NCBI GenBank assembly: GCA_903923395.1
Contig: CAIXXM010000092.1
Span: 1 to 64,000, forward strand
Reading direction: 5' to 3'
Origin: an uncultured Acidobacteriia bacterium
GTDB lineage: Bacteria; Acidobacteriota; Terriglobia; Bryobacterales; Bryobacteraceae
DNA: 64,000 nucleotides
Below the pieces are notes generated by a model. That model was not told the origin of the DNA and did no database searches. It saw only the letters and a program-made list of their open reading frames with translations. This document shows positions 1 to 64,000 of this stretch, one piece after another. Every line of letters begins with the position of its first letter. Positions within the stretch are counted from its first letter, which is position 1. The translations under genes were made by a program, and so were the position numbers.

Positions 1-627
<627 letters not shown>

Positions 628-930
628 TTACGCCGTGACGAGAACGCCCAGCACTTCGTCTTCACGCATGATCAGGTATTCCTGACCGTCAAGCTTGATT
701 TCGCTGCCGGAGTACTTACCGAACAGGATGCGGTCGCCCACTTTCACGTCCAGTGGCACAAGCGTGCCATTTTCAAGGCGCTTGCCCTGACCGGCAGCAA
801 CCACTTCAGCTTCCTGCGGCTTCTCTTTTGCTGAGTCGGGGATGTACAGACCACCCACCTTCACAGCGTCATCGGTTTCAATCCGTTTGACCACGATGCG
901 GTCGTACAGCGGACGAATATTTATGCTCAT
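628..930 (-). CDS. groES: Co-chaperonin GroES
   Basis: The 100-residue product is the 10-kDa lid of the GroEL chamber. It begins with a typical [12 protein letters not shown] strand, has the mobile-loop region with [14 protein letters not shown] at about residues 26-39, and ends with [13 protein letters not shown]. The length is normal for the family. It is the first gene of the groES-groEL operon, with groEL following after 60 bp. A good Shine-Dalgarno (GGAGG, about 12 nt upstream) precedes the ATG. Upstream lie a CIRCE operator and a sigma70-like promoter, so HrcA repression and heat induction are expected, though hrcA itself is not in the window. Confidence 0.97.
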
Positions 931-1007
931 TCAACCCTCCAAGAATTGTTGGAACTGGATTCTAGCTTGGAATCATGCCAACGACTCTGGCAATTCCAAG
1001 CCCATTA

Positions 1008-1034
1008 TTAGCACAAAGATCCGGCGAGTGCTAA
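1008..1034 (-). promoter_or_regulatory. CIRCE operator (HrcA binding site)
   Basis: On the minus strand the inverted repeat reads TTAGCACTC, nine bases, then TTGTGCTAA. The CIRCE consensus is TTAGCACTC-N9-GAGTGCTAA, so one arm is perfect and the other differs in its two inner bases. It lies about 80 bp upstream of groES, just downstream of the predicted transcription start, the usual place for HrcA repression. Confidence 0.9.
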
Positions 1035-1054
1035 AAAAATGAGCTAAGTGATTG

Positions 1055-1082
1055 ATTCTATTTGTAATTTTCGAGTTGACAA
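1055..1082 (-). promoter_or_regulatory. Sigma70-like promoter of groES-groEL
   Basis: On the minus strand a -35 box TTGTCA (1082-1077) and a -10 box TAGAAT (1060-1055) are separated by 16 bp; each matches consensus at five of six positions. The predicted start near 1048 puts the CIRCE element at about +14 to +40. The promoter sits immediately beyond the stop codon of the decarboxylase gene. Confidence 0.75.
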
Positions 1083-1098
1083 CGCGGGACTCAGATAA

Positions 1099-2472
1099 TC
1101 AGATACTCAAAACTAACCCGCACACCAGATCCCACAACCCCGCCAGCGTCTCCCTCGTCGTCAGCAGGTTCCCCACCGCCACCCGCAACACAAACCGTCC
1201 ATTCAGCACCGTGTGCGAAAGAAAGAACCGCCCATCCGCGTTGATCCGCTCCAGCAGTTCCCGGTTCGGACCATCCTCCCCCTGCAACCGGAAACAAACC
1301 ACGCTCAGAGGACTCGGCGCGCAGATCTCAAACCGGCTGTCGGCTTCCATCTTCGCCCGCAATTCCTGCAGCATCGCCACCTGATCCCGGATCATGGCTG
1401 CGATGCCGTCGCGCCCGTAGTAACGCATGGTGAACCACAGCTTCAAGGCACGGAAGCGGCGCCCCAGCGGGATGCCGTAATCCATCAGATTCAAGCCATC
1501 ATCGGAAGTCTTCAGGTACTCGGGCAGCAGGGAAAATGCCTGGCGCAGAATATCCGGCCGGCTGGAAAACAGCACGCTGCAATCGACCGGCACCATCATC
1601 CATTTGTGTGGATTGAAGACCATCGAGTGGGCCCGTTCACAGCCCTCCATCAACCAGTGAAATTCGGGAGCCACCGCGGCGGAACCGGCGTAGGCTGCGT
1701 CGACGTGGAGCCAAATGTGTTCGCGCTCCGCGATTTCCGCAATCGCGGGAACCGGATCCACGCTGGTGGTGGAGGTGGAACCTACCGTCGCCACCACACA
1801 ACAGGGCAGCAGGCCGGCAGCACGGTCTGCATCAATCGCCGCCTGCAGGTCCGCGGGGCGAAGACGGAAATCCACCGGATCACAGGGAATGCGGCGTACC
1901 TGTTTGCGCCCGAAACCGAGCGCCATAGCCCCTTTTTCGACGGAGGAATGCGCCTGATCCGAGCAATACACAATCAGGTTGTTGGGCGCGCCTTCGTCTC
2001 TTGTCTGCGGAGCAACATAGACGCGGGCCGCTGCCAGAGCATGCAAAGTGCTGATGGAAGCCGTATCGAAGAGAATGCCGAACCAATCCCCGGGCAGCCC
2101 CATCCAGGCCAGCAACCAGCGCACGCAAACCACTTCCAGCTCAGTGACTGCGGGCGACGTTTTCCAGAGAATGCCGTTGGTATTCAGGGCGGCTGCGAGG
2201 AACTCAGCCAGAATCGCGGGTGGCGCGGAAGTATTGGCGAAATAGGCCAGAAAGTTGGGGTGATTCCAATGCGTCACGCCGGGCAGAATGATCTTTTCGA
2301 AGTCAGAAAAGATGCGCTCCATCGGTTCGCCCTGCACGGGACCCCCGGCAGGCAGCGCCTGGATGATGTCATTGGGACGGATCGAAGCCAGAACCGCATG
2401 TTGTTCCGGCGACTCCACATAGTCCGCCACCCAGTCCGCCAGCTTATGGCCCCACTCCCGAAACTCACGCAT
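1099..2472 (-). CDS. PLP-dependent group II (aromatic) amino-acid decarboxylase
   Basis: This cytoplasmic enzyme of the aromatic-L-amino-acid/tyrosine/glutamate decarboxylase family would release CO2 from an amino acid to give an amine. Visible family signatures are HVDAAYAGSA at 256-265 (PLP-binding Asp), NPHKW with the Schiff-base Lys290, His175 stacking on PLP in the AHSSVEK segment, and LGRRFRALK after the catalytic loop. Tyr332 of the loop is retained; in aldehyde-synthase variants this residue is Phe, so true decarboxylation is favoured. The 457-residue length is normal. The start overlaps the end of the upstream DapA-like gene by 8 bp, with GGAGA as ribosome site. Aromatic substrate preference is inferred only from similarity. 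Confidence 0.88.
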   Translation of the reverse strand: MREFREWGHKLADWVADYVESPEQHAVLASIRPNDIIQALPAGGPVQGEPMERIFSDFEKIILPGVTHWNHPNFLAYFANTSAPPAILAEFLAAALNTNGILWKTSPAVTELEVVCVRWLLAWMGLPGDWFGILFDTASISTLHALAAARVYVAPQTRDEGAPNNLIVYCSDQAHSSVEKGAMALGFGRKQVRRIPCDPVDFRLRPADLQAAIDADRAAGLLPCCVVATVGSTSTTSVDPVPAIAEIAEREHIWLHVDAAYAGSAAVAPEFHWLMEGCERAHSMVFNPHKWMMVPVDCSVLFSSRPDILRQAFSLLPEYLKTSDDGLNLMDYGIPLGRRFRALKLWFTMRYYGRDGIAAMIRDQVAMLQELRAKMEADSRFEICAPSPLSVVCFRLQGEDGPNRELLERINADGRFFLSHTVLNGRFVLRVAVGNLLTTRETLAGLWDLVCGLVLSI

Positions 2473-3388
2473 TTATATTCTCCAGAGCCTGTGGCAGCCA
2501 GCCTTGGAACCACTGGTCAAATTCCTGCAGCAGCGCAACACCCGTCGCAGATAGAGGCACTGCGGTCCCTGCAACCTTTTGGCCGCGGAGTTGCACCGCA
2601 CGTTTTACGCCCACGGGAACGGGGAAACACTCGATCTTTTCGATGAACTCCCGCAGCCGCATGTCCAGAACTTCGGCCTTCGCGATTGCTCCGGAACTGA
2701 CGGCGCCTTCCAGCCCTGCAACGATCTCCGGAATGGCACAGGCACAACCGGAGATCACGGCATCGGCACCCTCCCGCAAGGCGCGCAGCGCGATGCGGTC
2801 ATTGCCGCAGACCAGTGCGAACGGCCTGGTGCGGCGCAGTTCGAGTAAGCCCTGGAAGAAGTCCCAGTCGCCGCTCGAATCTTTGATGCCGGCAAACAAT
2901 CCAGTATCGAGCAGGTCTCTCACGGTCGCGGGATGAAGAGGATTCGAAAACTGGGGAATGTTATAAAGCAGCAGCGGCACCTGTTGGCCCACTTCATTGG
3001 CGAGTTCAACATAGAAGCGCGAAATATCTTCCTGCGAATAACGGAAAAAGTAAGGCGGCATCACCAGCAACGCATCGGCGCCCGAGCGAATGGCCTCGCC
3101 GGCCAATTCCACTGTGCCCGAATACGTGGAATGCGTCACACCAGCGATGAGAGGAACCCGGGACCTTTTGGCCGCCAGGAAAATCAGACGGATGCGGTCT
3201 TCCAGGGAATAATGCAGGAATTCACCGGTGGACCCCAGCAGTGCGACACCCGCAACACCGCGCTCCGCGAGAAAATCCAGCAGTTCGAGCGGCGAGCTCA
3301 GATCCATCTCCTGCGTGCCCTTGCGCGGTGAGGAAACAGCGGCGGCAAATACGCCCTTCCAATGCAGTTCTTTGGCTACCCGGCCCAT
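2465..3388 (-). CDS. DapA/NanA-family class I aldolase-lyase
   Basis: This 307-residue protein belongs to the dihydrodipicolinate synthase / N-acetylneuraminate lyase superfamily, whose members form a Schiff base with a 2-oxo acid such as pyruvate. Conserved elements are LLGSTGEF (50-57, substrate carboxylate binding), Tyr142 in YNIP and the Schiff-base Lys169 in GIKDSSGD. The substrate cannot be fixed from sequence: it may be a true DapA, but coupling to an amino-acid decarboxylase rather than lysine genes suggests a catabolic lyase such as a 4-hydroxy-2-oxoglutarate, KDG or hydroxyproline-type enzyme. It is the first gene of a two-gene operon with the decarboxylase (8-bp overlap). Confidence 0.85.
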   Translation of the reverse strand: MGRVAKELHWKGVFAAAVSSPRKGTQEMDLSSPLELLDFLAERGVAGVALLGSTGEFLHYSLEDRIRLIFLAAKRSRVPLIAGVTHSTYSGTVELAGEAIRSGADALLVMPPYFFRYSQEDISRFYVELANEVGQQVPLLLYNIPQFSNPLHPATVRDLLDTGLFAGIKDSSGDWDFFQGLLELRRTRPFALVCGNDRIALRALREGADAVISGCACAIPEIVAGLEGAVSSGAIAKAEVLDMRLREFIEKIECFPVPVGVKRAVQLRGQKVAGTAVPLSATGVALLQEFDQWFQGWLPQALENINA

Positions 3389-3435
3389 GTTCGTAAGCAG
3401 TTAGCCTAACATCCCAAACCGCAAGAGAAGCCGCA

Positions 3436-3455
3436 GGGGAAGCCGAAGCCTCCCC
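3436..3455 (-). terminator. UUCG-capped hairpin downstream of the di-heme protein gene
   Basis: On the minus strand GGGGAGGC, a UUCG tetraloop and GCTTCCCC form an 8-bp stem with one G-U pair, 17 bp after the stop of the 3473-4786 gene and ahead of the dapA-like start. There is no clear U tract, so it may be a weak terminator or an mRNA 3' stabiliser. Confidence 0.4.
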
Positions 3456-3472
3456 CGCCATAAGTCTTCCGC

Positions 3473-4786
3473 TTACAGCGTGCGGAGGAAATTCACAATA
3501 GCCTGTTGGGTTGCGCCCGGCAGAGCATCGAAGTTGTTGATGGTTTGCGCCGCTTCCGAACCCGGGCTGCGGTGGGCACGGATGGCAGCCACCACGTCAT
3601 TGGTTCTGCCGTCATGCAAGAAGAACGTCCGCTGACCGAGGCCCCACAAAGGAGCAGTGCGCCAGTCGCGGCCGGTTGCCTTGCCCTGCGTGATACCGTC
3701 ATCCAACCCGGGGCCCATGTCATGCAGCGCAAGGTCGGAATACAAGTTCACCGTCTTGTTGCTGAGTGCCGCGATGGAGGCTGTACCGGTGGTTAAGCTC
3801 TGCGTATGGCACATCACACAGCCGAGTGACGGGTTCAGGAACGCCGTCCTGCCGGCTGCAACGCTGGGGTCTGAGGAAGCCGCCGGTGCGGGGGCGTCCA
3901 GCATCCGCATAAAGAGCGAGAAGGCAACGATATCGCTCGAAACATCCGTAATCGAGCTGGCATCGGTGTTGGTGTGGTCTTCCGGTGTGGGCTGGAAGAC
4001 ACAGCCCGCCACAGCACTCCGCTTGTTGGGGAATAGCTCATTGGCGATGCCCATCTCCACGTTGTAAGCTTCCCCTGCGAACATCAGCATGCTCTTGTTC
4101 TGTGCCTTCCAGCCAAAGCGCGTCACCGTGCCGTCATTGCCATTGGTGTTGACCAGCCCTGTAATCCCCAGGGTCTGTTTCAGCGCGGCGTTGGCGGCCA
4201 AATTTGCGATAATCGTGTTGTCCGCAATGCTTTCAATCAGGCCGGCGCCAAACGTTGGCGTGGGGATGCGGAAGCTCAAGTTTCCCGTATTACTGAAGTC
4301 ATTCTGCGCGAGGTTGCAGCCCGGCGCATCCGAACGTCCGGCAATGCTGAACAGGCCATGCACACCGCCATCGGACTTGAAACGCACCACGCGCACCGGC
4401 CCGTTCGCCTGAATAAAGGGCGGAATCTTATTCGTCGCACCGTTGGCAGTACCGGCGGCAATCTGCGGATTCGACAGCGGGCTCGATCCTCCAATCGAGG
4501 GCTGGGAATGGCAACTGCTGCAGCTGTTGGAATTAAACGTGGGCCCCAGACCATTGGCGACGGCATCCACCTCCTGGAATCTGGCGAGTCCATCCGTGAA
4601 GAACTGCAACTGGCTGGCAGTCAACCCGGCCACAGGACGCCCCGCGCCGGCGGTTCCGGCACGCAGCCCGGGATCTTTGATCTGGTTCTGTTGAGGCGGC
4701 GGCGGTCCCTGTTGAGCAACAGCCACTCCAGCCACAACCGCTCCGGCACACAACATGGTGCGGATGAGTTTCATCCTCTCGTTCAT
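3473..4786 (-). CDS. Exported di-heme oxidoreductase (DHOR/DUF1111 family)
   Basis: This is a secreted c-type di-heme protein of the putative thiol oxidoreductase/DHOR family, distantly related to di-haem cytochrome c peroxidases. A Sec signal peptide (residues 1-24) precedes a proline/glutamine-rich linker. Haem-binding CxxCH motifs occur at 89-93 (CSSCH) and 323-327 (CVMCH). Near the C-terminus are the family segments LALHDMGPGLDDG, WRTAPLWGLG and FLHDGRT. The 437-residue length is normal. Two start codons lie four residues apart (ATG 4786, ATG 4774); the first has the better spaced AAAGGA site. The electron partner and reaction are unknown. The gene diverges from an amidohydrolase gene, with a palindrome between. 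Confidence 0.87.
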   Translation of the reverse strand: MNERMKLIRTMLCAGAVVAGVAVAQQGPPPPQQNQIKDPGLRAGTAGAGRPVAGLTASQLQFFTDGLARFQEVDAVANGLGPTFNSNSCSSCHSQPSIGGSSPLSNPQIAAGTANGATNKIPPFIQANGPVRVVRFKSDGGVHGLFSIAGRSDAPGCNLAQNDFSNTGNLSFRIPTPTFGAGLIESIADNTIIANLAANAALKQTLGITGLVNTNGNDGTVTRFGWKAQNKSMLMFAGEAYNVEMGIANELFPNKRSAVAGCVFQPTPEDHTNTDASSITDVSSDIVAFSLFMRMLDAPAPAASSDPSVAAGRTAFLNPSLGCVMCHTQSLTTGTASIAALSNKTVNLYSDLALHDMGPGLDDGITQGKATGRDWRTAPLWGLGQRTFFLHDGRTNDVVAAIRAHRSPGSEAAQTINNFDALPGATQQAIVNFLRTL

Positions 4787-4828
4787 ACTCTTGTTTTCCT
4801 TTCGTCCAGCTCCGAACTGGCGAAGAAA

Positions 4829-4849
4829 TGTGTAAATCCCGTTTACACA
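4829..4849. promoter_or_regulatory. Operator-like perfect palindrome
   Basis: Arms TGTGTAAA (4829-4836) and TTTACACA (4842-4849) are perfect inverted repeats around a 5-bp spacer. It lies 43 bp upstream of the di-heme oxidoreductase start and 80 bp from the divergent amidohydrolase start, with no U tract. Position and symmetry suggest a dimeric repressor site; the regulator is unknown. Confidence 0.5.
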
Positions 4850-4929
4850 AGTCCTGCATCCATTTAAGCCCTGGTACTGGTAGAACTAGCGTTAAATGCC
4901 TGTAAAATCGAGGTAAAGTCAAAAGACCG

Positions 4930-5841
4930 ATGTCAACCAAAGTCAACCGGCGCCAGTTTCTCGCTGCCGCGGCCGTTGCCGCCGCCCAGGCAAACGCAGC
5001 CCTGCCCCGCCAGGTCATCGACACCCACACCCACTTCTACGACCCCCGCCGCGCTGGTGGCGTCCCCTGGCCGAACCCGAAAGACCCCGTGCTCTACCGC
5101 CCAGTGCTCCCCGCCGAGTACCGGACCATGACCGCAAAGCTCAACATCACCGGGACCATTGAAGTGGAAGCCAGTCCTCTGGTGGAGGACAACCAGTGGG
5201 TGCTCGATCTTGCCGCCAAAGACCCCATCATCCTCGGCACCGTGGGCCACATTGAGCCAGGCAAGCCCGATTTCGCCCGCCATCTGGAACGCTTCGCCCA
5301 GAACCCGCGCTTCTTCGGCATCCGCATTGGCACGCTTTGGGGCAGCAACGTCGGCCAGGACCTGCCTGCGCCGCAGTATTGGGCGGACCTCAAAGCCCTG
5401 CATGCCGCCGGCCGGATGATCGACATGGTCGGCAACGGCGACCAGATTCTGCCCTCTGTGCTGGCCATCTCCGATCGAATTCCAGACCTCCGCATCGTCA
5501 TCGACCATCTGCCCTTCAACAAGCCGCAGGAATCCGCGCGTCTGGGCGAACTCGCCTCCCGGAAGAACGTCTTCGCCAAAGTGTCCAACGTTCCCCGCCA
5601 GATCGGCGACACCGTTCCCCGCAACGCAGCTGCGTACCGTGACCTGCTGGACCCCATCTACGCAATCTTCGGCCCGGACCGCGTCGTCTACGGCAGCAAC
5701 TGGCCCGTGAGCGACAAGATCGCCCCTTTTGAAGTGGCGTTCCGGATCGTCGAAGAATATTTCCTCTCCAAACCGGCGGGTGTGGCCGAAAAGTACTTCA
5801 GGGAGAATGCGATTCGCGCCTACCACTTGCCAAGTAAGTAA
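4930..5841 (+). CDS. Tat-exported amidohydrolase 2-family protein
   Basis: The 303-residue protein is a TIM-barrel metal-dependent hydrolase of the Amidohydro_2 family (PF04909), which includes 2-pyrone-4,6-dicarboxylate lactonase and L-fuconolactonase-like enzymes. A twin-arginine signal (NRRQFLAAAA at 6-15) indicates export to the periplasm. The metal-binding DTHTHF at about 32-37, the mid-barrel IVIDHLPFNKP and the C-terminal VYGSNWPVSD, which carries the conserved Asp after the last strand, are all present. The substrate is unknown; a lactone or sugar-acid derivative is an inference from relatives. It diverges from the di-heme oxidoreductase gene. Its 3' end contains the -35 box and part of the operator of the following efflux operon. 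Confidence 0.8.
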   Translation: MSTKVNRRQFLAAAAVAAAQANAALPRQVIDTHTHFYDPRRAGGVPWPNPKDPVLYRPVLPAEYRTMTAKLNITGTIEVEASPLVEDNQWVLDLAAKDPIILGTVGHIEPGKPDFARHLERFAQNPRFFGIRIGTLWGSNVGQDLPAPQYWADLKALHAAGRMIDMVGNGDQILPSVLAISDRIPDLRIVIDHLPFNKPQESARLGELASRKNVFAKVSNVPRQIGDTVPRNAAAYRDLLDPIYAIFGPDRVVYGSNWPVSDKIAPFEVAFRIVEEYFLSKPAGVAEKYFRENAIRAYHLPSK

Positions 5842-5856
5842 GCACTTACTTATAAT
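5827..5856 (+). promoter_or_regulatory. Efflux-operon promoter with TetR-type operator in its spacer
   Basis: A -35 box TTGCCA (5827-5832, 5/6 to consensus) and a perfect -10 box TATAAT (5851-5856) flank an 18-bp spacer. Inside it lies the palindrome AAGTAAG-CA-CTTACTT (5836-5851), preceded by another AAGTAAG copy shifted by four bases (5832-5838). This is a classic arrangement for autorepression by the adjacent TetR protein. The predicted start near 5862-5864 coincides with the TTG initiation codon. Confidence 0.8.
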
Positions 5857-5862
5857 TGAGGT

Positions 5863-6513
5863 TTGAGCCAGGAAGAAGTACTACACTCCAGCCGTCTCTC
5901 CGGCGCGGACCGCAGAAAACAACTCATCGAAGTCGCCATCGACCTGTTCTCCCGCAAGGGTTTTGCGGGCACGACAACGCGCGAGATCGCCGCGGCGGCC
6001 GGGGTCACCGAAGCGATCATCTTCCGCCATTTCCAGACCAAATCGGGTTTCTACAACGCGATTCTGGACTACATCAAGTCTGTGGAGCCGCTCGATGAAT
6101 GGCTTTCGGAAGCACAAACGCTGATGGACGACCGGGATGATGAGGGTCTTTTGCGCCTGCTGGTGACGAAGATCATTGGCGTGAGCCGCCGGCATCCCAA
6201 GATGGAACGGCTGATTCACATGGCCGCACTTGAAGGCCACGAACTCGCCGCCCTGCACATGCAGCGCTTCAACATGCCGATCGGCATGAAGTTTGCCGAA
6301 TATATCGGTCTGCGGCAGCGTGAGGGAGCAATTCGCCCCGGCGATCCCTTCACCATGCTGCTGTTCATTGCCGGAGGTGCCCAGTTTTACAGTCTGCACC
6401 GTTTCATTCATACCTTTGACCCGTGTCCCGATCAGAACGACGACACGGTGATCTCTGACTTCACGCGTTACCTGGTTCACGGCCTCTTACTCCCCCAAGG
6501 AAAGCAATCATGA
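5863..6513 (+). CDS. TetR-family repressor of the efflux operon
   Basis: This 216-residue regulator has an N-terminal TetR helix-turn-helix at about residues 16-62 (RRKQLIEVAIDLFSRKGF, then TTREIAAAAGVTEAIIFRHF) and a divergent ligand-binding C-terminal half with no recognisable ligand signature. The only in-frame initiation codon upstream of the DNA-binding domain is TTG 5863, because TGA occurs two codons upstream. The perfect -10 box ends seven bases before it, so the mRNA is probably leaderless or nearly so. It overlaps the adaptor gene by 4 bp (ATGA) and sits first in its operon, so it should repress its own transcription and that of the pump. Confidence 0.9.
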   Translation: MSQEEVLHSSRLSGADRRKQLIEVAIDLFSRKGFAGTTTREIAAAAGVTEAIIFRHFQTKSGFYNAILDYIKSVEPLDEWLSEAQTLMDDRDDEGLLRLLVTKIIGVSRRHPKMERLIHMAALEGHELAALHMQRFNMPIGMKFAEYIGLRQREGAIRPGDPFTMLLFIAGGAQFYSLHRFIHTFDPCPDQNDDTVISDFTRYLVHGLLLPQGKQS

Positions 6514-7787
6514 AATACTTCCCTGCCCTGCTGGCAGGAGCCGCTCTGCTCCTCACCGCTTGCGCCAGCAAGCCCGCCGCCGTCGTTGTTGCGGCAAAAG
6601 ATGCGAAGCCGGTTACCACTGCCACCGCCATCGCGGAGACCCGCAACGTCCCGGACAGCTTCCAGGAAACCGGCTCCTTCGCGGCCGATGAAACCTCGGA
6701 CATCGCACCGCTTGTGGCCGGGCGCGTACTCAGCACTCCTGTCGATGCCGGCTCCCGAGTCTCGCAGGGCCAGGTCATCTGCGAACTCGACCACAGAGAT
6801 GCCGAACTCCGCTTGCAGCAGGCCAAGGCGCAGATGCAGGAGGCAGACGCGGCACTCCGTCAGGCGCAATCCCGCATCGGCTACTCCGCGGGCAACTTCG
6901 ACCCCAACAAGGTCCCGGAAGTAGCGGCGGCGCTGGCCAATTACCAATCCGCGCAGGCGCAGGCCCGGCTCGCCGCTACGGATGCCAAACGTTATGCCAA
7001 CCTGATCGCCACCGGAGATGTTTCGCAAAGCGCCTATGACAAGGCACGCACACAGCAGGAAACCGCCGAAGCCCAGGCCAATGCGGCGAAACAGCAGTAT
7101 GAGGCGGCCGCCAACGCAGCACGGCAGAGCTTTGAAATTGTTTCCACTTCGCGGGCGAGCCTCGAAAATGTGAAGGCGCAGTTAGCGCAGGCGCAGAAGG
7201 CGCTCGAAGACACCACCATCCGCGCGCCCTTCGATGGCTTCATTTCCGCGCGCCCCGTGGCCGTGGGGCAATACGTGGCGCTGACGAATAAGATCGCGAC
7301 CATCGTCCGCGTCGGCACTCTGAAACTGCAATTGCAGGCACCGGAATATCGGGCCTCCTCCGTGAAGCTGGGGATGAACGTCAGCGCGCAGGTCTCCGCC
7401 TTCCCGGACCGTGAATTCCATGGCAAGATCTCCGCCATCAACCCCTCGGTCGATCCGAATTCACGCGTGTTCATTCTCGAAGCCAAGTTCGATAATGCCG
7501 ATGGTGCTTTGAAGCCCGGCATGTTCGCCACCGGCAAAGTAATTCTTCCCAGCGGCGTGGATGCAGTATTCATCCCCCGCGCCGCCGTGCTGCGCGACAA
7601 GACGACGGATTCGAATCAAGTCTTCGCCGTCGTCAACGGCAAGGCCCGGCTGCGTGTCGTCGCGCTGGGAGATCCCGCAGGCGATTCGGTCCGCGTCATC
7701 TCCGGCATCACCACCGGCGAAGTCATCGCAACTTCCAATCTGCGTGATCTCTTCGACGGTGTTCCAGTACAAGCGGGGGCAAGATAA
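6510..7787 (+). CDS. RND efflux periplasmic adaptor lipoprotein (AcrA/MexA type)
   Basis: This membrane-fusion protein links the inner-membrane pump to the outer-membrane channel. The 425-residue product starts with a lipoprotein signal ending in the lipobox LTAC, with Cys18 as the predicted lipidated residue. A biotinyl-lipoyl-like half at about 65-100 is followed by a long alpha-hairpin rich in Ala/Gln (about 105-235), the second lipoyl half (LEDTTIRAPFDGFISAR), a beta-barrel and a membrane-proximal domain ending near the C-terminus. Its ATG overlaps the TetR stop by 4 bp. The pump gene starts one base after its stop codon, so translation is tightly coupled. Confidence 0.93.
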   Translation: MKYFPALLAGAALLLTACASKPAAVVVAAKDAKPVTTATAIAETRNVPDSFQETGSFAADETSDIAPLVAGRVLSTPVDAGSRVSQGQVICELDHRDAELRLQQAKAQMQEADAALRQAQSRIGYSAGNFDPNKVPEVAAALANYQSAQAQARLAATDAKRYANLIATGDVSQSAYDKARTQQETAEAQANAAKQQYEAAANAARQSFEIVSTSRASLENVKAQLAQAQKALEDTTIRAPFDGFISARPVAVGQYVALTNKIATIVRVGTLKLQLQAPEYRASSVKLGMNVSAQVSAFPDREFHGKISAINPSVDPNSRVFILEAKFDNADGALKPGMFATGKVILPSGVDAVFIPRAAVLRDKTTDSNQVFAVVNGKARLRVVALGDPAGDSVRVISGITTGEVIATSNLRDLFDGVPVQAGAR

Positions 7788-7788
7788 C

Positions 7789-10700
7789 ATGCACGCACTC
7801 GCCAAACTCTGCATCAAGCGCCCCGTGTTTGCGACCATGCTGATCCTGTCGCTGGTCGTGGTCGGCGTCTTTTGTTACTTCTCTCTTGGTGTGGATCTCT
7901 TCCCGAAAGTCGATATCCCCACCGTTTCCGTCATCATCTCCGACCCCGGTGCCTCCCCCGAAGAAGTGGAAACCGAGATCACCAAGAAGGTCGAAGATGC
8001 TGTGAATACCATCAGCCTGGTGGATGAAATCCGGTCCACGTCATCGGAAGGCCGTTCGCTCGTCGTCATTACCTTCGAACTTGCCAAGAATGGGGACACT
8101 GCCGCGCAGGAAGTGCAGAACAAGGTCAACCTGATTGTGAATGATCTGCCACAGACGGCCAAGTCCCCTGTGGTGCAGAAGTTCGATCCCGATGCGCAGC
8201 CCGTGATCAATGTCGTCGTCTCCGCGCCCCGCAACCTGCGGGATCTGACACTGATCGCGGATAAGGAGATTAAGCAGAAGCTCGAAAACGCGAAGGGTGT
8301 GGGGCAGGTCGCGATCATCGGCGGCGCGCGCCGTGAGATGCATGTGATGGTTGACCCGGACCGTCTGCGTTCTTACAACCTGACCATCAATGACGTCTTC
8401 AATGCCGTGAAAGCGCAGAATCTCGAACTGCCCGGCGGCGATCTTAACTCCGGCACGAAGGAGTTTACGGTCCGCACGGCGGGCAAGGTGACCAGCGCGG
8501 CGCAATTCCAGCAGATCTCCATCGTCAACCGCGGCGGCTATGTGGTCAAGATCGCTGATATCGGCACCGCGGAAGACAGTTATCAGGAACCGCGCAGCAC
8601 GTCGCGACTGGATGGCACCGCGGCAGTTACGCTGCAGGTCTCGAAACAATCGGGCGAGAACACCGTCGCCACGGCGAAAGATGTCCGGGAGCGGCTCAAG
8701 GAACTGCAGGCTTCCCTGCCCAAAGATGTGAAAACCGAAGTTATCGGCGACCAATCCGTCTTCGTGGAAGCCGCCGTCAATTCGATTAAGGAACATCTGG
8801 TGCTGGGCAGTATCTTCGCGTCCGTGGTGATCTTCTTATTCCTCGCCAACTGGCGCACCACTTTGATTGCCAGCATTGCCATCCCGACATCCATCATTTC
8901 GACCTTCGGCCTGATGGCGGCCATGGGCTTCACGTTGAATCAGATCACCATGCTCGCGCTTACGCTGATGGTTGGCATCGTGATTGATGATGCGATCATC
9001 GTGCTTGAAAATATCTTCCGCTTCATGGAAGAGAAGCATATGTCGCCCTTCGAAGCAGCTATTGAAGGGACGCGCGAAATCGGCCTCGCCGTGATGGCGA
9101 CAACACTGTCCCTGCTCGCCGTCTTCCTGCCGGTGGGCTTCATGGGCGGCATCGTGGGACGCTTCATGAGTTCCTTCGGCTTCACGTCGGCCTTCGCGAT
9201 CGCGGTCTCATTGCTGGTCTCCTTCACGTTGACACCCATGCTTTCCTCGCGGTTCATCAAGCCGCCGAAGCCGCATGGAGAAGGTGGCAAGTCTTCCAAG
9301 GAATCCCCGGTCTTCCACTTCCTCGATCATTGGTATTCGAAGATGCTTCACTGGTCGATGGCGCACCGCAAGACCGTCGTGGCGCTGAGCGTACTTACCG
9401 TGATGAGCATCGTGCCGCTGTTCATGTTCGTGGGCAAGAACTTTCTGCCCGCTGATGATCAATCGCAGTTCAACGTTCTCGTGCGCACTCCCGAAGGTTC
9501 TTCGCTCGCCGCAACGGCCTCGGTAACAGAGAACATCGCCCGGGACATCCGCGCGCTGCCCGGTGTGGAACATACTCTTGCGACCGTTGGTGCCGGTACG
9601 GATCAATCCGTCAATACTTCATCCATTTACGTCAAACTGACCAATATCGATACCCGCAGTGTTTCGCAGCAAACTCTCATGCAGCAGACGCGCGACCTGT
9701 TGAAGAAACTCCCGCCTGAGATTCATTCCGGTGTGGAACTGGTCTCCACTGTCGGCGGCAACCAGAGCAACGCGGAGGTGCAGTACTTTATGCAGGGTCC
9801 CGATCTCAATGAGTTGTCCAAACAATCCGAACTCCTGCTGAAGAAGATGAAGGAGATCCCCTTCGTTACGGACGCGGATACAACGCTGCGCAATGGCAAG
9901 CCCGAGGTACAACTCGATATCGACCGCCCGCGCGCGGCGGATCTGGGCGTTTCGGTGATGGATATCGAACAGGCCCTGAACACGCTTGTGGCCGGTCAGG
10001 TCGCCTCCACGTTCAACGCGGGTGAAGATCAGTATGATGTCCGCGTCCGTGCTGCGGAACAGTTCCGCGGCGGTGTGGAAGGCTTGCATAAGATGTCCGT
10101 TCCCTCGTCCAAGCGCGGCGCGGTGGGCCTGGATGAAGTCGTGCGCATTCACCCCGGTTCGGGACCCTCCGCGGTGAACCGCATCCAAAGACAGCGTCAG
10201 GTGACGCTCACCTGTAACGTCCTTCCGGGTGGTTCGCAGGCGGCGATTATCAGCCAGTTGAATGATATTTCGAAGACTCTGAACCTCCCGCCGGATTACC
10301 GCACCGGACTAAGTGGTGCCTCCAAGGAACTTAGCCGCACAGGCTATTACTTCGGCCTGGCCTTCTCACTTACTTTCATCTTCATGTATCTTGTGCTGGC
10401 CGCGCAGTTTGAGAGCTTCATTCATCCGATTACCATCCTTCTGACGTTGCCGCTTGCCATACCGTTCGGCATCGTCTCTCTGCTGATTACGCACCAGACG
10501 GTCAATATCTTCTCCGGCCTCGGCCTGCTGCTGCTCTTCGGCATCGTGAAGAAGAACGCCATTCTGCAGATTGACCACACCAACACCCTGCGCTCCCATG
10601 GCATGGAACGGCATGACGCCATCATTACAGCAAACCGTGACCGTCTGCGCCCGATTCTCATGACCACCATTGCTCTGGTGGCCGGCATGTTGCCGCTTGT

Positions 10701-10896
10701 GCTTTCGAATGGTACGGGTTCAGCAACCAACCGCTCCATCGGCGTTCTCGTGGTTGGAGGACAATCCCTCTGCCTCCTTTTGACCCTGCTCGCGGTTCCC
10801 GTCTTCTACTCGATCTTCGAAGATATCAGCGAATGGAAACCCTTCCGGCGCTTCCAGAAGCAACCCGTCCCGGTGCTGGAAGGGGAGGTGCTCTAA
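7789..10896 (+). CDS. RND inner-membrane efflux transporter (HAE1/AcrB type)
   Basis: This proton-driven drug/hydrophobe exporter has 1035 residues. TM1 (about 13-31) is followed by the family segment GVDLFPKVDIP. Further on are porter-domain repeats, a cluster of transmembrane helices from about 335, the proton-relay pair Asp400-Asp401 in VGIVIDDAIIVLEN (equivalent to AcrB D407/D408), and the second helix cluster from about 860 to the end. The ATG at 7789, one base after the adaptor stop and preceded by GCGGGGGC, gives the normal N-terminus; an upstream in-frame extension overlaps the adaptor and is not credible. It ends TAATG, sharing one base with the outer-membrane-factor start. Confidence 0.95.
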   Translation: MHALAKLCIKRPVFATMLILSLVVVGVFCYFSLGVDLFPKVDIPTVSVIISDPGASPEEVETEITKKVEDAVNTISLVDEIRSTSSEGRSLVVITFELAKNGDTAAQEVQNKVNLIVNDLPQTAKSPVVQKFDPDAQPVINVVVSAPRNLRDLTLIADKEIKQKLENAKGVGQVAIIGGARREMHVMVDPDRLRSYNLTINDVFNAVKAQNLELPGGDLNSGTKEFTVRTAGKVTSAAQFQQISIVNRGGYVVKIADIGTAEDSYQEPRSTSRLDGTAAVTLQVSKQSGENTVATAKDVRERLKELQASLPKDVKTEVIGDQSVFVEAAVNSIKEHLVLGSIFASVVIFLFLANWRTTLIASIAIPTSIISTFGLMAAMGFTLNQITMLALTLMVGIVIDDAIIVLENIFRFMEEKHMSPFEAAIEGTREIGLAVMATTLSLLAVFLPVGFMGGIVGRFMSSFGFTSAFAIAVSLLVSFTLTPMLSSRFIKPPKPHGEGGKSSKESPVFHFLDHWYSKMLHWSMAHRKTVVALSVLTVMSIVPLFMFVGKNFLPADDQSQFNVLVRTPEGSSLAATASVTENIARDIRALPGVEHTLATVGAGTDQSVNTSSIYVKLTNIDTRSVSQQTLMQQTRDLLKKLPPEIHSGVELVSTVGGNQSNAEVQYFMQGPDLNELSKQSELLLKKMKEIPFVTDADTTLRNGKPEVQLDIDRPRAADLGVSVMDIEQALNTLVAGQVASTFNAGEDQYDVRVRAAEQFRGGVEGLHKMSVPSSKRGAVGLDEVVRIHPGSGPSAVNRIQRQRQVTLTCNVLPGGSQAAIISQLNDISKTLNLPPDYRTGLSGASKELSRTGYYFGLAFSLTFIFMYLVLAAQFESFIHPITILLTLPLAIPFGIVSLLITHQTVNIFSGLGLLLLFGIVKKNAILQIDHTNTLRSHGMERHDAIITANRDRLRPILMTTIALVAGMLPLVLSNGTGSATNRSIGVLVVGGQSLCLLLTLLAVPVFYSIFEDISEWKPFRRFQKQPVPVLEGEVL

Positions 10897-12476
10897 TGAA
10901 GCGCACTCTGCTATTACTCACCCTTGCGGCCTCGCTTGGCGCACAGGATTTCGAGCCGCCGGTGCGGATCGGCATTCTCACGCAGGCGAAGCTCACTCTC
11001 CCGGAAGTGATCGAACGTGTGATCGCGAATGACCGGGACATCGAGATATCCCGCATCAACCGGCAGGAAGCCTCCCGGAACATTGTGGCGGCACAGGGCG
11101 TCTATGACCCGCGCCTGGGTACCACGGCGACGCGCAACCGTTCCGTAACGCCGCAGACCTCACTGATCACCGGTGCAGCGAACGGCAAACTTACCCAAAA
11201 GAGTTTGAACTTCGACCCCAGTCTCAGCGGCAGTTTCCCCATTCTGGGCGGAACTTATAAACTGGATTTCTCGCAGTCACGCCAAAGCACGGATAGCACG
11301 CTGGTGAGCCTTAACCCGCAGTTCCCTGTCAGCTTGAACCTGAATCTAACCCAACCCCTTTGGCGCGGCATGCGCTATGACGATAACCGCTACCGCATTG
11401 AGCTTTCGCGCAAGAATCTGAATCTTTCTGCCGAACAGTTCCGGCAGCGCGTGATCGAGGTGGTTAGTCAGGCCATTGAAGCTTACTGGGAAGTGGATTA
11501 CGCTTACAAGAACCTGGAAGTGCAGTTACAGGCCGTGCGCCTGGCACAGCAACAGGACGCCAGTAACCGCAGGCAGTTAGAGCAAGGTCTTCTGGCTCCC
11601 GTGGATGTGGTGCAAACGCAGACGCAGATTGCAACTTTCCAGCAAAGTGTCTATGCCGCGCAGCAAAGTCTTACCGCGGCCGAAAACAACCTGAAGCAGC
11701 TGATGACCGCTGACCGTTCCGATCTGCTCTGGTCCGCTGCTTTGATTCCGTCAGAACCGCCGCCCTCCGCGACTGCAACTCCGGCGCTCGAAGAAGCACA
11801 GAAAGCGGCATTGACCAAGCGGCCCGAACTGGCCCAGAATGCAATCGCCCTCGAATCCAATCAACTGGATCTCAAACTCGCACGTGAGCGGCTGAAACCA
11901 CAAATCGACGCGACAGCGGCACTCAGCGCGGCCGGTCTTGCGGGGCGGCAACTGCCTCCGGGTTCAAGTCCCTTCGGGAATCTATTCAGTTCGCTCTCTT
12001 CACTTCCCAGCCAGTACGTCGGCGGTTATTCGCAATCGGTAAGTAACCTCGCCACGGGCAGTTATCCCAGTGCTTCGGTGGGCGTGCAAATGTCTTTTCC
12101 GATACGAAACCGCACCGCGGTCGCCCAGGCGGAGGTTTCCGCTCTTGAAGGCAAACGGCTCAAAGCCCAGCAATCGCAGGTGCAGTTGGCCATCGAGGCG
12201 GACGTCCGCAACACTTTGCAGAATGCGGCCAGCGCGCAGGCCAGGCTGGAGGCCGCCGTCTCCGCGCGCAAATACGCAGAAGCGCAATATGCCAGTGAGC
12301 AACGGCAGTTCCAGGCCGGAACCTCCAGCGTGTTCTTAGTGCTGCAACGCCAAACGGAATTGATTTCCGCACGCAGCCGCGAAGTCCGGGCGCAGGCGGA
12401 TCTTGGCCGAGCCATCGCCGAAACCGAACGTGCCACGGCCAGCACCATTGAGTCGCACAATATTCATATCCAATAA
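10896..12476 (+). CDS. TolC-like outer-membrane efflux protein
   Basis: This outer-membrane factor completes the tripartite pump. The 526-residue protein starts with a signal peptide (MKRTLLLLTLAASLGAQ) and has two outer-membrane-efflux repeats dominated by long Ala/Gln-rich helices (about 170-270 and 400-510), e.g. the stretch around QQDASNRRQLEQGLLAPVDVVQ. The ATG at 10896 shares a base with the pump stop (TAATG) and is preceded by AGGGGAGG, so it is preferred to an upstream in-frame start. The proline-rich segment near residue 290 separates the repeats. It is the last gene of the efflux operon; a hairpin follows 18 bp later. Confidence 0.92.
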   Translation: MKRTLLLLTLAASLGAQDFEPPVRIGILTQAKLTLPEVIERVIANDRDIEISRINRQEASRNIVAAQGVYDPRLGTTATRNRSVTPQTSLITGAANGKLTQKSLNFDPSLSGSFPILGGTYKLDFSQSRQSTDSTLVSLNPQFPVSLNLNLTQPLWRGMRYDDNRYRIELSRKNLNLSAEQFRQRVIEVVSQAIEAYWEVDYAYKNLEVQLQAVRLAQQQDASNRRQLEQGLLAPVDVVQTQTQIATFQQSVYAAQQSLTAAENNLKQLMTADRSDLLWSAALIPSEPPPSATATPALEEAQKAALTKRPELAQNAIALESNQLDLKLARERLKPQIDATAALSAAGLAGRQLPPGSSPFGNLFSSLSSLPSQYVGGYSQSVSNLATGSYPSASVGVQMSFPIRNRTAVAQAEVSALEGKRLKAQQSQVQLAIEADVRNTLQNAASAQARLEAAVSARKYAEAQYASEQRQFQAGTSSVFLVLQRQTELISARSREVRAQADLGRAIAETERATASTIESHNIHIQ

Positions 12477-12493
12477 CCGCAAAAGCACTTAGA

Positions 12494-12520
12494 ATGGGAG
12501 TTCCAAACTCGAACTCCCAT
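12494..12520 (+). promoter_or_regulatory. Hairpin that includes the asmA-like start codon
   Basis: Perfect 10-base arms ATGGGAGTTC (12494-12503) and GAACTCCCAT (12511-12520) flank a 7-nt loop. The right arm contains the first two bases of the next gene's ATG (12519) and the left arm holds the only GGGAG ribosome-site-like sequence. In RNA the start would be paired. It is not followed by a U tract, so translational control is more likely than termination. Confidence 0.55.
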
Positions 12521-14765
12521 GAAAAAAATAGTACTGCCGGTAATCGCCGGCATCGTCGTTTTGGTGAGTTCTCTCTCACTTCTGCGCATCGACAAATATC
12601 GCCCGAACGTTGAACAGCAGTTGTCCTCCGCTCTGGGCCGCAAGGTCACGATTGCGAAACTCGGCGTGCGGCTGTTTCCGCCATCCATCCGCATCACAGG
12701 CTTGGCCATCGCGGAGCCCGCGGGCTTCCCCGCCACGCCCTTCATCAGTGCGGAGGAAGTCTATGCCAGCGCCAACCCCTTTGGTGTTCTGACCGGCAGT
12801 CCAAAGGTGGATGAACTGCGCCTTTCGAAGCCGCGCGTGCAGATCGTGCGCAATGCGCAAGGCAAATGGAACTTCGCGAATCTCGGCGCTACGGGTTCCA
12901 GCGGCAGTTCCAGCAGTTCCTTCTCGCTGGGCAGCCTGAGCATTCTCGATGGCATCGTGAGCCTTTCCGATCAACTGCATCCGGATCAGGCCTCTGACTT
13001 CGACCACATCAACCTCACCGTGGAAGATTTCTCCACCGCCGCGCCCTTCAAGGTGACCGCTTCGCTGCATCTTCCCGGTAAAGACGGTGCCTCCTTCGCC
13101 CTGCGGGCAACCGCCGGACCGCTGAATCCTGCCTCCGCCGCACTAACTCCCCTGGACGCCCACCTCACCTTGCAACAGGTCTCCATCGCGGACCTGTCCG
13201 ATATCTCCAACTCGCAGGAGTTCAGCCATTACAAAGGGGAGGTCTCCGGCACCGTGGACGTTCGGCTGGACAAAGGCAATCTCACGGCTGGCGGCGCTCT
13301 TTCCACCAGTCACCTGAAGATCAATCAAGTGGAAATCCCGTTCCCGCTGAACCTTTCCTTCAAGATCCTGGGCAATCTGCCCGCGTCGAGTTATGAGATC
13401 ACACCGCTCGATCTGCAACTCGACCGCCAGCACTTCACGTTGACAGGCAAAACCGCTGCCCAGGGAGATAGGACAGCCCTCGACCTGCTGTTGAATATCC
13501 CGCCCAGTTCGATTGCCGAACTGGGACATCTGGCTGGCGTGATGGGTGCCTCCACCGGCGTGGATGCCCGCGGCACGGTCTTCGCCAACGTTCACATCAA
13601 CGGCACCGCCGACGCGCCTTTGCTCTCCGGCGTGGCAACCATCAACGATGCTTTCCTGAAGCCAACATCACTGACGAAGCCCATTGAAATCCGGCATGTT
13701 GAGGTGAAATTTGACCAGGATTCTTTCGCTTTGAAAGACTTGAATGCCGGTCTTGCATCCAGCACGCTCAAGGGAAACATCGCAGTCAAGAATCTGAAGC
13801 GCCCCGAAGCTACTTTTGCGCTACAGGCGGACACCATTAACGTGGCGGAACTGGAGTCTCTGGCCATTCCCGCGAAAACAGCACCGGCGGCCCCAAAATC
13901 CAAGGGCAGCACTTACGACAGTTTCTCGGCTGCCGGCACGCTGGAACTGGGCAGCATCCTCACCGGTGGTCTGGAACTGGACAAAGTCAGAACCACCGCG
14001 TCCTTCGACCACGGCGTGCTGAAGCTCACACAACTCTCCGGCGACCTCTTTGGCGGCACGGCCACCGGCTCCATGCATGCCGATCTCCGTCCGAAGAACC
14101 CGGCTTTCAGTCTGCAACTGGCGCTGAACAGCATCAGCGCTAACAACCTTCTAACCGCGGTAAGTGCGGCGAAAGATACCCTTTTCGGCACGCTGAGTGC
14201 GAAGACGAATCTGCAGTTCACAGTAACTCCAGACGGCGATATCATCCGCTCCCTGAACGGCACGCTGGGCTTCAACCTCGCCAACGGGAAGCTGCGAAAC
14301 CTGGATATGATCAACGAACTCGGGAAGATCGCCAAGTTTACCGGGGCAACGCCGCCACAAGGCAACGAGACACCCATCAAGAAACTTGCGGGGGACCTGC
14401 AGTTCACCAATGGCACCGCCAACACCAGTAACTTGACCGGGGAAATCCCGCAGGGTGGCGTCGCGGCTAAAGGCTCTGTCAATCTGGTCAACCAGGCCCT
14501 GGATATGAAGCTCACGGCAACCCTTGCCACCGGCCCCAGCAAGAGCTTCGGCGGACAACTGGTGGGCGGCCTGATGTCCACCGTGATCGCCAGCAAGAAT
14601 GGAGAACTCATCATTCCCACCAACGTCAAGGGCACCACGGCGAAACCCGTCATCACGCCGGATCTCGAAGCCATGGCCAAACTGAAACTCGGCGCCATTG
14701 CCAACCCCGCGCAAAAAGCAGCGGGCGCACTCGGCGGACTCATCAAAGGACTCGGCAAGAAATGA
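12519..14765 (+). CDS. AsmA-family envelope protein
   Basis: The 748-residue protein has one N-terminal membrane anchor (about 4-23), then the AsmA-type opening segment with LGRKVTIAKLGVRLFPPSIRITGLAI at about 39-64, long beta-rich repeats, and the C-terminal AsmA_2-like region with LNGTLGFNLANGKLRNLD near residue 585. Family members lie in the periplasm or bridge the membranes and affect outer-membrane assembly or lipid transport; a specific role here is unknown. The start codon lies in a perfect hairpin. The stop overlaps the following SDR gene by 4 bp. It follows the efflux operon by 42 bp and may be read through from it. Confidence 0.85.
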   Translation: MKKIVLPVIAGIVVLVSSLSLLRIDKYRPNVEQQLSSALGRKVTIAKLGVRLFPPSIRITGLAIAEPAGFPATPFISAEEVYASANPFGVLTGSPKVDELRLSKPRVQIVRNAQGKWNFANLGATGSSGSSSSSFSLGSLSILDGIVSLSDQLHPDQASDFDHINLTVEDFSTAAPFKVTASLHLPGKDGASFALRATAGPLNPASAALTPLDAHLTLQQVSIADLSDISNSQEFSHYKGEVSGTVDVRLDKGNLTAGGALSTSHLKINQVEIPFPLNLSFKILGNLPASSYEITPLDLQLDRQHFTLTGKTAAQGDRTALDLLLNIPPSSIAELGHLAGVMGASTGVDARGTVFANVHINGTADAPLLSGVATINDAFLKPTSLTKPIEIRHVEVKFDQDSFALKDLNAGLASSTLKGNIAVKNLKRPEATFALQADTINVAELESLAIPAKTAPAAPKSKGSTYDSFSAAGTLELGSILTGGLELDKVRTTASFDHGVLKLTQLSGDLFGGTATGSMHADLRPKNPAFSLQLALNSISANNLLTAVSAAKDTLFGTLSAKTNLQFTVTPDGDIIRSLNGTLGFNLANGKLRNLDMINELGKIAKFTGATPPQGNETPIKKLAGDLQFTNGTANTSNLTGEIPQGGVAAKGSVNLVNQALDMKLTATLATGPSKSFGGQLVGGLMSTVIASKNGELIIPTNVKGTTAKPVITPDLEAMAKLKLGAIANPAQKAAGALGGLIKGLGKK

Positions 14766-15484
14766 AAACCGCAATCGTGACTGGTGCCAACCGCGGCATC
14801 GGCAAAGCCATCGCGCTCCTTCTCGCACAAAACGGCTGGCGACTGGTGCTCTCCGCACGCGATGAAGAACTGCTGCACGAAGTGGCGGCGCAGTGCCCGG
14901 AATCCCTCACCGTTGCGATGGACCTGCGCGACCCAGACGCCCCCGGTCATCTCGTCGAAGCCGCACTCGCCGCGTGTAGTTCCATCGATGCCATCGTCAA
15001 CAACGCCGGCGCCACCAAGCGCGGCGATTTCGAAGCCCTGACCGATGCCGACTGGCTGGATGGCTACAGCCTGAAACTCTTCGGTGCCGTCCGGCTCACG
15101 CGGGCTGCCTGGCCTTACTTGCGGGAGGCAAAGGGCTCGGTGCTGAACATCGCGGGGGTCGGCGGGAAGACACCGGGCCCTGAATTCTCGATCGGCGGTT
15201 CAGTCAATGCCGCGCTGCTGTCCTTCACCAAAGCCATCGCCGACAAAGGCATTGCCGATGGAATTCAAGTGAACGCGCTCAACCCCGGACCCGTTCGCAC
15301 GGCACGTTTGCAGAAGCGTCTCGAAACCATTTCCGAGGCGGATTTTGTGAAGCAGGAACGCATCACGCGCGTTGGGGAACCCGAAGATGTCGCCGCTCTT
15401 GCCGCCTTCCTGCTCAGCCCCGCAGGCCGCTGGATACATGGCTCGCTCATCGACATCGACGGCGGAACAACCAAGTCGCTATAA
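14762..15484 (+). CDS. Atypical short-chain dehydrogenase/reductase lacking the Tyr-Lys pair
   Basis: The 240-residue protein has a clear SDR Rossmann fold: TGANRGIG at 7-14 for cofactor binding, the acidic D at the second strand (MDLRDPDA), NNAGAT near 80-85 and the LNPGPVRT segment near 177. The catalytic region is altered: where classical SDRs have Ser and YxxxK (as in YSASKAAL), this protein has NIAG and GGSVNAAL, so Ser, Tyr and Lys are all replaced. It may be a non-catalytic cofactor-binding protein or use another mechanism. The start overlaps the asmA-like stop by 4 bp and pgm follows after 17 bp, suggesting one operon. Confidence 0.85.
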
Positions 15485-15501
15485 ACTCTGAAGTGACATC
15501 C

Positions 15502-17133
15502 ATGGCGCTCTCACCACTCGCAGGACTTCCGGCTCCGCAGAGCCTCCTCATCGATCTCGCCAAGCTCGAAAGCGACTATTATTCGCTGCGACCCGACCCG
15601 GCGAACCCTCTTCAGCAGGTTGCCTTCGGCACCAGCGGACACCGCGGCACCTCGACTGACGGCACGTTCACCGAAACGCACATCCTGGCGACCACGCAGG
15701 CCATCGTCGATTACCGGAACGCGAAGGGCATCACGGGCCCTGTATTCATGGGCAAGGACACCCATGCCCTGTCTGACGCGGCACAGAAAACCGCGCTCGA
15801 AGTCCTCGCCGCCAATGGCATCGTCACCATGGTGCAAGCCGGCAATGGCGTCACGCCCACGCCGGTCATCTCGCACGCCATCCTGACTTACAACAGCGGA
15901 CGCACGGAAGCGCTGGCCGACGGCATCATCATCACGCCATCGCACAATCCCCCTTCCGATGGCGGCTTCAAGTACAACCCTCCCGATGGCGGCCCCGCCG
16001 ATACGGATGTCACCGGCTGGATTCAGAAGCGCGCCAACGAACTCATCCGCGAAGGACTCACCGGCGTGAAGCGCACCAGCGATGCACTGCACGCCCCCAC
16101 CACACACCAATACGACTACATCACTCCCTTTGTGAACGATCTCGGCGCGGTGATTGACTTCGACATCATCCGTGAAAAGGGCATTCGCATCGGCATTGAC
16201 CCGCTCGGCGGCGCGTCCCTGCCCTATTGGGAACCCATCGCGGCGAAGTACGGCCTCAACATCACGGTGGTCAACCAAACACTCGACCCCGCTTTCGGCT
16301 TTATGTCCGTGGATCATGACGGCAAGATCCGCATGGATTGCTCCAGCCCTTATGCCATGGCCAGCCTGGTCAAACTGAAGGATGATTTCGATATCGCCTG
16401 GGGCTGCGACCCGGATTCCGACCGCCACGGCATTGTGACGCCCTCATCCGGCCTGCTCAACCCGAATCACTATCTGGCAGTGGCGATCTCCTATCTTCTG
16501 CAAAACCGCCCCGAATGGAAGCCTTCCTGCATCGTCGGCAAAACGCTGGTCAGCAGCAGTTTGATCGACAAGGTGGTAGCCGGCCTCGACCGTCCACTGA
16601 GTGAAGTGCCCGTGGGCTTCAAGTGGTTCGCGCCCGGCCTCTTCGATGGCACATTCTGTTTTGGCGGCGAAGAGAGCGCGGGTGCCAGCTTCCTGCGCCG
16701 CAATGGCACGGTTTGGACGACGGACAAAGACGGGCTCATCCTCGGACTGCTGGCGGCGGAAATCTGTGCCCGCACCGGCCGCGACCCTGGCTTGCATTAC
16801 GCTGACCTGACCGCCAAGTACGGCACTTCGTACTACACGCGCATCGATGCCCCGGCCAGTCCAGAGCAGAAGAATGCTCTGAAGAAGCTCTCCCCGGCAG
16901 CGGTGCAGGCAGCCACACTGGCGGGCGACACCATCACGGCCAAACTGACCCGCGCTCCGGGCAACAATGCGGAAATCGGCGGGCTCAAGGTGGTGACAGA
17001 AAACGGCTGGTTCGCCGCCAGACCGTCCGGTACAGAGAATATCTACAAGCTCTACGCCGAAAGCCTGGTCAGCGCGGAACATCTGGCGCGGATTGTGGCG
17101 GAAGCGCAGGAAATCGTGCTGGCGGCGCTGTAG
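15502..17133 (+). CDS. pgm: Phosphoglucomutase (alpha-D-glucose phosphate-specific)
   Basis: This enzyme interconverts glucose 1-phosphate and glucose 6-phosphate, linking glycolysis to glycogen and cell-wall sugar-nucleotide synthesis. All four active-site elements of the alpha-D-phosphohexomutase family are present: phosphoserine Ser147 in TPSHNPP, metal-binding DPDSDRHG at 303-310, sugar-binding [10 protein letters not shown], and phosphate-binding [10 protein letters not shown] near the C-terminus. The 543-residue length matches bacterial Pgm. ATG 15502 is preferred to GTG 15493 because GAAG lies 8 nt upstream of the ATG. The 3' end overlaps the convergent haem-binding gene by 65 bp. Confidence 0.95.
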
Positions 17134-17461
17134 GGGAGGCAACGCGGAGACTTCTGGTCAGCAACTCCAGTTGTTCTGCCGGAGTTTTCGCGGCCCAGGC
17201 ACCGAAATCCACCTGTGACCGGGCACTCTCCACATCGTGCCGGATCATTTCTGCCGCAGGAGGCAGCCTCGTGTACCTCGGCCGCCGGGTATTGGGGGAA
17301 TGGCAGTCCTGACAGGCCCGTTCGAGAGCCTGCCGCGTGACCAGGTCCAGTTGCGCCCCTTCGAAAAGGGGCACCTGCGCCGGAGCCATACGGGGGTAGC
17401 TGGTGAGCCACCCCATGATGCCGCAGACAGCAACAACCAAAGCCATCAGCAATCGCCTCAC
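17069..17461 (-). CDS. Membrane-anchored haem-binding-domain protein (Haem_bd-like)
   Basis: This 130-residue protein has an N-terminal signal/anchor (about 3-20) and one CxxCH motif (CQDCHS) followed by a PRYTRLPP and [14 protein letters not shown] region typical of the haem-binding domain family PF14376. The usual C-terminal part of that family, after the SxW segment, is not recognisable: the tail is proline-rich and lies antisense to the end of pgm. It may therefore be truncated. GTG 17461 overlaps the cytochrome stop as GTGA. It is third in a metallophosphoesterase / cytochrome c / haem protein operon. Confidence 0.7.
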
Positions 17462-17823
17462 TTGCCGGCTCCCTTCAGAAACGCGATAATTGCCGCGCGT
17501 TCCTGGGGATTGTTCAGCCGGAACGCCATGTCGGAATCCGGCACCACCGAATCAGGATCCGCCAGCCACTTATCCAGGGTTGCCTCATTCCAGACCACAT
17601 TCGATTTCTTGAGCGGCTTTGAATACGGATAACTGGAAAGACTTCCCGCCCTGCGCCCGAAGACACCAGCGAGTCGCGGCCCGGATTTCTCATGATCGAG
17701 CGCGTGACAGCCCGTGCAACGCTTCTCAAAAGCAACGCGCCCGCTCTCAGCACCATGCAACGGGGTGAGGCTGTAGAAGAGCAACGCGCAGGCGCTTGTA
17801 AAGGCGATGAAGAGATATCTCAT
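17458..17823 (-). CDS. Exported monohaem cytochrome c (class I, c2-like)
   Basis: The 121-residue protein starts with a signal peptide (about 1-24) and carries a class I cytochrome fold: haem motif CTGCH about residue 36, the GPRLAGVFGRRAG segment typical of c2-type cytochromes, and a C-terminal helix [13 protein letters not shown]. The axial Met is probably in the SDMAF segment. ATG 17823 is chosen over TTG 17829; it lies 2 bp after the metallophosphoesterase stop. The GTGA overlap with the haem-binding gene shows a tightly coupled operon. It presumably shuttles electrons in the periplasm; the partner is unknown. Confidence 0.88.
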   Translation of the reverse strand: MRYLFIAFTSACALLFYSLTPLHGAESGRVAFEKRCTGCHALDHEKSGPRLAGVFGRRAGSLSSYPYSKPLKKSNVVWNEATLDKWLADPDSVVPDSDMAFRLNNPQERAAIIAFLKGAGK

Positions 17824-17825
17824 GT

Positions 17826-18740
17826 TCAACCCAGTGGCTCGTCAACAATCGCCAGATGATGGCTGCCGGCCTGAAAATTGACCTTCGTCACGCCCAGCAC
17901 CTGCTGCAAACGGTCCGCGGGAACTTTCATGGGACCAGCCGCCGGCGTGCTCCCAGGTACCGGTTGCGGGAACGCCGTCGACATCGCCGAGTGGAAAGTG
18001 ATGTTGCCCTCCACCTTCTGCATGACCTGATGGATATGTCCGTTCAGCACAGTGACCGAACCGAAGCGCTTCAACAGGGAAAGCGCCTGCGCGCTGTCCT
18101 TCGTCGCCCAACCCCATTCCGGATATACCGCCCAGAGCGGGATGTGCGCGAAAACCACAATGGGCGTGCTTGGCGAAAGCCGGGCAACGTCTTTGGCGAG
18201 CCACGCCAACTGCTCCGCACCAATTTGGCCCAGCCCTTCCAACTGCACCGAGTTGTTCAACCCGATGAAGTGCACCCCTTTGTGATCGAAGCTCTGATAC
18301 ATCTTGCCTTTCGAGCGCGCGCCAAACCGTTCCAGATAAAGCTTGCCGTCATCACCGGTGACATCATGTTCCCCCGGCACGTAGAAGACTTCCTTTTGCC
18401 GCAGTCCCTTGAGCAGTTGGTCCAGGTTGTCGAACTCAGACGCCTTGGCGAGATGGGTCAGATCTCCGGTGTGGAGGACGAAATCCGGCTGCGAAGGCAC
18501 TGCGTTGATCCGGTCGATCGCGGTCTGGAGCGTCGCGTTGACATCCGCATTGGCCGGTTTGTTGAAGCCGATATGGCTGTCACTGATTTGGACAAAGGAG
18601 AAGTCAGCCGGTTTGGCTGGTGCCCCGAGCAATTGGGAGCTCGGGATGCCGCCTGTAAATGACCAGAGGACTCCCGTTCCAGCCCACTGCATGCACTTCA
18701 AAAAGCCGCGGCGGTCAATCGATTCGTTGAATTCGGACAT
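17826..18740 (-). CDS. Tat-exported metallophosphoesterase
   Basis: This 304-residue calcineurin-like phosphoesterase carries the ordered di-metal motifs DSHIG, GDLTH, GEHD (a GNHD variant with Glu for Asn), HIPLW and GHIHQ. The N-terminus has a twin-arginine motif (DRRGFLK), so the protein is folded in the cytoplasm and exported. ATG 18740 is chosen because AAAGGA lies upstream and it places the Tat signal near the N-terminus; an upstream in-frame start would add 23 residues. It is first in an operon with a cytochrome c and a haem-binding protein. The phosphodiester or phosphomonoester substrate is unknown. Confidence 0.85.
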   Translation of the reverse strand: MSEFNESIDRRGFLKCMQWAGTGVLWSFTGGIPSSQLLGAPAKPADFSFVQISDSHIGFNKPANADVNATLQTAIDRINAVPSQPDFVLHTGDLTHLAKASEFDNLDQLLKGLRQKEVFYVPGEHDVTGDDGKLYLERFGARSKGKMYQSFDHKGVHFIGLNNSVQLEGLGQIGAEQLAWLAKDVARLSPSTPIVVFAHIPLWAVYPEWGWATKDSAQALSLLKRFGSVTVLNGHIHQVMQKVEGNITFHSAMSTAFPQPVPGSTPAAGPMKVPADRLQQVLGVTKVNFQAGSHHLAIVDEPLG

Positions 18741-18918
18741 TGTTTCGTTTCCTTTCGTGGTGGTTCTGGAGCCGAGTGTGCGGGATTCCGCGACTCCGGT
18801 AAATGGCACGGGGCTGGAACGTACATGACACGCGATCTCATTGATAAATCGACACTTGCCGCGACATGTGAAACCCCCTCATGCGCGGTTTCTGCCGCAC
18901 TGTGAGGTAATAAGGGCA

Positions 18919-20766
18919 GTGGAAGCACAACAAAAGTCCGGTCGCCTCATCCGGTTCGGCGTATTCGAACTCGATGTGCCGTCGGGCGAATTGCGGAAAC
19001 AGGGGCACAAGATCCGGCTGGAAGGACAGCCGGTGCAAGTCCTGCTTTGCCTGTTGGAAAAGCCGGGGGAACTGGTCACGCGGGAAGAGATCCACAACCG
19101 GCTCTGGCCCTCGGATACCTTCGTCAACTTTGAGCACGGGCTCAACGCCGCTGTGAAGCGACTGCGGCAAGCTTTGGGCGATTCGGCTGAGAATCCAAGG
19201 TTTGTCGAAACCCTGCCACGAAGGGGTTACAGGTTCATCGCACCCGTGCACCCGCGGGAAGAGCCCGTTGTCCCCGGCGCACCGCCAACGGTTGTCGACC
19301 CGGTACCGTCCAAAAGCCGGATGACGCTCTGGCTCCTGGCCGCCATTCCGCTGCTCCTGCTGGCAGCAGTTTTGGCCATACGGGCTTGGTACATGCGGCC
19401 CGTCATTCGCTCACTGGCCGTGCTCCCGCTCGAAAACTTGTCGGCTGACCCATCCCAGGAATACTTCTCTGACGGAATGACCGAAGAGTTAATCACCGAA
19501 CTCGGCCAGATCCGGGAATTGCAGGTCACCTCGCGCAGTTCCGTGATGGCGTTCAAGGGCTCGCGCAAGCCACTCCCCGAAATCGCCCGGGATTTGCATG
19601 TGGATGCGGTGGTGGAAGGAGCCGTGCTGCGGTCCGGCAACAGGGTCCGGATTACGGCCCAGTTGATCCTGGCCTCGTCAGATAAACATCTTTGGGCCCG
19701 GAGCTATGAAGGCGACCTGCAGGATACCTTTACCCTGCAGAAACAGGTGGCCACGTCGATCGCCGCGGAAGTGCGCGTGGGTCTCAGCGCCAGCGAAAAA
19801 GCGGTGCTGAAGAAGACAGACAGAATCGTCCCCGCCTCCTACGAAGCCCTGCTAAAAGGGCGCTTCTTCTGGAACCAAAGAACTGCCGGGGGATTGCAGA
19901 AGGCGGTGAGTTTTTTCGAAGAGGCGATCCGGAAGAACGCAAAATGTGCGCCCGGCTACGCGGGTCTCGCGGATTCTTATGCGCTGCTGGGAGATTGGGA
20001 ATACGGGGTAATGCCGCCGCGTGATGCGTATCCAAAAGCCAAAGCGGCTGCGCTGAAAGCTCTGGAACTGGACCCGCTTCTCGCCGACGCCCACATTTCC
20101 CTCGCCTTCTGCCTGGAAAACTTTGACTGGGACTGGGCTGCCGCCGGGCACGAGTTCGAACGTGGAATCGAATTGAATCCCAGCTATGCGACTGGTCACC
20201 AGTGGTATGCCTGGCACCTGGTGGCCAAGGGCCAAATGGACCGTGCACTGGCCGAACTCCGGACGGCGGAACGGCTCGATCCACTTTCGCGCATCATTGG
20301 GTCTGATCTTGCCGAAGCGCTGGTCCTGGCGCACCGTTACGATGAAGCCATTGCCCAGAGCCGCAAGATTCTGGAGATCGATCCCCAATTTGCGCTCGCA
20401 CACTACGAACTGGGGCTGGCATTGGTCCAGAAGAAAGCCAATGCGGAAGGGATTTCCGCATTGAAAAAAGCCGTGTCTCTGTCCCCGGGCAATGCCTCGA
20501 TCCTCTCCAATCTTGCGGCTGCGTACGCAGCTTCCGGCAAACCTGAGGAAGCCCGCAAGATCCTGAACGGGTTGCCGCGCGCCAATGCGCCCGAGGTGGC
20601 TCTGGTTTATGCGGCACTGGGCGAGAAAGATCCCGCCCTGCAGTGGCTTGAAACTGCGTATGACGCCCGGTTCAATCCGGGCATCCTGCTGCGGCCGGGC
20701 TTTGATTCTCTGCGGGGGGACCGCCGGTTTGTGCTCTTACTAAAGAGAGTCGGGCTTGGTGGATGA
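18919..20766 (+). CDS. CadC-like winged-helix regulator with TPR domain
   Basis: This 615-residue membrane-bound regulator has an OmpR/CadC-type winged helix (about 8-105, ending in the diagnostic FVETLPRRGYRFIAPV), a short linker, one transmembrane helix (about 137-152), a periplasmic domain of the kind with SLAVLPLENLSADPSQEYFSDGMTEEL, and C-terminal TPR repeats from about 320 to 600. GTG 18919 is chosen because AAGGG lies 5 bases upstream and this places the DNA-binding domain at the N-terminus. It diverges from the metallophosphoesterase operon with 178 bp between, so it may control that operon, but the target is not shown by the sequence. Confidence 0.85.
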   Translation: MEAQQKSGRLIRFGVFELDVPSGELRKQGHKIRLEGQPVQVLLCLLEKPGELVTREEIHNRLWPSDTFVNFEHGLNAAVKRLRQALGDSAENPRFVETLPRRGYRFIAPVHPREEPVVPGAPPTVVDPVPSKSRMTLWLLAAIPLLLLAAVLAIRAWYMRPVIRSLAVLPLENLSADPSQEYFSDGMTEELITELGQIRELQVTSRSSVMAFKGSRKPLPEIARDLHVDAVVEGAVLRSGNRVRITAQLILASSDKHLWARSYEGDLQDTFTLQKQVATSIAAEVRVGLSASEKAVLKKTDRIVPASYEALLKGRFFWNQRTAGGLQKAVSFFEEAIRKNAKCAPGYAGLADSYALLGDWEYGVMPPRDAYPKAKAAALKALELDPLLADAHISLAFCLENFDWDWAAAGHEFERGIELNPSYATGHQWYAWHLVAKGQMDRALAELRTAERLDPLSRIIGSDLAEALVLAHRYDEAIAQSRKILEIDPQFALAHYELGLALVQKKANAEGISALKKAVSLSPGNASILSNLAAAYAASGKPEEARKILNGLPRANAPEVALVYAALGEKDPALQWLETAYDARFNPGILLRPGFDSLRGDRRFVLLLKRVGLGG

Positions 20767-20767
20767 C

Positions 20768-23758
20768 TTACTGGTCATAGCTGTGGAAATACCGCTGCTT
20801 CACCGCAGCCTTCTCCCCCGGCTCACCAAACCAGCCTTTGAGCAGCGCGGGCCAGTCGTCTGACAGCGGCAGCAGGGTGAACTTGCCGCTGATGTTTTTC
20901 CGGCTCTTGCTCTTGCCACCTTCGGCTTCATCGTCCGCACCAGCATCACCGGAGAGGCTGGAGAACACCGTATTCCCTTCCCGGTAGTCCAGTGAGACGG
21001 TCATCCCGCGCCCGGCCATCAAAACTCCCGCGCCTGCAGGATTGGTGAGCAGCGCCAGTTCCACACCGCGCCGGTTGCCGGGGAAGTATTGGTCTTCGCG
21101 GTTCATGTGGAACAATCCATAACCATCGAGCAGATCCCGTCCGGGATAGCTGGCGTACGGCCCCTGCCCGAGCCAGCGGAATTCAGATGCCGCCGCGGGT
21201 AATTCGAGAGCATAACCAGTTTCCAGAAATGTCCCTGTGGTTTTGCCCGGTGCATAGCGGTAATTGACTTCAATCGCCCCGGAGGGCCGCACCAGCAGGC
21301 GGGCTTCGCCGTCCACAAACTCCTCTGGAAAGCCGGGCCGCAGATAAGTGCCACTTACCGTGACTAACACGCCCTCTGGCGTCTCCACCGCTCCAGTCTT
21401 CACATTGGAAGCACCCGTAACCAGCTCACCCCGCCAGTATTTGCGTTCGCCATCCCGCTGCTTGCCAAGTTCATTGATGGTAAGCACCCTGCCTGTGTGG
21501 GGACCAATTGCGGAGACAAGAGTGTTACCCCGCGAATCGACCAATACGCACTGTCCCGTTCGCCGGTCGAGACGCAGTTGATAACTTCCCTGCTGCACGG
21601 AAATATTGGAATCGGAAATCTCAAGAGCCGGTTTTCTGGACGCCATGGCAGATAACAGAGCTTCCCAGCGCCGGCCGGCGGGCTGCGTTTCCAACTGGAG
21701 CGAATGCTCATAAAACTGCCAGCCTGCCTCATCCACGCAGCGGAGTTCCAGGGCAAACACGTCATTGCCCAACTCACCCGGCAGCACCAATTCGAGAGGA
21801 ACTGTCTCCGCACCATGCGGCCCCGCAACGGGAGTAATCACGCCTTGGGCGATGCCCCTTCTATTCTTCGTCAGCGACCAATGGAGTTTCACTCCAGCCA
21901 GCGTGCGGAAATCAAAGCGGTTCTCCACATGGAGTAACACCGTCTGCGCGCCCGGCTTGACCGGCAGGGACTTCTCCAGCACCTGCACTGGTGAGTAGAC
22001 TTTGCGCAATTGCCAGTAATCGGTCTGCGGAGTCCGGTCTGAGTAAACAATGCCGTCGACCGCGTAGTAACCATTGGTGTCGAAGTAACGGTGCTCATCG
22101 AGCCACACCATCAGATCCGCATTCTCCACACTTTTGCGGTCCGCAGTGGTGCGCAGAATCCCCTGGTCTTGAAACATCCACACAGCGCCGCCTGCCACGC
22201 GCGGAGAATGATACATAGCGTCCCAAATCTCTTGCACACCTCCGCCGCTGCGGGCCAGGCCGCGTTCATGGGCATACTCCGTCACCACGATGGGGCGGGT
22301 CAGGGTTTCCGCATATTCCCGGATCGTCTTCGCGCTGGGATAGTGCGGCGAGTATAAGTCCGCGAAGGCCGGGAACTCCTGGTAATGATCTTTGAAGTAT
22401 GAACCTATCGTCGGAAAAGTAATGGGCCGCGAGGGATCAAGTTCCTTCACGAAACGTCCTGCATTCAGGCCTGACTGGTTGATGGGGTTTTCATTGCCCA
22501 CACTCCACAACAAGATCGATGGGTGGTTCTTATCACGCGTCACCGTGGCACGCGCCCTCGTCAGCAGAACATCTTGATAATCGGGGTTCTGCAGATTCTT
22601 CCGGCCATGGATGAACGGCACCTCATCATCCACGTAGATCCCCATTTCATCGCAGAGTTCCAGAAAGCGGGGATGCGGCGGATAGTGCGAGGTCCGGATG
22701 AAGTTGATGTTAGCCGCGCGGATGAGTTCCAAATCACGCCGGATCAATGCCTCCGTGGCAACACGCCCTTCAGCGGGCCACATATCGTGGTGATCAATGC
22801 CACGCAGTTTTACAGGCTTGCCATTCAGCAGCAGTACGCCCTCCTGCACAGTGACCTGGCGCAAACCGATTCGATCCTGAAAGTGCTGCAATCTCTTACC
22901 CCCGGCTTCGAGGTCCAGTTCCATGCGGTAGAGCGATGGCGTCTCTGCCGTCCAGAGGCGCGGTTCGCGGATGACGACGCGCGCGGAGCCGCGGCCCTGC
23001 CCATCCATTGCAATCCGGAAATTGCCCGCCGCTTTGCCATCCGGGCCGACAAGTTTCCCCGCCACCGTGCCTACTCCCGTAGCCGTAACATCGAGATCCA
23101 ATTGTGCCGTTCCATCACTGTTGAGGACGGTGCGCGCCGTGAAGTCACGAAGATGCATCTCCGGGAGTGCGAAGAGGGTTACATCACGGAAGATTCCAGA
23201 AAGCCCCCAGCAATCCATCGTGTCGAAATCCCAGCCCTTGCTGCGTGTCGTCACCCGGACTGCCAGCACATTTTCCGCCGCGCCAGGCAGCAGGGCCTCC
23301 GTGATATCGAAGGTGACCGGATGAAAGCTGCTGGCCCACTCGCCCACCGGCTTCCCGTTCACATAGACCGACATTCCGAACAGCACGCCGTCAAAGCGCA
23401 GGAAAACCCGCTTGCCACGCCAGGTTTCCGCAGGACGGAATGTCCGGCGGTACAGGCCCAAACCCGGGTCTGTATCCGACGCGTAACGGGGTGGAGCAAA
23501 GCCATGCAGCTCCCAGTGCCCAGGCACCGGCATGGTCTTCCAATCCGCCACACGGAAAGAAGGCTGGACGAAAGCTTCGTCCGCGCTGGCATCGAGGCCC
23601 GCCACATAGCGGAAACTCCAATCCCCATTGAGCGAAACCGCGCCTTCTTCCGGCTTGACGCGCAGCACCTCCTGCGGGCCGGACGCGCCCCAAACGCTCC
23701 ACACAAGAGTGAAGCCCAGAAACAAAACCCTTGCCCAGCCGCGCGACATCTCTTTCAT
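20768..23758 (-). CDS. Exported GH2 beta-galactosidase
   Basis: This 996-residue glycoside hydrolase family 2 enzyme has a signal peptide, an N-terminal jelly-roll sugar-binding domain (about 45-200), an immunoglobulin-like domain, a TIM barrel (about 315-600) and a C-terminal Bgal_small domain with FRWLGQGPYASYPGRD. The acid/base Glu is at about 423 in SVGNEN and the nucleophile Glu at about 494 in VVTEYAH. The HHDMWPAEGR segment is typical of LacZ-like enzymes. ATG 23758 shares a base with the upstream stop (TGATG); GTG 23761 is an alternative. It ends 1 bp from the convergent regulator gene. The precise sugar specificity is inferred. Confidence 0.88.
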   Translation of the reverse strand: MKEMSRGWARVLFLGFTLVWSVWGASGPQEVLRVKPEEGAVSLNGDWSFRYVAGLDASADEAFVQPSFRVADWKTMPVPGHWELHGFAPPRYASDTDPGLGLYRRTFRPAETWRGKRVFLRFDGVLFGMSVYVNGKPVGEWASSFHPVTFDITEALLPGAAENVLAVRVTTRSKGWDFDTMDCWGLSGIFRDVTLFALPEMHLRDFTARTVLNSDGTAQLDLDVTATGVGTVAGKLVGPDGKAAGNFRIAMDGQGRGSARVVIREPRLWTAETPSLYRMELDLEAGGKRLQHFQDRIGLRQVTVQEGVLLLNGKPVKLRGIDHHDMWPAEGRVATEALIRRDLELIRAANINFIRTSHYPPHPRFLELCDEMGIYVDDEVPFIHGRKNLQNPDYQDVLLTRARATVTRDKNHPSILLWSVGNENPINQSGLNAGRFVKELDPSRPITFPTIGSYFKDHYQEFPAFADLYSPHYPSAKTIREYAETLTRPIVVTEYAHERGLARSGGGVQEIWDAMYHSPRVAGGAVWMFQDQGILRTTADRKSVENADLMVWLDEHRYFDTNGYYAVDGIVYSDRTPQTDYWQLRKVYSPVQVLEKSLPVKPGAQTVLLHVENRFDFRTLAGVKLHWSLTKNRRGIAQGVITPVAGPHGAETVPLELVLPGELGNDVFALELRCVDEAGWQFYEHSLQLETQPAGRRWEALLSAMASRKPALEISDSNISVQQGSYQLRLDRRTGQCVLVDSRGNTLVSAIGPHTGRVLTINELGKQRDGERKYWRGELVTGASNVKTGAVETPEGVLVTVSGTYLRPGFPEEFVDGEARLLVRPSGAIEVNYRYAPGKTTGTFLETGYALELPAAASEFRWLGQGPYASYPGRDLLDGYGLFHMNREDQYFPGNRRGVELALLTNPAGAGVLMAGRGMTVSLDYREGNTVFSSLSGDAGADDEAEGGKSKSRKNISGKFTLLPLSDDWPALLKGWFGEPGEKAAVKQRYFHSYDQ

Positions 23759-24627
23759 CACCGCCCCAGAAACTCCTCGACCACCCGGATATATTTCTCC
23801 GGCTCTTCGTAATACGGCAAGTGGCCGCTCTTCTCAAAGACCTCCCACTTCGCACCGGGAATCGCCTTATAGATCTTCCACGCCGTGAGCGGTGCCACAT
23901 TCATGTCATATCTGCCAGTTATCACCAGCGTTGGGCATGTGAACTTACTCAAGGCGGGCTTCAAATCGAGCTTGGTTGTCGCCCGCCGGACCGCGGCACC
24001 CACACCCGGAGCCAACCCCAGATCCTTCGCGCCAGCCAAATACTTTGCAGCCTTTTCCTCGTCGTAGAAGATCAACTGGAAATGATGCCGCAGCCCTTCT
24101 TCGGGGTCCGCGTTCTTCTGCTGCGCCTCCAGTTTGTCCGGGAACACTTGCGGGAACAGATGCACCTGATCACCCCAGGCCGGTGCCGCTGAATCCGAGA
24201 GAATCAGCCGCCGCACATGTTCCGGATGCGCCGCCGTATAGGCCATCGCCAGCACGCCGCCGTAGGAATCCCCCAGAACATCTATCTTGTCGAAATGCAG
24301 ATGGGCGCGCACGGCATCGAGATCCTCCACCTGCGCTTCCATCGTCTGCGGCACATTGTTATCCGTCACTTTGGACGCGCCCGTACCGCGCTGGTCATAA
24401 AAGATCACCGGACGTGTGCGCGATACCTTCGGCCAAACGTCATTCTGCAGCATATAAACGTGGGACAACCCAGGGCCGCCATTCACCGCGAAAAGCGGGG
24501 TGGCTGAGCCGGGCTGACCCAGCATCCAATACGCAATGGACACTTCCGGCGTGCGGACGAAACCCGTTGGCGCGTCTTGCCCGGCGGCAAGCGCGGAAAA
24601 TAGAACCGGCAGCAGGAGAAACCTCAT
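23758..24627 (-). CDS. Exported alpha/beta hydrolase (proline iminopeptidase family)
   Basis: The 289-residue protein has a signal peptide ending near residue 16 and the S33 peptidase pattern: oxyanion NGGPG at about 50, DQRGTG at about 79, nucleophile Ser in GDSYGG, Asp in TGRYDMNVAP and His in SGHLPYYE. It is likely a periplasmic aminopeptidase or an acyl/ester hydrolase. The gene is followed directly by the GH2 gene (TGATG), forming a two-gene secreted-hydrolase operon, and lies just downstream of a methyltransferase pseudogene. Confidence 0.85.
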   Translation of the reverse strand: MRFLLLPVLFSALAAGQDAPTGFVRTPEVSIAYWMLGQPGSATPLFAVNGGPGLSHVYMLQNDVWPKVSRTRPVIFYDQRGTGASKVTDNNVPQTMEAQVEDLDAVRAHLHFDKIDVLGDSYGGVLAMAYTAAHPEHVRRLILSDSAAPAWGDQVHLFPQVFPDKLEAQQKNADPEEGLRHHFQLIFYDEEKAAKYLAGAKDLGLAPGVGAAVRRATTKLDLKPALSKFTCPTLVITGRYDMNVAPLTAWKIYKAIPGAKWEVFEKSGHLPYYEEPEKYIRVVEEFLGR

Positions 24628-24636
24628 TCCCCAATG

Positions 24637-25329
24637 TTAAAGCTGCACGGTCACCCGGAGAAATGTCGAAGTGATGGAAAAGCCGCCACTATCCAAAGTA
24701 TTTGCCGCCGCAGCCAGGTCCAGAAGCAGCTGATGCAGTTCTTCCACCTTGCCGTTCTGCGCGGCAGCGGCGTAGGCGTTCATCGTCACATTGGCCTCCA
24801 CCACGCAGCCCATGGGACTCACAAAACCCTCCGGTGGTGGCGGCGTATACGCGGAACTGATCCGCAGCAGCTGGGAAACAAAGGAAGTGGGGTCATTCGG
24901 AATCCAGTTCCCCATCACAATCCTCTTCAGAAACCACCTCACAACGGACGTCTTCGGTCCGCCAGAACGCTGCGGTCTCTGGTCTGGATTTGCCAGCTGC
25001 CCTCGCGCCTTTGCGGCTTTCGCCTGGCTTGGTCACACGTACCATCTCACGGGCCACATCGAAAGGTTTCGGCGCAAACATGGCCCCCAAAGATGGAAAT
25101 GGTGAGGTCAAACGTATGGTCCGGCACGCCTTGCAGATCACAGGCATCGCCTTCCGGGAACAGAAGATTGGCGAGACCAAACTCCGCGGCGCGCCGGTTT
25201 CCAGCAGCCATCAGGTTGGCAGCGATGTCAACCCCGGTGACATCCGCACCCAACTTCGCCGGCTTCCCGCATGGTTGAAGCCACAACGGTAAAGTCGCCC
25301 TTTTCCCACAACGCTTTGTTTGGATTCAT
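24637..25329 (-). pseudogene. Decayed SAM-dependent methyltransferase
   Basis: Pieces of one class I methyltransferase appear in order in three frames. The intact start (MNPNKALWEKGDF, ATG 25329, AGGAGG site) runs to about 25270. The next piece, with LGADVTGVDIAANL, joins without the expected glycine-rich SAM-binding motif, so about 25-30 codons are deleted. A +1 error in a G5 run (25084-25088) shifts the frame at IFG/AMFAPKPFDVAREMVRV. About 95 extra bases (about 24928-25022) interrupt VTKPG and RIVMGNWIPNDP. A further internal deletion follows GFVSPM before TMNAYAAAAQNGK. Without motif I it cannot be functional. Its start is translationally coupled (TGATG) to the upstream gene. Confidence 0.85.
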
Positions 25330-27014
25330 CATTCCTCCTGAGAGTGTTCCGACGCAAACTTGCCCCACTTCGCTGAAAGTTCCGGGTCGCCCTTGACGCC
25401 TGCGACACCGCGGTAAGCCATCGACAAACTCTGTGCCGCCAGCACGTTTCCAGCCTCCGCGGCTTTGGTCCACCACTTGACTGCTTCGGGATAGTTCTGT
25501 TGTGTTCCCTTCGAGACCGCGTACATCATGGCAACCATCGCCTGCGCCGGCACATAACCCAGCTCCGCGGCTTTCAAGGTTGCCGCAAAGGCCTGCGCCG
25601 GGTCCTTCGCGACCAGTTCCCCGCCCTTGCAGTAAAGCTCCACGGCCTCACCGGTGTCCTTCCCGCAGGCGCGATAGCCATAGCGGTAATCTTCCGCCTT
25701 CGCCGTCATCGTTTCCACCCATTTCGGCCAACCGCCCGGGGGCGTCTTCTGCTCTGGCCGACCCAGGTCACCGCGATAGCCCGCATCCTTCACCGGTGCC
25801 AGTAGATTCGCCGTCATCGTGCGGATTTCCTCGTTCTTATCAGTCAACAGAGTCACCAGGGTGGCGAACAGAGCTGCATCCTGCCGCGCGCCCTGCATCT
25901 GGTAGCGAACCGCATACGCAATCCCGTCCACGGCAGCAATGCGGTCGTCATCGGAAGCACCATGCAGTGCCACCTCGACCAGTGCCTTCTGCGCGGCAGC
26001 GGAACGCCAGTTGGCATTCGCGGCAAGCGCACGGAACACCGCACGGCGCACCTTCGGGGAGGCATCGGTCACCTTCTTCGCCAGCGCATCCATGGTTGCC
26101 TCACTGAAGATGGCATGGCTGCAGGTCTCCGCGGCAGCCGCGCGGACATTGGCATCGGGCGAATCGAGCAACTTTTGCACGGCCTGCCCGGCCACCGCAC
26201 CACCCACCAGCGCCAGATTGCCGAAATATCCGGCAGCATTGACCACGGGCTTCAACAGCAGCGCCTTCTCTTCCGGCGAAAGCGGCAGCGTTTTGTTGCG
26301 CAGCTTGGTCGCCCACTCCAGTGCGTCAACATTACTTGGCGGATGGTAAGTGCGCGCACCAAGGTCCGCGAACTCGCGGTAGATCACGTGGTAGCCCTTG
26401 GCGTTCATTCTCTGGTAGGCATCGCGCACGGTGGTCAGATGGTAAGACAGATCCCGCAGCCCCAATACGATGTAAAATTCCGGCGCGGACTTCTCAAAAT
26501 CCAGCGCCTGGTTCAACTCCACAGGCATGCGCCACATGCCCCAGCTATAACTAATGCCGGCGGTCACCAGATCGGGATGCAGCATGCTGAACTCCCCGGA
26601 AATCTTGCCACCCTCGCCCTTGCCATACATATAAACGCGGCGCGGATTCACGGGATACGTCTTCTTCGCCCAAGCCAACAATTGGCTCAACGGTTCATCA
26701 TCTGCAGCGTTCCACTTCTGCCCCTGCGGATGGCCCGCCAGCAGGATGTACTGGTCACTCAGCCCCAGCCGTTGCAAGGCTTCCCAGACCGGCAGAATCT
26801 CATCGCCCGTGGGACGGTCATGTTCCGCTGAACAAAGGATGAGCCCAACCTGTTTCGCGGGATCTTTCGTCCCCGCCGGTGCCAGGTTCTCAGGCACTTC
26901 CACAACATATTTCAGGATCGTTTTCCCTGTGGCATCTTTGAGTTCCTGTTCCACGGCAGCGTGCAACGAACAGGCCAGCAGGGTCAAGAGCGGTAAGAAG
27001 AGGCGGATTCTCAT
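25329..27014 (-). CDS. Secreted esterase-like protein with HEAT and Sel1 repeats (nucleophile absent)
   Basis: The 561-residue protein has a signal peptide (MRIRLFLPLLTLLACSLHA), then an alpha/beta-hydrolase domain resembling feruloyl-esterase/PHB-depolymerase-like proteins (about 45-260). The nucleophile elbow, expected as G-x-S-x-G-G, reads GKGEGG in VYMYGKGEGGKISGEF, so the catalytic Ser is replaced. HEAT-like helical repeats follow (about 285-430), then a Sel1/TPR region at the C-terminus (AMVAMMYAVSKGTQQNYPEAVKWW region, about 490-555). ATG 27014 is the start next to the signal peptide. It probably binds rather than cleaves a ligand. The function is unknown. Confidence 0.75.
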   Translation of the reverse strand: MRIRLFLPLLTLLACSLHAAVEQELKDATGKTILKYVVEVPENLAPAGTKDPAKQVGLILCSAEHDRPTGDEILPVWEALQRLGLSDQYILLAGHPQGQKWNAADDEPLSQLLAWAKKTYPVNPRRVYMYGKGEGGKISGEFSMLHPDLVTAGISYSWGMWRMPVELNQALDFEKSAPEFYIVLGLRDLSYHLTTVRDAYQRMNAKGYHVIYREFADLGARTYHPPSNVDALEWATKLRNKTLPLSPEEKALLLKPVVNAAGYFGNLALVGGAVAGQAVQKLLDSPDANVRAAAAETCSHAIFSEATMDALAKKVTDASPKVRRAVFRALAANANWRSAAAQKALVEVALHGASDDDRIAAVDGIAYAVRYQMQGARQDAALFATLVTLLTDKNEEIRTMTANLLAPVKDAGYRGDLGRPEQKTPPGGWPKWVETMTAKAEDYRYGYRACGKDTGEAVELYCKGGELVAKDPAQAFAATLKAAELGYVPAQAMVAMMYAVSKGTQQNYPEAVKWWTKAAEAGNVLAAQSLSMAYRGVAGVKGDPELSAKWGKFASEHSQEE

Positions 27015-27060
27015 GTTGGCCCTGCCACTATATAACGCCGGAAGTGTTATAAGTCGGGGT

Positions 27061-27942
27061 GTGCTGTGTCTTCTTCTCTTTTTCCCGCTTCTCTGCGCCG
27101 CCTTCCAGCCGGACGCGGCCATGCTGCGCAAACTCTTTGAGGACAACGTCGCACGCTGCGGAAAAGAATTTGGCGCGGATGACCCTCGCACCGCGCAAGC
27201 CGCGCGCGACCTGGGCTTTTTTCTTAAAAATGCAGGCAACAACCAGGCTGCCGCCGCCGCTTTCCAAAGAGCACTGCAAATTGATGAGAAGAATCTCGGC
27301 CCCCACGCCCCGAAGACACTGGCCGGCGTGATCACTCTTGCCTCCGTCTCGCCGCCGCGCGAAGCCGAAGTGCTCTTCCGCAAAGCCCTCACGTCCCCCG
27401 GCATGAACTCCGCGCTGGCCGCGCCCGCACTCGCCGCCCTGGGGGACCTTCGCTTCCAGGCAAAAGACCCCGCCGGGGCCGCAGCCGCCTGGCGCTTCGC
27501 CTTGCAGCACGCAGAACTCGCACAGGGGAAAGAATCAGACGCCGTCGCGAAGATTCTGAACAGTCTCTCTCAAGTCACCGAACCCAACGAGTCCGTACTG
27601 CTTCTGGAACGCGCCCGTGACATCGCCCAAAAGAACTTCGGCCCGAACCATCCAGAGACCGCGACCTGTGAAATCAACCTCGCCAATGCCCTGCTCAAGG
27701 TCGGCCGGACCGCCGGCGCAGCACAACACGCCCAGACCGGACTCACCGCCTTCGAAGCCTCTCTCGGCCCCCGGCACCCGCGTGTTTCCATCGCACTGAC
27801 CACCCTGGCGCGCGCGCAGGCAGAGAAAAAGTCCGCGGCGGCACTTTACCGGCGAGCCGTTGAGATTGACCGGCAGTCGCTGGGCGAAAAAGATCCCCAA
27901 ACGCTGGCCGATACCCTCGCACTCAAGGCTTTGTTGCCGTAA
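27061..27942 (+). CDS. Exported TPR-repeat protein
   Basis: The 293-residue product has a signal peptide (about 1-17) and several TPR units of the kinesin-light-chain type, with spaced motifs such as LGPHAPKTLAGV, FGPNHPETATCEINLANALLKVGR and LGPRHPRVSIALTTLARAQ. Such proteins act as protein-protein scaffolds; no enzymatic domain is seen. GTG 27061 is chosen since it begins the signal peptide; an ATG at 27013 would add 16 residues and overlap the divergent start. The 3' end overlaps the convergent multihaem cytochrome by 20 bp. Confidence 0.7.
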   Translation: MLCLLLFFPLLCAAFQPDAAMLRKLFEDNVARCGKEFGADDPRTAQAARDLGFFLKNAGNNQAAAAAFQRALQIDEKNLGPHAPKTLAGVITLASVSPPREAEVLFRKALTSPGMNSALAAPALAALGDLRFQAKDPAGAAAAWRFALQHAELAQGKESDAVAKILNSLSQVTEPNESVLLLERARDIAQKNFGPNHPETATCEINLANALLKVGRTAGAAQHAQTGLTAFEASLGPRHPRVSIALTTLARAQAEKKSAAALYRRAVEIDRQSLGEKDPQTLADTLALKALLP

Positions 27943-28837
27943 CGGGCGTGAGTGCGTCCCCTTTGGCGTACACGGCAATCCTGTGGTTGGCAAAAGCGAG
28001 ATTGGCATTGATCCGCACCGCGGGCATATGACATGTCGTGCAAGCCTGTGCCGAGACATCTCCGCTGTGCTTCGGCTTCAAGTGACAACCCGAGCAGGCC
28101 TGGTTGTAGGCGGCCTGGTTGGTATCGAGCGCCTGATGCGGCGAGTGGCACGTCACGCAACTCAACTTCCCGGCACTCTTCTGAAAACAAACGCTGGCCG
28201 CCAGCAGCAGTGGCTGATGCCGGGAATTCCAGGGGTCCAGCAGGTTGCTGCCATCCTCCACGGAAGACTGCACCCGGTGGCAACTGCCGCACATGGTGTT
28301 CATGGCCGCGCCTGTCATGGGGCCGCGATTCGGAACCTTCACCTTCGCCGGATTCGCCGCATGCGCCCCACCCGCGCCATGGCAATCCTCACACCGCACG
28401 CCCAACTCATGCGGCTGGATCTCACCCTGCGGGCTCACCTGCAGAGGACCCGTGGTGTGGCAGGCGAAACACTTCAGAATTCCGGCGGAAGGATCGAAAA
28501 CGCGGTACCGCAGCCCGGACTTGTCCGGATGCCCGGGCGTGGTGTCAAACCCTCCACTGGCCCGGTACCACGTCTCGCCGTGTTCCAGATAATCAGCGTC
28601 ATTCAACCGGCTCAGAAAGGTGACGGCCTGGTTCCCTGCGCCAAACGCCCATTGCCCCGGCTGTTCCGGCTTGGAGGGAGCCAAAGCCTTCGCATGGCCG
28701 CTCTTCGTTTGCGCCGCAAACTCCGCCTTGTGGCACGTTCCGCACGCCGCTGCGCCCGCGTACTGCCCAACACACATCGCCGCGCAGAGCAAGCAGGCAG
28801 CGAAAAGCTTAACAAATATTGACAATCTGAAATACAT
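27923..28837 (-). CDS. Exported seven-haem c-type cytochrome
   Basis: The 304-residue protein begins with a signal peptide and has seven CxxCH motifs: CGTCH (32-36), CFACH, CEDCH, CGSCH, CVTCH, CSGCH and CTTCH. Spacing is like the cytochrome c554 / NrfB-like multihaem family, and several distant His residues could be axial ligands. It is expected to transfer electrons in the periplasm or outer membrane. ATG 28837 is chosen because it directly precedes the signal peptide. It diverges from a TonB-dependent receptor gene with 52 bp between starts. No adjacent partner reductase is present, so the physiological acceptor is unknown. Confidence 0.9.
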   Translation of the reverse strand: MYFRLSIFVKLFAACLLCAAMCVGQYAGAAACGTCHKAEFAAQTKSGHAKALAPSKPEQPGQWAFGAGNQAVTFLSRLNDADYLEHGETWYRASGGFDTTPGHPDKSGLRYRVFDPSAGILKCFACHTTGPLQVSPQGEIQPHELGVRCEDCHGAGGAHAANPAKVKVPNRGPMTGAAMNTMCGSCHRVQSSVEDGSNLLDPWNSRHQPLLLAASVCFQKSAGKLSCVTCHSPHQALDTNQAAYNQACSGCHLKPKHSGDVSAQACTTCHMPAVRINANLAFANHRIAVYAKGDALTPVTATKP

Positions 28838-28889
28838 TATGAAAGACTCTCGTGCACAGCGGTTCGCCGCATTTTGCATGGGAGTGCAG

Positions 28890-31800
28890 ATGTACAAAAT
28901 ACTACTTTTCGCGTTACTGTTGCCAGCCCTGATGCTGGCGCAAAATACTTCCTGTTCCCTATCCGGCACAGTCCTCGACCCCGGAGGTGCCACCGTTCCC
29001 AACGCCAAGGTGACCATCACTGGCGAACAAAACGGCTTCGTCCGTATTGTCAATACGACGAAAGACGGCTTCTTCTCTGTCCCGGATTTGACCCCGGCCA
29101 CCTTCAGCGTGTCCGTGGAAGCCGCTGGATTCAAGACCTATAAAGAGACCGGCATCACCATCAACGCGGATGAACAGCGCGCCCTCGGCCAGATCAAACT
29201 GCAAGTCGGCCGCGCTTCAGAATCCGTCACCGTCGTCGCGGATGCGGTCACCGTCAATCTGGCAAACGGCGAACGCGCGGGTACGTTGAGCGGCGAGCAG
29301 CTGGACCAAATCGCCCTCCGCGGCCGCGATCTATTTGACGCCGTCAGCCTGATGCCCGGTGTGGTGGATACCTCGGACGGCCGCGATGCACCCGGCCCCA
29401 CCAGCATCGGCAACATCTACATTCTCGGCGGACGCAATGACTCAAAGAACATGACCGTCGATGGCGTCACCAATCTCGACACCGGTTCGAACGGTTCCGT
29501 CCACAGCATGCCCTCGATGGACTCCGTGGCGGAAGTGAAGGTCCTCATGTCGGCCTACTCCGCCGAAAACGGACGCAACCCCTCTGCCATCAACGTCATT
29601 ACCAAAGGTGGCGGCACGCAGTATCACGGACAGGTCAGCTGGTATTTCCGCAACGAAGATCTCAACGCGAATAACTACTTCTCGAACCTCGCAGGCCGCC
29701 CGCGGCAGGAATACCGCTATAACATCGGTTCCTACTACATCGGCGGACCAGTGCAGATCCCGAAAGTTCTGCGCAACACGCACAAGGTTTTCTTCTTCTT
29801 CAACCAGGAATATCAGAATCAGGTTGTCTCTTACTCCGTCAACACGAAGACTGTGCCCACGGCGCTCGAACGCTCAGGTGACTTCTCGAAGTCAGTAAAT
29901 ACCAACGGTTCCAAGATCACGGTCAATGATCCGCTGAACAACAAGACGGCCTTCCCTGGCAATGTGATTCCTGCTTCGCGGCTGAACCCTGTGGGCCAGG
30001 CAATTCTCAATATGTTCCCGTCGCCGAACTTCGTTGACCCCAACCCGGCGAACCAATACAACTGGAATTACTATGTGGCGGATTCCGAGCCCTATAACCG
30101 CCGCACGGAAACAGCGCGTATCGATTATGCCGTCAAGCAGAACTGGCAGATCTATGTGAGCGCCAGCAACAACGCGGACAAGCAGAACGTGCCTTATTCC
30201 GGCGGCAATGCCGGCTGGGTGGCGGGTTCACTCAACTTCGTTTTGAGCCCGATTCACTTCGAACAACCCGGCCGCCTGGCAACGCTGCATTCCACCAACA
30301 CCATCTCCCCGACCCTCTTCAACGAAGCCTCCCTCGCGGTCAGTCAGAACACGCTGAATTACTATCCCGAGTTTCCTGACAAGGTGAACCGGCAGAAGCT
30401 GGGTATCTTGATCCCCCAGCGGAACCCGTCCCTGAATCCGAATAACACGATTCCGGATATGACGTTCAGCAGCATCCAGAACTACGCGAACCCCACCATG
30501 AGTGACGGTACGCCGTACTTCAACCAGAACACGATCTACAGCTTCATTGACAATGTGAGCAAGGTGACCGGCACGCACGTTCTCAAGACCGGCATCTACA
30601 TCGAACATACGCAGAAGATCCAGAGCGCCGGCCCGCCCATCCGCGGCAACATCAGCTTCAACACGGACAGCAATAACCCGTATGACGCGAATAACTCCTA
30701 CGCCAATGCGATCCTCGGTTACTTTGACAGTTACTCGGAAGCCCTCAACCGGCCGCAATCGAACTATCTGTTCAATAACATCGAGTGGTTTGTCAATGAT
30801 GACTGGAAGGTAAAACGCAACTTCTCTATCAGCTGGGGCGTACGTTTCTATCACGACCTGCCGCAGTATGACTCCCGCATGTTGATCGGCTCCTTCTCCC
30901 CTGCCGCATGGGATCCGAAGACCGCACCGGTGCTGATCCGCCCGGCTGTGGTCAACGGTAAGAACGTCGGCATTGATCCCACAACGGGCACTACGTATGG
31001 CGTGGGTCTGATCGGCCTGTTTGTGCCTGGTGTCGGCAACCCTGCCGACGGCCAGTTAATCGGCGGCAAGAACGGCGTTCCCGGCGGCATTTACAAGAAT
31101 TCCCCAATCGCCGTTGGCCCGCGCATTGGCTTCGCCTGGGATCCTTTTGGCACCGGCAAGACCGCAATCCGCGGTGGCGGCGGTATCTACTATGACCGCA
31201 TCCAGGGCAACCCGACGATGAACCTTTCCACCAACCCGCCGGCAGTTTACTCGCCGACGACTTACTACGGCACCTTCTCCGATATCGGTTCGTCCGCGGC
31301 CTCCGGCTATCTGGCGCCAACCGGTACGGTGTACTCTCTGGCCACTGTGCCGCACCAGCAGCAGATCTATAACTTCAACCTCAGCATTGACCGGCAGATT
31401 GGCAGCAATCACATCTCGGTCGGCTACACCGGCTCGCTGGGCCGCCACCTGCTCTGGGAACGCAACATCAACCCGGTGCCGGTGGGCGCGCAGTTCCTGA
31501 ACCTGAACCCGCAGAACAAGAATCCGCAGAATACGAGTGCACTCTCCACGAACTTCCTGCGGCCCTACTCTGCTTATGGCGACGTCTATCTCTACGAATT
31601 CGCCAACAACTCCAGCTACCACGGGCTGCTGACTTCGTTCCAGCACCGCACAACCCACGGTCTGACCTTCAACGGTTCGTACACGTGGAGCAAGTCGCTC
31701 GACGTCGCCGACGCCTACAGCAGCGCCGTCGATCCGTTCCTCGACAACCACTCCCGCAACTATGGCCCCTCTGGTTTTGACCGCCGGCATGTTTTCACTG

Positions 31801-32393
31801 CCAGCATGATGTACCGGATTCCGGATGCCGGCAAGAAACTGGGCATGAAGCCGCTCAGCGCCATCACCGGCAACTGGGATATTTCGGCTGTGACCCGCGC
31901 TCTTACGGGTTCCCCGTTCACCCCCGGCTACAGCCTCATCACCGGCCTCACCACCCCGACCGGTACGGCGTCTGACAGCGCCAGACTGCAGGTCACCAAC
32001 CCCAACGTGCCCGTGTCACAGTGCCGCGTTCCCACGCTGCCCTGCACCTACGGCCCGCCGCCGGAACCCGCTGGGCAGGCTTCCGCTGCCAACGCAGCAT
32101 GGCTCTCCACCAGCACCGACCCGCAATTCGGCAACCTCGGCAAGAACACTCTCACCGGCCCCGGCACCAACAACTGGGACATCTCGCTCTACCGCACGAT
32201 TGCCATCAAGGAACGTGTGAAGTGGATGATCCGGTTTGAAACCTACAACACCTTCAACCACACGCAGTTCAGCTCACTGAACACCACGGCGCAGTTCAAT
32301 ACGGCTGGCCAGCAGGTGAATGCAGGCTTCCTGCTCCCCACCGCAGCCCGCCCCGCCCGCATCATGCAGGCGGCCATGCGCTTGAGCTTCTGA
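28890..32393 (+). CDS. Oar-like TonB-dependent receptor
   Basis: The 1167-residue outer-membrane protein starts with a signal peptide (MYKILLFALLLPALMLAQ), followed by a carboxypeptidase-regulatory-like beta-sandwich (about 22-105), a plug domain (about 115-235) and a long beta-barrel ending with Phe (RLSF), as expected for BAM-mediated insertion. Length and layout are typical of the large acidobacterial Oar-like receptors, thought to import carbohydrate or peptide-derived substrates. ATG 28890 has GGGAG five bases upstream and is preferred to ATG 28839 or 28878. A strong terminator follows 21 bp after the stop. The gene diverges from a seven-haem cytochrome. Confidence 0.92.
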   Translation: MYKILLFALLLPALMLAQNTSCSLSGTVLDPGGATVPNAKVTITGEQNGFVRIVNTTKDGFFSVPDLTPATFSVSVEAAGFKTYKETGITINADEQRALGQIKLQVGRASESVTVVADAVTVNLANGERAGTLSGEQLDQIALRGRDLFDAVSLMPGVVDTSDGRDAPGPTSIGNIYILGGRNDSKNMTVDGVTNLDTGSNGSVHSMPSMDSVAEVKVLMSAYSAENGRNPSAINVITKGGGTQYHGQVSWYFRNEDLNANNYFSNLAGRPRQEYRYNIGSYYIGGPVQIPKVLRNTHKVFFFFNQEYQNQVVSYSVNTKTVPTALERSGDFSKSVNTNGSKITVNDPLNNKTAFPGNVIPASRLNPVGQAILNMFPSPNFVDPNPANQYNWNYYVADSEPYNRRTETARIDYAVKQNWQIYVSASNNADKQNVPYSGGNAGWVAGSLNFVLSPIHFEQPGRLATLHSTNTISPTLFNEASLAVSQNTLNYYPEFPDKVNRQKLGILIPQRNPSLNPNNTIPDMTFSSIQNYANPTMSDGTPYFNQNTIYSFIDNVSKVTGTHVLKTGIYIEHTQKIQSAGPPIRGNISFNTDSNNPYDANNSYANAILGYFDSYSEALNRPQSNYLFNNIEWFVNDDWKVKRNFSISWGVRFYHDLPQYDSRMLIGSFSPAAWDPKTAPVLIRPAVVNGKNVGIDPTTGTTYGVGLIGLFVPGVGNPADGQLIGGKNGVPGGIYKNSPIAVGPRIGFAWDPFGTGKTAIRGGGGIYYDRIQGNPTMNLSTNPPAVYSPTTYYGTFSDIGSSAASGYLAPTGTVYSLATVPHQQQIYNFNLSIDRQIGSNHISVGYTGSLGRHLLWERNINPVPVGAQFLNLNPQNKNPQNTSALSTNFLRPYSAYGDVYLYEFANNSSYHGLLTSFQHRTTHGLTFNGSYTWSKSLDVADAYSSAVDPFLDNHSRNYGPSGFDRRHVFTASMMYRIPDAGKKLGMKPLSAITGNWDISAVTRALTGSPFTPGYSLITGLTTPTGTASDSARLQVTNPNVPVSQCRVPTLPCTYGPPPEPAGQASAANAAWLSTSTDPQFGNLGKNTLTGPGTNNWDISLYRTIAIKERVKWMIRFETYNTFNHTQFSSLNTTAQFNTAGQQVNAGFLLPTAARPARIMQAAMRLSF

Positions 32394-33326
32394 TCGAAAC
32401 GTCAGAACTTCCCCAACGGCCGGTTCCCGATCTTCGGATCTGGAACCGGCCGTTTTCTTTTGGTGGCGCGCGCTTCTGGAACCGTGCACATGATGAGGCA
32501 CATAATAACGCGGATCGTCATCACGGGACGTCAGCGTAAACCCGGCATCGCGCAGGAACTCCTTTACGAAGGCAGTCGTCCGGAAGCTTTCCCCCTCGCC
32601 GCGGTTCGCCCGGAAGTCATGCCCGGAAATGCAGACGTTGGCAATACACTGCAAAGCCTCCCGGCAACCCGGCAGCGCAAACCGTTCGGCGCCTTCAATA
32701 TTCATCTTGAGGAAGTCAATCCGGTCGATCTGATACCGCTCCCGCAGCGAATCAAAAGTAACTCCCGTCACCGGATAACTGGCCGCCGTCGCTTCCCCCG
32801 GGCGCACGAAATTCGATTCCCACACCGGCAGCGTCTCAATCTGCAATTCCCCGGGTTCATCCACACAGGCATAGCGCAACGTGGTGACGTTCCCCAACTT
32901 GTTCCTGCGGCAAAACGCATTGAGGATGGCAAAGGTTTCCGGATGTGGCTCAATCGCCCAGACATGCCCCGCAGGCCCGACCGCGCGCGAAAAAGCATAC
33001 ACATCCTCGCCCCGGCCCGCACCAATGTCGACGATCACATCACCCGGCTTCGGATGGTAGACGTGGAACCAGTAATCATCCGCATCCCGCAGGAACTTCG
33101 CTGCCTGCCCTGCCCACCGCTCGAAAGGTGGGGTCTCCGTGGAAAACAGCGCAGGGTCCGGAAAGTAATCCGCTCCGATGCGCCGCAACCATACGCCATC
33201 CCATATGATCTCCACATCCATGCCCGGCAGTGCCTCCCGCAGCAATGTTGTCGCATCAACGGCCAGTTGCTCATGAGCCCCGGCCGCTTCCAGTTCGCGC
33301 GCCCTCACCGGCGCGATCCAAGTCAT
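32274..33326 (-). CDS. FkbM-family SAM methyltransferase with run-on C-terminus
   Basis: This is a class I methyltransferase of the FkbM family, often acting on sugars or natural products. The core has VIVDIGAGRGEDVYAF (SAM motif I, about 96-111), AIEPHPETF, and the FLKMNIEGAE segment typical of FkbM. The domain appears complete at RYYVPHHVHGS (about residue 283), but the frame continues for about 67 residues through the opposite-strand terminator stem and into antisense of the TonB receptor. The native stop has probably been lost or shifted, so the last part may not be biologically selected. ATG 33326 is taken as start. Confidence 0.75.
   Translation of the reverse strand: MTWIAPVRARELEAAGAHEQLAVDATTLLREALPGMDVEIIWDGVWLRRIGADYFPDPALFSTETPPFERWAGQAAKFLRDADDYWFHVYHPKPGDVIVDIGAGRGEDVYAFSRAVGPAGHVWAIEPHPETFAILNAFCRRNKLGNVTTLRYACVDEPGELQIETLPVWESNFVRPGEATAASYPVTGVTFDSLRERYQIDRIDFLKMNIEGAERFALPGCREALQCIANVCISGHDFRANRGEGESFRTTAFVKEFLRDAGFTLTSRDDDPRYYVPHHVHGSRSARHQKKTAGSRSEDREPAVGEVLTFRSEAQAHGRLHDAGGAGCGGEQEACIHLLASRIELRRGVQ
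32415..32460 (+). terminator. Strong intrinsic terminator of the TonB receptor gene
   Basis: A perfect 13-bp stem (32415-32427 with 32442-32454) is topped, after one mismatch, by a 4-bp GATC stem with a UUCG tetraloop, and followed by TTTTCTTTT. It lies 21 bp downstream of the receptor stop. Confidence 0.92.
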
Positions 33327-33376
33327 GGTTTGATTATCGCGCCCCGGCCTTTGCCGTCTATCATGATGAGAACCGC

Positions 33377-34384
33377 ATGTCTCTGAAACGATTCTTTCTG
33401 TTCGCGCTGCTGCCATGGGCTGTTTCAGCCCAATGGAGCCCCCAGACCAGCAACACCACGGCCTCGCTGCGGGGAATATCCGTCGTCAACGCCCAAACCG
33501 CATGGGCCTCTGGCACCGCCGGCACGTGGTTACGGACACTCGACGGCGGCACAACCTGGCAGACCGGCCACGTTCCAGACGCCGACAAGCTGGACTTCCG
33601 CGATATCGAAGCCTTCAGCGCGGACCACGCCATCTTGATGAGTATCGGCCCCGGTGAAAGCTCACGCATCTACCGAACCACAGACGGAGGCTCCAACTGG
33701 ACCATGACCTTCAAGAACCCGGAGGCGCAGGGCTTCTTTGACGCCATCGCCTTTTGGGATGCGAAGCGCGGCATCCTCATGGGAGATCCAGTGGGCGGAC
33801 AACTCTACGCCGCACTCACAGACGATGGCGGCCTCACCTGGCACCGCGTCACCATGCCCCCCGCACGCGAGGGAGAAGGAGCTTTCGCCGCGAGTGGAAC
33901 CTGCCTGACCACGGGCAGGAATGGCAAGGCCTGGATCGTCTCCGGCGGCACCGGTGGCTCCCGAGTCTATCGCTCTTCAGATTGGGGCAAGACCTGGGCC
34001 GTCTCGGAAGCCCCCATCCGCCATGAAAAAGCAGCCAGCGGTATTTTCTCCATCGCATTTTTCGACGACCTGACAGGCGTGGTGACCGGTGGCGACTATT
34101 CCGCACCCAAAGAAGACCGCGATAACTTCGCCGTCACCATGGATGGCGGCAAGACATGGCAAGCGGCCCCCGGCCCGAAAGGCTATCGCTCCGCAATCCA
34201 GTACGTGCCCGGAACAAAGCGGCTCTTTGCGGCGGGCACAACTGGTGTGGATGAATCCCCTGACGGCGGCAGAACCTGGAAGCCAGCCGCAGAAGGCAAC
34301 TTCAATGCCCTGGGCTTTGCGTCAACGGGGGAAGGCTGGGCTGTGGGTCCGAAAGGCGTGATCTGGCACTTCGGCGGTAAATAA
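33377..34384 (+). CDS. Exported YCF48/BNR-like beta-propeller protein
   Basis: The 335-residue protein has a signal peptide ending near residue 18 and six Asp-box or BNR-type blades: TLDGGTTW, TTDGGSNW, TDDGGLTW, SSDWGKTW, TMDGGKTW and SPDGGRTW. This corresponds to the photosystem II assembly factor YCF48/HCF136-like fold; in non-phototrophic bacteria these are secreted propellers of unknown function or sialidase-like. No catalytic sialidase residues (FRIP motif) are seen. Starts at ATG 33377. It diverges from the FkbM gene with 50 bp between, and its stop lies 3 bp from the convergent GGDEF-EAL gene end. Confidence 0.8.
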   Translation: MSLKRFFLFALLPWAVSAQWSPQTSNTTASLRGISVVNAQTAWASGTAGTWLRTLDGGTTWQTGHVPDADKLDFRDIEAFSADHAILMSIGPGESSRIYRTTDGGSNWTMTFKNPEAQGFFDAIAFWDAKRGILMGDPVGGQLYAALTDDGGLTWHRVTMPPAREGEGAFAASGTCLTTGRNGKAWIVSGGTGGSRVYRSSDWGKTWAVSEAPIRHEKAASGIFSIAFFDDLTGVVTGGDYSAPKEDRDNFAVTMDGGKTWQAAPGPKGYRSAIQYVPGTKRLFAAGTTGVDESPDGGRTWKPAAEGNFNALGFASTGEGWAVGPKGVIWHFGGK

Positions 34385-34387
34385 GAC

Positions 34388-37213
34388 TTAGTCCGCTGCC
34401 AACACGCGGGCGAAGAAATCCGTCTGTTTCATGGCGGAATCGGCGGGCACGGGCGGCGCGAACAGATATCCCTGTGCGTAGTTACAGCCGAGCGAGATCA
34501 ACTCATCCAGCTGGGCCTGTGTCTCCACGCCTTCGGCCACCACACTCATCTCGAGCGACCGCGCCAGCAGAATGATCGTTCGTACAATTTGCGTGGTTTC
34601 TTTCTTCTGGCCAATGCCGGCCACGAACGATTGATCGATCTTCAACTCGCAAAAAGGCAGACGGTGTAAGTAACTCAGCGAAGAGAAGCCCGTACCGAAA
34701 TCATCAATACTGAGCCGGATGCCCATGGCCCGGACCTGGTTCAGCACGGCAATCGCTTCCTCGGTTTTATCCGCCACAATACTTTCTGTGATCTCCAGGT
34801 TCAGCGCCTCCGCAGGCACGCGTGCGGCATCCAGAATCGACCGCATCTTTTGCAGCAGGCCGGGCTCGTCGAACTGCCGGGCAGAGAGATTCACACTGAT
34901 GGTAAAGTTCCGGCCCGCCTGCGTGGCGCGCCAAACAGCCAGTTGCTCGCAAGCCTCACGCAACACCCACGCCCCAATGGGAACCACAAGTCCAGTTTCA
35001 TCGGCCATCGAGATGAAATCCCGCGGAAAAACCAGCCCCCGGAGCGGATGATGCCACCGGACCACCGCCTCAAACCCAACCGTCTGCCCGGTGACTAAAG
35101 AAACTTTGGGCTGATAATGCACCCGCAACTCCCCGCGTTCTACCGCGCCGCGCAGATCCGTTTCGAGATTGAGCCTCGCCACCGCGCGCTCACGCATCAC
35201 CGGGGTGAAGAGTTCATAGCGCTGCTTGCCGCGGCTCTTGGCGTGATACATGGCCGTATCCGCATCGCGCAGCACGTCTTCCGGATTGGTTTCCGCCGAC
35301 CCCAGCGCCACACCAATGCTGCAGGAAGCAAAAACCTGGTGGCCGTTCAGATCGAAGACAGGGCGCAGGTCCGCCAGCAACTTCTCCGCGCACATTGTCG
35401 GCAACGATAAATCCGGCACGGGGTCCAGCAGAATTCCAAACTCGTCGCCGCCCAGGCGCGCCAGGGTGACCTGCCCCGGTGCGAGGCCGCTGCGGTAAGC
35501 ACAATCCTTCAAGCGTTCAGAGATAGAGACCAGCAGACGGTCACCCACCGCATGGCCCAAACTGTCGTTGACCAGCTTGAAGCGGTCCAGATCCAGGAAC
35601 AGAAAGGCAAACAGCGGTGACTTGCCGGAACGCATGCGCTCGATTGCCTGGTCCAGTTTGTCGATAAGGAACAGCCGGTTGGAAAGACCGGTCAGCGGAT
35701 CTTCGAGTTTCCCGGCGGTAACATCGGTCTGGGAACCGGCCATGCGGGTAGCGCGGCCAGCCTCATCAAAGACGGCCACGCCACGGCAAAGCATCCAGCG
35801 GTAAGAGCCGTCGCGGTGGCGAATCCGGTGCTCGCTCTGCAGATGCGGCGTCCCTTGCGTCAAATGGCTGTCCACACAATCTTTGAGCCAGGGAAGATCA
35901 TCAGGATGAACGCGCTTCAACCACTCTTCGGGATCGCTCGATATCTCATCCGCGGAATAGCCGAGCATGTTCTTCCAGCGCTCCGAGTAATACACCTCGT
36001 CGCTGACCAGATTCCAGTCCCACAAGCCATCCTTCGAACCCAAAGCCGCCAGGGCATAGCGCTCATCGCTCTGGCGCAGGGCTTCAGTACGCTCGCTCAC
36101 CCTTTGCTCCAGACCCTCATTGAGCCGGGTCACCTGAGCCGCATAGCTGCTCGAAAGGGAAACGTAGGCACCAATCGCGAATGTTCCAGCCAGCCCCATC
36201 AGAAGAGCCCACCAGGGCTGCCAGGTGCGGTTTTGGCTCAGATACGTGGCAGAGGGAGTACAAACCATTGCCCACTCCCGCGCCGCGACGTTGAAACGCT
36301 TGGAAAACCGGAAGTCTGCAGGAGTAAGAGCTTCTGTCTCTGACAGCGGCTTGCCGTTTCTTTCACTGGCCGCCGGATGGAAATGCAGCAGCCGTTTGCC
36401 CGCCGGACTGCTCAAGTCATAAAACTGGATATTGATCTCGAGCGGATTTAGCTGCCCAACGGCTTTCTCCAGCACAGCAGCAACCTCAAAAATCACCAGC
36501 GTGTAGCCCGCCAGATTCTGGCGCCGCTCCTCCAGCGATCCATTCGTCAGCGCGGGCCGGTAAACCGGCAGAAAAACCGGCACGCCGAATCCGTCAACGG
36601 TCTTTTCCACCAATCGGAACCGGTTGGTTTGCCGTGGCTCCCCTGTGTCCCGCACCTGGTCGAGAATGTCCGCGGTACTCTTTTGTTCCCCGGAATCGAA
36701 GCCAAGAACCTGCAGCGCGGCCATCCGGGGATACATCCGCGTAATCGGAAAATACTCACTTCGCGGAGCCTCTGGTTTGGGATTACTGCTACTCCCGCCG
36801 CGAATCTGAATCGTCCGTCGCTCTTCGAGACTCAACTGCCGCTCATAGGCTGCCCGGTCCGCATCCTTGACGCGTGGCATCCACTCCAACGCCAGCACAG
36901 TAGGGTGCGATTCCTGCTCATGGCGCGCGTAAGTCTCAAAGGAAAGCCGGTCAGGATGACCAGAGACTTCGACAAACGCAGTCAGCGAACGCAACACAGC
37001 GAGATTCGCCTCAATTTCGCGCTTCACTGCAGAGAGAAAATTCTCACTGGTGAGCTGAAATTCAGTCTGAATTTCCCGTTGCTCCCGCGCACGAACCCCG
37101 AAAAATGCCGCAAACGCCAGCGTCACGCCACACAGAAGCGCGATGGAGATTGCGACCGAAGTCCTGGGCAGTGTTCTCCTCCTGCGCCGCCTTCCGATCA
37201 CGTTTCTCAACAC
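34388..37213 (-). CDS. CHASE-PAS-GGDEF-EAL cyclic-di-GMP sensor protein
   Basis: The 941-residue inner-membrane protein has TM1 (about 19-38), a periplasmic CHASE domain (about 60-300), TM2 (about 334-354), a PAS/PAC domain (about 380-500), GGDEF (about 515-670) and EAL (about 690-930). RLGGDEFGI is intact, so it could synthesise c-di-GMP. In EAL the signature reads EAV (GFEAVVRW), but NLSARQF, LEITES, IDDFGTGFSS, KIDQSFV and VVAEGVET are intact, so hydrolysis is still plausible. GTG 37213 (or GTG 37201) is likely the start, since the frame further upstream crosses a terminator belonging to the neighbouring gene. No ligand for CHASE is known. Confidence 0.88.
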   Translation of the reverse strand: MLRNVIGRRRRRRTLPRTSVAISIALLCGVTLAFAAFFGVRAREQREIQTEFQLTSENFLSAVKREIEANLAVLRSLTAFVEVSGHPDRLSFETYARHEQESHPTVLALEWMPRVKDADRAAYERQLSLEERRTIQIRGGSSSNPKPEAPRSEYFPITRMYPRMAALQVLGFDSGEQKSTADILDQVRDTGEPRQTNRFRLVEKTVDGFGVPVFLPVYRPALTNGSLEERRQNLAGYTLVIFEVAAVLEKAVGQLNPLEINIQFYDLSSPAGKRLLHFHPAASERNGKPLSETEALTPADFRFSKRFNVAAREWAMVCTPSATYLSQNRTWQPWWALLMGLAGTFAIGAYVSLSSSYAAQVTRLNEGLEQRVSERTEALRQSDERYALAALGSKDGLWDWNLVSDEVYYSERWKNMLGYSADEISSDPEEWLKRVHPDDLPWLKDCVDSHLTQGTPHLQSEHRIRHRDGSYRWMLCRGVAVFDEAGRATRMAGSQTDVTAGKLEDPLTGLSNRLFLIDKLDQAIERMRSGKSPLFAFLFLDLDRFKLVNDSLGHAVGDRLLVSISERLKDCAYRSGLAPGQVTLARLGGDEFGILLDPVPDLSLPTMCAEKLLADLRPVFDLNGHQVFASCSIGVALGSAETNPEDVLRDADTAMYHAKSRGKQRYELFTPVMRERAVARLNLETDLRGAVERGELRVHYQPKVSLVTGQTVGFEAVVRWHHPLRGLVFPRDFISMADETGLVVPIGAWVLREACEQLAVWRATQAGRNFTISVNLSARQFDEPGLLQKMRSILDAARVPAEALNLEITESIVADKTEEAIAVLNQVRAMGIRLSIDDFGTGFSSLSYLHRLPFCELKIDQSFVAGIGQKKETTQIVRTIILLARSLEMSVVAEGVETQAQLDELISLGCNYAQGYLFAPPVPADSAMKQTDFFARVLAAD

Positions 37214-37270
37214 TAGCTGATTTGCACACCAGTGGCAATAGCACGATAGTTTACGTGCATTTTTCAGCTG

Positions 37271-37317
37271 TAATAAAAAGCAAAAGAGGGAACAAAGCAT
37301 TCCGCCTTGTTCCCTCT
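37271..37317 (-). terminator. Intrinsic terminator after the Gfo/Idh gene
   Basis: An 11-bp perfect stem (37317-37307 with 37295-37285, loop 11 nt) is followed on the minus strand by TTTGCTTTTTATTA. It lies 33 bp downstream of the oxidoreductase stop and separates it from the downstream GGDEF-EAL gene. Confidence 0.9.
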
Positions 37318-37349
37318 CCATAAACACCGCGCAACGCGGAGTGAGGCGC

Positions 37350-38732
37350 TTAAGCTTTCTTGCCTTTCGCCAACTTGTCGAACTCCGTCCAGTGGACTTT
37401 GCGGTCTTCATCCACCGCCAGATTCGTCAACATCACGCTGATGGAATCATTGAGGCCGACTTCCAGATTCGCCAGCGGTGTCCCACCGTCTTTGCAATTC
37501 TTGAAGAAGCTCTCGAGTTCCGTATCCACCGGGTTCCGCGGCTCTTCGGGCATCATCACGCCTTTGGAGTAGAGCCACTGCCGCGCAAACTTGGTTTCGC
37601 GGTCCACAAAGCTGTCCTGCTGGATGTTGACCTTGTCGCGGTCCAGCAGAATCGGCACACCCTTGGCACCGCTGGCCGAAACCATGGTGGCACCGGCGAC
37701 CTTCTTCGCGGACTTTTCCCCCGCCTTGGTGATCGTCGGCGGCGGAGTCGGTTCGCGGTACCACGTGGCAAGCACGGGGTGCGTATCGTCACCAATGGTG
37801 ATTTCCACCGAACCCGCATCGCCCATGATGATTTCGCCGAATTCCGTGCGCGTGGAGCCGAAGAGCGAAAGGTGGGAAGTGGTGCTGGCATACATCGCCA
37901 TCAGCTTCTGCTTCTTCGGGTACTTGTAGATCATCTGGATGTTGTCATTGATGTCGCGGCCATCAAAGTGATAGTCGTGACCGCCCATGCCGATGACTTC
38001 CGTGGGTGCACCACCGAACATCCACTCGGCAACGTCCAACTGGTGCGAAGCAAGTTCCGCCGCCATACCGCCGGAGTATTCGCGGTAAAGACGCCAGTTG
38101 GCCATCTTCTGGTCTGCCAGGTTCGGCATCGGCTTCATCTTCCAGCCGGGGTTGCGGTTCCACTGGGCGTACATGTGAGTCACGTTGCCGAGCAGACCCT
38201 TGTCGATCATGCTCTTCACGGCCTGATAGAACACCGAATAGCGGCGCTGCAAACCAACCTGCATCACCTGCTTCGGACGGGAAGCGGAAAGCGCACGGAG
38301 TTCACCAACCTGTTCCGGCTTGAACACCAGGCTCTTTTCGCAGAACACGTGCTTGCCGGCGAGCAGCGCATCCTTGGTCACGGGGAAATGCATGAACAAA
38401 GGCACCGCAACAATGACGGCATCCAGATCGTTGCGGGCAATCAGTTCGCGATAATCCTTATACTTCGCCGGGTTCGTCCCGATCGTGGAGGCGGCCAGAT
38501 CCAGGGCTTCCTGCTTGATATCGCAGACCGCCAGGCAGTGACCGTTATCAACGCCCTTCAAGTGCTTCAACAGGTAGGCGCCGCGGCTGCCCGTGCCGAT
38601 GATGCCGAAGCGGACCTGATCGCCGCTGTTCTTGGTGACCGCCGGGGCGCCTTCAAGCGCGGTGGCGGCGACTGCCGCAGCCCCCGCAACCTTCATTGCG
38701 GAACGGCGGGTCAGATCGTTTGAAATCTCCAT
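37350..38732 (-). CDS. Tat-exported Gfo/Idh/MocA-family oxidoreductase
   Basis: The 460-residue protein starts with a twin-arginine signal (DLTRRSAMKVAGAAAVAA), followed by a Rossmann domain with FGIIGTGSRGAYLL (about 43-56) and the family-typical HVFCEKSLVF segment (conserved Lys near 131). The C-terminal half includes the substrate-binding region with GGMAAELASHQLDVAEWMFG, where the His/Asp pair is usual. NAD(P)-dependent oxidation or reduction of a sugar or inositol derivative is inferred from the family; exported members usually carry cofactor tightly. ATG 38732 puts the Tat signal at the N-terminus. A strong terminator follows. Confidence 0.88.
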   Translation of the reverse strand: MEISNDLTRRSAMKVAGAAAVAATALEGAPAVTKNSGDQVRFGIIGTGSRGAYLLKHLKGVDNGHCLAVCDIKQEALDLAASTIGTNPAKYKDYRELIARNDLDAVIVAVPLFMHFPVTKDALLAGKHVFCEKSLVFKPEQVGELRALSASRPKQVMQVGLQRRYSVFYQAVKSMIDKGLLGNVTHMYAQWNRNPGWKMKPMPNLADQKMANWRLYREYSGGMAAELASHQLDVAEWMFGGAPTEVIGMGGHDYHFDGRDINDNIQMIYKYPKKQKLMAMYASTTSHLSLFGSTRTEFGEIIMGDAGSVEITIGDDTHPVLATWYREPTPPPTITKAGEKSAKKVAGATMVSASGAKGVPILLDRDKVNIQQDSFVDRETKFARQWLYSKGVMMPEEPRNPVDTELESFFKNCKDGGTPLANLEVGLNDSISVMLTNLAVDEDRKVHWTEFDKLAKGKKA

Positions 38733-38873
38733 GGTGCTGTTCGTCTCCAGATGCGGTCCGTGATTCCGACCGAATACCAATTCTATGACAGTCTATCCCG
38801 GCGCGTCATATACGGCAAACGAGTTCGCGAGAATAATTGGTCCCGCCATGCCTGCTTGCTATTCTGCAAAGTT

Positions 38874-40277
38874 ATGATCGCGTTCGTACGGCCCGCGGCC
38901 CCACTGAACCGCTACATCCAGAATGTGCCGTTGAACTACATCCATCTGGCCGCTTACGTCCGTGAGCACGGTTACCAGCCGCTGATACTCGACACGATCT
39001 TTGAGGACATGCCGCCCTCCCGCGTGGATGAACTGATTCGGGAACACGGCATACGCGTCGCGGGAATCGGCTGCATGACCTGCGAACTTCCGCAAGCCCT
39101 CGAAGAAGCCAAACGCCTGAAGCAGGCCCACCCCGGCATCATCACCGTCTTCGGCGGCCCGCACCCCTCCGGAGCCCCAGAAGAGTGCCTGCAATCCGGC
39201 GTGGTCGATTATGTGATTGTCGGCGAAGGCGAAATCCCTCTGGTTGCCCTGCTGGATGCCCTGCGCGACGGACAGGCTCCAGGCCCGATCCCCGGCCTCT
39301 GGTCCATGCGCGGCGGCGAAATTCTGCCGGGCGGCAACGCCACCGTCCCGGATATCGAAAAACTCCCCCGTCCCGCCTATGACCTGCTGAATCTGGAAAA
39401 GTATTTCGCGCTTGATTCCCCCTGGCACTTCCCCAAAAGCCCCCGCGCAGTGCAATTCATCACAGAACGCGGCTGCCCCTACCAGTGCTCATACTGCCAT
39501 GAAATCCACACGAAGAAGTTCCGCGCCCTCCCGCCGGAAGCCGTTCTCGATCAAATGGAGTGGCTGGTGCGCGAATACGGCGTGCGCGAATTCATGATTG
39601 TCGATGACATCTTCAACTTCAATCTGGAACGGGCCAAAGCCATCTGCCGGGGCATTCTGGAACGGGGTTTGAAGATCCACCTGCAATTCCCCAACGGCGT
39701 CCGTGGCGACCGCTTTGACGACGAATTGCTCGGGCTCATGAAACAGGCTGGTACGCACTACATGGCCATTGCCATTGAGACCGTTTCGCCGAAGTTCCAG
39801 AAACTGGTGCGGAAGAACCTCAAGATCGACAAATCGCGGCAGGCACTGCGCTGGGCCCGCGCCCACGGTATCGAAGTCAGCGGCTTCTTTATGATTGGCT
39901 TCCCCGGCGAAACCGAACACGAAGTGCGCCAAACCCTCGACTTCGCCATCGAAGAACCCTTTGACCAGGTCTTTATCTCGATCGTGGCCCCGTTCAAAGG
40001 CACCAAGCTGCGCGGCGACATGGAAGCCGGCAAGTTCGGCGAACTCTCGGTAGAAGGCACCGCGGCACTCCAGGAACTGTTTCCCATCGTCCACAACCAG
40101 GCACTCTCCGCCCGGCGGCTCCAGAAACTGCAAAAGGAAGCCTACTGGCGCTTCTACCGGCGGCCGAGGGCGCTGCTGCAACTTGGCAGGAAAATGACGA
40201 ACCGGCGGAATATCACGAAAATCGTGCGCGCTGTCACGCGCCGCATTACCGAACGCCGCGCCGTCAGCGTGAACTAA
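38874..40277 (+). CDS. B12-binding-domain radical SAM protein
   Basis: The 467-residue protein has an N-terminal cobalamin-binding-type Rossmann region (about 5-130, with VAGIGCMTCELPQALEEA and FGGPHPSGAPEE) and a radical SAM barrel with the cluster motif C-x3-C-x2-C in ERGCPYQCSYCHEIH at about 200-210, followed by FMIVDDIFNFN and MAIAIETVSPKFQ. Related BchE-type enzymes methylate or cyclise diverse substrates; this one has no biosynthetic neighbours, so the substrate is unknown. ATG 38874 is preferred to an earlier frame start because it gives the standard MIAFVRPAAPLN opening. Confidence 0.88.
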   Translation: MIAFVRPAAPLNRYIQNVPLNYIHLAAYVREHGYQPLILDTIFEDMPPSRVDELIREHGIRVAGIGCMTCELPQALEEAKRLKQAHPGIITVFGGPHPSGAPEECLQSGVVDYVIVGEGEIPLVALLDALRDGQAPGPIPGLWSMRGGEILPGGNATVPDIEKLPRPAYDLLNLEKYFALDSPWHFPKSPRAVQFITERGCPYQCSYCHEIHTKKFRALPPEAVLDQMEWLVREYGVREFMIVDDIFNFNLERAKAICRGILERGLKIHLQFPNGVRGDRFDDELLGLMKQAGTHYMAIAIETVSPKFQKLVRKNLKIDKSRQALRWARAHGIEVSGFFMIGFPGETEHEVRQTLDFAIEEPFDQVFISIVAPFKGTKLRGDMEAGKFGELSVEGTAALQELFPIVHNQALSARRLQKLQKEAYWRFYRRPRALLQLGRKMTNRRNITKIVRAVTRRITERRAVSVN

Positions 40278-40314
40278 CGGTTGAGAAACCGCGAACGGCG
40301 GCCTGTGCGGCTAA

Positions 40315-42087
40315 CTATTCCCACTCAATCGTGCCCGGCGGTTTGTGAGTGAGGTCATACCAAACGCCGTGGATGCCCGGGATCTCCAGAATGCGCGCCG
40401 CCATCGCACGCAACAGTGCTTCCGGCATACACACCGAATCAGCCGTCATGCCATCCACGGACTGAATCGGACGCAGCACGATGGAGTCCTTCGCTGTTGC
40501 TGTTCCAAGCGGAATCAGAATTACCGGGAACTGCCACACTTTGTCTTCGAAGCCCGAAGACTCTGACATCTGCCGCACAATCGCGTCAGCCCGGCGCAAC
40601 AGGTCGAGTCTCGGTTCGGTGATCGTACAGGCGAAAACCTGTTGTTCAGCCAGCGGACTCTTTGAAGCCACTTGCGCGATGATCCGGTTCACGCCCGCAG
40701 TCCGGTTGATCAGTTCCGTCGCTGTATCCTGCAGGCGTGCGGCTTCCGTGGGGAATGACTCAATCGCCAGCACCGGAGCGTAGGTTCTCGAATCGCCCTG
40801 CACACCCACGGAATGCACCGGGACAATGTAGCCATCGGGCGTCGCGGTCACCGCCGCGGCATGATCGGAACACAGGCAGCGGATTGCCAAACCGGGCCCG
40901 GGAAAGGGATGACGGTCCAGCAGCGCTGCGGGAAGTTCCAACTGGCGGCCGATTTCACGAACTTCATCCTTGTAGAAATCCGCCAGCGGTTCCACCACCC
41001 GCCCGGCTTCCATAAGTTTCTGGATGCCAGGCACCCGGTTGTGGTGCGTCTTGATCGTCGCCGCCTTCGCTGTGCCGCCGGATTCAATGGTGTCGGGGTA
41101 GATGGTTCCCTGCCCAAGAATCCAGTGCCCGTCGAGCAAGCCGCGCGATTCGATGATCCGCTCCTGCACCTTCACGAACTGCTCACCGATGATGTGGCGC
41201 TTTTGCTCCGGCTCCGTGGCGGCTGCGAGCGGCGTCAGGAATTCAGCGGCAGCGCGTTCAATATCCACCACGCCGCTGCCCAGTTTGCTGAAGGTCTCTT
41301 CCACAAACGCCGTCTCGCCTTCACGCATCAACCCGGTATCCACGTAAACGCCGCGGACACGCTCCGGCCCCAAAGCCTGCAGGCACAGCGTAAAGGCAAC
41401 GGTGGAATCCACACCACCGGAAACGAAGAAGAAGACGTTGCGGTCGCCCACATTCCGGCGGATCTGCTCTTCCACCAGGGCCACGCGCCCGGCGGGATTC
41501 CAATCCTTCTCACAAGCGCAAATGTCGAGAACGAAATTCTGCAGGATTTGCCGGCCGTAGGAAGTATGCACCACTTCCGGATGGAACTGCACACCATAGA
41601 GCCGCCGCGTTGGATCTTCCAGCGCCGCCGCCGGACACGTATGCGTACTGGCCAGGAACCGGAACCCCGCAGGAGGCGCAGTCACCAGATCGCGGTGGGA
41701 CATCCATACCTGACTGTGCTCCGCAACGCCAGCCAGCAGTGGCGATTCGACCGCAAACCGGTCGAGTACAGCCAAACCGTACTCGCCTTTTACACCATGG
41801 CTGACCGTGCCGCCCAGCAGATGTGTGATCAGCTGTTGGCCGTAACAGATCCCAAGAACAGGGATGCCTGAGGCCAGCAGCGTTGGATCAATCGTCGGAC
41901 TCGCCGGATCATAGACGCTGCTGGGGCCGCCGGAAATAATCACACCCCGGACGTGCTGCAGCTCAGCAGCGGGCGTTTCACTGGGAAAAATCGCCGCCGT
42001 CACCCCAAGTTCACGAACCTTCCGCGTAATGAGGTGACAATACTGGCCGCCCGCGTCCAGTACGGCAATCTGTGCTGGTGTCTCTAC
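40315..42087 (-). CDS. guaA: GMP synthase (glutamine-hydrolysing), apparent GTA start
   Basis: The enzyme makes GMP from XMP, ATP and glutamine. The GATase domain has IAVLDAGGQYCHLITRKVRELGV at about 7-29, nucleophile Cys81 in GICYGQQ and VQFHPEV with the His/Glu pair. The ATP-pyrophosphatase domain has VSGGVDST, and the C-terminal dimerisation domain ends KPPGTIEWE, a normal terminus. No ATG, GTG or TTG lies upstream of residue 29. The reading frame starts sensibly at GTA (42087-42085), exactly where a GAGG site eight bases upstream predicts initiation; GTG 42003 would delete the first strand. GTA is non-canonical, so mutation, sequencing error or true GUA initiation must be considered. The gene starts 11 bp after ctpA. 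Confidence 0.88.
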   Translation of the reverse strand, partial: VETPAQIAVLDAGGQYCHLITRKVRELGVTAAIFPSETPAAELQHVRGVIISGGPSSVYDPASPTIDPTLLASGIPVLGICYGQQLITHLLGGTVSHGVKGEYGLAVLDRFAVESPLLAGVAEHSQVWMSHRDLVTAPPAGFRFLASTHTCPAAALEDPTRRLYGVQFHPEVVHTSYGRQILQNFVLDICACEKDWNPAGRVALVEEQIRRNVGDRNVFFFVSGGVDSTVAFTLCLQALGPERVRGVYVDTGLMREGETAFVEETFSKLGSGVVDIERAAAEFLTPLAAATEPEQKRHIIGEQFVKVQERIIESRGLLDGHWILGQGTIYPDTIESGGTAKAATIKTHHNRVPGIQKLMEAGRVVEPLADFYKDEVREIGRQLELPAALLDRHPFPGPGLAIRCLCSDHAAAVTATPDGYIVPVHSVGVQGDSRTYAPVLAIESFPTEAARLQDTATELINRTAGVNRIIAQVASKSPLAEQQVFACTITEPRLDLLRRADAIVRQMSESSGFEDKVWQFPVILIPLGTATAKDSIVLRPIQSVDGMTADSVCMPEALLRAMAARILEIPGIHGVWYDLTHKPPGTIEWE

Positions 42088-42098
42088 GGTCCCGTCCT

Positions 42099-43691
42099 CT
42101 ACTTCTGCATTCTCTGCACGATGATCTTCTTGGCGGACTTCAGCAGCGCCTGTGCCTTGGGCAGAGACTCGATCGCCTTCTCGACGGCGGGGTCTGTCGA
42201 GATGTCATACTTGCGGCTTTCGTCCACGCTGAAGGCAGTCTTATAGATTTCGCTCTGCAGGCGGGTGCGGGTCCAGGCGTAGTCCGACGTAAAGTCGGCT
42301 TCGGTGAACTGAATCCCCTGCTTGAGCGCCCAGTCATGGAAGTCATTCATGACCTGGGTATCCACCTTCCAGCCGTCGGGCAGCTTGATGTTGCCGCGCT
42401 TGGCGAAGAAGGTCTTGGTGTAGTTGAACAGCGCGTACTTGACCAGCATGGTGGCCTGGAAAGTATCGAGCTTCGCGGGAATAAACTTCTCATCAGGAGA
42501 GATTCCGCCGCCGCCGTACACCGTGCGTCCGGAATCCGTCATCTTCACGTCCGCCGGATTGCGCGCTTCCGTGTTGTTCTTGTAGTAGTACTCGAAGAAC
42601 GATGTATTGGTGTAATCGCGCTGGATCAACCGGCCGCTCGGAGTGTAGTACTTCGCAGTGGTGATGGAGAGCGCCGTGGTTTCAGACATCGGCATCACCG
42701 TCTGCACCAGGCCTTTGCCGAACGTGTTGTCACCGATAATCCAGGCGCGGTCATGATCCTGCAGCGCACCGGATACGATTTCGGCGGCGGAAGCAGAGTA
42801 GCGGTCCACCAGAACAACGATGGGATAATCGCGGCCCTTGTTGCCGTTGCGCGCCGTGTAAACGCGCTCTGGTGAGGAACGGCCTTTGTGGGAAACGATG
42901 ACGTCGCCCTTGGGCAGGAAGTGATCCCCCACCGCGACGGCTTCATTCAACAAACCGCCGGGATTGTGGCGAAGATCCAGAACCAACCCCTTGAGCTTCT
43001 CTTCGTCCATGGCTTTGAGCGCTTCTTCCATCTCGCGGCTCGTGGTTTCATTGAACGATTCAATGAATAGATACCCAATGCCAGGCTTGACCAGGAATGC
43101 ATCCGGCACGCTCTTGCGGCTGATCTCATCGCGCACCAGATTGAAGATAAGCGGGGTGTCCACACCCTCGCGGCTCACTTTGATCTGCACTGCGGTACCA
43201 CGGGGTCCCTTGAGCATGTCCGCAACCTTTGTGGAATCCAGGTTCGCCGTGCTCTTGTCGTTGACCTCAATAATGTTGTCGCCGGGGCGGATGCCAGCCT
43301 TGTAAGCGGGCGAGCCAACAAACGGAGCCACCACGATGGTCGTTCCATTGCGGCCCTGCACCGTCATGCCGATGCCGTAATAATGTCCCTGCTGATCTTC
43401 CCGGAACTGCTTCAGGTCCTTTGGATCAAAGAAATTGCTGTGGGGGTCGAGCGTCCGGAGCATGCCGGGAATCGCACCCTTGTAGATTGCCTTGTCCGGA
43501 CTCAGCGGATCAGCGAAGTTTTCCTCCACCACCGTATAGACCTTGGTGAAGTTCTTCAGGCTGGTCTTCACATCGTCATCAGCGGGTGCCGCCGAGACAG
43601 AATCGACCCGTGGGCCGTACATTCCGCCAAGGATGGAACCTGCGAGTACGAGAATCGGAACTACGAGATACGAGCGGCGTTGAAGAGCCAT
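42099..43691 (-). CDS. ctpA: C-terminal processing protease (S41, CtpA/Prc type)
   Basis: This 530-residue periplasmic serine protease has a signal/anchor (about 5-24), a PDZ domain (about 105-190, with GIRPGDNIIEVN) and the S41 domain. The catalytic pair is Ser301 in DRYSASAAE and Lys326 in GDNTFGKG, 25 residues apart as in E. coli Prc. The LVLDLRHNPGG motif at 236-246 is present. ATG 43691 is preferred to a longer in-frame start since it directly precedes the hydrophobic segment. Family members trim or degrade envelope proteins from their C-termini. It is followed 11 bp later by guaA. Confidence 0.92.
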   Translation of the reverse strand: MALQRRSYLVVPILVLAGSILGGMYGPRVDSVSAAPADDDVKTSLKNFTKVYTVVEENFADPLSPDKAIYKGAIPGMLRTLDPHSNFFDPKDLKQFREDQQGHYYGIGMTVQGRNGTTIVVAPFVGSPAYKAGIRPGDNIIEVNDKSTANLDSTKVADMLKGPRGTAVQIKVSREGVDTPLIFNLVRDEISRKSVPDAFLVKPGIGYLFIESFNETTSREMEEALKAMDEEKLKGLVLDLRHNPGGLLNEAVAVGDHFLPKGDVIVSHKGRSSPERVYTARNGNKGRDYPIVVLVDRYSASAAEIVSGALQDHDRAWIIGDNTFGKGLVQTVMPMSETTALSITTAKYYTPSGRLIQRDYTNTSFFEYYYKNNTEARNPADVKMTDSGRTVYGGGGISPDEKFIPAKLDTFQATMLVKYALFNYTKTFFAKRGNIKLPDGWKVDTQVMNDFHDWALKQGIQFTEADFTSDYAWTRTRLQSEIYKTAFSVDESRKYDISTDPAVEKAIESLPKAQALLKSAKKIIVQRMQK

Positions 43692-43750
43692 CTGGAGACA
43701 AGTCCGTCCTTTAGCGCAGTATAGCAATCGCGGCGCAAAAAACACCGCTG

Positions 43751-43795
43751 TAAAAGAACAGACGCGCGATACCGGCAAACCGATACCACGCGTCT
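43751..43795 (-). terminator. G-U-rich intrinsic terminator of the PEP-CTERM gene
   Basis: On the minus strand a 16-bp stem (43795-43780 with 43775-43760) closes with a 4-nt loop; three positions are G-U wobbles that pair only in this strand's RNA. It is followed by TGTTCTTTTA. It sits 23 bp after the gene stop. Confidence 0.8.
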
Positions 43796-43818
43796 CAAGG
43801 AAAAAATATGGTTTGGTG

Positions 43819-44568
43819 TCAGCGGATACGGGCCGCGGCCGCCGTGCGATGCTTCCGCACCAGACCCGCGAGCACCAAAGCGCTGCCAAACAGAGCGAAC
43901 GTTGCCGGCTCCGGAGCCGTCTCCGTCTCGCCAAACGGCAAGTCACTCGCCTGCACGGCACCGCTGGCATTGAATTGGAACTGGGCCAACCCGGTCAGTG
44001 TCAGCACCGCCGGAATGGTGCCGAACGCGAAGCCCGCGTTGTTGAAGGCACCGCCGGCACAATTCCCCGCTCCGCCCATGATGGGCAGTGTCGTCCCGTT
44101 CGCCACCAGCGTGGCCTGCACAAAACTGCCCGCCGCCACAGCCGCCGCGTTACAGGTACCGACGTTGTACTCCGTAATGACCCCGGGCAAGCCCTGAATC
44201 AAGCCGTTTATTAGAAAGCTCTCCGTAATAAATACGTCCAGAAAAAATCCCGCGGTTGGCTGAGCCGTTGCAGTTCCCGTGCCGTCAATATTCGCGGTAA
44301 GTCCAAGAATGGTCGTACCGGAAACCGTGCCATTAAATGTCACATCCGCGTTGGCGAAGTTATAATTCAGGACGTCCGCGCCGTTGGCTAGAAATGCCAC
44401 TCCCGTCGTTTGCGTGCCTGAGTCAATGATGTTCGCACCCACGCAGGGGAAAACGCCATTTGCGCATTCCTGCACCGTGATCGTGATCGCCTTTGCATCC
44501 TGTGGCTGGACCAGCAGCAGTAGTCCAGCGAGCAGAACGCCGCCAAAATAAAATTGATAACGCTTCAT
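43819..44568 (-). CDS. Secreted PEP-CTERM anchor protein
   Basis: The 249-residue protein has an N-terminal signal peptide (about 1-28), a threonine/asparagine-rich extracellular beta-type body, and a C-terminal sorting signal: APEPATFALFGSALVLAG followed by LVRKHRT, i.e. PEP motif, transmembrane helix and basic cluster. Such proteins are processed by an exosortase (EpsH family), not found in this window. Four Cys (ECANG, FPCVG, GTCNA, GNCAG) could form disulfides. A GGAGG site lies about 10 bases upstream of the ATG. Its function is unknown; it may be a surface or exopolysaccharide-associated protein. Confidence 0.87.
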   Translation of the reverse strand: MKRYQFYFGGVLLAGLLLLVQPQDAKAITITVQECANGVFPCVGANIIDSGTQTTGVAFLANGADVLNYNFANADVTFNGTVSGTTILGLTANIDGTGTATAQPTAGFFLDVFITESFLINGLIQGLPGVITEYNVGTCNAAAVAAGSFVQATLVANGTTLPIMGGAGNCAGGAFNNAGFAFGTIPAVLTLTGLAQFQFNASGAVQASDLPFGETETAPEPATFALFGSALVLAGLVRKHRTAAAARIR

Positions 44569-44664
44569 ATTCGCGTATCCTCCGTACCAGTAAGTGTGTC
44601 AGATTCGGAGTTTATTTCAAGCCTTAATTTAATAAATATTGGTCTGACATTTCATACCAAAAGC

Positions 44665-44698
44665 ATAAAAAAGGCCGCTCCCCGGGAAGGAGCGGCCT
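44665..44698 (-). terminator. Intrinsic terminator downstream of the second TonB receptor gene
   Basis: A perfect 10-bp GC-rich stem (44698-44689 with 44681-44672, loop 7) is followed on the minus strand by a run of six T. It is 123 bp after the stop of the 44822-47311 gene and upstream of the PEP-CTERM gene promoter region. Confidence 0.88.
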
Positions 44699-44821
44699 GC
44701 AGCCACATGAAGAAGTCCAGTCTAGTCGGCTTAGCTGTTACTGAGTGCCACTGCCAGGCGGTTTGTTACAAGGCACGCACGAAAACAGCTGTACAGCTGC
44801 CTGCGGACAGACCACAAGAGC

Positions 44822-47311
44822 TTAGAACAGGAAATCAAAATCCATCGTGTAGCGGCGCCTGTACTGGCCAAAGAAGATGCCCTGTGCAGGGTCTCCCGTA
44901 TTCGCATGGACACTGAACGGATTGAAGTGATTCGTCAGGTTCGCACCCAGCACGGAGAACCGCACCGAGTACTTGTCGTTGATCTTGAAGTCCTTGGAGA
45001 CCCGGGTGTCGAACGAAAAATAGCGGGGATACCGGTAGGAGTTGGGATCTCCGACATAGGTTTGGCGTGCGTCAAACCGCGAGAACGGGAGCCCCGTGCG
45101 GTATTCGGCCTTGGGCATCACCCGGAACTTCTTCGGCAGACTCAAAGTGCCCCACGCCAGCGCCCGGTTGGGAACATCTCCCGGCAGAGTGGTGTAGCGG
45201 TCCGGCAGAATCACAGCCAGAGGAAAGTTCGCGAGATAGTAACTGAATTCGTTGATGTTGCCCACCGACCGGCTGTGCACGTAGGAGAAGAAAATCTGGC
45301 TCTCATCCATGGGCCGCCACGCCGCTGTAAAGTCGAACTGCCGCAACAGCGATTCGCCGGTGCCACTCAAAATAAACGTCCGCTGTGCTCCCACTGTCTG
45401 CGGGTTGAGTGTCAGCAACCCCTCTGACGCGCTTTGCAGATAATTGGCACGGAAGCGAAGTTTGGAGGATACCGTCTCCTCGGCCTGAATATTCCAGTTC
45501 AAACTGTATGGAGCGAATGCGCTGGGTGCCGGATTGCCCGGGCCGTAGAGATCCGGGAAGAGCGCCAGTGCCGCCCGCGCCGTCAGATTGAGATAAGAAT
45601 AGGGACCCGAAAGAATCGATCCATTCGGGTTGTACTGCGTAATCGTTTGTACAGGGTAACCGGAGAATCCATAAATATTCAGCGGAACCCTGTCATAGAA
45701 GACACCTGCACCGGCCCGAACCACCAGTCGGCCTAGAGGACTCCACGCAATGCTGCCCCGCGGCCCGGCACGCAAGGTCTGGGTTATACGCTGTTGATCC
45801 GCGCGTATTCCAGCCTCGATCGAAAGCTTCGGCGTAATCACCCAATGGTCCTGCCCATAGAATGAAAACTCTTCATCTTCGTGATGGATCAGTTCCGCGG
45901 AGGTGTAGCGGATCGTTTCCAGAAGAACGCCGGCGTTGTCACGAATGTCCACGGGAAAATAAGTGACCTGCCCGCGCAAAGAAGTGCCGCTGATGCCGGA
46001 CCCGAAACGAATATTATGCGCGCCCAGAAAGTTCTTGGTGAAAGAGATATCTTCCCGCCACTCCGCCCGAAAGGCCGTACGTGCCTGTTGATTGAAGTAG
46101 CTTCCTGAATTGCCGCCGGGGGCCAGCGTCATGCCGGTAACCGCCTGCGGCCAGACGCTACCGGTGAAGTGATTGTACGACAATGCGGATTCCAGCAGCA
46201 GGCCATGGCTGATCGAAGCCCTGTCGGTCAGCGAAACCTGATACGCGTTGCTGGATGTATTGGGCGACACCGGATCAGGGTTAAAGTAATCGAGATTGGC
46301 AAAGCGGACGTGCTGGTTCGCCGAATGCAGCGTCATCATAAGCACGTGCGAGGCGCTGATGTTGTAATCCAGCTCAGAAAAGGAGTTGAGCCCCTCTCTC
46401 CGCTGTTGATTGTGCGGAAACGGCAGCGTGAGAATGGCAGCATTCTTCATCTCATACTGCAGGGATTGCGAGAAGTACAGCTTCTGCTTGATCAGCGGTC
46501 CGTTGAAATTCACACGCGGCGTGGACGTCTTCAGACCGCGCATCTGCCAACTGCGGAAGCGGAACTCGGGCAGCGGATCATTCAATTCAAAATTCCACTT
46601 CTCACCGGGTTTGCGCGTGGCCACATTCACCACACTGGTGGTGAAGCCGCCGTACTGCGCGAGAAACGGACTCGTCAGCACATCCAGCGTTTCGACGGAA
46701 TCAATCGGCACGGTCTGCCCGAAGTTGCCTGTGGAAGGATCAGTCGAATTCGCGTCATTGACCAGAAGTATGCTGCGGTGTTCGGCCCTGCCATTGAGAA
46801 TCAATTCCCCATTCGGCAGCCGGATCACGCCGGGAATCAGCGGCAAAGCATCAGAGACGGTCGCCGGTTTCAGCACATTGTTCTTGACCGCGTCTTTGTT
46901 GAGTGAAGACCCCGGCGCGGGAGATTGCTCCATCGCCACATCGGGCGACGCCTCCACGGTGATGCTGTCCGCACGGCGGGTGATGCTGAGTACCGCGTCC
47001 ACTCTGGGTGATTCCGGCGAGTAGGTAATCTCAGCCGTCAAATCATCAAAGCCCTTCGCCACAATACTGAGCGAATACTTCCCGGGCTTCATCCCTGCGA
47101 CAGTGCAAGTACCCTCTGCGGTAGTCTTGCAGGCCTGCAGAACGCCGCCTTCCCCCAGGACCGAAATATCTGCGCCCGCTACCGGCATCGACTGCGCCGA
47201 CTTCACGCCAATCGTAAGAACCGGCTCAGCAGGAGTTTGGGCGCATAAAACCCGCGCACTGAATAGTGCGAACAGCGTCACCCCGGTCAAACCAAGCGTT
47301 TTACAAAACAA
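44822..47311 (-). CDS. TonB-dependent receptor with carboxypeptidase-regulatory-like N-terminus
   Basis: The 829-residue outer-membrane protein has a signal peptide (about 1-24), a carboxypeptidase-regulatory-like domain (about 30-112), a plug domain (about 130-235, with LNGRAEHRSILLVND) and a beta-barrel ending with aromatic MDFDFLF. It is shorter than the Oar-type protein at 28890. The TTG start at 47311 has GGGGAG about 10 bases upstream; no in-frame ATG precedes the signal peptide. The substrate is unknown. The 308-bp region upstream has no gene; it lies downstream of the M20 peptidase on the same strand and may hold its promoter. Confidence 0.85.
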   Translation of the reverse strand: MFCKTLGLTGVTLFALFSARVLCAQTPAEPVLTIGVKSAQSMPVAGADISVLGEGGVLQACKTTAEGTCTVAGMKPGKYSLSIVAKGFDDLTAEITYSPESPRVDAVLSITRRADSITVEASPDVAMEQSPAPGSSLNKDAVKNNVLKPATVSDALPLIPGVIRLPNGELILNGRAEHRSILLVNDANSTDPSTGNFGQTVPIDSVETLDVLTSPFLAQYGGFTTSVVNVATRKPGEKWNFELNDPLPEFRFRSWQMRGLKTSTPRVNFNGPLIKQKLYFSQSLQYEMKNAAILTLPFPHNQQRREGLNSFSELDYNISASHVLMMTLHSANQHVRFANLDYFNPDPVSPNTSSNAYQVSLTDRASISHGLLLESALSYNHFTGSVWPQAVTGMTLAPGGNSGSYFNQQARTAFRAEWREDISFTKNFLGAHNIRFGSGISGTSLRGQVTYFPVDIRDNAGVLLETIRYTSAELIHHEDEEFSFYGQDHWVITPKLSIEAGIRADQQRITQTLRAGPRGSIAWSPLGRLVVRAGAGVFYDRVPLNIYGFSGYPVQTITQYNPNGSILSGPYSYLNLTARAALALFPDLYGPGNPAPSAFAPYSLNWNIQAEETVSSKLRFRANYLQSASEGLLTLNPQTVGAQRTFILSGTGESLLRQFDFTAAWRPMDESQIFFSYVHSRSVGNINEFSYYLANFPLAVILPDRYTTLPGDVPNRALAWGTLSLPKKFRVMPKAEYRTGLPFSRFDARQTYVGDPNSYRYPRYFSFDTRVSKDFKINDKYSVRFSVLGANLTNHFNPFSVHANTGDPAQGIFFGQYRRRYTMDFDFLF

Positions 47312-47619
47312 AAGATGGCCGCTCCCCAGCGGACAGAACCACTCGAACCTTCTACTGTGATGGATTCCTCACCCCAAGGGAAAAGTTTCATCACATTCAT
47401 CACGGGCGCGAATGAATAATGTTTCAGTATCCCGCACGGGCTTCGTAATGGAAAGGGAAGCCCCCGGACCATGGCAGGTGCAGTGCTTTTGTGGCCGGGG
47501 GCACAGTGGTGCTGCGAACCCTGCGAGCAAAGCATCCGCCAAATGAGAAGTCTTTCTTTTCCAACAGCTTCACCTGCGGGTGCAGACAGCAAAGTGGCAA
47601 TTTGCCGCCCGCTGACAGC
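47312..47619. other. Intergenic region with a GC-rich hairpin, no gene recognised
   Basis: This 308-bp stretch separates the M20 peptidase stop from the TonB receptor start (both minus). It contains an 8-bp perfect GC stem (47460-47467 with 47495-47502, loop 27) that could end the peptidase transcript, although no T run follows. I found no B12-box, tRNA or convincing open frame; a 37-codon frame near the receptor start has no ribosome site. It probably holds the receptor promoter. Confidence 0.5.
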
Positions 47620-48996
47620 CTACTTTGTGGCAGCGATGTCCAACACGGCGTACCAGTGAAACTGAACCAGCTTATAGAGCCCTTCTTCCAGAACCCGTTC
47701 ATTGTCGATGTGTGCCTCGCCCAGCGCACCTTTCTCAGAGAGCGGCCCAATCCCGTACGCCTTCACGCCCTTCGCCCGGAGCTGTGCCAGATCCGAGGCA
47801 CCGGTCATCATACCGGGAACCGTGACCGCAGTGGGGAAGAGCCTCTTCGCCGTGCGCTCCAGTGCGTGAAAGAGTTCTGAATCAATGGGCGATGGTGGCG
47901 CGAAAGGCCGCATTTCATTGTTCGGCGGCAACACTTCAACCAGCGGATCATCAATCACCTGCTTCAGAGTGGCCATGAATTTATCGAAATCCTCATCCGG
48001 CAACAAACGGCAGTCCAGAATCGCCTGCGCGTCAGAGGGGATCACGTTGTTCTTGAATCCAGCAGTGATTACGGTGGGAGAAACCGAAGTCCGGGAGATG
48101 GAAAAACTTTCGCTCTCATGCTTCAGGAACCATTCCTGGGAAGCAGTATCGGTGGGATGGTTGTAGCGCTCTTTCGCTTCCGGCCCGCTGATGGTGGCCA
48201 GCCGTTCGAAGTACGCGCGGGTGGTGTCGTTCAGGCGCACGGGCGGTTGCCACTGCCGGAAACGGGCCACGGCGGACGCAATATGGACAACGGGGTTGTC
48301 TTCTTTCGGGAGAGAACCGTGGCCTGCCGTGCCATGCGCCTCCAGACGAATTGCCCGCGGCACTTTCTCTGTTGTCGTGACCTGCACGTAAGGAGTCTTG
48401 CCGTTCTGCCAGGCCACATAACCGCCTTCCGCAATGGCATATTCAGCTTCAATTTCCGGCCAGTGGTTCGCCACCAGATACTCAATGCCGAAACGCGGCG
48501 AACTCTCTTCCCCGGACTCCGCCACGAAAATCACATCCCGGTCCAGCTTCACGCCGCTGCGCTTGAGCAGAATCATCGTCATCAGGCAGGAAGTGAGATT
48601 GTCCCGGTCATCATTCGCGCCCCTTCCGTAGAGGTAACCATCCTTGCGGGTGGCGACAAACGGATCCGTCAGCCACTTATCCCGCTGTAAGCCAACCGTA
48701 TCGAGGTGCCCCAAAATCATGACCGGACGCTTGGAGCCATTACCTTTAATGCGGGCCACCACGTTCGCGCGGGCCGGGTCCAGCGCATAGAGTTTCGCTG
48801 GAATGCCGTTCGCTTCCAGCACAGCTTTAACGTATTCCGCCGCCCTGGTCTCATTGCCCGGCGGGTTGGTGGTGTCGAATGAGATCAGCTTGGCGAAGTG
48901 CTGGTAAATCTCAGGGTTGGCTTTCGCCCAGTCAATCGGATAACGATCCTGCGCAAAGGCAGTGGCAGCGAAAAGCAGGGCGAGGAGGGTCCGCAT
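47620..48996 (-). CDS. Exported M20-family metallopeptidase
   Basis: The 458-residue protein has a signal peptide (MRTLLALLFAATAFA) and M20/ArgE/CPG2-type motifs: first metal site in GHLDTV at about 97-102, bridging Asp in GRGANDD, catalytic and metal Glu pair in AESGEES, the dimerisation-domain segment HGTAGHGS and the C-terminal metal His in GEAHIDNERV. The domain is probably a di-zinc aminoacylase or carboxypeptidase in the periplasm; the substrate is not evident. It starts 9 bp downstream of the MBL-fold gene, so they form an operon. Confidence 0.88.
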   Translation of the reverse strand: MRTLLALLFAATAFAQDRYPIDWAKANPEIYQHFAKLISFDTTNPPGNETRAAEYVKAVLEANGIPAKLYALDPARANVVARIKGNGSKRPVMILGHLDTVGLQRDKWLTDPFVATRKDGYLYGRGANDDRDNLTSCLMTMILLKRSGVKLDRDVIFVAESGEESSPRFGIEYLVANHWPEIEAEYAIAEGGYVAWQNGKTPYVQVTTTEKVPRAIRLEAHGTAGHGSLPKEDNPVVHIASAVARFRQWQPPVRLNDTTRAYFERLATISGPEAKERYNHPTDTASQEWFLKHESESFSISRTSVSPTVITAGFKNNVIPSDAQAILDCRLLPDEDFDKFMATLKQVIDDPLVEVLPPNNEMRPFAPPSPIDSELFHALERTAKRLFPTAVTVPGMMTGASDLAQLRAKGVKAYGIGPLSEKGALGEAHIDNERVLEEGLYKLVQFHWYAVLDIAATK

Positions 48997-49005
48997 CAGT
49001 TTGTC

Positions 49006-50025
49006 CTATTTCGAGCTGTAAGTCTTCGTGTAACCCGTGCGATGGTTCTTCAGAGTGAACTGCCCTTTGGAATCGACACTCGCCTGCAACAGTTCCCCTT
49101 TGCATTCCGCCGTCGGACTGAGATTGGCGATCAGCTTTTCGTCACTGTTCACTTCTTTCGGAATCGCGAGAGCGAGATGGCCCTGCCAGATGTCCTGCAA
49201 GCCGGGAATGGAGCGGAGCAGTTCGAAGACACTCACGGGTCCACCCTTGCGCGGACCATTGTTCATCACCGCAACAGTGGGATGAATCGCCCGCACAAAC
49301 TGCGGGGAGTTGGACCGGTCCAAACCATGGTGGGTCGTCTGGTAGAGATCGATGTGGCCGATCAGATTCGCCGGGCATACCAACTTCTGTTCATAGTTCC
49401 AGGTGAGATCTCCCATATCAAGGAAGCGGAACTTGCCGAATTGAAGAACCAAGCCAACACTCTGGTCGTTATCGGGGTCCTGCTCCGGCGCATGCTCCTT
49501 GAACTCCGCGCAGGAGGCATTGACCTGGCCCGCCCCCTTCAAGGGCTTGGTAATCGCCTGCCCGGCGGACATCACGACCTGAATATCGACACCCTTCAGA
49601 GGAATCTTGTCCCCGGCTTTGAGGATGGTCCGCTTACCGGCCGTCAACTCTTCGTACGCCTTGTAAGCCGCCGCCACGTTCGGACGGTTGAGTTCGACCG
49701 ATGGCCCATGATCCATGAACCGGCTAATGGGGATGAGCTTCGAAAGAGCTTCCAGAGCGCCGTAGTGATCCCCGTGGAAGTGCGTCGTGAGCAGAATATC
49801 GATCTTCTTCAGCCCGGCCTTCTGCGCGGTGGCGAAGATGCGCTTGGCGTCGCGGTCATCCGGCGTACGGTTCGCGGTATCGACCAGTAAGGATTCCCCG
49901 CTGGGGGCAACAATCAGGGTGGCGGCACCACCTTCCGCGTCGATCCAGTAGATTTCCAGGTTCTGCGCAGCGTGCGCCACGCTGGCCAACAGCAGCAATG
50001 CGGTGAGAGCGAAAGACTTGAGCAT
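49006..50025 (-). CDS. Exported metallo-beta-lactamase-fold hydrolase
   Basis: The 339-residue protein has a signal peptide (MLKSFALTALLLLASVAHA) and a metallo-beta-lactamase fold with THFHGDH at about 80-86 (HxHxDH metal site), DMGDLT and the later TTHHGLD segment, typical of the ComEC/Rec2-like MBL group. The usual lactamase-specific residues are not distinguishable, so an ester, lactone or phosphodiester substrate is possible. ATG 50025 is preferred to a longer frame that lacks a signal at its start. It is first in an operon with the M20 peptidase and diverges from the DUF1553 module. Confidence 0.85.
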   Translation of the reverse strand: MLKSFALTALLLLASVAHAAQNLEIYWIDAEGGAATLIVAPSGESLLVDTANRTPDDRDAKRIFATAQKAGLKKIDILLTTHFHGDHYGALEALSKLIPISRFMDHGPSVELNRPNVAAAYKAYEELTAGKRTILKAGDKIPLKGVDIQVVMSAGQAITKPLKGAGQVNASCAEFKEHAPEQDPDNDQSVGLVLQFGKFRFLDMGDLTWNYEQKLVCPANLIGHIDLYQTTHHGLDRSNSPQFVRAIHPTVAVMNNGPRKGGPVSVFELLRSIPGLQDIWQGHLALAIPKEVNSDEKLIANLSPTAECKGELLQASVDSKGQFTLKNHRTGYTKTYSSK

Positions 50026-50092
50026 CTTGAATGGCAAGTTTATCAGCGATCCCCCTGCAGAGACGACCCAAACCAGACAAGCCAAAGCAGGG

Positions 50093-50121
50093 TTGACTGC
50101 GCACGCGGACAAGCGCACAAT
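50093..50121 (+). promoter_or_regulatory. Probable promoter of the first DUF1553-DUF1501 module
   Basis: TTGACT (50093-50098) and CACAAT (50116-50121) are spaced by 17 bp, 30 bp upstream of the TTG start; AGGA (50139-50142) provides a ribosome site 8 bases before it. The -10 box matches only four of six bases. Confidence 0.5.
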
Positions 50122-50150
50122 GGACTAAACCGTTAACTTAGGATTTTCTG

Positions 50151-53100
50151 TTGCCACGCCCCCGCACACTCGCAGCATTCCTGATTCTGTCCCCGCTGGC
50201 TCTTGGGCAAACCAAGATCGACTTCCAGAAGGACATCCGCCCCATTCTGTCCGATAACTGTTTCCACTGCCATGGCCCGGATAGCAAGACGCGCATGGCA
50301 GGACTGCGGCTGGACCAAAAAGATGCCGTTCTCGAAGTACGCAAGCGCGGCGCGGCCATCGTCCCCGGAAAGCCAGCGGAAAGTCTTCTGTTTCAACGCA
50401 TTGCGGAGACGAACCCAGCCCGCCGCATGCCGCCGGAGTACGCCCATAAATCCTTGAACCCGCAACAGGTTGCCACCATCAAGAAATGGGTGGAAGCTGG
50501 CGCACCCTGGAAGGAACACTGGGCCTACACCGCGCCCGTGAAGCCTGCCCCGCCCGCCGTCAAGACCCTGAACTGGGCGAAAAATCCCATCGACCGCTTC
50601 ATCCTGGCCCGTTTGGAAAAGGAAGGCCTGGCACCGGCACCGGTCGCCGACAAGCGCACTCTTGTCCGCCGCGTTGCCCTCGACCTGACCGGACTGCCAC
50701 CCACCCCCGCTGAAACCGAAGCCTTTCTCAAAGACACTTCCCCCGCCGCCTACGAGCACATGATCGACCGTTACCTCGCCAGCCCGCATTACGGTGAGCA
50801 CCGGGCCCGCTTCTGGCTCGACGCCGCGCGCTATGGCGACACCCACGGCATCCACATTGATAATCAGCGCGACATCTGGCCCTTCCGCGACTGGGTCATC
50901 AAGTCCTTCAACGCCAACATGAAGTTCGACCAGTTCTCCATCGAACAACTGGCCGGCGACCTGTTGCCGAACGCCACCCTCGACCAGAAGATCGCCACCG
51001 GCTTCATCCGCTGCGGTGCCACCACCAGCGAGGGCGGCATTATCGAAGATGAATACGCCGAAATCTACGCCAAGGACCGCGCCGAAACCGTAGGTGCCGT
51101 CTGGCTGGGCATGACCGTCGGCTGCGCGACCTGCCATGACCACAAGTTCGATCCCATTACCCAGAAGGATTTCTACGCCCTCGGTGCCTTCTTCCGCAAC
51201 ACCACACAGCGAGTCATGGATGGCAATGTTTCTGACACGCCGCCCGTCATCATGGTGCCGCGTGACGACGACCGCGAGGCCTGGGACAATTTCCCCGCCA
51301 AGCTGCAGAAGTTAGACGCTGCCGTGACAAAGCTTCGCGAAACCGAAGCCCCGGCCTTCGAAAAATGGCTCGCCGAACGGAAACCGGAAGCTGCCCCGCG
51401 GGCCTTCCTGATGAAAGACGAAGGCTACACCCTGGCCGCCCCCAGCGCTAAATTCGAGAAAGCCGGCGGAACACCTTTGACACGGGTCACGCAACTGGAC
51501 CCCGATGAGCGCTTCACCCTCAGCGTGAAGTTCTTCTTCCCGAAGATTGCCGGTACAGCGGTCATTGCGTCGCAGCAGGACAGCAAGGATAAGAACCGCG
51601 GCTGGGTCATCGATATTGCCAACCGCATCCCGGGCCTGAAACTGATTGGTGATAATGCCCGAACCATCGAAGTCCGGGGCAATGCGACCTATCAGTTGAA
51701 TGAGAATGCCTGGAACCAGTTGGTATTTACTTATGATGGTTCCCGTAAAGCCGCGGGCATGGATATCTACGTCAACGGCCAGTTAGTGCCGCAAATGCCG
51801 AAGACCCTGCCGCCTGCCGATCTCATCGGCTATCTCAAGAGCGCGGAACCGGTCACACTCGGCAAGAACCTAACCGGCGGCACCATCGCGGATTTCCGTA
51901 TCATCAAACGTGATATCAACGCCACGGAAGTGAGTTATCTCTCGGAATGGCCTGCTATCGCGGCCGCGCTGAAGAAAGAGAACGACACGCTTTCTCAGGA
52001 AGACCGGGACGCTCTGTTGACTTACTATCTCAACAGCCAATCCGCGGCCTTCGTCAAACTGGCAGCGGACCGTTTGGAACTGATCGCAAACGGCAAGATG
52101 ATCACACGCCGTGCTACCGTGACGCAAATCATGGAAGAGCGCAAGGACCAGAAACCCTTCGCCTGGATTCTCTTCCGCGGGGCTTATGACCAGCGCCGCG
52201 ACAAAGTGGACGCCGCCACGCCCTCCGTGCTGCCGCCCATGACATCGGACCTGCCACGCAACCGGCTCGGCTTCGCGAAGTGGCTCTTCACCGCAGATCA
52301 CCCGCTCACCGCCCGCGTCTCCGTCAACCGGATGTGGGAAGAGATCTTCGGCACCGGCCTCACCAAGACCGCTGAAGACTTCGGCAGCCAGGGTGAACCC
52401 CCGGCAAATCAGGAATTGCTGAACTGGCTCGCTGTCGATTTCAAGGAAAGTGGCTGGGACGTCAAGCGCTTCTACAAGCAGCTCATGATGTCTGCCGCTT
52501 ACCAGCAGAGTGCCGCCACAACACCCGCGAAGCAGGAGAAAGATCCCGATAACCGGCTGCTCAGCCGCGGGGTGCGCTTCCGCCTGGATGGGGAAACCGT
52601 CCGTGATTATGCACTCGCGGCAAGCGGTTTGCTGGCCCCGCAGATCGGCGGCCCTTCAGTCAAACCATACCAGCCCGACGGCGTGTGGGAAGCCGTCGCC
52701 ATGACTGGTTCCAACACGCGTTTCTACAAACAGGACAGCGGCGATAATCTGTACCGGCGCTCACTCTATACTTTCTGGAAACGGTCCGCGCCGCCAGCCT
52801 CCATGGAGATCTTCAATGCGCCGACGCGTGAGAATTGCACCGTGCGGCGCGAACGTACCAATACTCCGCTGCAGGCCCTGGTAACGATGAATGACGTTCA
52901 GTTCGTAGAAGCCGCGCGCTATCTCGCGACCGCCGCCATGCAGAATAACTTCACCTTTGAAGAGCGGCTGGATTACATCGCCATGCGCCTTCTCGCGAGG
53001 CCCATGGCACAGCAGGAACGCCAGATCGCCAAGCGTGCCTATGATGGCTATCTCAGTTACTACGATTCCCACCCGGCCGACGCGAAGAAACTCCTCAACA

Positions 53101-53204
53101 CCGGCGAACGCAAGCCCGACCCCGGTCTGCCCCAGGTCGACTACGCGTCGCTTACCATGCTCACCAGCGAATTGATGAACCTTGACGAGGTCTTGAACAA
53201 ATGA
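50151..53204 (+). CDS. Planctomycete-type cytochrome / DUF1549 / LamG / DUF1553 protein
   Basis: The 1017-residue exported protein has a signal peptide, a PSCyt1-type haem motif (CFHCHGPDS at about 38-46), DUF1549 (about 145-350, including [10 protein letters not shown]), a second motif [12 protein letters not shown] at about 325, a LamG/concanavalin-like jelly roll (about 420-595, ending [18 protein letters not shown]), and DUF1553 (about 700-985, with [26 protein letters not shown]). The TTG at 50151 has AGGA 8 bases upstream. Its stop overlaps the DUF1501 start by 4 bp (ATGA). Such pairs are typical of Planctomycetes and Solibacteres; their substrate is unknown, and a role in polymer breakdown or extracellular electron transfer is inference. 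Confidence 0.88.
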
Positions 53205-54769
53205 TTCTGCGCCCAGATGAAGAGGGGCACTATTCGCCCGAAGCCGAACGCCTCGACCGGCTCAGCCACCAGCGCTATTCCCCCGGCAAACATCCGCTCG
53301 ATTCACTCGCCGGAGAAATGCTCCGCGAAGAAACACGCCGCCGCTTTTTCGGCAAAGCGGCACGCGGCATCGGTGCCATTGCACTCGCCAGTTTGCTGGG
53401 CGAAGATAAGTCGTTCGCAGCAACTGCCAAGGATCCACTGATCGGCGCACTTCCCGGACTTCCCCACTTCGCGCCGAAAGCCAAGCGCTGTATCTATCTC
53501 CACCTGGTCGGTTCCCCGCCCCAACAGGAGACCTTTGACTACAAGCCCAAGATGGAGGAGATGTTCGATAAGGATCTGCCGGACTCCATCCGCAATGGCC
53601 AGCGCCTGACCGGGATGACCAGCGGCCAGACCCGTTTCCCCATCGCGCCCTCTGTGTTTAAGTTCGCGCAGTATGGCAAGTCCGGCGCCTATGTCTCAGA
53701 GATCCTGCCATGGACTGCCAAGATGGTGGATGACATCGCCATCATCCGCAGCATGCACACGGAGGCGATTAATCACGAGCCTGCAATTACCTTCTTCCAG
53801 ACCGGCTTCATGACACCCGGCCGCCCGTGCATTGGGTCATGGATGAATTACGGGCTCGGCAGCATGAACCAGAACCTGCCTGCCTTCGTCGTGTTACAGG
53901 CGAAACATAACCACCCCAAGGCCAACGTGCAGGCGATTTCGTCCCGCCTCTGGAGCGCTGGCTTCCTGTCCGGACAATACGCTGGAGTGAACCTGCGCAG
54001 TTCCGGCGACCCCGTGCTTTTCATCAGCAACCCGGACGGTGTCTCCGGTGAAGTTCGCCGCAAGATGCTCGATACGCTCGGGGAACTGAACCAGATCTCT
54101 TACCAGAAGCTGGGTGACCCGGAAACCAAGACCCGCATCGCACAGTACGAAATGGCGTACCGGATGCAGACTTCGGTTCCAGAGTTGACCGACTTATCGA
54201 AGGAACCCGAATCCACCTGGAAGTTATACGGCGAAGATGCAAAGAAACCGGGCAGTTTCGCACAGACCGCACTTATGGCACGGCGGCTTGCGGAGCGCGG
54301 AGTGCGCTTCGTGCAGGTTTACCACCGTGGCTGGGATGTCCACGGCAATCTTCCCGAAATCCTCGCCAGCCAGGTGAAAGAGATGGATCAGCCCGTCTAT
54401 GCACTCGTGCAGGATCTGAAACAGCGCGGCATGTTAGAGGACACGCTTGTGATCCTCGCCGGTGAGTTCGGGCGGACCGTGTACTGCCAGGGCAAACTTA
54501 CAAAGACCGACTACGGCCGCGATCATCATCCGCGCGCATTTTCGCTCTGGATGGCCGGCGGAGGTATCAAGGGCGGCCTCGTCCACGGTGAAACGGATGA
54601 CTTCAGTTACAACATCACGAAAGACCCGGTCCACGTCCGCGATTTCCAAGCCACGATCATGCACCTGTTCGGCATCGATCATGAGCGGTTTACATATAAG
54701 TATCAGGGGCTCGATATGAAGCTGACAGGCGTGGAGAAAGCAGAAGTGGTGAAAGCGATCCTGGCGTAA
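53201..54769 (+). CDS. DUF1501 Tat-exported protein (module 1)
   Basis: The 522-residue protein is of the DUF1501 (alkaline-phosphatase-superfamily-like) family. A hydrophilic leader of about 45 residues precedes a twin-arginine signal ([22 protein letters not shown]). Family segments include [19 protein letters not shown], the [12 protein letters not shown] region, the LAGEFGRT element and the [20 protein letters not shown] metal-site-like region near the C-terminus. It overlaps the upstream DUF1553 gene by 4 bp, and its stop is 1 bp from the convergent carboxypeptidase-regulatory-like gene. Its catalytic function is unestablished. Confidence 0.88.
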
Positions 54770-54770
54770 G

Positions 54771-56336
54771 TCAGGGCTTCACGCTCATCACTTCTATCTT
54801 CTCCGTGAAGCTGTCGCCCGCTCCGGCTTCAATCACGCGCGCTTCCGCCAGGTAGGGCTTCAGTGCTTCCAGATTGGAGTATTCAAAGCTTCCATCGCTG
54901 ACAGCGAACAGGCGGTAAGTTCCGGGAGCGAGCGTGTCGAAGTAGAAACTGCCGTCACTGTCAGTTTGGAAGCCGTGAAATGCCTCGAAATCGTCTCTGC
55001 CCGCACCAGCGCGGGATAAAGATACTAATGCCCCAAAGACCGGCTTCCCACCCTGCAACACAGTACCTTTGAGGCGGAACGGTCTTCCTGAAATCGCAAT
55101 CTTGACATTCTTCACACCTTCCGCCGGCATAGCTACAGTAGCGGTCTCCACTTCGCCCACAAGGACCGTTTTCAGATAGGCATTGGCAATTCCCGTGCCC
55201 ACAATCTGATATCTTCCGGGCGTAAGTGGAGGACTGCTGAAACTGCCATCCGCATTGATATTCTTCGAAAACCATTCTCTGGGGTCGTCCAAACTGTGGT
55301 AGCGGAGGGCCATACGGGGCAGAAGCGAACGGTCTATCCCCTCCAGCGTGATATCACCCGAAATCACACTGGACTCCGAAGCTGTCACAGTTACATTTAC
55401 ATCGCCATTGGTGACATCGATCTCCGACATACCCAAATAGCCCTGCCCGCCCTGCGGCAACCGCAGCCTGACTTTGTAATGACCCGGCGGGACAGATCCA
55501 AAGTGTGCCGGACCCGGAGAATACAAGCTCATAACCGGCTGATAGACACTGATTCCGCCGACCCCCTCAGAGAATATCTGCGCCAGTAGCCGCGCAGGGC
55601 AATTGCCTTTGCAACTTACATTGACGCTCTGGCCTCTTACGATACTTAATGCAAGATCCGCACGCACTTCCTGCCCAAAAGCGATCGCGAGTGGTGCGGC
55701 CGCCGCCGCATTGGCGACACCTGGATAATACGCAGTCCGGTAAGCATCGGGATCGCTCTTCTCCATGGGCATGCCCCGCTTCGCATACCAGGGAGTCCCG
55801 GAAGCCGCCAGATAGTAAGTTCCCGCGATGAGATTGCCAAAGGCATATTCTCCCAGGTCATTCGTATATTGCTCCCGGGCGAAAACCACCTGCTTCCGGC
55901 CCTGTACCGTGGCCAGCCGGAATAACTGCACCATCGCAGACTCCACCGGCTCCGAATTCTGATCAGAAATCTTGCCGCGGATCGCCGCGCCGGGGAAAAG
56001 ACGCATCGGGAGATGTGTGGTGTCCTGCCCGGCTCGGACATAGAGCGAGACCCCAATCTCCACCGGCTTGGACACACCGCCAAAGCCCTGGCGCGCGAAA
56101 CCCGGCGCAGCAGCACTCAAACCATATTTCCCTTCCGGAACCTGAAACTGAAACTGTCCGTCAGCTCCCGTTAGAAACCGGAATTCCTTCTCACTCTTTT
56201 CCGGCAGCAACACAACATCTGCTTTCTTGAGTGGTATCCCGGTCAAGCCATTGGTAACAACCCCGGAAACAGAGTAAGTCTGCGCAAAGGTCACTGCGCA
56301 AGGCAGCAACCCGAGGATTCCCACTACGATCTTCAC
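54771..56336 (-). CDS. Secreted carboxypeptidase-regulatory-like protein B
   Basis: The 521-residue protein has a signal peptide (MKIVVGILGLLPCAVTFAQ) and repeated carboxypeptidase-regulatory/CNA-B-like beta-sandwich units, e.g. YSVSGVVTNGLTGIPLKKADV, AAIRGKISDQNSEPVESAMVQL and FRLKGTVLQGGKPVFGALVSL. No enzyme domain is seen, so it may be a structural or binding protein at the cell surface. GTG 56336 overlaps the upstream stop (GTGA), preferred to TTG 56342. Last gene of the four-gene minus-strand operon. Confidence 0.75.
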   Translation of the reverse strand: MKIVVGILGLLPCAVTFAQTYSVSGVVTNGLTGIPLKKADVVLLPEKSEKEFRFLTGADGQFQFQVPEGKYGLSAAAPGFARQGFGGVSKPVEIGVSLYVRAGQDTTHLPMRLFPGAAIRGKISDQNSEPVESAMVQLFRLATVQGRKQVVFAREQYTNDLGEYAFGNLIAGTYYLAASGTPWYAKRGMPMEKSDPDAYRTAYYPGVANAAAAAPLAIAFGQEVRADLALSIVRGQSVNVSCKGNCPARLLAQIFSEGVGGISVYQPVMSLYSPGPAHFGSVPPGHYKVRLRLPQGGQGYLGMSEIDVTNGDVNVTVTASESSVISGDITLEGIDRSLLPRMALRYHSLDDPREWFSKNINADGSFSSPPLTPGRYQIVGTGIANAYLKTVLVGEVETATVAMPAEGVKNVKIAISGRPFRLKGTVLQGGKPVFGALVSLSRAGAGRDDFEAFHGFQTDSDGSFYFDTLAPGTYRLFAVSDGSFEYSNLEALKPYLAEARVIEAGAGDSFTEKIEVMSVKP

Positions 56337-57985
56337 TGGCAAAGACTCCTGATTTCCACCTGCTCCGTCTTACCCGCGGTAACATGCACCGCAACACCTC
56401 GCAAAGTGCGTAAAACCTCAGGATTGCGGTATTCCGGGGGACTCGCCATTGGATATGCGTAAATCGTATAATCACCGGGTGGCAGCCCCATCGGCACCTC
56501 GCGATCCTTCATCAAAAAGCCTCCTGGCGGCGGCGTGAGCGATAAAACCGGGGGAATCGCGATAAGGTGGACGTTTTCCTGGAGATCAGGAATGCTACTC
56601 CGGATGTTCAAAGTACCGTGTTCCTCCGAACCGAGTTGGATTTCGATCCCAACCGCTGCCCCTTCCGCGGGAACATCAATTCCCGTACCCGGCACCAACT
56701 CATGGCCCTGCCACTGCACTGAGGTCACCTTCGACTGAAAAGGAGTTACTGAGAGCTCATATTTCCCCGGCTCCACATTTAGAATCGACTTTTGCCCACC
56801 ATTCGAATGCACTACCGTGCCATTCCCGTCACGCAGCACCACATTTGCATTGCAGATGGCGCGGTTCCTGAAGCCCTCTGAGATCCCCCGCACAACCTGC
56901 ACGGGTTGTTCCGGCGCGGGTGTTGACGCCGCACATTGGATGCGCAATGGGATTTCCACTCCCTTGCGCATTTGAATTCGCACATCAGTAACATCACTCC
57001 CCTTGATCTCAAGCGGGGCGGAGCCAAACAACTTATCGGGACTGCTATCCTGCGTTACCCGCAGACGGTACTTCCCCGGCAGGGCATCAAAGAGAATGAA
57101 ACGTCCAGTTACCGAATTCACGCTGGACTTTGTGGACCACACCTCACCTTCCTCATCCATCAATTCGAACTTCAGAGGCTGATTGGGTGCCTTGCCGGCA
57201 ATTTGGCCAATCACCCTGTGGGAGGCAGCAGTGACGAGCTTAAAATCCGCCGGAATATTCTCTCCGGAATGCAGATCCAACAAGAGGGCGCTGCCCCTGT
57301 TCCTGGCACCGCCAAAGTAGACAGCGAGTGGCGATTCCGCAGCGGCTGTCGTCGCCATATACTCCGCTCGGGTCTCCCCGGAAGCGTACCTTCCGGCTGC
57401 ACGAACGAGATATTTCGCAGGTCGCAGATCCCAGAACCGGTAATGCCCGAACTCGTCAGTAATCTGGGAATGATACTGCCGGGCAATGCGCCGTCCATCT
57501 TCCACGATGGATTGATAGAGGATCATCTGAATCCCGCTCAGCGGCACTCCATCTTCGTCCTTGACCACGCCGTCAATGGCAGACAAAGGGAGAAGTTTCA
57601 TACGGAGTCCCTCTTTCGGACCCGACAGTTCGAAGTTCTCTGACGCGCCCTCGAATTGAGGCTTTGTGACCTGAACAGAACCATTCCCCGCGAATAACCC
57701 CGCACACCGGAAACTGCCCGTACCATCTGTAAACACAGTGGTAAACACTGGTTTTGGAAGCTTCAGAAACAGGGCCTCAATCTCTTCGCGGGTCTTAGCT
57801 TCCCGGGCCGCAACTGGATTGATTTGCCTGTGCGCGGTGCACTGCACCATCGCATGCACCACCGGTTCCCCGCTCACAGCATTCACCACTTGACCCGAGA
57901 GATCAATCTCTCCCTGCGGTTCCTGCGCGGCTACGTGCCAGGGCAATAATGACAATACCAACACTACCAGCCGGAATTGCTGCAT
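56333..57985 (-). CDS. Secreted carboxypeptidase-regulatory-like protein A
   Basis: The 550-residue protein has a signal peptide (about 1-20) and three or four carboxypeptidase-regulatory-like units (DLSGQVVNAVSGEPVVHAMV near 30, IDGVVKDEDGVPLSGIQMIL near 137, PGKYRLRV- and PGKYELSV-type ends). It resembles protein B and may be an ancient duplicate. It begins 13 bp after the DUF1501 stop, so is likely co-transcribed. It has no recognisable Shine-Dalgarno. Function unknown; a matrix-binding role is inference. Confidence 0.75.
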   Translation of the reverse strand: MQQFRLVVLVLSLLPWHVAAQEPQGEIDLSGQVVNAVSGEPVVHAMVQCTAHRQINPVAAREAKTREEIEALFLKLPKPVFTTVFTDGTGSFRCAGLFAGNGSVQVTKPQFEGASENFELSGPKEGLRMKLLPLSAIDGVVKDEDGVPLSGIQMILYQSIVEDGRRIARQYHSQITDEFGHYRFWDLRPAKYLVRAAGRYASGETRAEYMATTAAAESPLAVYFGGARNRGSALLLDLHSGENIPADFKLVTAASHRVIGQIAGKAPNQPLKFELMDEEGEVWSTKSSVNSVTGRFILFDALPGKYRLRVTQDSSPDKLFGSAPLEIKGSDVTDVRIQMRKGVEIPLRIQCAASTPAPEQPVQVVRGISEGFRNRAICNANVVLRDGNGTVVHSNGGQKSILNVEPGKYELSVTPFQSKVTSVQWQGHELVPGTGIDVPAEGAAVGIEIQLGSEEHGTLNIRSSIPDLQENVHLIAIPPVLSLTPPPGGFLMKDREVPMGLPPGDYTIYAYPMASPPEYRNPEVLRTLRGVAVHVTAGKTEQVEIRSLCQ

Positions 57986-57998
57986 ATTGCGAACTAGT

Positions 57999-59399
57999 TT
58001 AACTCAAAATAGCTTTGACGACATTCCCTTCCACATCCGTCAGCCGGAAATCTCTCCCCTGAAACCGGTAAGTCAGCTTGTCATGCTGGATTCCAAGACA
58101 ATGCAGGATCGTCGCCTGCAAGTCATGCACATGAACAGGGTCCTTGACGATGTTATAGCCATAATCATCCGTTTCCCCATAACTCAGGCCGGGCTTGATG
58201 CCACCGCCTGCCATCCAGACAGTAAAGCAGCGGCCATGATGATCACGCCCATAGTCGGTCGCAGTCAAACGTCCCTGACAATACACCGTACGCCCGAATT
58301 CCCCGCCCCACACAACGAGCGTATCTTCCAACATACCCCTCTGCGTCAGATCCGAAATCAGCGCCGCGGACGCTCGATCCACATCCTTACAGCGTTTGGG
58401 CAGACCCGCGGGCAGGCCGCCATGATGATCCCAGTCCCGGTGATACAACTGGATAAACCGCACACCGCGCTCTGCCAGACGCCGGGCCAGCAGGCAATTC
58501 GCTGCAAAGGTTCCTGGTTTGCGCGCATCCTCCCCGTATAACTCAAATGTATGTTCCGGCTCGGACTTCACATCTGTAAGTTCCGGTACAGATTTTTGCA
58601 TACGGAAAGCCATCTCATACTGCGCAATTCGCGCCGAAGTCTCCGGGTCACCAAATTCGCCCGCAGTAATCTGATTCAATTCGCTCAGAGAATCCAGATA
58701 GCTGCGCCGGTTCTCTGTGGAAAACCCCTGTGGATTGGACAGATACAACACGGGATCAGCACCGGCACGGAACTTAACGCCCTGGTAACGGCTCGGCAGG
58801 AAGCCGCTGCCCCACAACCGGTCATATAAAGGCTGCCCGCCGCCGGAGTTCGAAATCATCACCACGAACGCGGGAAGATCATCGGTTTCACAACCCAAAC
58901 CATAGGAGACCCACGCGCCCATGCTGGGACGGCCACCCAATCGGAAACCCGTCTGCAGCATGGTAACTGCCGGGTCATGGTTGATCTCCTCCGTATTTAC
59001 GGTCTTCAGGAAGGTCAACCGGTCAGCCACCTTTGCGGTATAGGGCATCAGGTCACTCACCCACGCGCCGGACTGCCCCCGCTGCTGAAAGGCAAACTTT
59101 GATGGCACCACTGGGAAATTCGTCTGCGAGGAAGACATACCAGTCAACCGCTGGGTGCCCCGCACGGAATCCGGCAGATCCTGGCCCTGAAATTCGGTCA
59201 GCCGCGGCTTGTAATCGAATAACTCCAGTTGTGAAGGTCCGCCGGATTGAAAGAGATAAATCACCCGCTTGGCTTTGGGTGCAAAGTTCGGAAATGACGA
59301 CAACCCGGGCTGCTTCGCCAAGCCATCGCGACCCAGCAATGTCGCCAGCGCCGCCAACCCAGTGGACTTTCCCAGTAACGCCCGTCGTGTGAGACTCAT
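57999..59399 (-). CDS. DUF1501 Tat-exported protein (module 2)
   Basis: The 466-residue DUF1501 protein has an immediate twin-arginine signal ([21 protein letters not shown]), then [29 protein letters not shown] and, like its paralogue, the [10 protein letters not shown] and [20 protein letters not shown] elements. Unlike module 1 it lacks the long hydrophilic leader. ATG 59399 overlaps the DUF1553 stop by 4 bp. It is the second gene of the mirrored module. Confidence 0.9.
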
Positions 59400-62320
59400 T
59401 GCTTTGTAATTACCTCATCGGAATTCAACAGCAGATTGGATACCGCCGTCCACGTAGCAAACTCCCCCGCGTCCAGCGCTGGGTTCACGGGCGAATCCCC
59501 CTGGGCCAGATAACTGGCTGCGGCCTTGCGGTCATTTGTATAAGTGGCCCGGAAGGACTGCAGCGCCCGCTCCAAAACCCGCTTCCGCGCCTCATCCAAC
59601 AACCTTCCTGTGGCCAGGCGATAGGCGTACTCCATCGACCCGCCACCATCCGTCAAAACCCTCTCCGCGAACTTCCGCGACGCTTCCAGAAACGCCACAT
59701 CATTCATCAAATTCAGAGACTGCAACGGAGAATTCGTCCTGCCCTCCGCCACTGTGCAGACTTCACGGTTGGGCGAATCAAAGTTGACCATGTAAGGTGG
59801 TGGCGCAGTCCGCTTCCAGTAGGTATACAAACTCCGCCGGTATAGACCTTCCCCCTTATCCACCACATAGCCACCGCCACCCGCAAGCTCCTGCCACAAC
59901 CCGGGCGGCTGGTAAGGTTTCACGGAGGGTCCGCCGACTTTCTGCACCAGCAGGCCCGACACCGCCAGCGCCTGATCCCGTATCATCTCCGGCCCCAGCC
60001 TGTATCTCGACCCCCTCGCGAGCAGACGGTTCTCCGGATCCTTTTGTAATAACTCCGGGGTTACCCTGGAGGACTGCCGGTAAGTCGAACTCATCACGAT
60101 CTTCTTCACCACGGCTTTCAAATCCCAGCCGGAATCCATAAAGTCCACTGCCAGCCAGTCCAACACTTCCGGATGCACTGGCCATTCGCCCTGTGACCCA
60201 AAATCCTCTGCCGTCTTCACCAAGCCTGTTCCAAAGATGGACTGCCACACCCGGTTGACCATCACTCTCGCCAGCAAGGGATTCCTGCGGCTGGTCATCC
60301 ATTGCGCCAACCCAAGACGATTCTTCGGCCATGCCGGATCGACCGCGCCCAGCACTGCGGGCACACCGGCCTCCACCTTTTCCCCAGGCACATCATAGGC
60401 ACCGCGCTTCAGCAAGTAAGTCGCCCGGCCCGCGCCATCTGCCATCACCATCACCGAGGGGATCGAAGCATAATACTTATCCCGCTCAGCCTGCGCCTGC
60501 ACCAACGCTGCCCAGGCGTCACGAAGTTCCTGCGGACCCCGCTCGCGCAACGCCAGTTCCGCACGAGCCTTCGACCCCGCCGGTAACAGGGCCTGCACTT
60601 CCAGTGGCGTTAAGGCAGCCTTGTAAATCCGCGCATCGCGCAACGCTCCGTTATAAAGGCGGCCTCCCGCCGCACCCAGACGGATCGGCCTGCCCTTTAC
60701 GTTCAACGGTTCATTGTTCTGGTCAAACTCGACATCATTCTCCTGCAGAACCCCGTCCACATAGATGTGAATCCCCGCGGCTTTTCTGCGGCCATCATAA
60801 GTCACCGCGATATGTTGCCAGACGCCTTTCTTGATGACAGCCTGCGTCGTCTTCAGCCGGATACCCAGATCAGAGAATCTATGGATGAGATGGAACCGGA
60901 CCTTGCCGCCATCCAGATAGATGCCATGGCCATTGCCGTCATAGAAGTCATCGGAGTGCGAAAGAACTCCACCATCCAGAGCCTCCGGCTTCACCCAGAC
61001 CGAATAAGTGCAGGGCTGCATGTAGCCGAAGTCCGCGATGTTGCCATCCTTTTGTTCAAAGGGTTTCTGAATCTCCTCCGCCTTTTGGAAAACCAGATCG
61101 TGCGTCACGGTCCAATCCTCCGCCACTGGCTTCTCCGCTGCGCCAGACACCTTCTTCCAGTGCTCTTCCGCACGTTTCAAGATCTCATCCAGCGCCGTCA
61201 GACGTGTACTTTGTTCCGGTAGCGGGGCCTTCACATTGGGATCTTCATTCCCGTGATTCCAGGCGAACCCCTGCTCATTCGGAATCTGGTTAAAGTAAGC
61301 GAATAACTGGTAGAACTCTTTCTGCGATATGGGATCGTACTTATGATCGTGGCACCGCGCGCATCCTGCGGTAAGTCCAAGGAATACCGTCGCGGTCGTT
61401 TGGGCACGGTCCGCCACATACTCCACGCGATACTCTTCGGCGATAATTCCGCCTTCCCCGTTCGTCCGGTGGTTGCGGTTAAACCCAGTTGCGATTTTCT
61501 GCTCCAACGTGGCATTTGGCAGCAGATCTCCAGCTAACTGTTCCCGCACAAACTGGTCATAGGGCATGTTCCGGTTGAAAGCCTGCAAAACCCAGTCGCG
61601 CCAACGCCACATATCGCGCCCGCCATCAGTCTGATAGCCGTTGGTATCTCCGTAACGCGCCGCTTCCATCCAGCGGAATGCCATTCGTTCGCCATACGCC
61701 GGGCTTGCCAGCAGCCGGTCCACGGCCTTCTCATAAGCATTCGGCGACTCGTCCCGTAAGAACGCATCCAGTTCCGCAAGCGTGGGGGGCAGCCCGGTAA
61801 TATCGAACGAAACCCGCCGCAGGAGCGTTGCCCGATCCGCTTCCGGCGATCCGCGCAAACCTTCCCGGGCCAAACGTGACTGAATGAAGTAATCGATCGC
61901 ATTCTGCCCGGCGGGCACCTCCGGGCGCACGGGCGGGATGAATGACCAGAAAGGCTTCCACTCCGCCCCCTGCTCCACCCACCGGCGCAGCAGAGCAATT
62001 TCCGCGGCCGACAATGCATCTTTGCCCATGTACGCTGGCGGCATCCGCAGTGCTTTGTTCGCCGTAGTCACCCGCGTGATCAACTCGCTCTGCTCCGGGT
62101 GCCCGGCCACGATCGCAAACTTCCCATTCGCCAGCGCAGACTTTGCCGATTTTTCCTGATCGAAACGCAGTGCCGTTTTCCGCTTCCCGGAATCCGGTCC
62201 GTGGCAAGTGAAGCACTTGTCGGAGAGGATCGGCCGGATCCGCCGGTTGAAATCAACCGGTTGCGCGGACGCGGCAGCGCTCAGAGCGAAAATCAGCAGC
62301 AGAAATCGACAGGTTGCCAT
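59396..62320 (-). CDS. Planctomycete-type cytochrome / DUF1549 / LamG / DUF1553 protein (module 2)
   Basis: The 974-residue exported protein has a signal peptide ([20 protein letters not shown]), a haem motif CFTCHGPDS at about 37-45, DUF1549 with [10 protein letters not shown], a second motif [12 protein letters not shown] at about 326, a LamG-like domain (about 425-590, ending [19 protein letters not shown]) and DUF1553 (about 680-960). Domain order equals that of the 50151 protein although the sequences clearly differ. ATG 62320 is preferred to a 22-residue longer frame because it begins the signal peptide. First gene of the minus operon. Confidence 0.88.
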
Positions 62321-62349
62321 CGCAGGGTGTTTCCATTCTAATAGAAAAC

Positions 62350-62796
62350 ATGAAAGTAATCGTTTTCTTCGCTCTCGCGGCAGCACTCGCCTCCGGACAA
62401 AAGCTCGGCAAGCCCCTCACACTGAAAGAGCCGGTCACCCTGGCCGCACTCCTCGCCAACCCCGACGCCTCGGTCGGCAAGACGGTACAAGTGCAGGGCA
62501 AGGTCACCGAAGTCTGCGAAATGATGGGCTGCTGGATGAACCTCACTGATGCCGATGGCCACCTACTGCGGATCAAAGTGGAGGACGGCGACATCGTTTT
62601 CCCGAAGGCCGCGATTGGCAAGCAGGCTGTCGCGGAAGGGGTCTTGCAGAAGGAAGAGATGAGCAAAGAGAAACTCATCGAACAAATGAAGCATGAAGCC
62701 GAAGAAAATGGCAGGAAGTTTGATCCAGCGAAGGTGAAGGCGGGCAAGACGGTTTATACGATTGCCGGGACCGGTGCCGTAGTGCTGGAAAAGTAA
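62350..62796 (+). CDS. Exported DUF4920-like protein
   Basis: The 148-residue protein has a signal peptide (MKVIVFFALAAALASG) and a compact OB-like fold around KTVQVQGKVTEVCEMMGCWMNLTDADG (about 44-70), matching the DUF4920 family. The two Cys in CEMMGC may bind a metal or form a redox pair; the role is unknown. ATG 62350 is chosen. It diverges from the DUF1553 gene with 29 bp between, so both promoters must share or overlap flanking sequence. The short MxDGK peptide gene follows 69 bp later. Confidence 0.78.
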   Translation: MKVIVFFALAAALASGQKLGKPLTLKEPVTLAALLANPDASVGKTVQVQGKVTEVCEMMGCWMNLTDADGHLLRIKVEDGDIVFPKAAIGKQAVAEGVLQKEEMSKEKLIEQMKHEAEENGRKFDPAKVKAGKTVYTIAGTGAVVLEK

Positions 62797-62865
62797 GTTC
62801 CCGGGAATAACTTTCGATCTCACTGGATATCTCCCGTGTAGCCCGTTCTACAAAGGAGAAATCAT

Positions 62866-63003
62866 ATGAACAAGTCCCTTACGCTGCTCGCGTTTGCTTT
62901 GGGTCTCGCCGCGCTGGCACCGGCCCAGGACAAGATGTCCGATGGCAAAATGTCCGACGGCAAGATGGCCGATGGCAAGATGACTTCTGACAAGAAAATG
63001 TGA
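62866..63003 (+). CDS. 45-residue exported MxDGK-repeat peptide
   Basis: This small open frame starts at ATG 62866 with AAAGGAGAA six bases upstream. It encodes a Sec signal peptide (MNKSLTLLAFALGLAALAPAQ) followed by DKMSDGKMSDGKMADGKMTSDKKM, i.e. three near-perfect MSDGK-type pentapeptides plus a degenerate one. It resembles short secreted pentapeptide MxKDx-repeat proteins known in Proteobacteria, but the repeat phase differs. The Lys-Met-Asp pattern is rich in potential metal ligands. Too short for usual gene finders, but the ribosome site, signal and repeats support it. It ends directly against the convergent LarA-like gene. Confidence 0.75.
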   Translation: MNKSLTLLAFALGLAALAPAQDKMSDGKMSDGKMADGKMTSDKKM

Positions 63004-64000
63004 CTACCCAACCAGCAGCGGACTTACCAAGTTCCCTGCACTGTCAAACCGGGCTTCCCAAGCTTCCCCCGGAAGCCCGGTATTCGCACTGACCAACACG
63101 CGGGATAACTCCAGCGTATTTCGCACCCAGACAATGCGTGCGTCTGCAATCCGGTTATAACCTGCCGTCCTGGCTGCTATCTCCAGACACTCTCTATCCG
63201 ACGGAAAATCTACCGGAACACGCACCTGCGCCAGCGTCCCCGTGGTCATCGCATTTACCAGCCCGGCCTGCACATTCATCTCTGCCTTCAAACGGCTATG
63301 GATAACATCCGCCATCCCCACGCCCATCGCCGAACCGTAAGTCTCCGCCGATAACCTGCGCGCATAGATACAGGAAATCCGCTGCGACTTCGGCCCGCTC
63401 TCCGCCGCCGGACCACGGTTGATTACCTTGGCATCCATTCCAGTCCCGCTGATGTTCTTACCAATCTCATCCACAATCAGGACATCGATTTCATCAAGCG
63501 GCAGCCGCGCCATCCAACTCTTCCCCAGCGCGAGCAGTTCCTCCTCACGCTCCATGAGCCGCGATGCCGCCACAGCCTCCACGAGCGCGGTCTTGTGATG
63601 CGCATCTTCCAGGATTGCCAAACCGCCCAGCATCTTCCCGGTCCCCAAAACCTTCGCCCCCACGGATCGGATCACCGCCTCCATGCCATAGCGCCGCGAA
63701 GCCGCGTGGGCCGTGCGCGCACCCTCCATCTTGCCCAGTCCGATCGCCATCATCTTGGTCAAGCCGCTTTCCAGTGCCCCGGAAAAACTGGTATGCCACT
63801 TGATCCGGTTCACCAGCATGACGGCATCCGCTGCCCAGGCATCACAGCCTGCCCAGACGTCAAAACCCTCCGCCGTCTGCCCCAGTGACAACACCTCAAG
63901 CGAACTTTGCACCGGACAACCCAGCGTGGCTTCCGTGATGCCGTAATGCGCCAGCACATCGGCCTGCCCCGCCGCCGTGGCCGCCCCGTGACTGCCCATC
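63004..64000 (-). CDS. LarA-like (DUF2088) protein, C-terminal 331 residues
   Basis: The fragment resembles nickel-dependent lactate racemase LarA and related DUF2088 proteins. It begins in the conserved MGSHG segment (usually PAMGSHGGAT) and continues through HxxLVNRIKWHTSF, MMAIGLGK and a conserved C-terminal half. About 90-100 N-terminal residues lie beyond the window edge; the ATG at 63999 is internal and not the start. LarA contains a niacin-derived pincer Ni cofactor bound to Lys184 and His200, so this is probably an alpha-hydroxyacid racemase or relative; the larB/C/E cofactor genes are not visible. Confidence 0.75.
   Translation of the reverse strand, partial: MGSHGAATAAGQADVLAHYGITEATLGCPVQSSLEVLSLGQTAEGFDVWAGCDAWAADAVMLVNRIKWHTSFSGALESGLTKMMAIGLGKMEGARTAHAASRRYGMEAVIRSVGAKVLGTGKMLGGLAILEDAHHKTALVEAVAASRLMEREEELLALGKSWMARLPLDEIDVLIVDEIGKNISGTGMDAKVINRGPAAESGPKSQRISCIYARRLSAETYGSAMGVGMADVIHSRLKAEMNVQAGLVNAMTTGTLAQVRVPVDFPSDRECLEIAARTAGYNRIADARIVWVRNTLELSRVLVSANTGLPGEAWEARFDSAGNLVSPLLVG

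Follow-up and report, generated by a model that had tools for sequence, protein, structure and literature searches.

The closest described systems are the REP elements of the GTAG and CGTC super-families, which, in the part of the published account drawn on here (PMC3733652), are 20-40 bp long, are tagged with GTAG or CGTC at one of their ends and stand beside one another mainly as head-to-head dimers, head-to-tail neighbours being absent or rare. The same portion of that account presents them as short, non-coding, palindromic and dispersed, with a species-specific sequence, lying between genes and often behind them with occasional copies inside genes (PMC3733652), and in these respects the repeat reported below resembles them; it also lists the Rickettsia palindromic elements (RPE) as CGTC-tagged. 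A second system is that of Solibacter usitatus, where about 600 structures flank class 3 Y1 (HUH) genes according to the excerpted text of PMC6006769; an acidobacterial host, atypical secondary structures and a high copy number are common to these structures and to our repeat. Structure-guided single-strand transposition is known for IS200/IS605 and is proposed there for REPs (PMC6006769, in excerpt).

The locus studied here lies in a 64,000-nucleotide stretch (the window) of the 78,686-base contig CAIXXM010000092.1 of an uncultured Bryobacteraceae bacterium, whose draft genome (G000) comprises 6,152,153 bases on 169 contigs and is 98.46% complete. A first, sequence-only reading had described a methyltransferase gene with several independent lesions, namely the loss of SAM motif I, a +1 slip in a G5 run, about 95 extra bases at about 24928-25022 and the loss of a further internal block. 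All four are borne out by alignment with eight relatives, lengths being counted against the named record L010 (a Terriglobia metagenome assembly): the 89-nt deletion, the extra G and the 94-nt insertion each shift the frame, and the 129-nt deletion of 43 codons keeps it (Table 1). The insertion spans 24922-25015 by alignment, and the covariance model extends it to 25020. The start, the ribosome site and the coupling to the upstream gene were likewise correctly read as kept, the ATG at 25329-25327 overlapping the upstream TGA (25331-25329) by one base, with a second in-frame ATG at 25332-25330. That coupling is present here but is not common to nine other genomes, in which stretches of 3.5 to 16 kb around the methyltransferase gave no match (E ≤ 1e-5) to four neighbouring window genes.

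Table 1. Features of the methyltransferase relic, its neighbours and the inserted repeat copy, in window coordinates.
Feature	Position	Strand	Basis
Methyltransferase relic, start to stop codon	24637..25329	minus	Methyltransf_25 match of middle block and alignment with eight relatives
AGGAGG ribosome site before the ATG	25334..25339	minus	read from sequence
Upstream gene, HEAT and Sel1 repeats; stop overlaps relic start	25329..27404	minus	domains from 25329-27215
Downstream alpha/beta hydrolase gene	23758..24627	minus	
Junction of 89-nt deletion, SAM motif I gone	25253..25254	minus	eight-relative alignment, counted against L010
G5 run, one base longer than in relatives	25084..25088	minus	eight-relative alignment, counted against L010
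Junction of 129-nt in-frame deletion	24787..24788	minus	eight-relative alignment, counted against L010
Inserted repeat copy, 94 nt by alignment	24922..25020	minus	covariance-model match, 46.3 bits, E 4.4e-11
Helix 1, 5' arm, window copy	25010..25016	minus	model alignment
Helix 1, 3' arm, window copy	24937..24943	minus	model alignment
Loop stretch CAGAGACC, complements tail (one G.T)	24974..24981	minus	read from sequence
Tail stretch GGTTTCTG, complements loop	24928..24935	minus	read from sequence

The remaining codons are still recognisable, as the earlier reading had it: a 79-residue middle block lies in one frame and matches Methyltransf_25 at 3.4e-07, above the family cut-off, and other pieces of the relic flank it on both sides in different frames. 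Likeness to the class I SAM methyltransferases (Methyltransf_25/11) resides in this block and in L010, which also matches it yet scores below the cut-off of each of the 25 NCBIfam models shown; the difference is that motif I is gone from the relic. At E ≤ 1e-8 the block has relatives in eight of the 60 other genomes searched, and no second copy was found in the bacterium's own genome at E ≤ 0.001; the match to a second named record, L011, is weak, and orthology there is improbable. The insertion is absent from all eight aligned relatives (L007, a near copy of L006, being left out of the alignment), and six of the eight are full length in a single frame. The other two are imperfect. L002 carries one additional base in its motif I region and shows no start in the alignment; L005 (G021:C273) itself lacks much of the block removed by the relic's 129-nt deletion, and since L005 stays in frame without it, this C-terminal block may be dispensable. 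With its 89-nt deletion and three frame shifts the relic has no motif I in one open frame, and it is clear that the gene has lost its function and is a pseudogene.

Its decay had also been called recent, for which the support is loose. Measured against each relative, the relic has a pN/pS of 0.19-0.35, inside the range among the relatives themselves (0.17-0.35), but this is a weak measure, and Ka/Ks is uninformative on the relic because synonymous sites are saturated. Against recency, the 103 positions that do not vary among the relatives include 10 changed in the relic, one of them bordering the insertion and possibly an alignment effect; each relative taken in turn shows 0 to 8 changes at 105 to 113 such positions. 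The age of the loss is thus loosely bounded. A dead methyltransferase gene is by itself ordinary, and what matters more is the source of the insertion, which proves to be one copy of a dispersed structured repeat.

Used as a query, the insert found 43 other places in its own genome at E ≤ 10, and the consensus found 47, the window copy included, at E ≤ 0.01; these copies have two conserved blocks flanking a variable middle (L037 was left out of the first profile, which matches the inserted copy over 24925-25019). A covariance model, R1, built on 34 copies detects a single copy in the window and none in the rest of the contig (L103). Given 66 sources, the model returned 83 matches, 48 of them from the own genome, where 39 reach 91 nt or more. 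The main form measures about 94 nt, and two compact forms, of 43 and 54 nt, were also matched in own loci. The copies nearest to the window insert are 84-86% identical to it, and its source had probably already diverged. Several further forms were noted in passing. Copies that more closely resemble the form of other genera also occur in the own genome (L262 469-567, L084 4074-4172 and L189 1501-1599), and at L091 2980-3077 (G000:C141) two units of a compact form, with helix 1 and almost no loop, lie about 50 nt apart. On the short contig of L075 (G000:C58), two HTH_37 genes of equal length (823-1137 and 2425-2739) each lie downstream of a repeat copy. A weaker match (43.9 bits) at L231 889-984 in G005 has other sequences in both helix 1 arms (GCTCGGG and CCCGAGC) and a helix 2 arm of 15 nt, and is perhaps a sister family.

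The genome surveys (100, 398, 200 and 396 genomes) retained the best 2 to 20 candidates per genome; copy numbers drawn from them are minimum counts and absences are provisional. A consensus search of 100 other relatives gave no match at E ≤ 1e-4 among the best candidates listed per genome, and the repeat at first seemed species-specific. A wider search overturned this view, with matches in at least four of 398 other genomes: two genomes of another genus gave right-end matches at loci of the same layout, in which the arms differ but are mutually complementary, and the matches in the remaining two are 22 to 36 nt long. When a copy from that other genus served as the query, at least 30 of 200 family genomes matched, and with the covariance model at least 70 of the 200 and at least 25 of 76 genera did so at E ≤ 0.001 (own genome included in both counts), several genomes holding at least 20 scored copies. 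Across the phylum, the own genome alone matched (1 of 396 at E ≤ 1e-4, among the candidates listed). Restriction of the repeat to one taxonomic family is likely, and we do not call it proved because the phylum search used strict filters and the best ten candidates per genome and its sample of 396 has few genomes of the same family. The repeat consensus was not found in plasmids and phages, nor an exact 19-mer of it in viral contigs, and neither the window stretch nor 14 loci matched any Rfam covariance model at E ≤ 1. No published description of the repeat was found in Rfam or in the portions consulted of the REP and Y1 literature, including PMC3733652, PMC6006769 and PMC5900883. We refrain from calling the repeat categorically new chiefly because of the Solibacter structures, the nearest published hint, which are known here by description from the excerpted PMC6006769.

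The unit opens with a YARAAG-like end, a helix 1 arm (GCGCACA), a helix 2 arm and a loop containing GAGGAACwCGC, and continues with the second helix 2 arm, GCGAGTCCGT, the second helix 1 arm (TGTGCGC) and the tail GTTCCTCARAAG. Arm sequences vary between species, and helices 1 and 2 are kept by two-sided changes. In a sequence-only alignment (A2), the arms of a copy pair better with each other than with swapped arms for helix 2 (-22.5 against -18.9 kcal/mol; 0 of 20000 permutations) and helix 1 (-12.6 against -10.4 kcal/mol; 0 of 20000), and the same comparison for helix 3, in which the loop would pair with the tail, gave -15.5 against -13.8 (1 of 20000). An alignment-free measure agrees, the mean longest perfect arm complement being 7.08 nt compared with 5.44 for swapped arms and a maximum of 5.67 over 200 shuffles; an arm pair of at least 8 nt is present in 42 of 126 copies, in 18 different sequences, several of which are mutual variants. 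Two-sided cells number 198 against 107.6 shuffled in 83 copies, in a model-fitted alignment biased to structure, and 81 against 32.7 in 53 copies, also model-fitted and partly overlapping the training copies. All these statistics overstate independence because the copies are related, and the stronger argument for the fold is its recurrence across genera with different arms. Helix 2 is paired in 57.8% (83 copies) and 73.7% (53 copies) of cells, part of it being unpaired because arm registers differ between subfamilies. The existence of helix 3 is only suggestive, and column counts give no clear signal for it.

The own genome alone does not display this covariation: among its copies no two-sided change was seen in 20 pairs (37 copies), and RNAalifold returned no two-sided pairs. 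Single copies fold no better than shuffles (z of -1.26 for the consensus and +0.65 for the window copy, both folded as DNA). In the window copy two of the seven helix 1 pairs are broken, and the loop-tail pairing is intact over eight positions, with an A-T in place of a G-C of copy L025.

Placement relied on a home-made, crude gene caller, which placed 58 copies or clusters, 43 of them in gaps between called genes and 15 within genes, with 10 further ones at edges left unplaced; 22 of the 43 intergenic copies lie within 20 bp of the 3' end of a gene. Convergent junctions are more frequent among gaps with the repeat (16 of 43) than among others (31 of 197; p 0.002), an enrichment for which the own genome is chiefly responsible (8 of 19 against 8 of 61) and which is absent in G005 (2 of 12 against 17 of 79). 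The repeat is thus dispersed, non-coding and mainly intergenic, and palindromic with conserved pairing, as REP elements are. It departs from them in length, the main form measuring about 94 nt, not 20-40 bp, and in its ends, a YARAAG-like sequence standing at the left flank and at the right end of most of 51 copies examined in place of a GTAG or CGTC tag (another 32 of the 83 copies, whose ends did not conform, were left out). It departs from them also in orientation: neighbours within 3 kb are on the same strand, hence head-to-tail and not head-to-head, in 37 of 38 pairs, a count that includes tandem units and, through overlapping loci, a few pairs twice. Head-to-tail arrays with a 93-nt step occur in several genera (e.g. 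G279:C19 and G453:C89). The repeat therefore works in a REP-like way but misses the described REP size (in its main form), tag and orientation. The RPE share with it the entry of short palindromic elements into coding sequences. They often lie in frame in working genes, whereas the insert here causes a frame shift in a dead gene and lacks a CGTC end. As to the CnGA foot of the class 3 Y1 structures (PMC6006769, in excerpt), some ends of the repeat read CAGA and fit, but others read CAAA and do not.

A REP would be expected beside its own transposase, the RAYT criterion being flanking by the same repeat, and we surveyed 21 Y1 transposase loci in five genomes. Only one, L044, has a variant copy of the repeat, and another hairpin also lies behind the gene. 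This gene, of REP-type and from the own genome (G000:C20:28475), scores 81.9 bits against NF047646 (cut-off 80); the variant copy (L044 1166-1252; 24.0 bits, E 3.7e-05) lies before it, 135 bp ahead of its first ATG (1387), with arms that are different but fully paired, and the motif occurs at this locus with one mismatch. Two more copies of the variant are present in own loci. The flanks of the other 20 loci gave no repeat match at E ≤ 0.3, wider stretches around five Y1 genes added nothing strong, and five known Y1 proteins used as queries had no match in 68 context stretches. The L044 transposase has the motif YIDNNP, which is of the class 2 and not the class 3 kind according to the excerpt of PMC6006769, and the class 3 motif is absent from the Y1 proteins printed. 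Behind the same transposase the hairpin GCACGTCAGGATGACGTGC is repeated eight times with at most two mismatches (L263 8823-9613; G000:C20, about 28.8-29.6 kb); it is absent from the other own loci checked; this hairpin is possibly that transposase's own REP and a better candidate than the 94-nt repeat. The connection of the 94-nt repeat with the L044 transposase is accordingly a lead, not a result.

Taken together, we consider it probable that the gene is a pseudogene whose 94 extra nucleotides are a copy of a lineage-wide, non-autonomous, REP-like mobile repeat recognised by its structure, its movement being deduced from presence and absence among sequences. Several other explanations bear on parts of this reading. 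That some or all lesions are errors of a draft assembly is very hard to credit, although the extra base of the homopolymer may be one. The genome is in 169 contigs, some of which end in repeat copies, but the site lies well inside one contig with alignable gene sequence on either side of every lesion, and the 98.46% complete genome holds no other match to the methyltransferase block. The repeat might instead be a structured RNA (a 3' UTR stabiliser, a terminator or a small RNA) with a selected RNA fold, spread by ordinary duplication, as its conserved helices and the copies just behind genes would suggest. G.T and A.C mismatches are, however, about equal on the modelled strand (11 and 10 in helix 1, 51 and 53 in helix 3, a few copies being in both alignments), and because an RNA should tolerate G.U more, DNA is favoured; on these small numbers the evidence leans to a fold that acts as DNA. 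Orientation to the neighbouring gene is also mixed, Rfam has no match, and one copy sits in a dead gene, antisense-independent, which leaves the RNA explanation improbable.

The balance of mismatches would equally fit an origin of the two-sided changes in template switching or gene conversion between hairpin arms, with no selection on the fold, and template switching between arms is a known mechanism in quasi-palindromes. Yet a layout with conserved unpaired stretches outside the arms has been kept over 25 genera and needs some constraint, and we regard arm conversion as unlikely while giving it some weight. The length of about 94 nt, the lack of coding capacity and the helix 1 arms, which form short inverted repeats near the ends, would also suit a MITE, the kind of short element that derives from a DNA transposon and is mobilised by a DDE transposase acting on its terminal inverted repeats. 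In the present repeat, however, the arms are not terminal (about 4 nt inside on the left and about 13 nt on the right), their sequence varies from species to species, and comparison copy by copy showed no target duplication, left and right ends being alike only in type; a MITE is therefore quite improbable. Integron attC sites and a coding repeat were set aside by eye.

For the mobile, structure-recognised repeat that we prefer, we propose that an enzyme would recognise the folded strand or cruciform, cut beside the YARAAG-like sequence at both ends and move or copy the unit; the head-to-tail arrays with their 93-nt step would result if fresh copies inserted at the ends of existing ones. Such a structure-guided single-strand mechanism would explain the ends, the arrays and the compensated arms. 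Our preferred candidate, a guess, would be a REP-associated HUH (Y1) endonuclease acting in trans. In the methyltransferase gene, the insertion may either have killed the gene or have been tolerated in one already dead. The fuller proposal, that this is an undescribed, three-helix, possibly pseudoknotted DNA element of about 94 nt, belonging to one family and recognised by its fold, with insertion at YARAAG-like sites, head-to-tail arrays and arms compensated alongside a REP-type enzyme in trans, is put forward tentatively.

Short structured repeats occupy many bacterial genomes and their spread is rarely visible; in the methyltransferase relic, one copy can be set against a defined empty site in relatives. 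The persistence of the fold across at least 25 genera while its letters change makes it possible to ask which enzyme follows the fold, and the repeat also lets one ask whether its arrays have grown by insertion or by duplication. The insertion in this one dead gene thus opens onto a widespread, structured and probably mobile repeat that is worth a survey.
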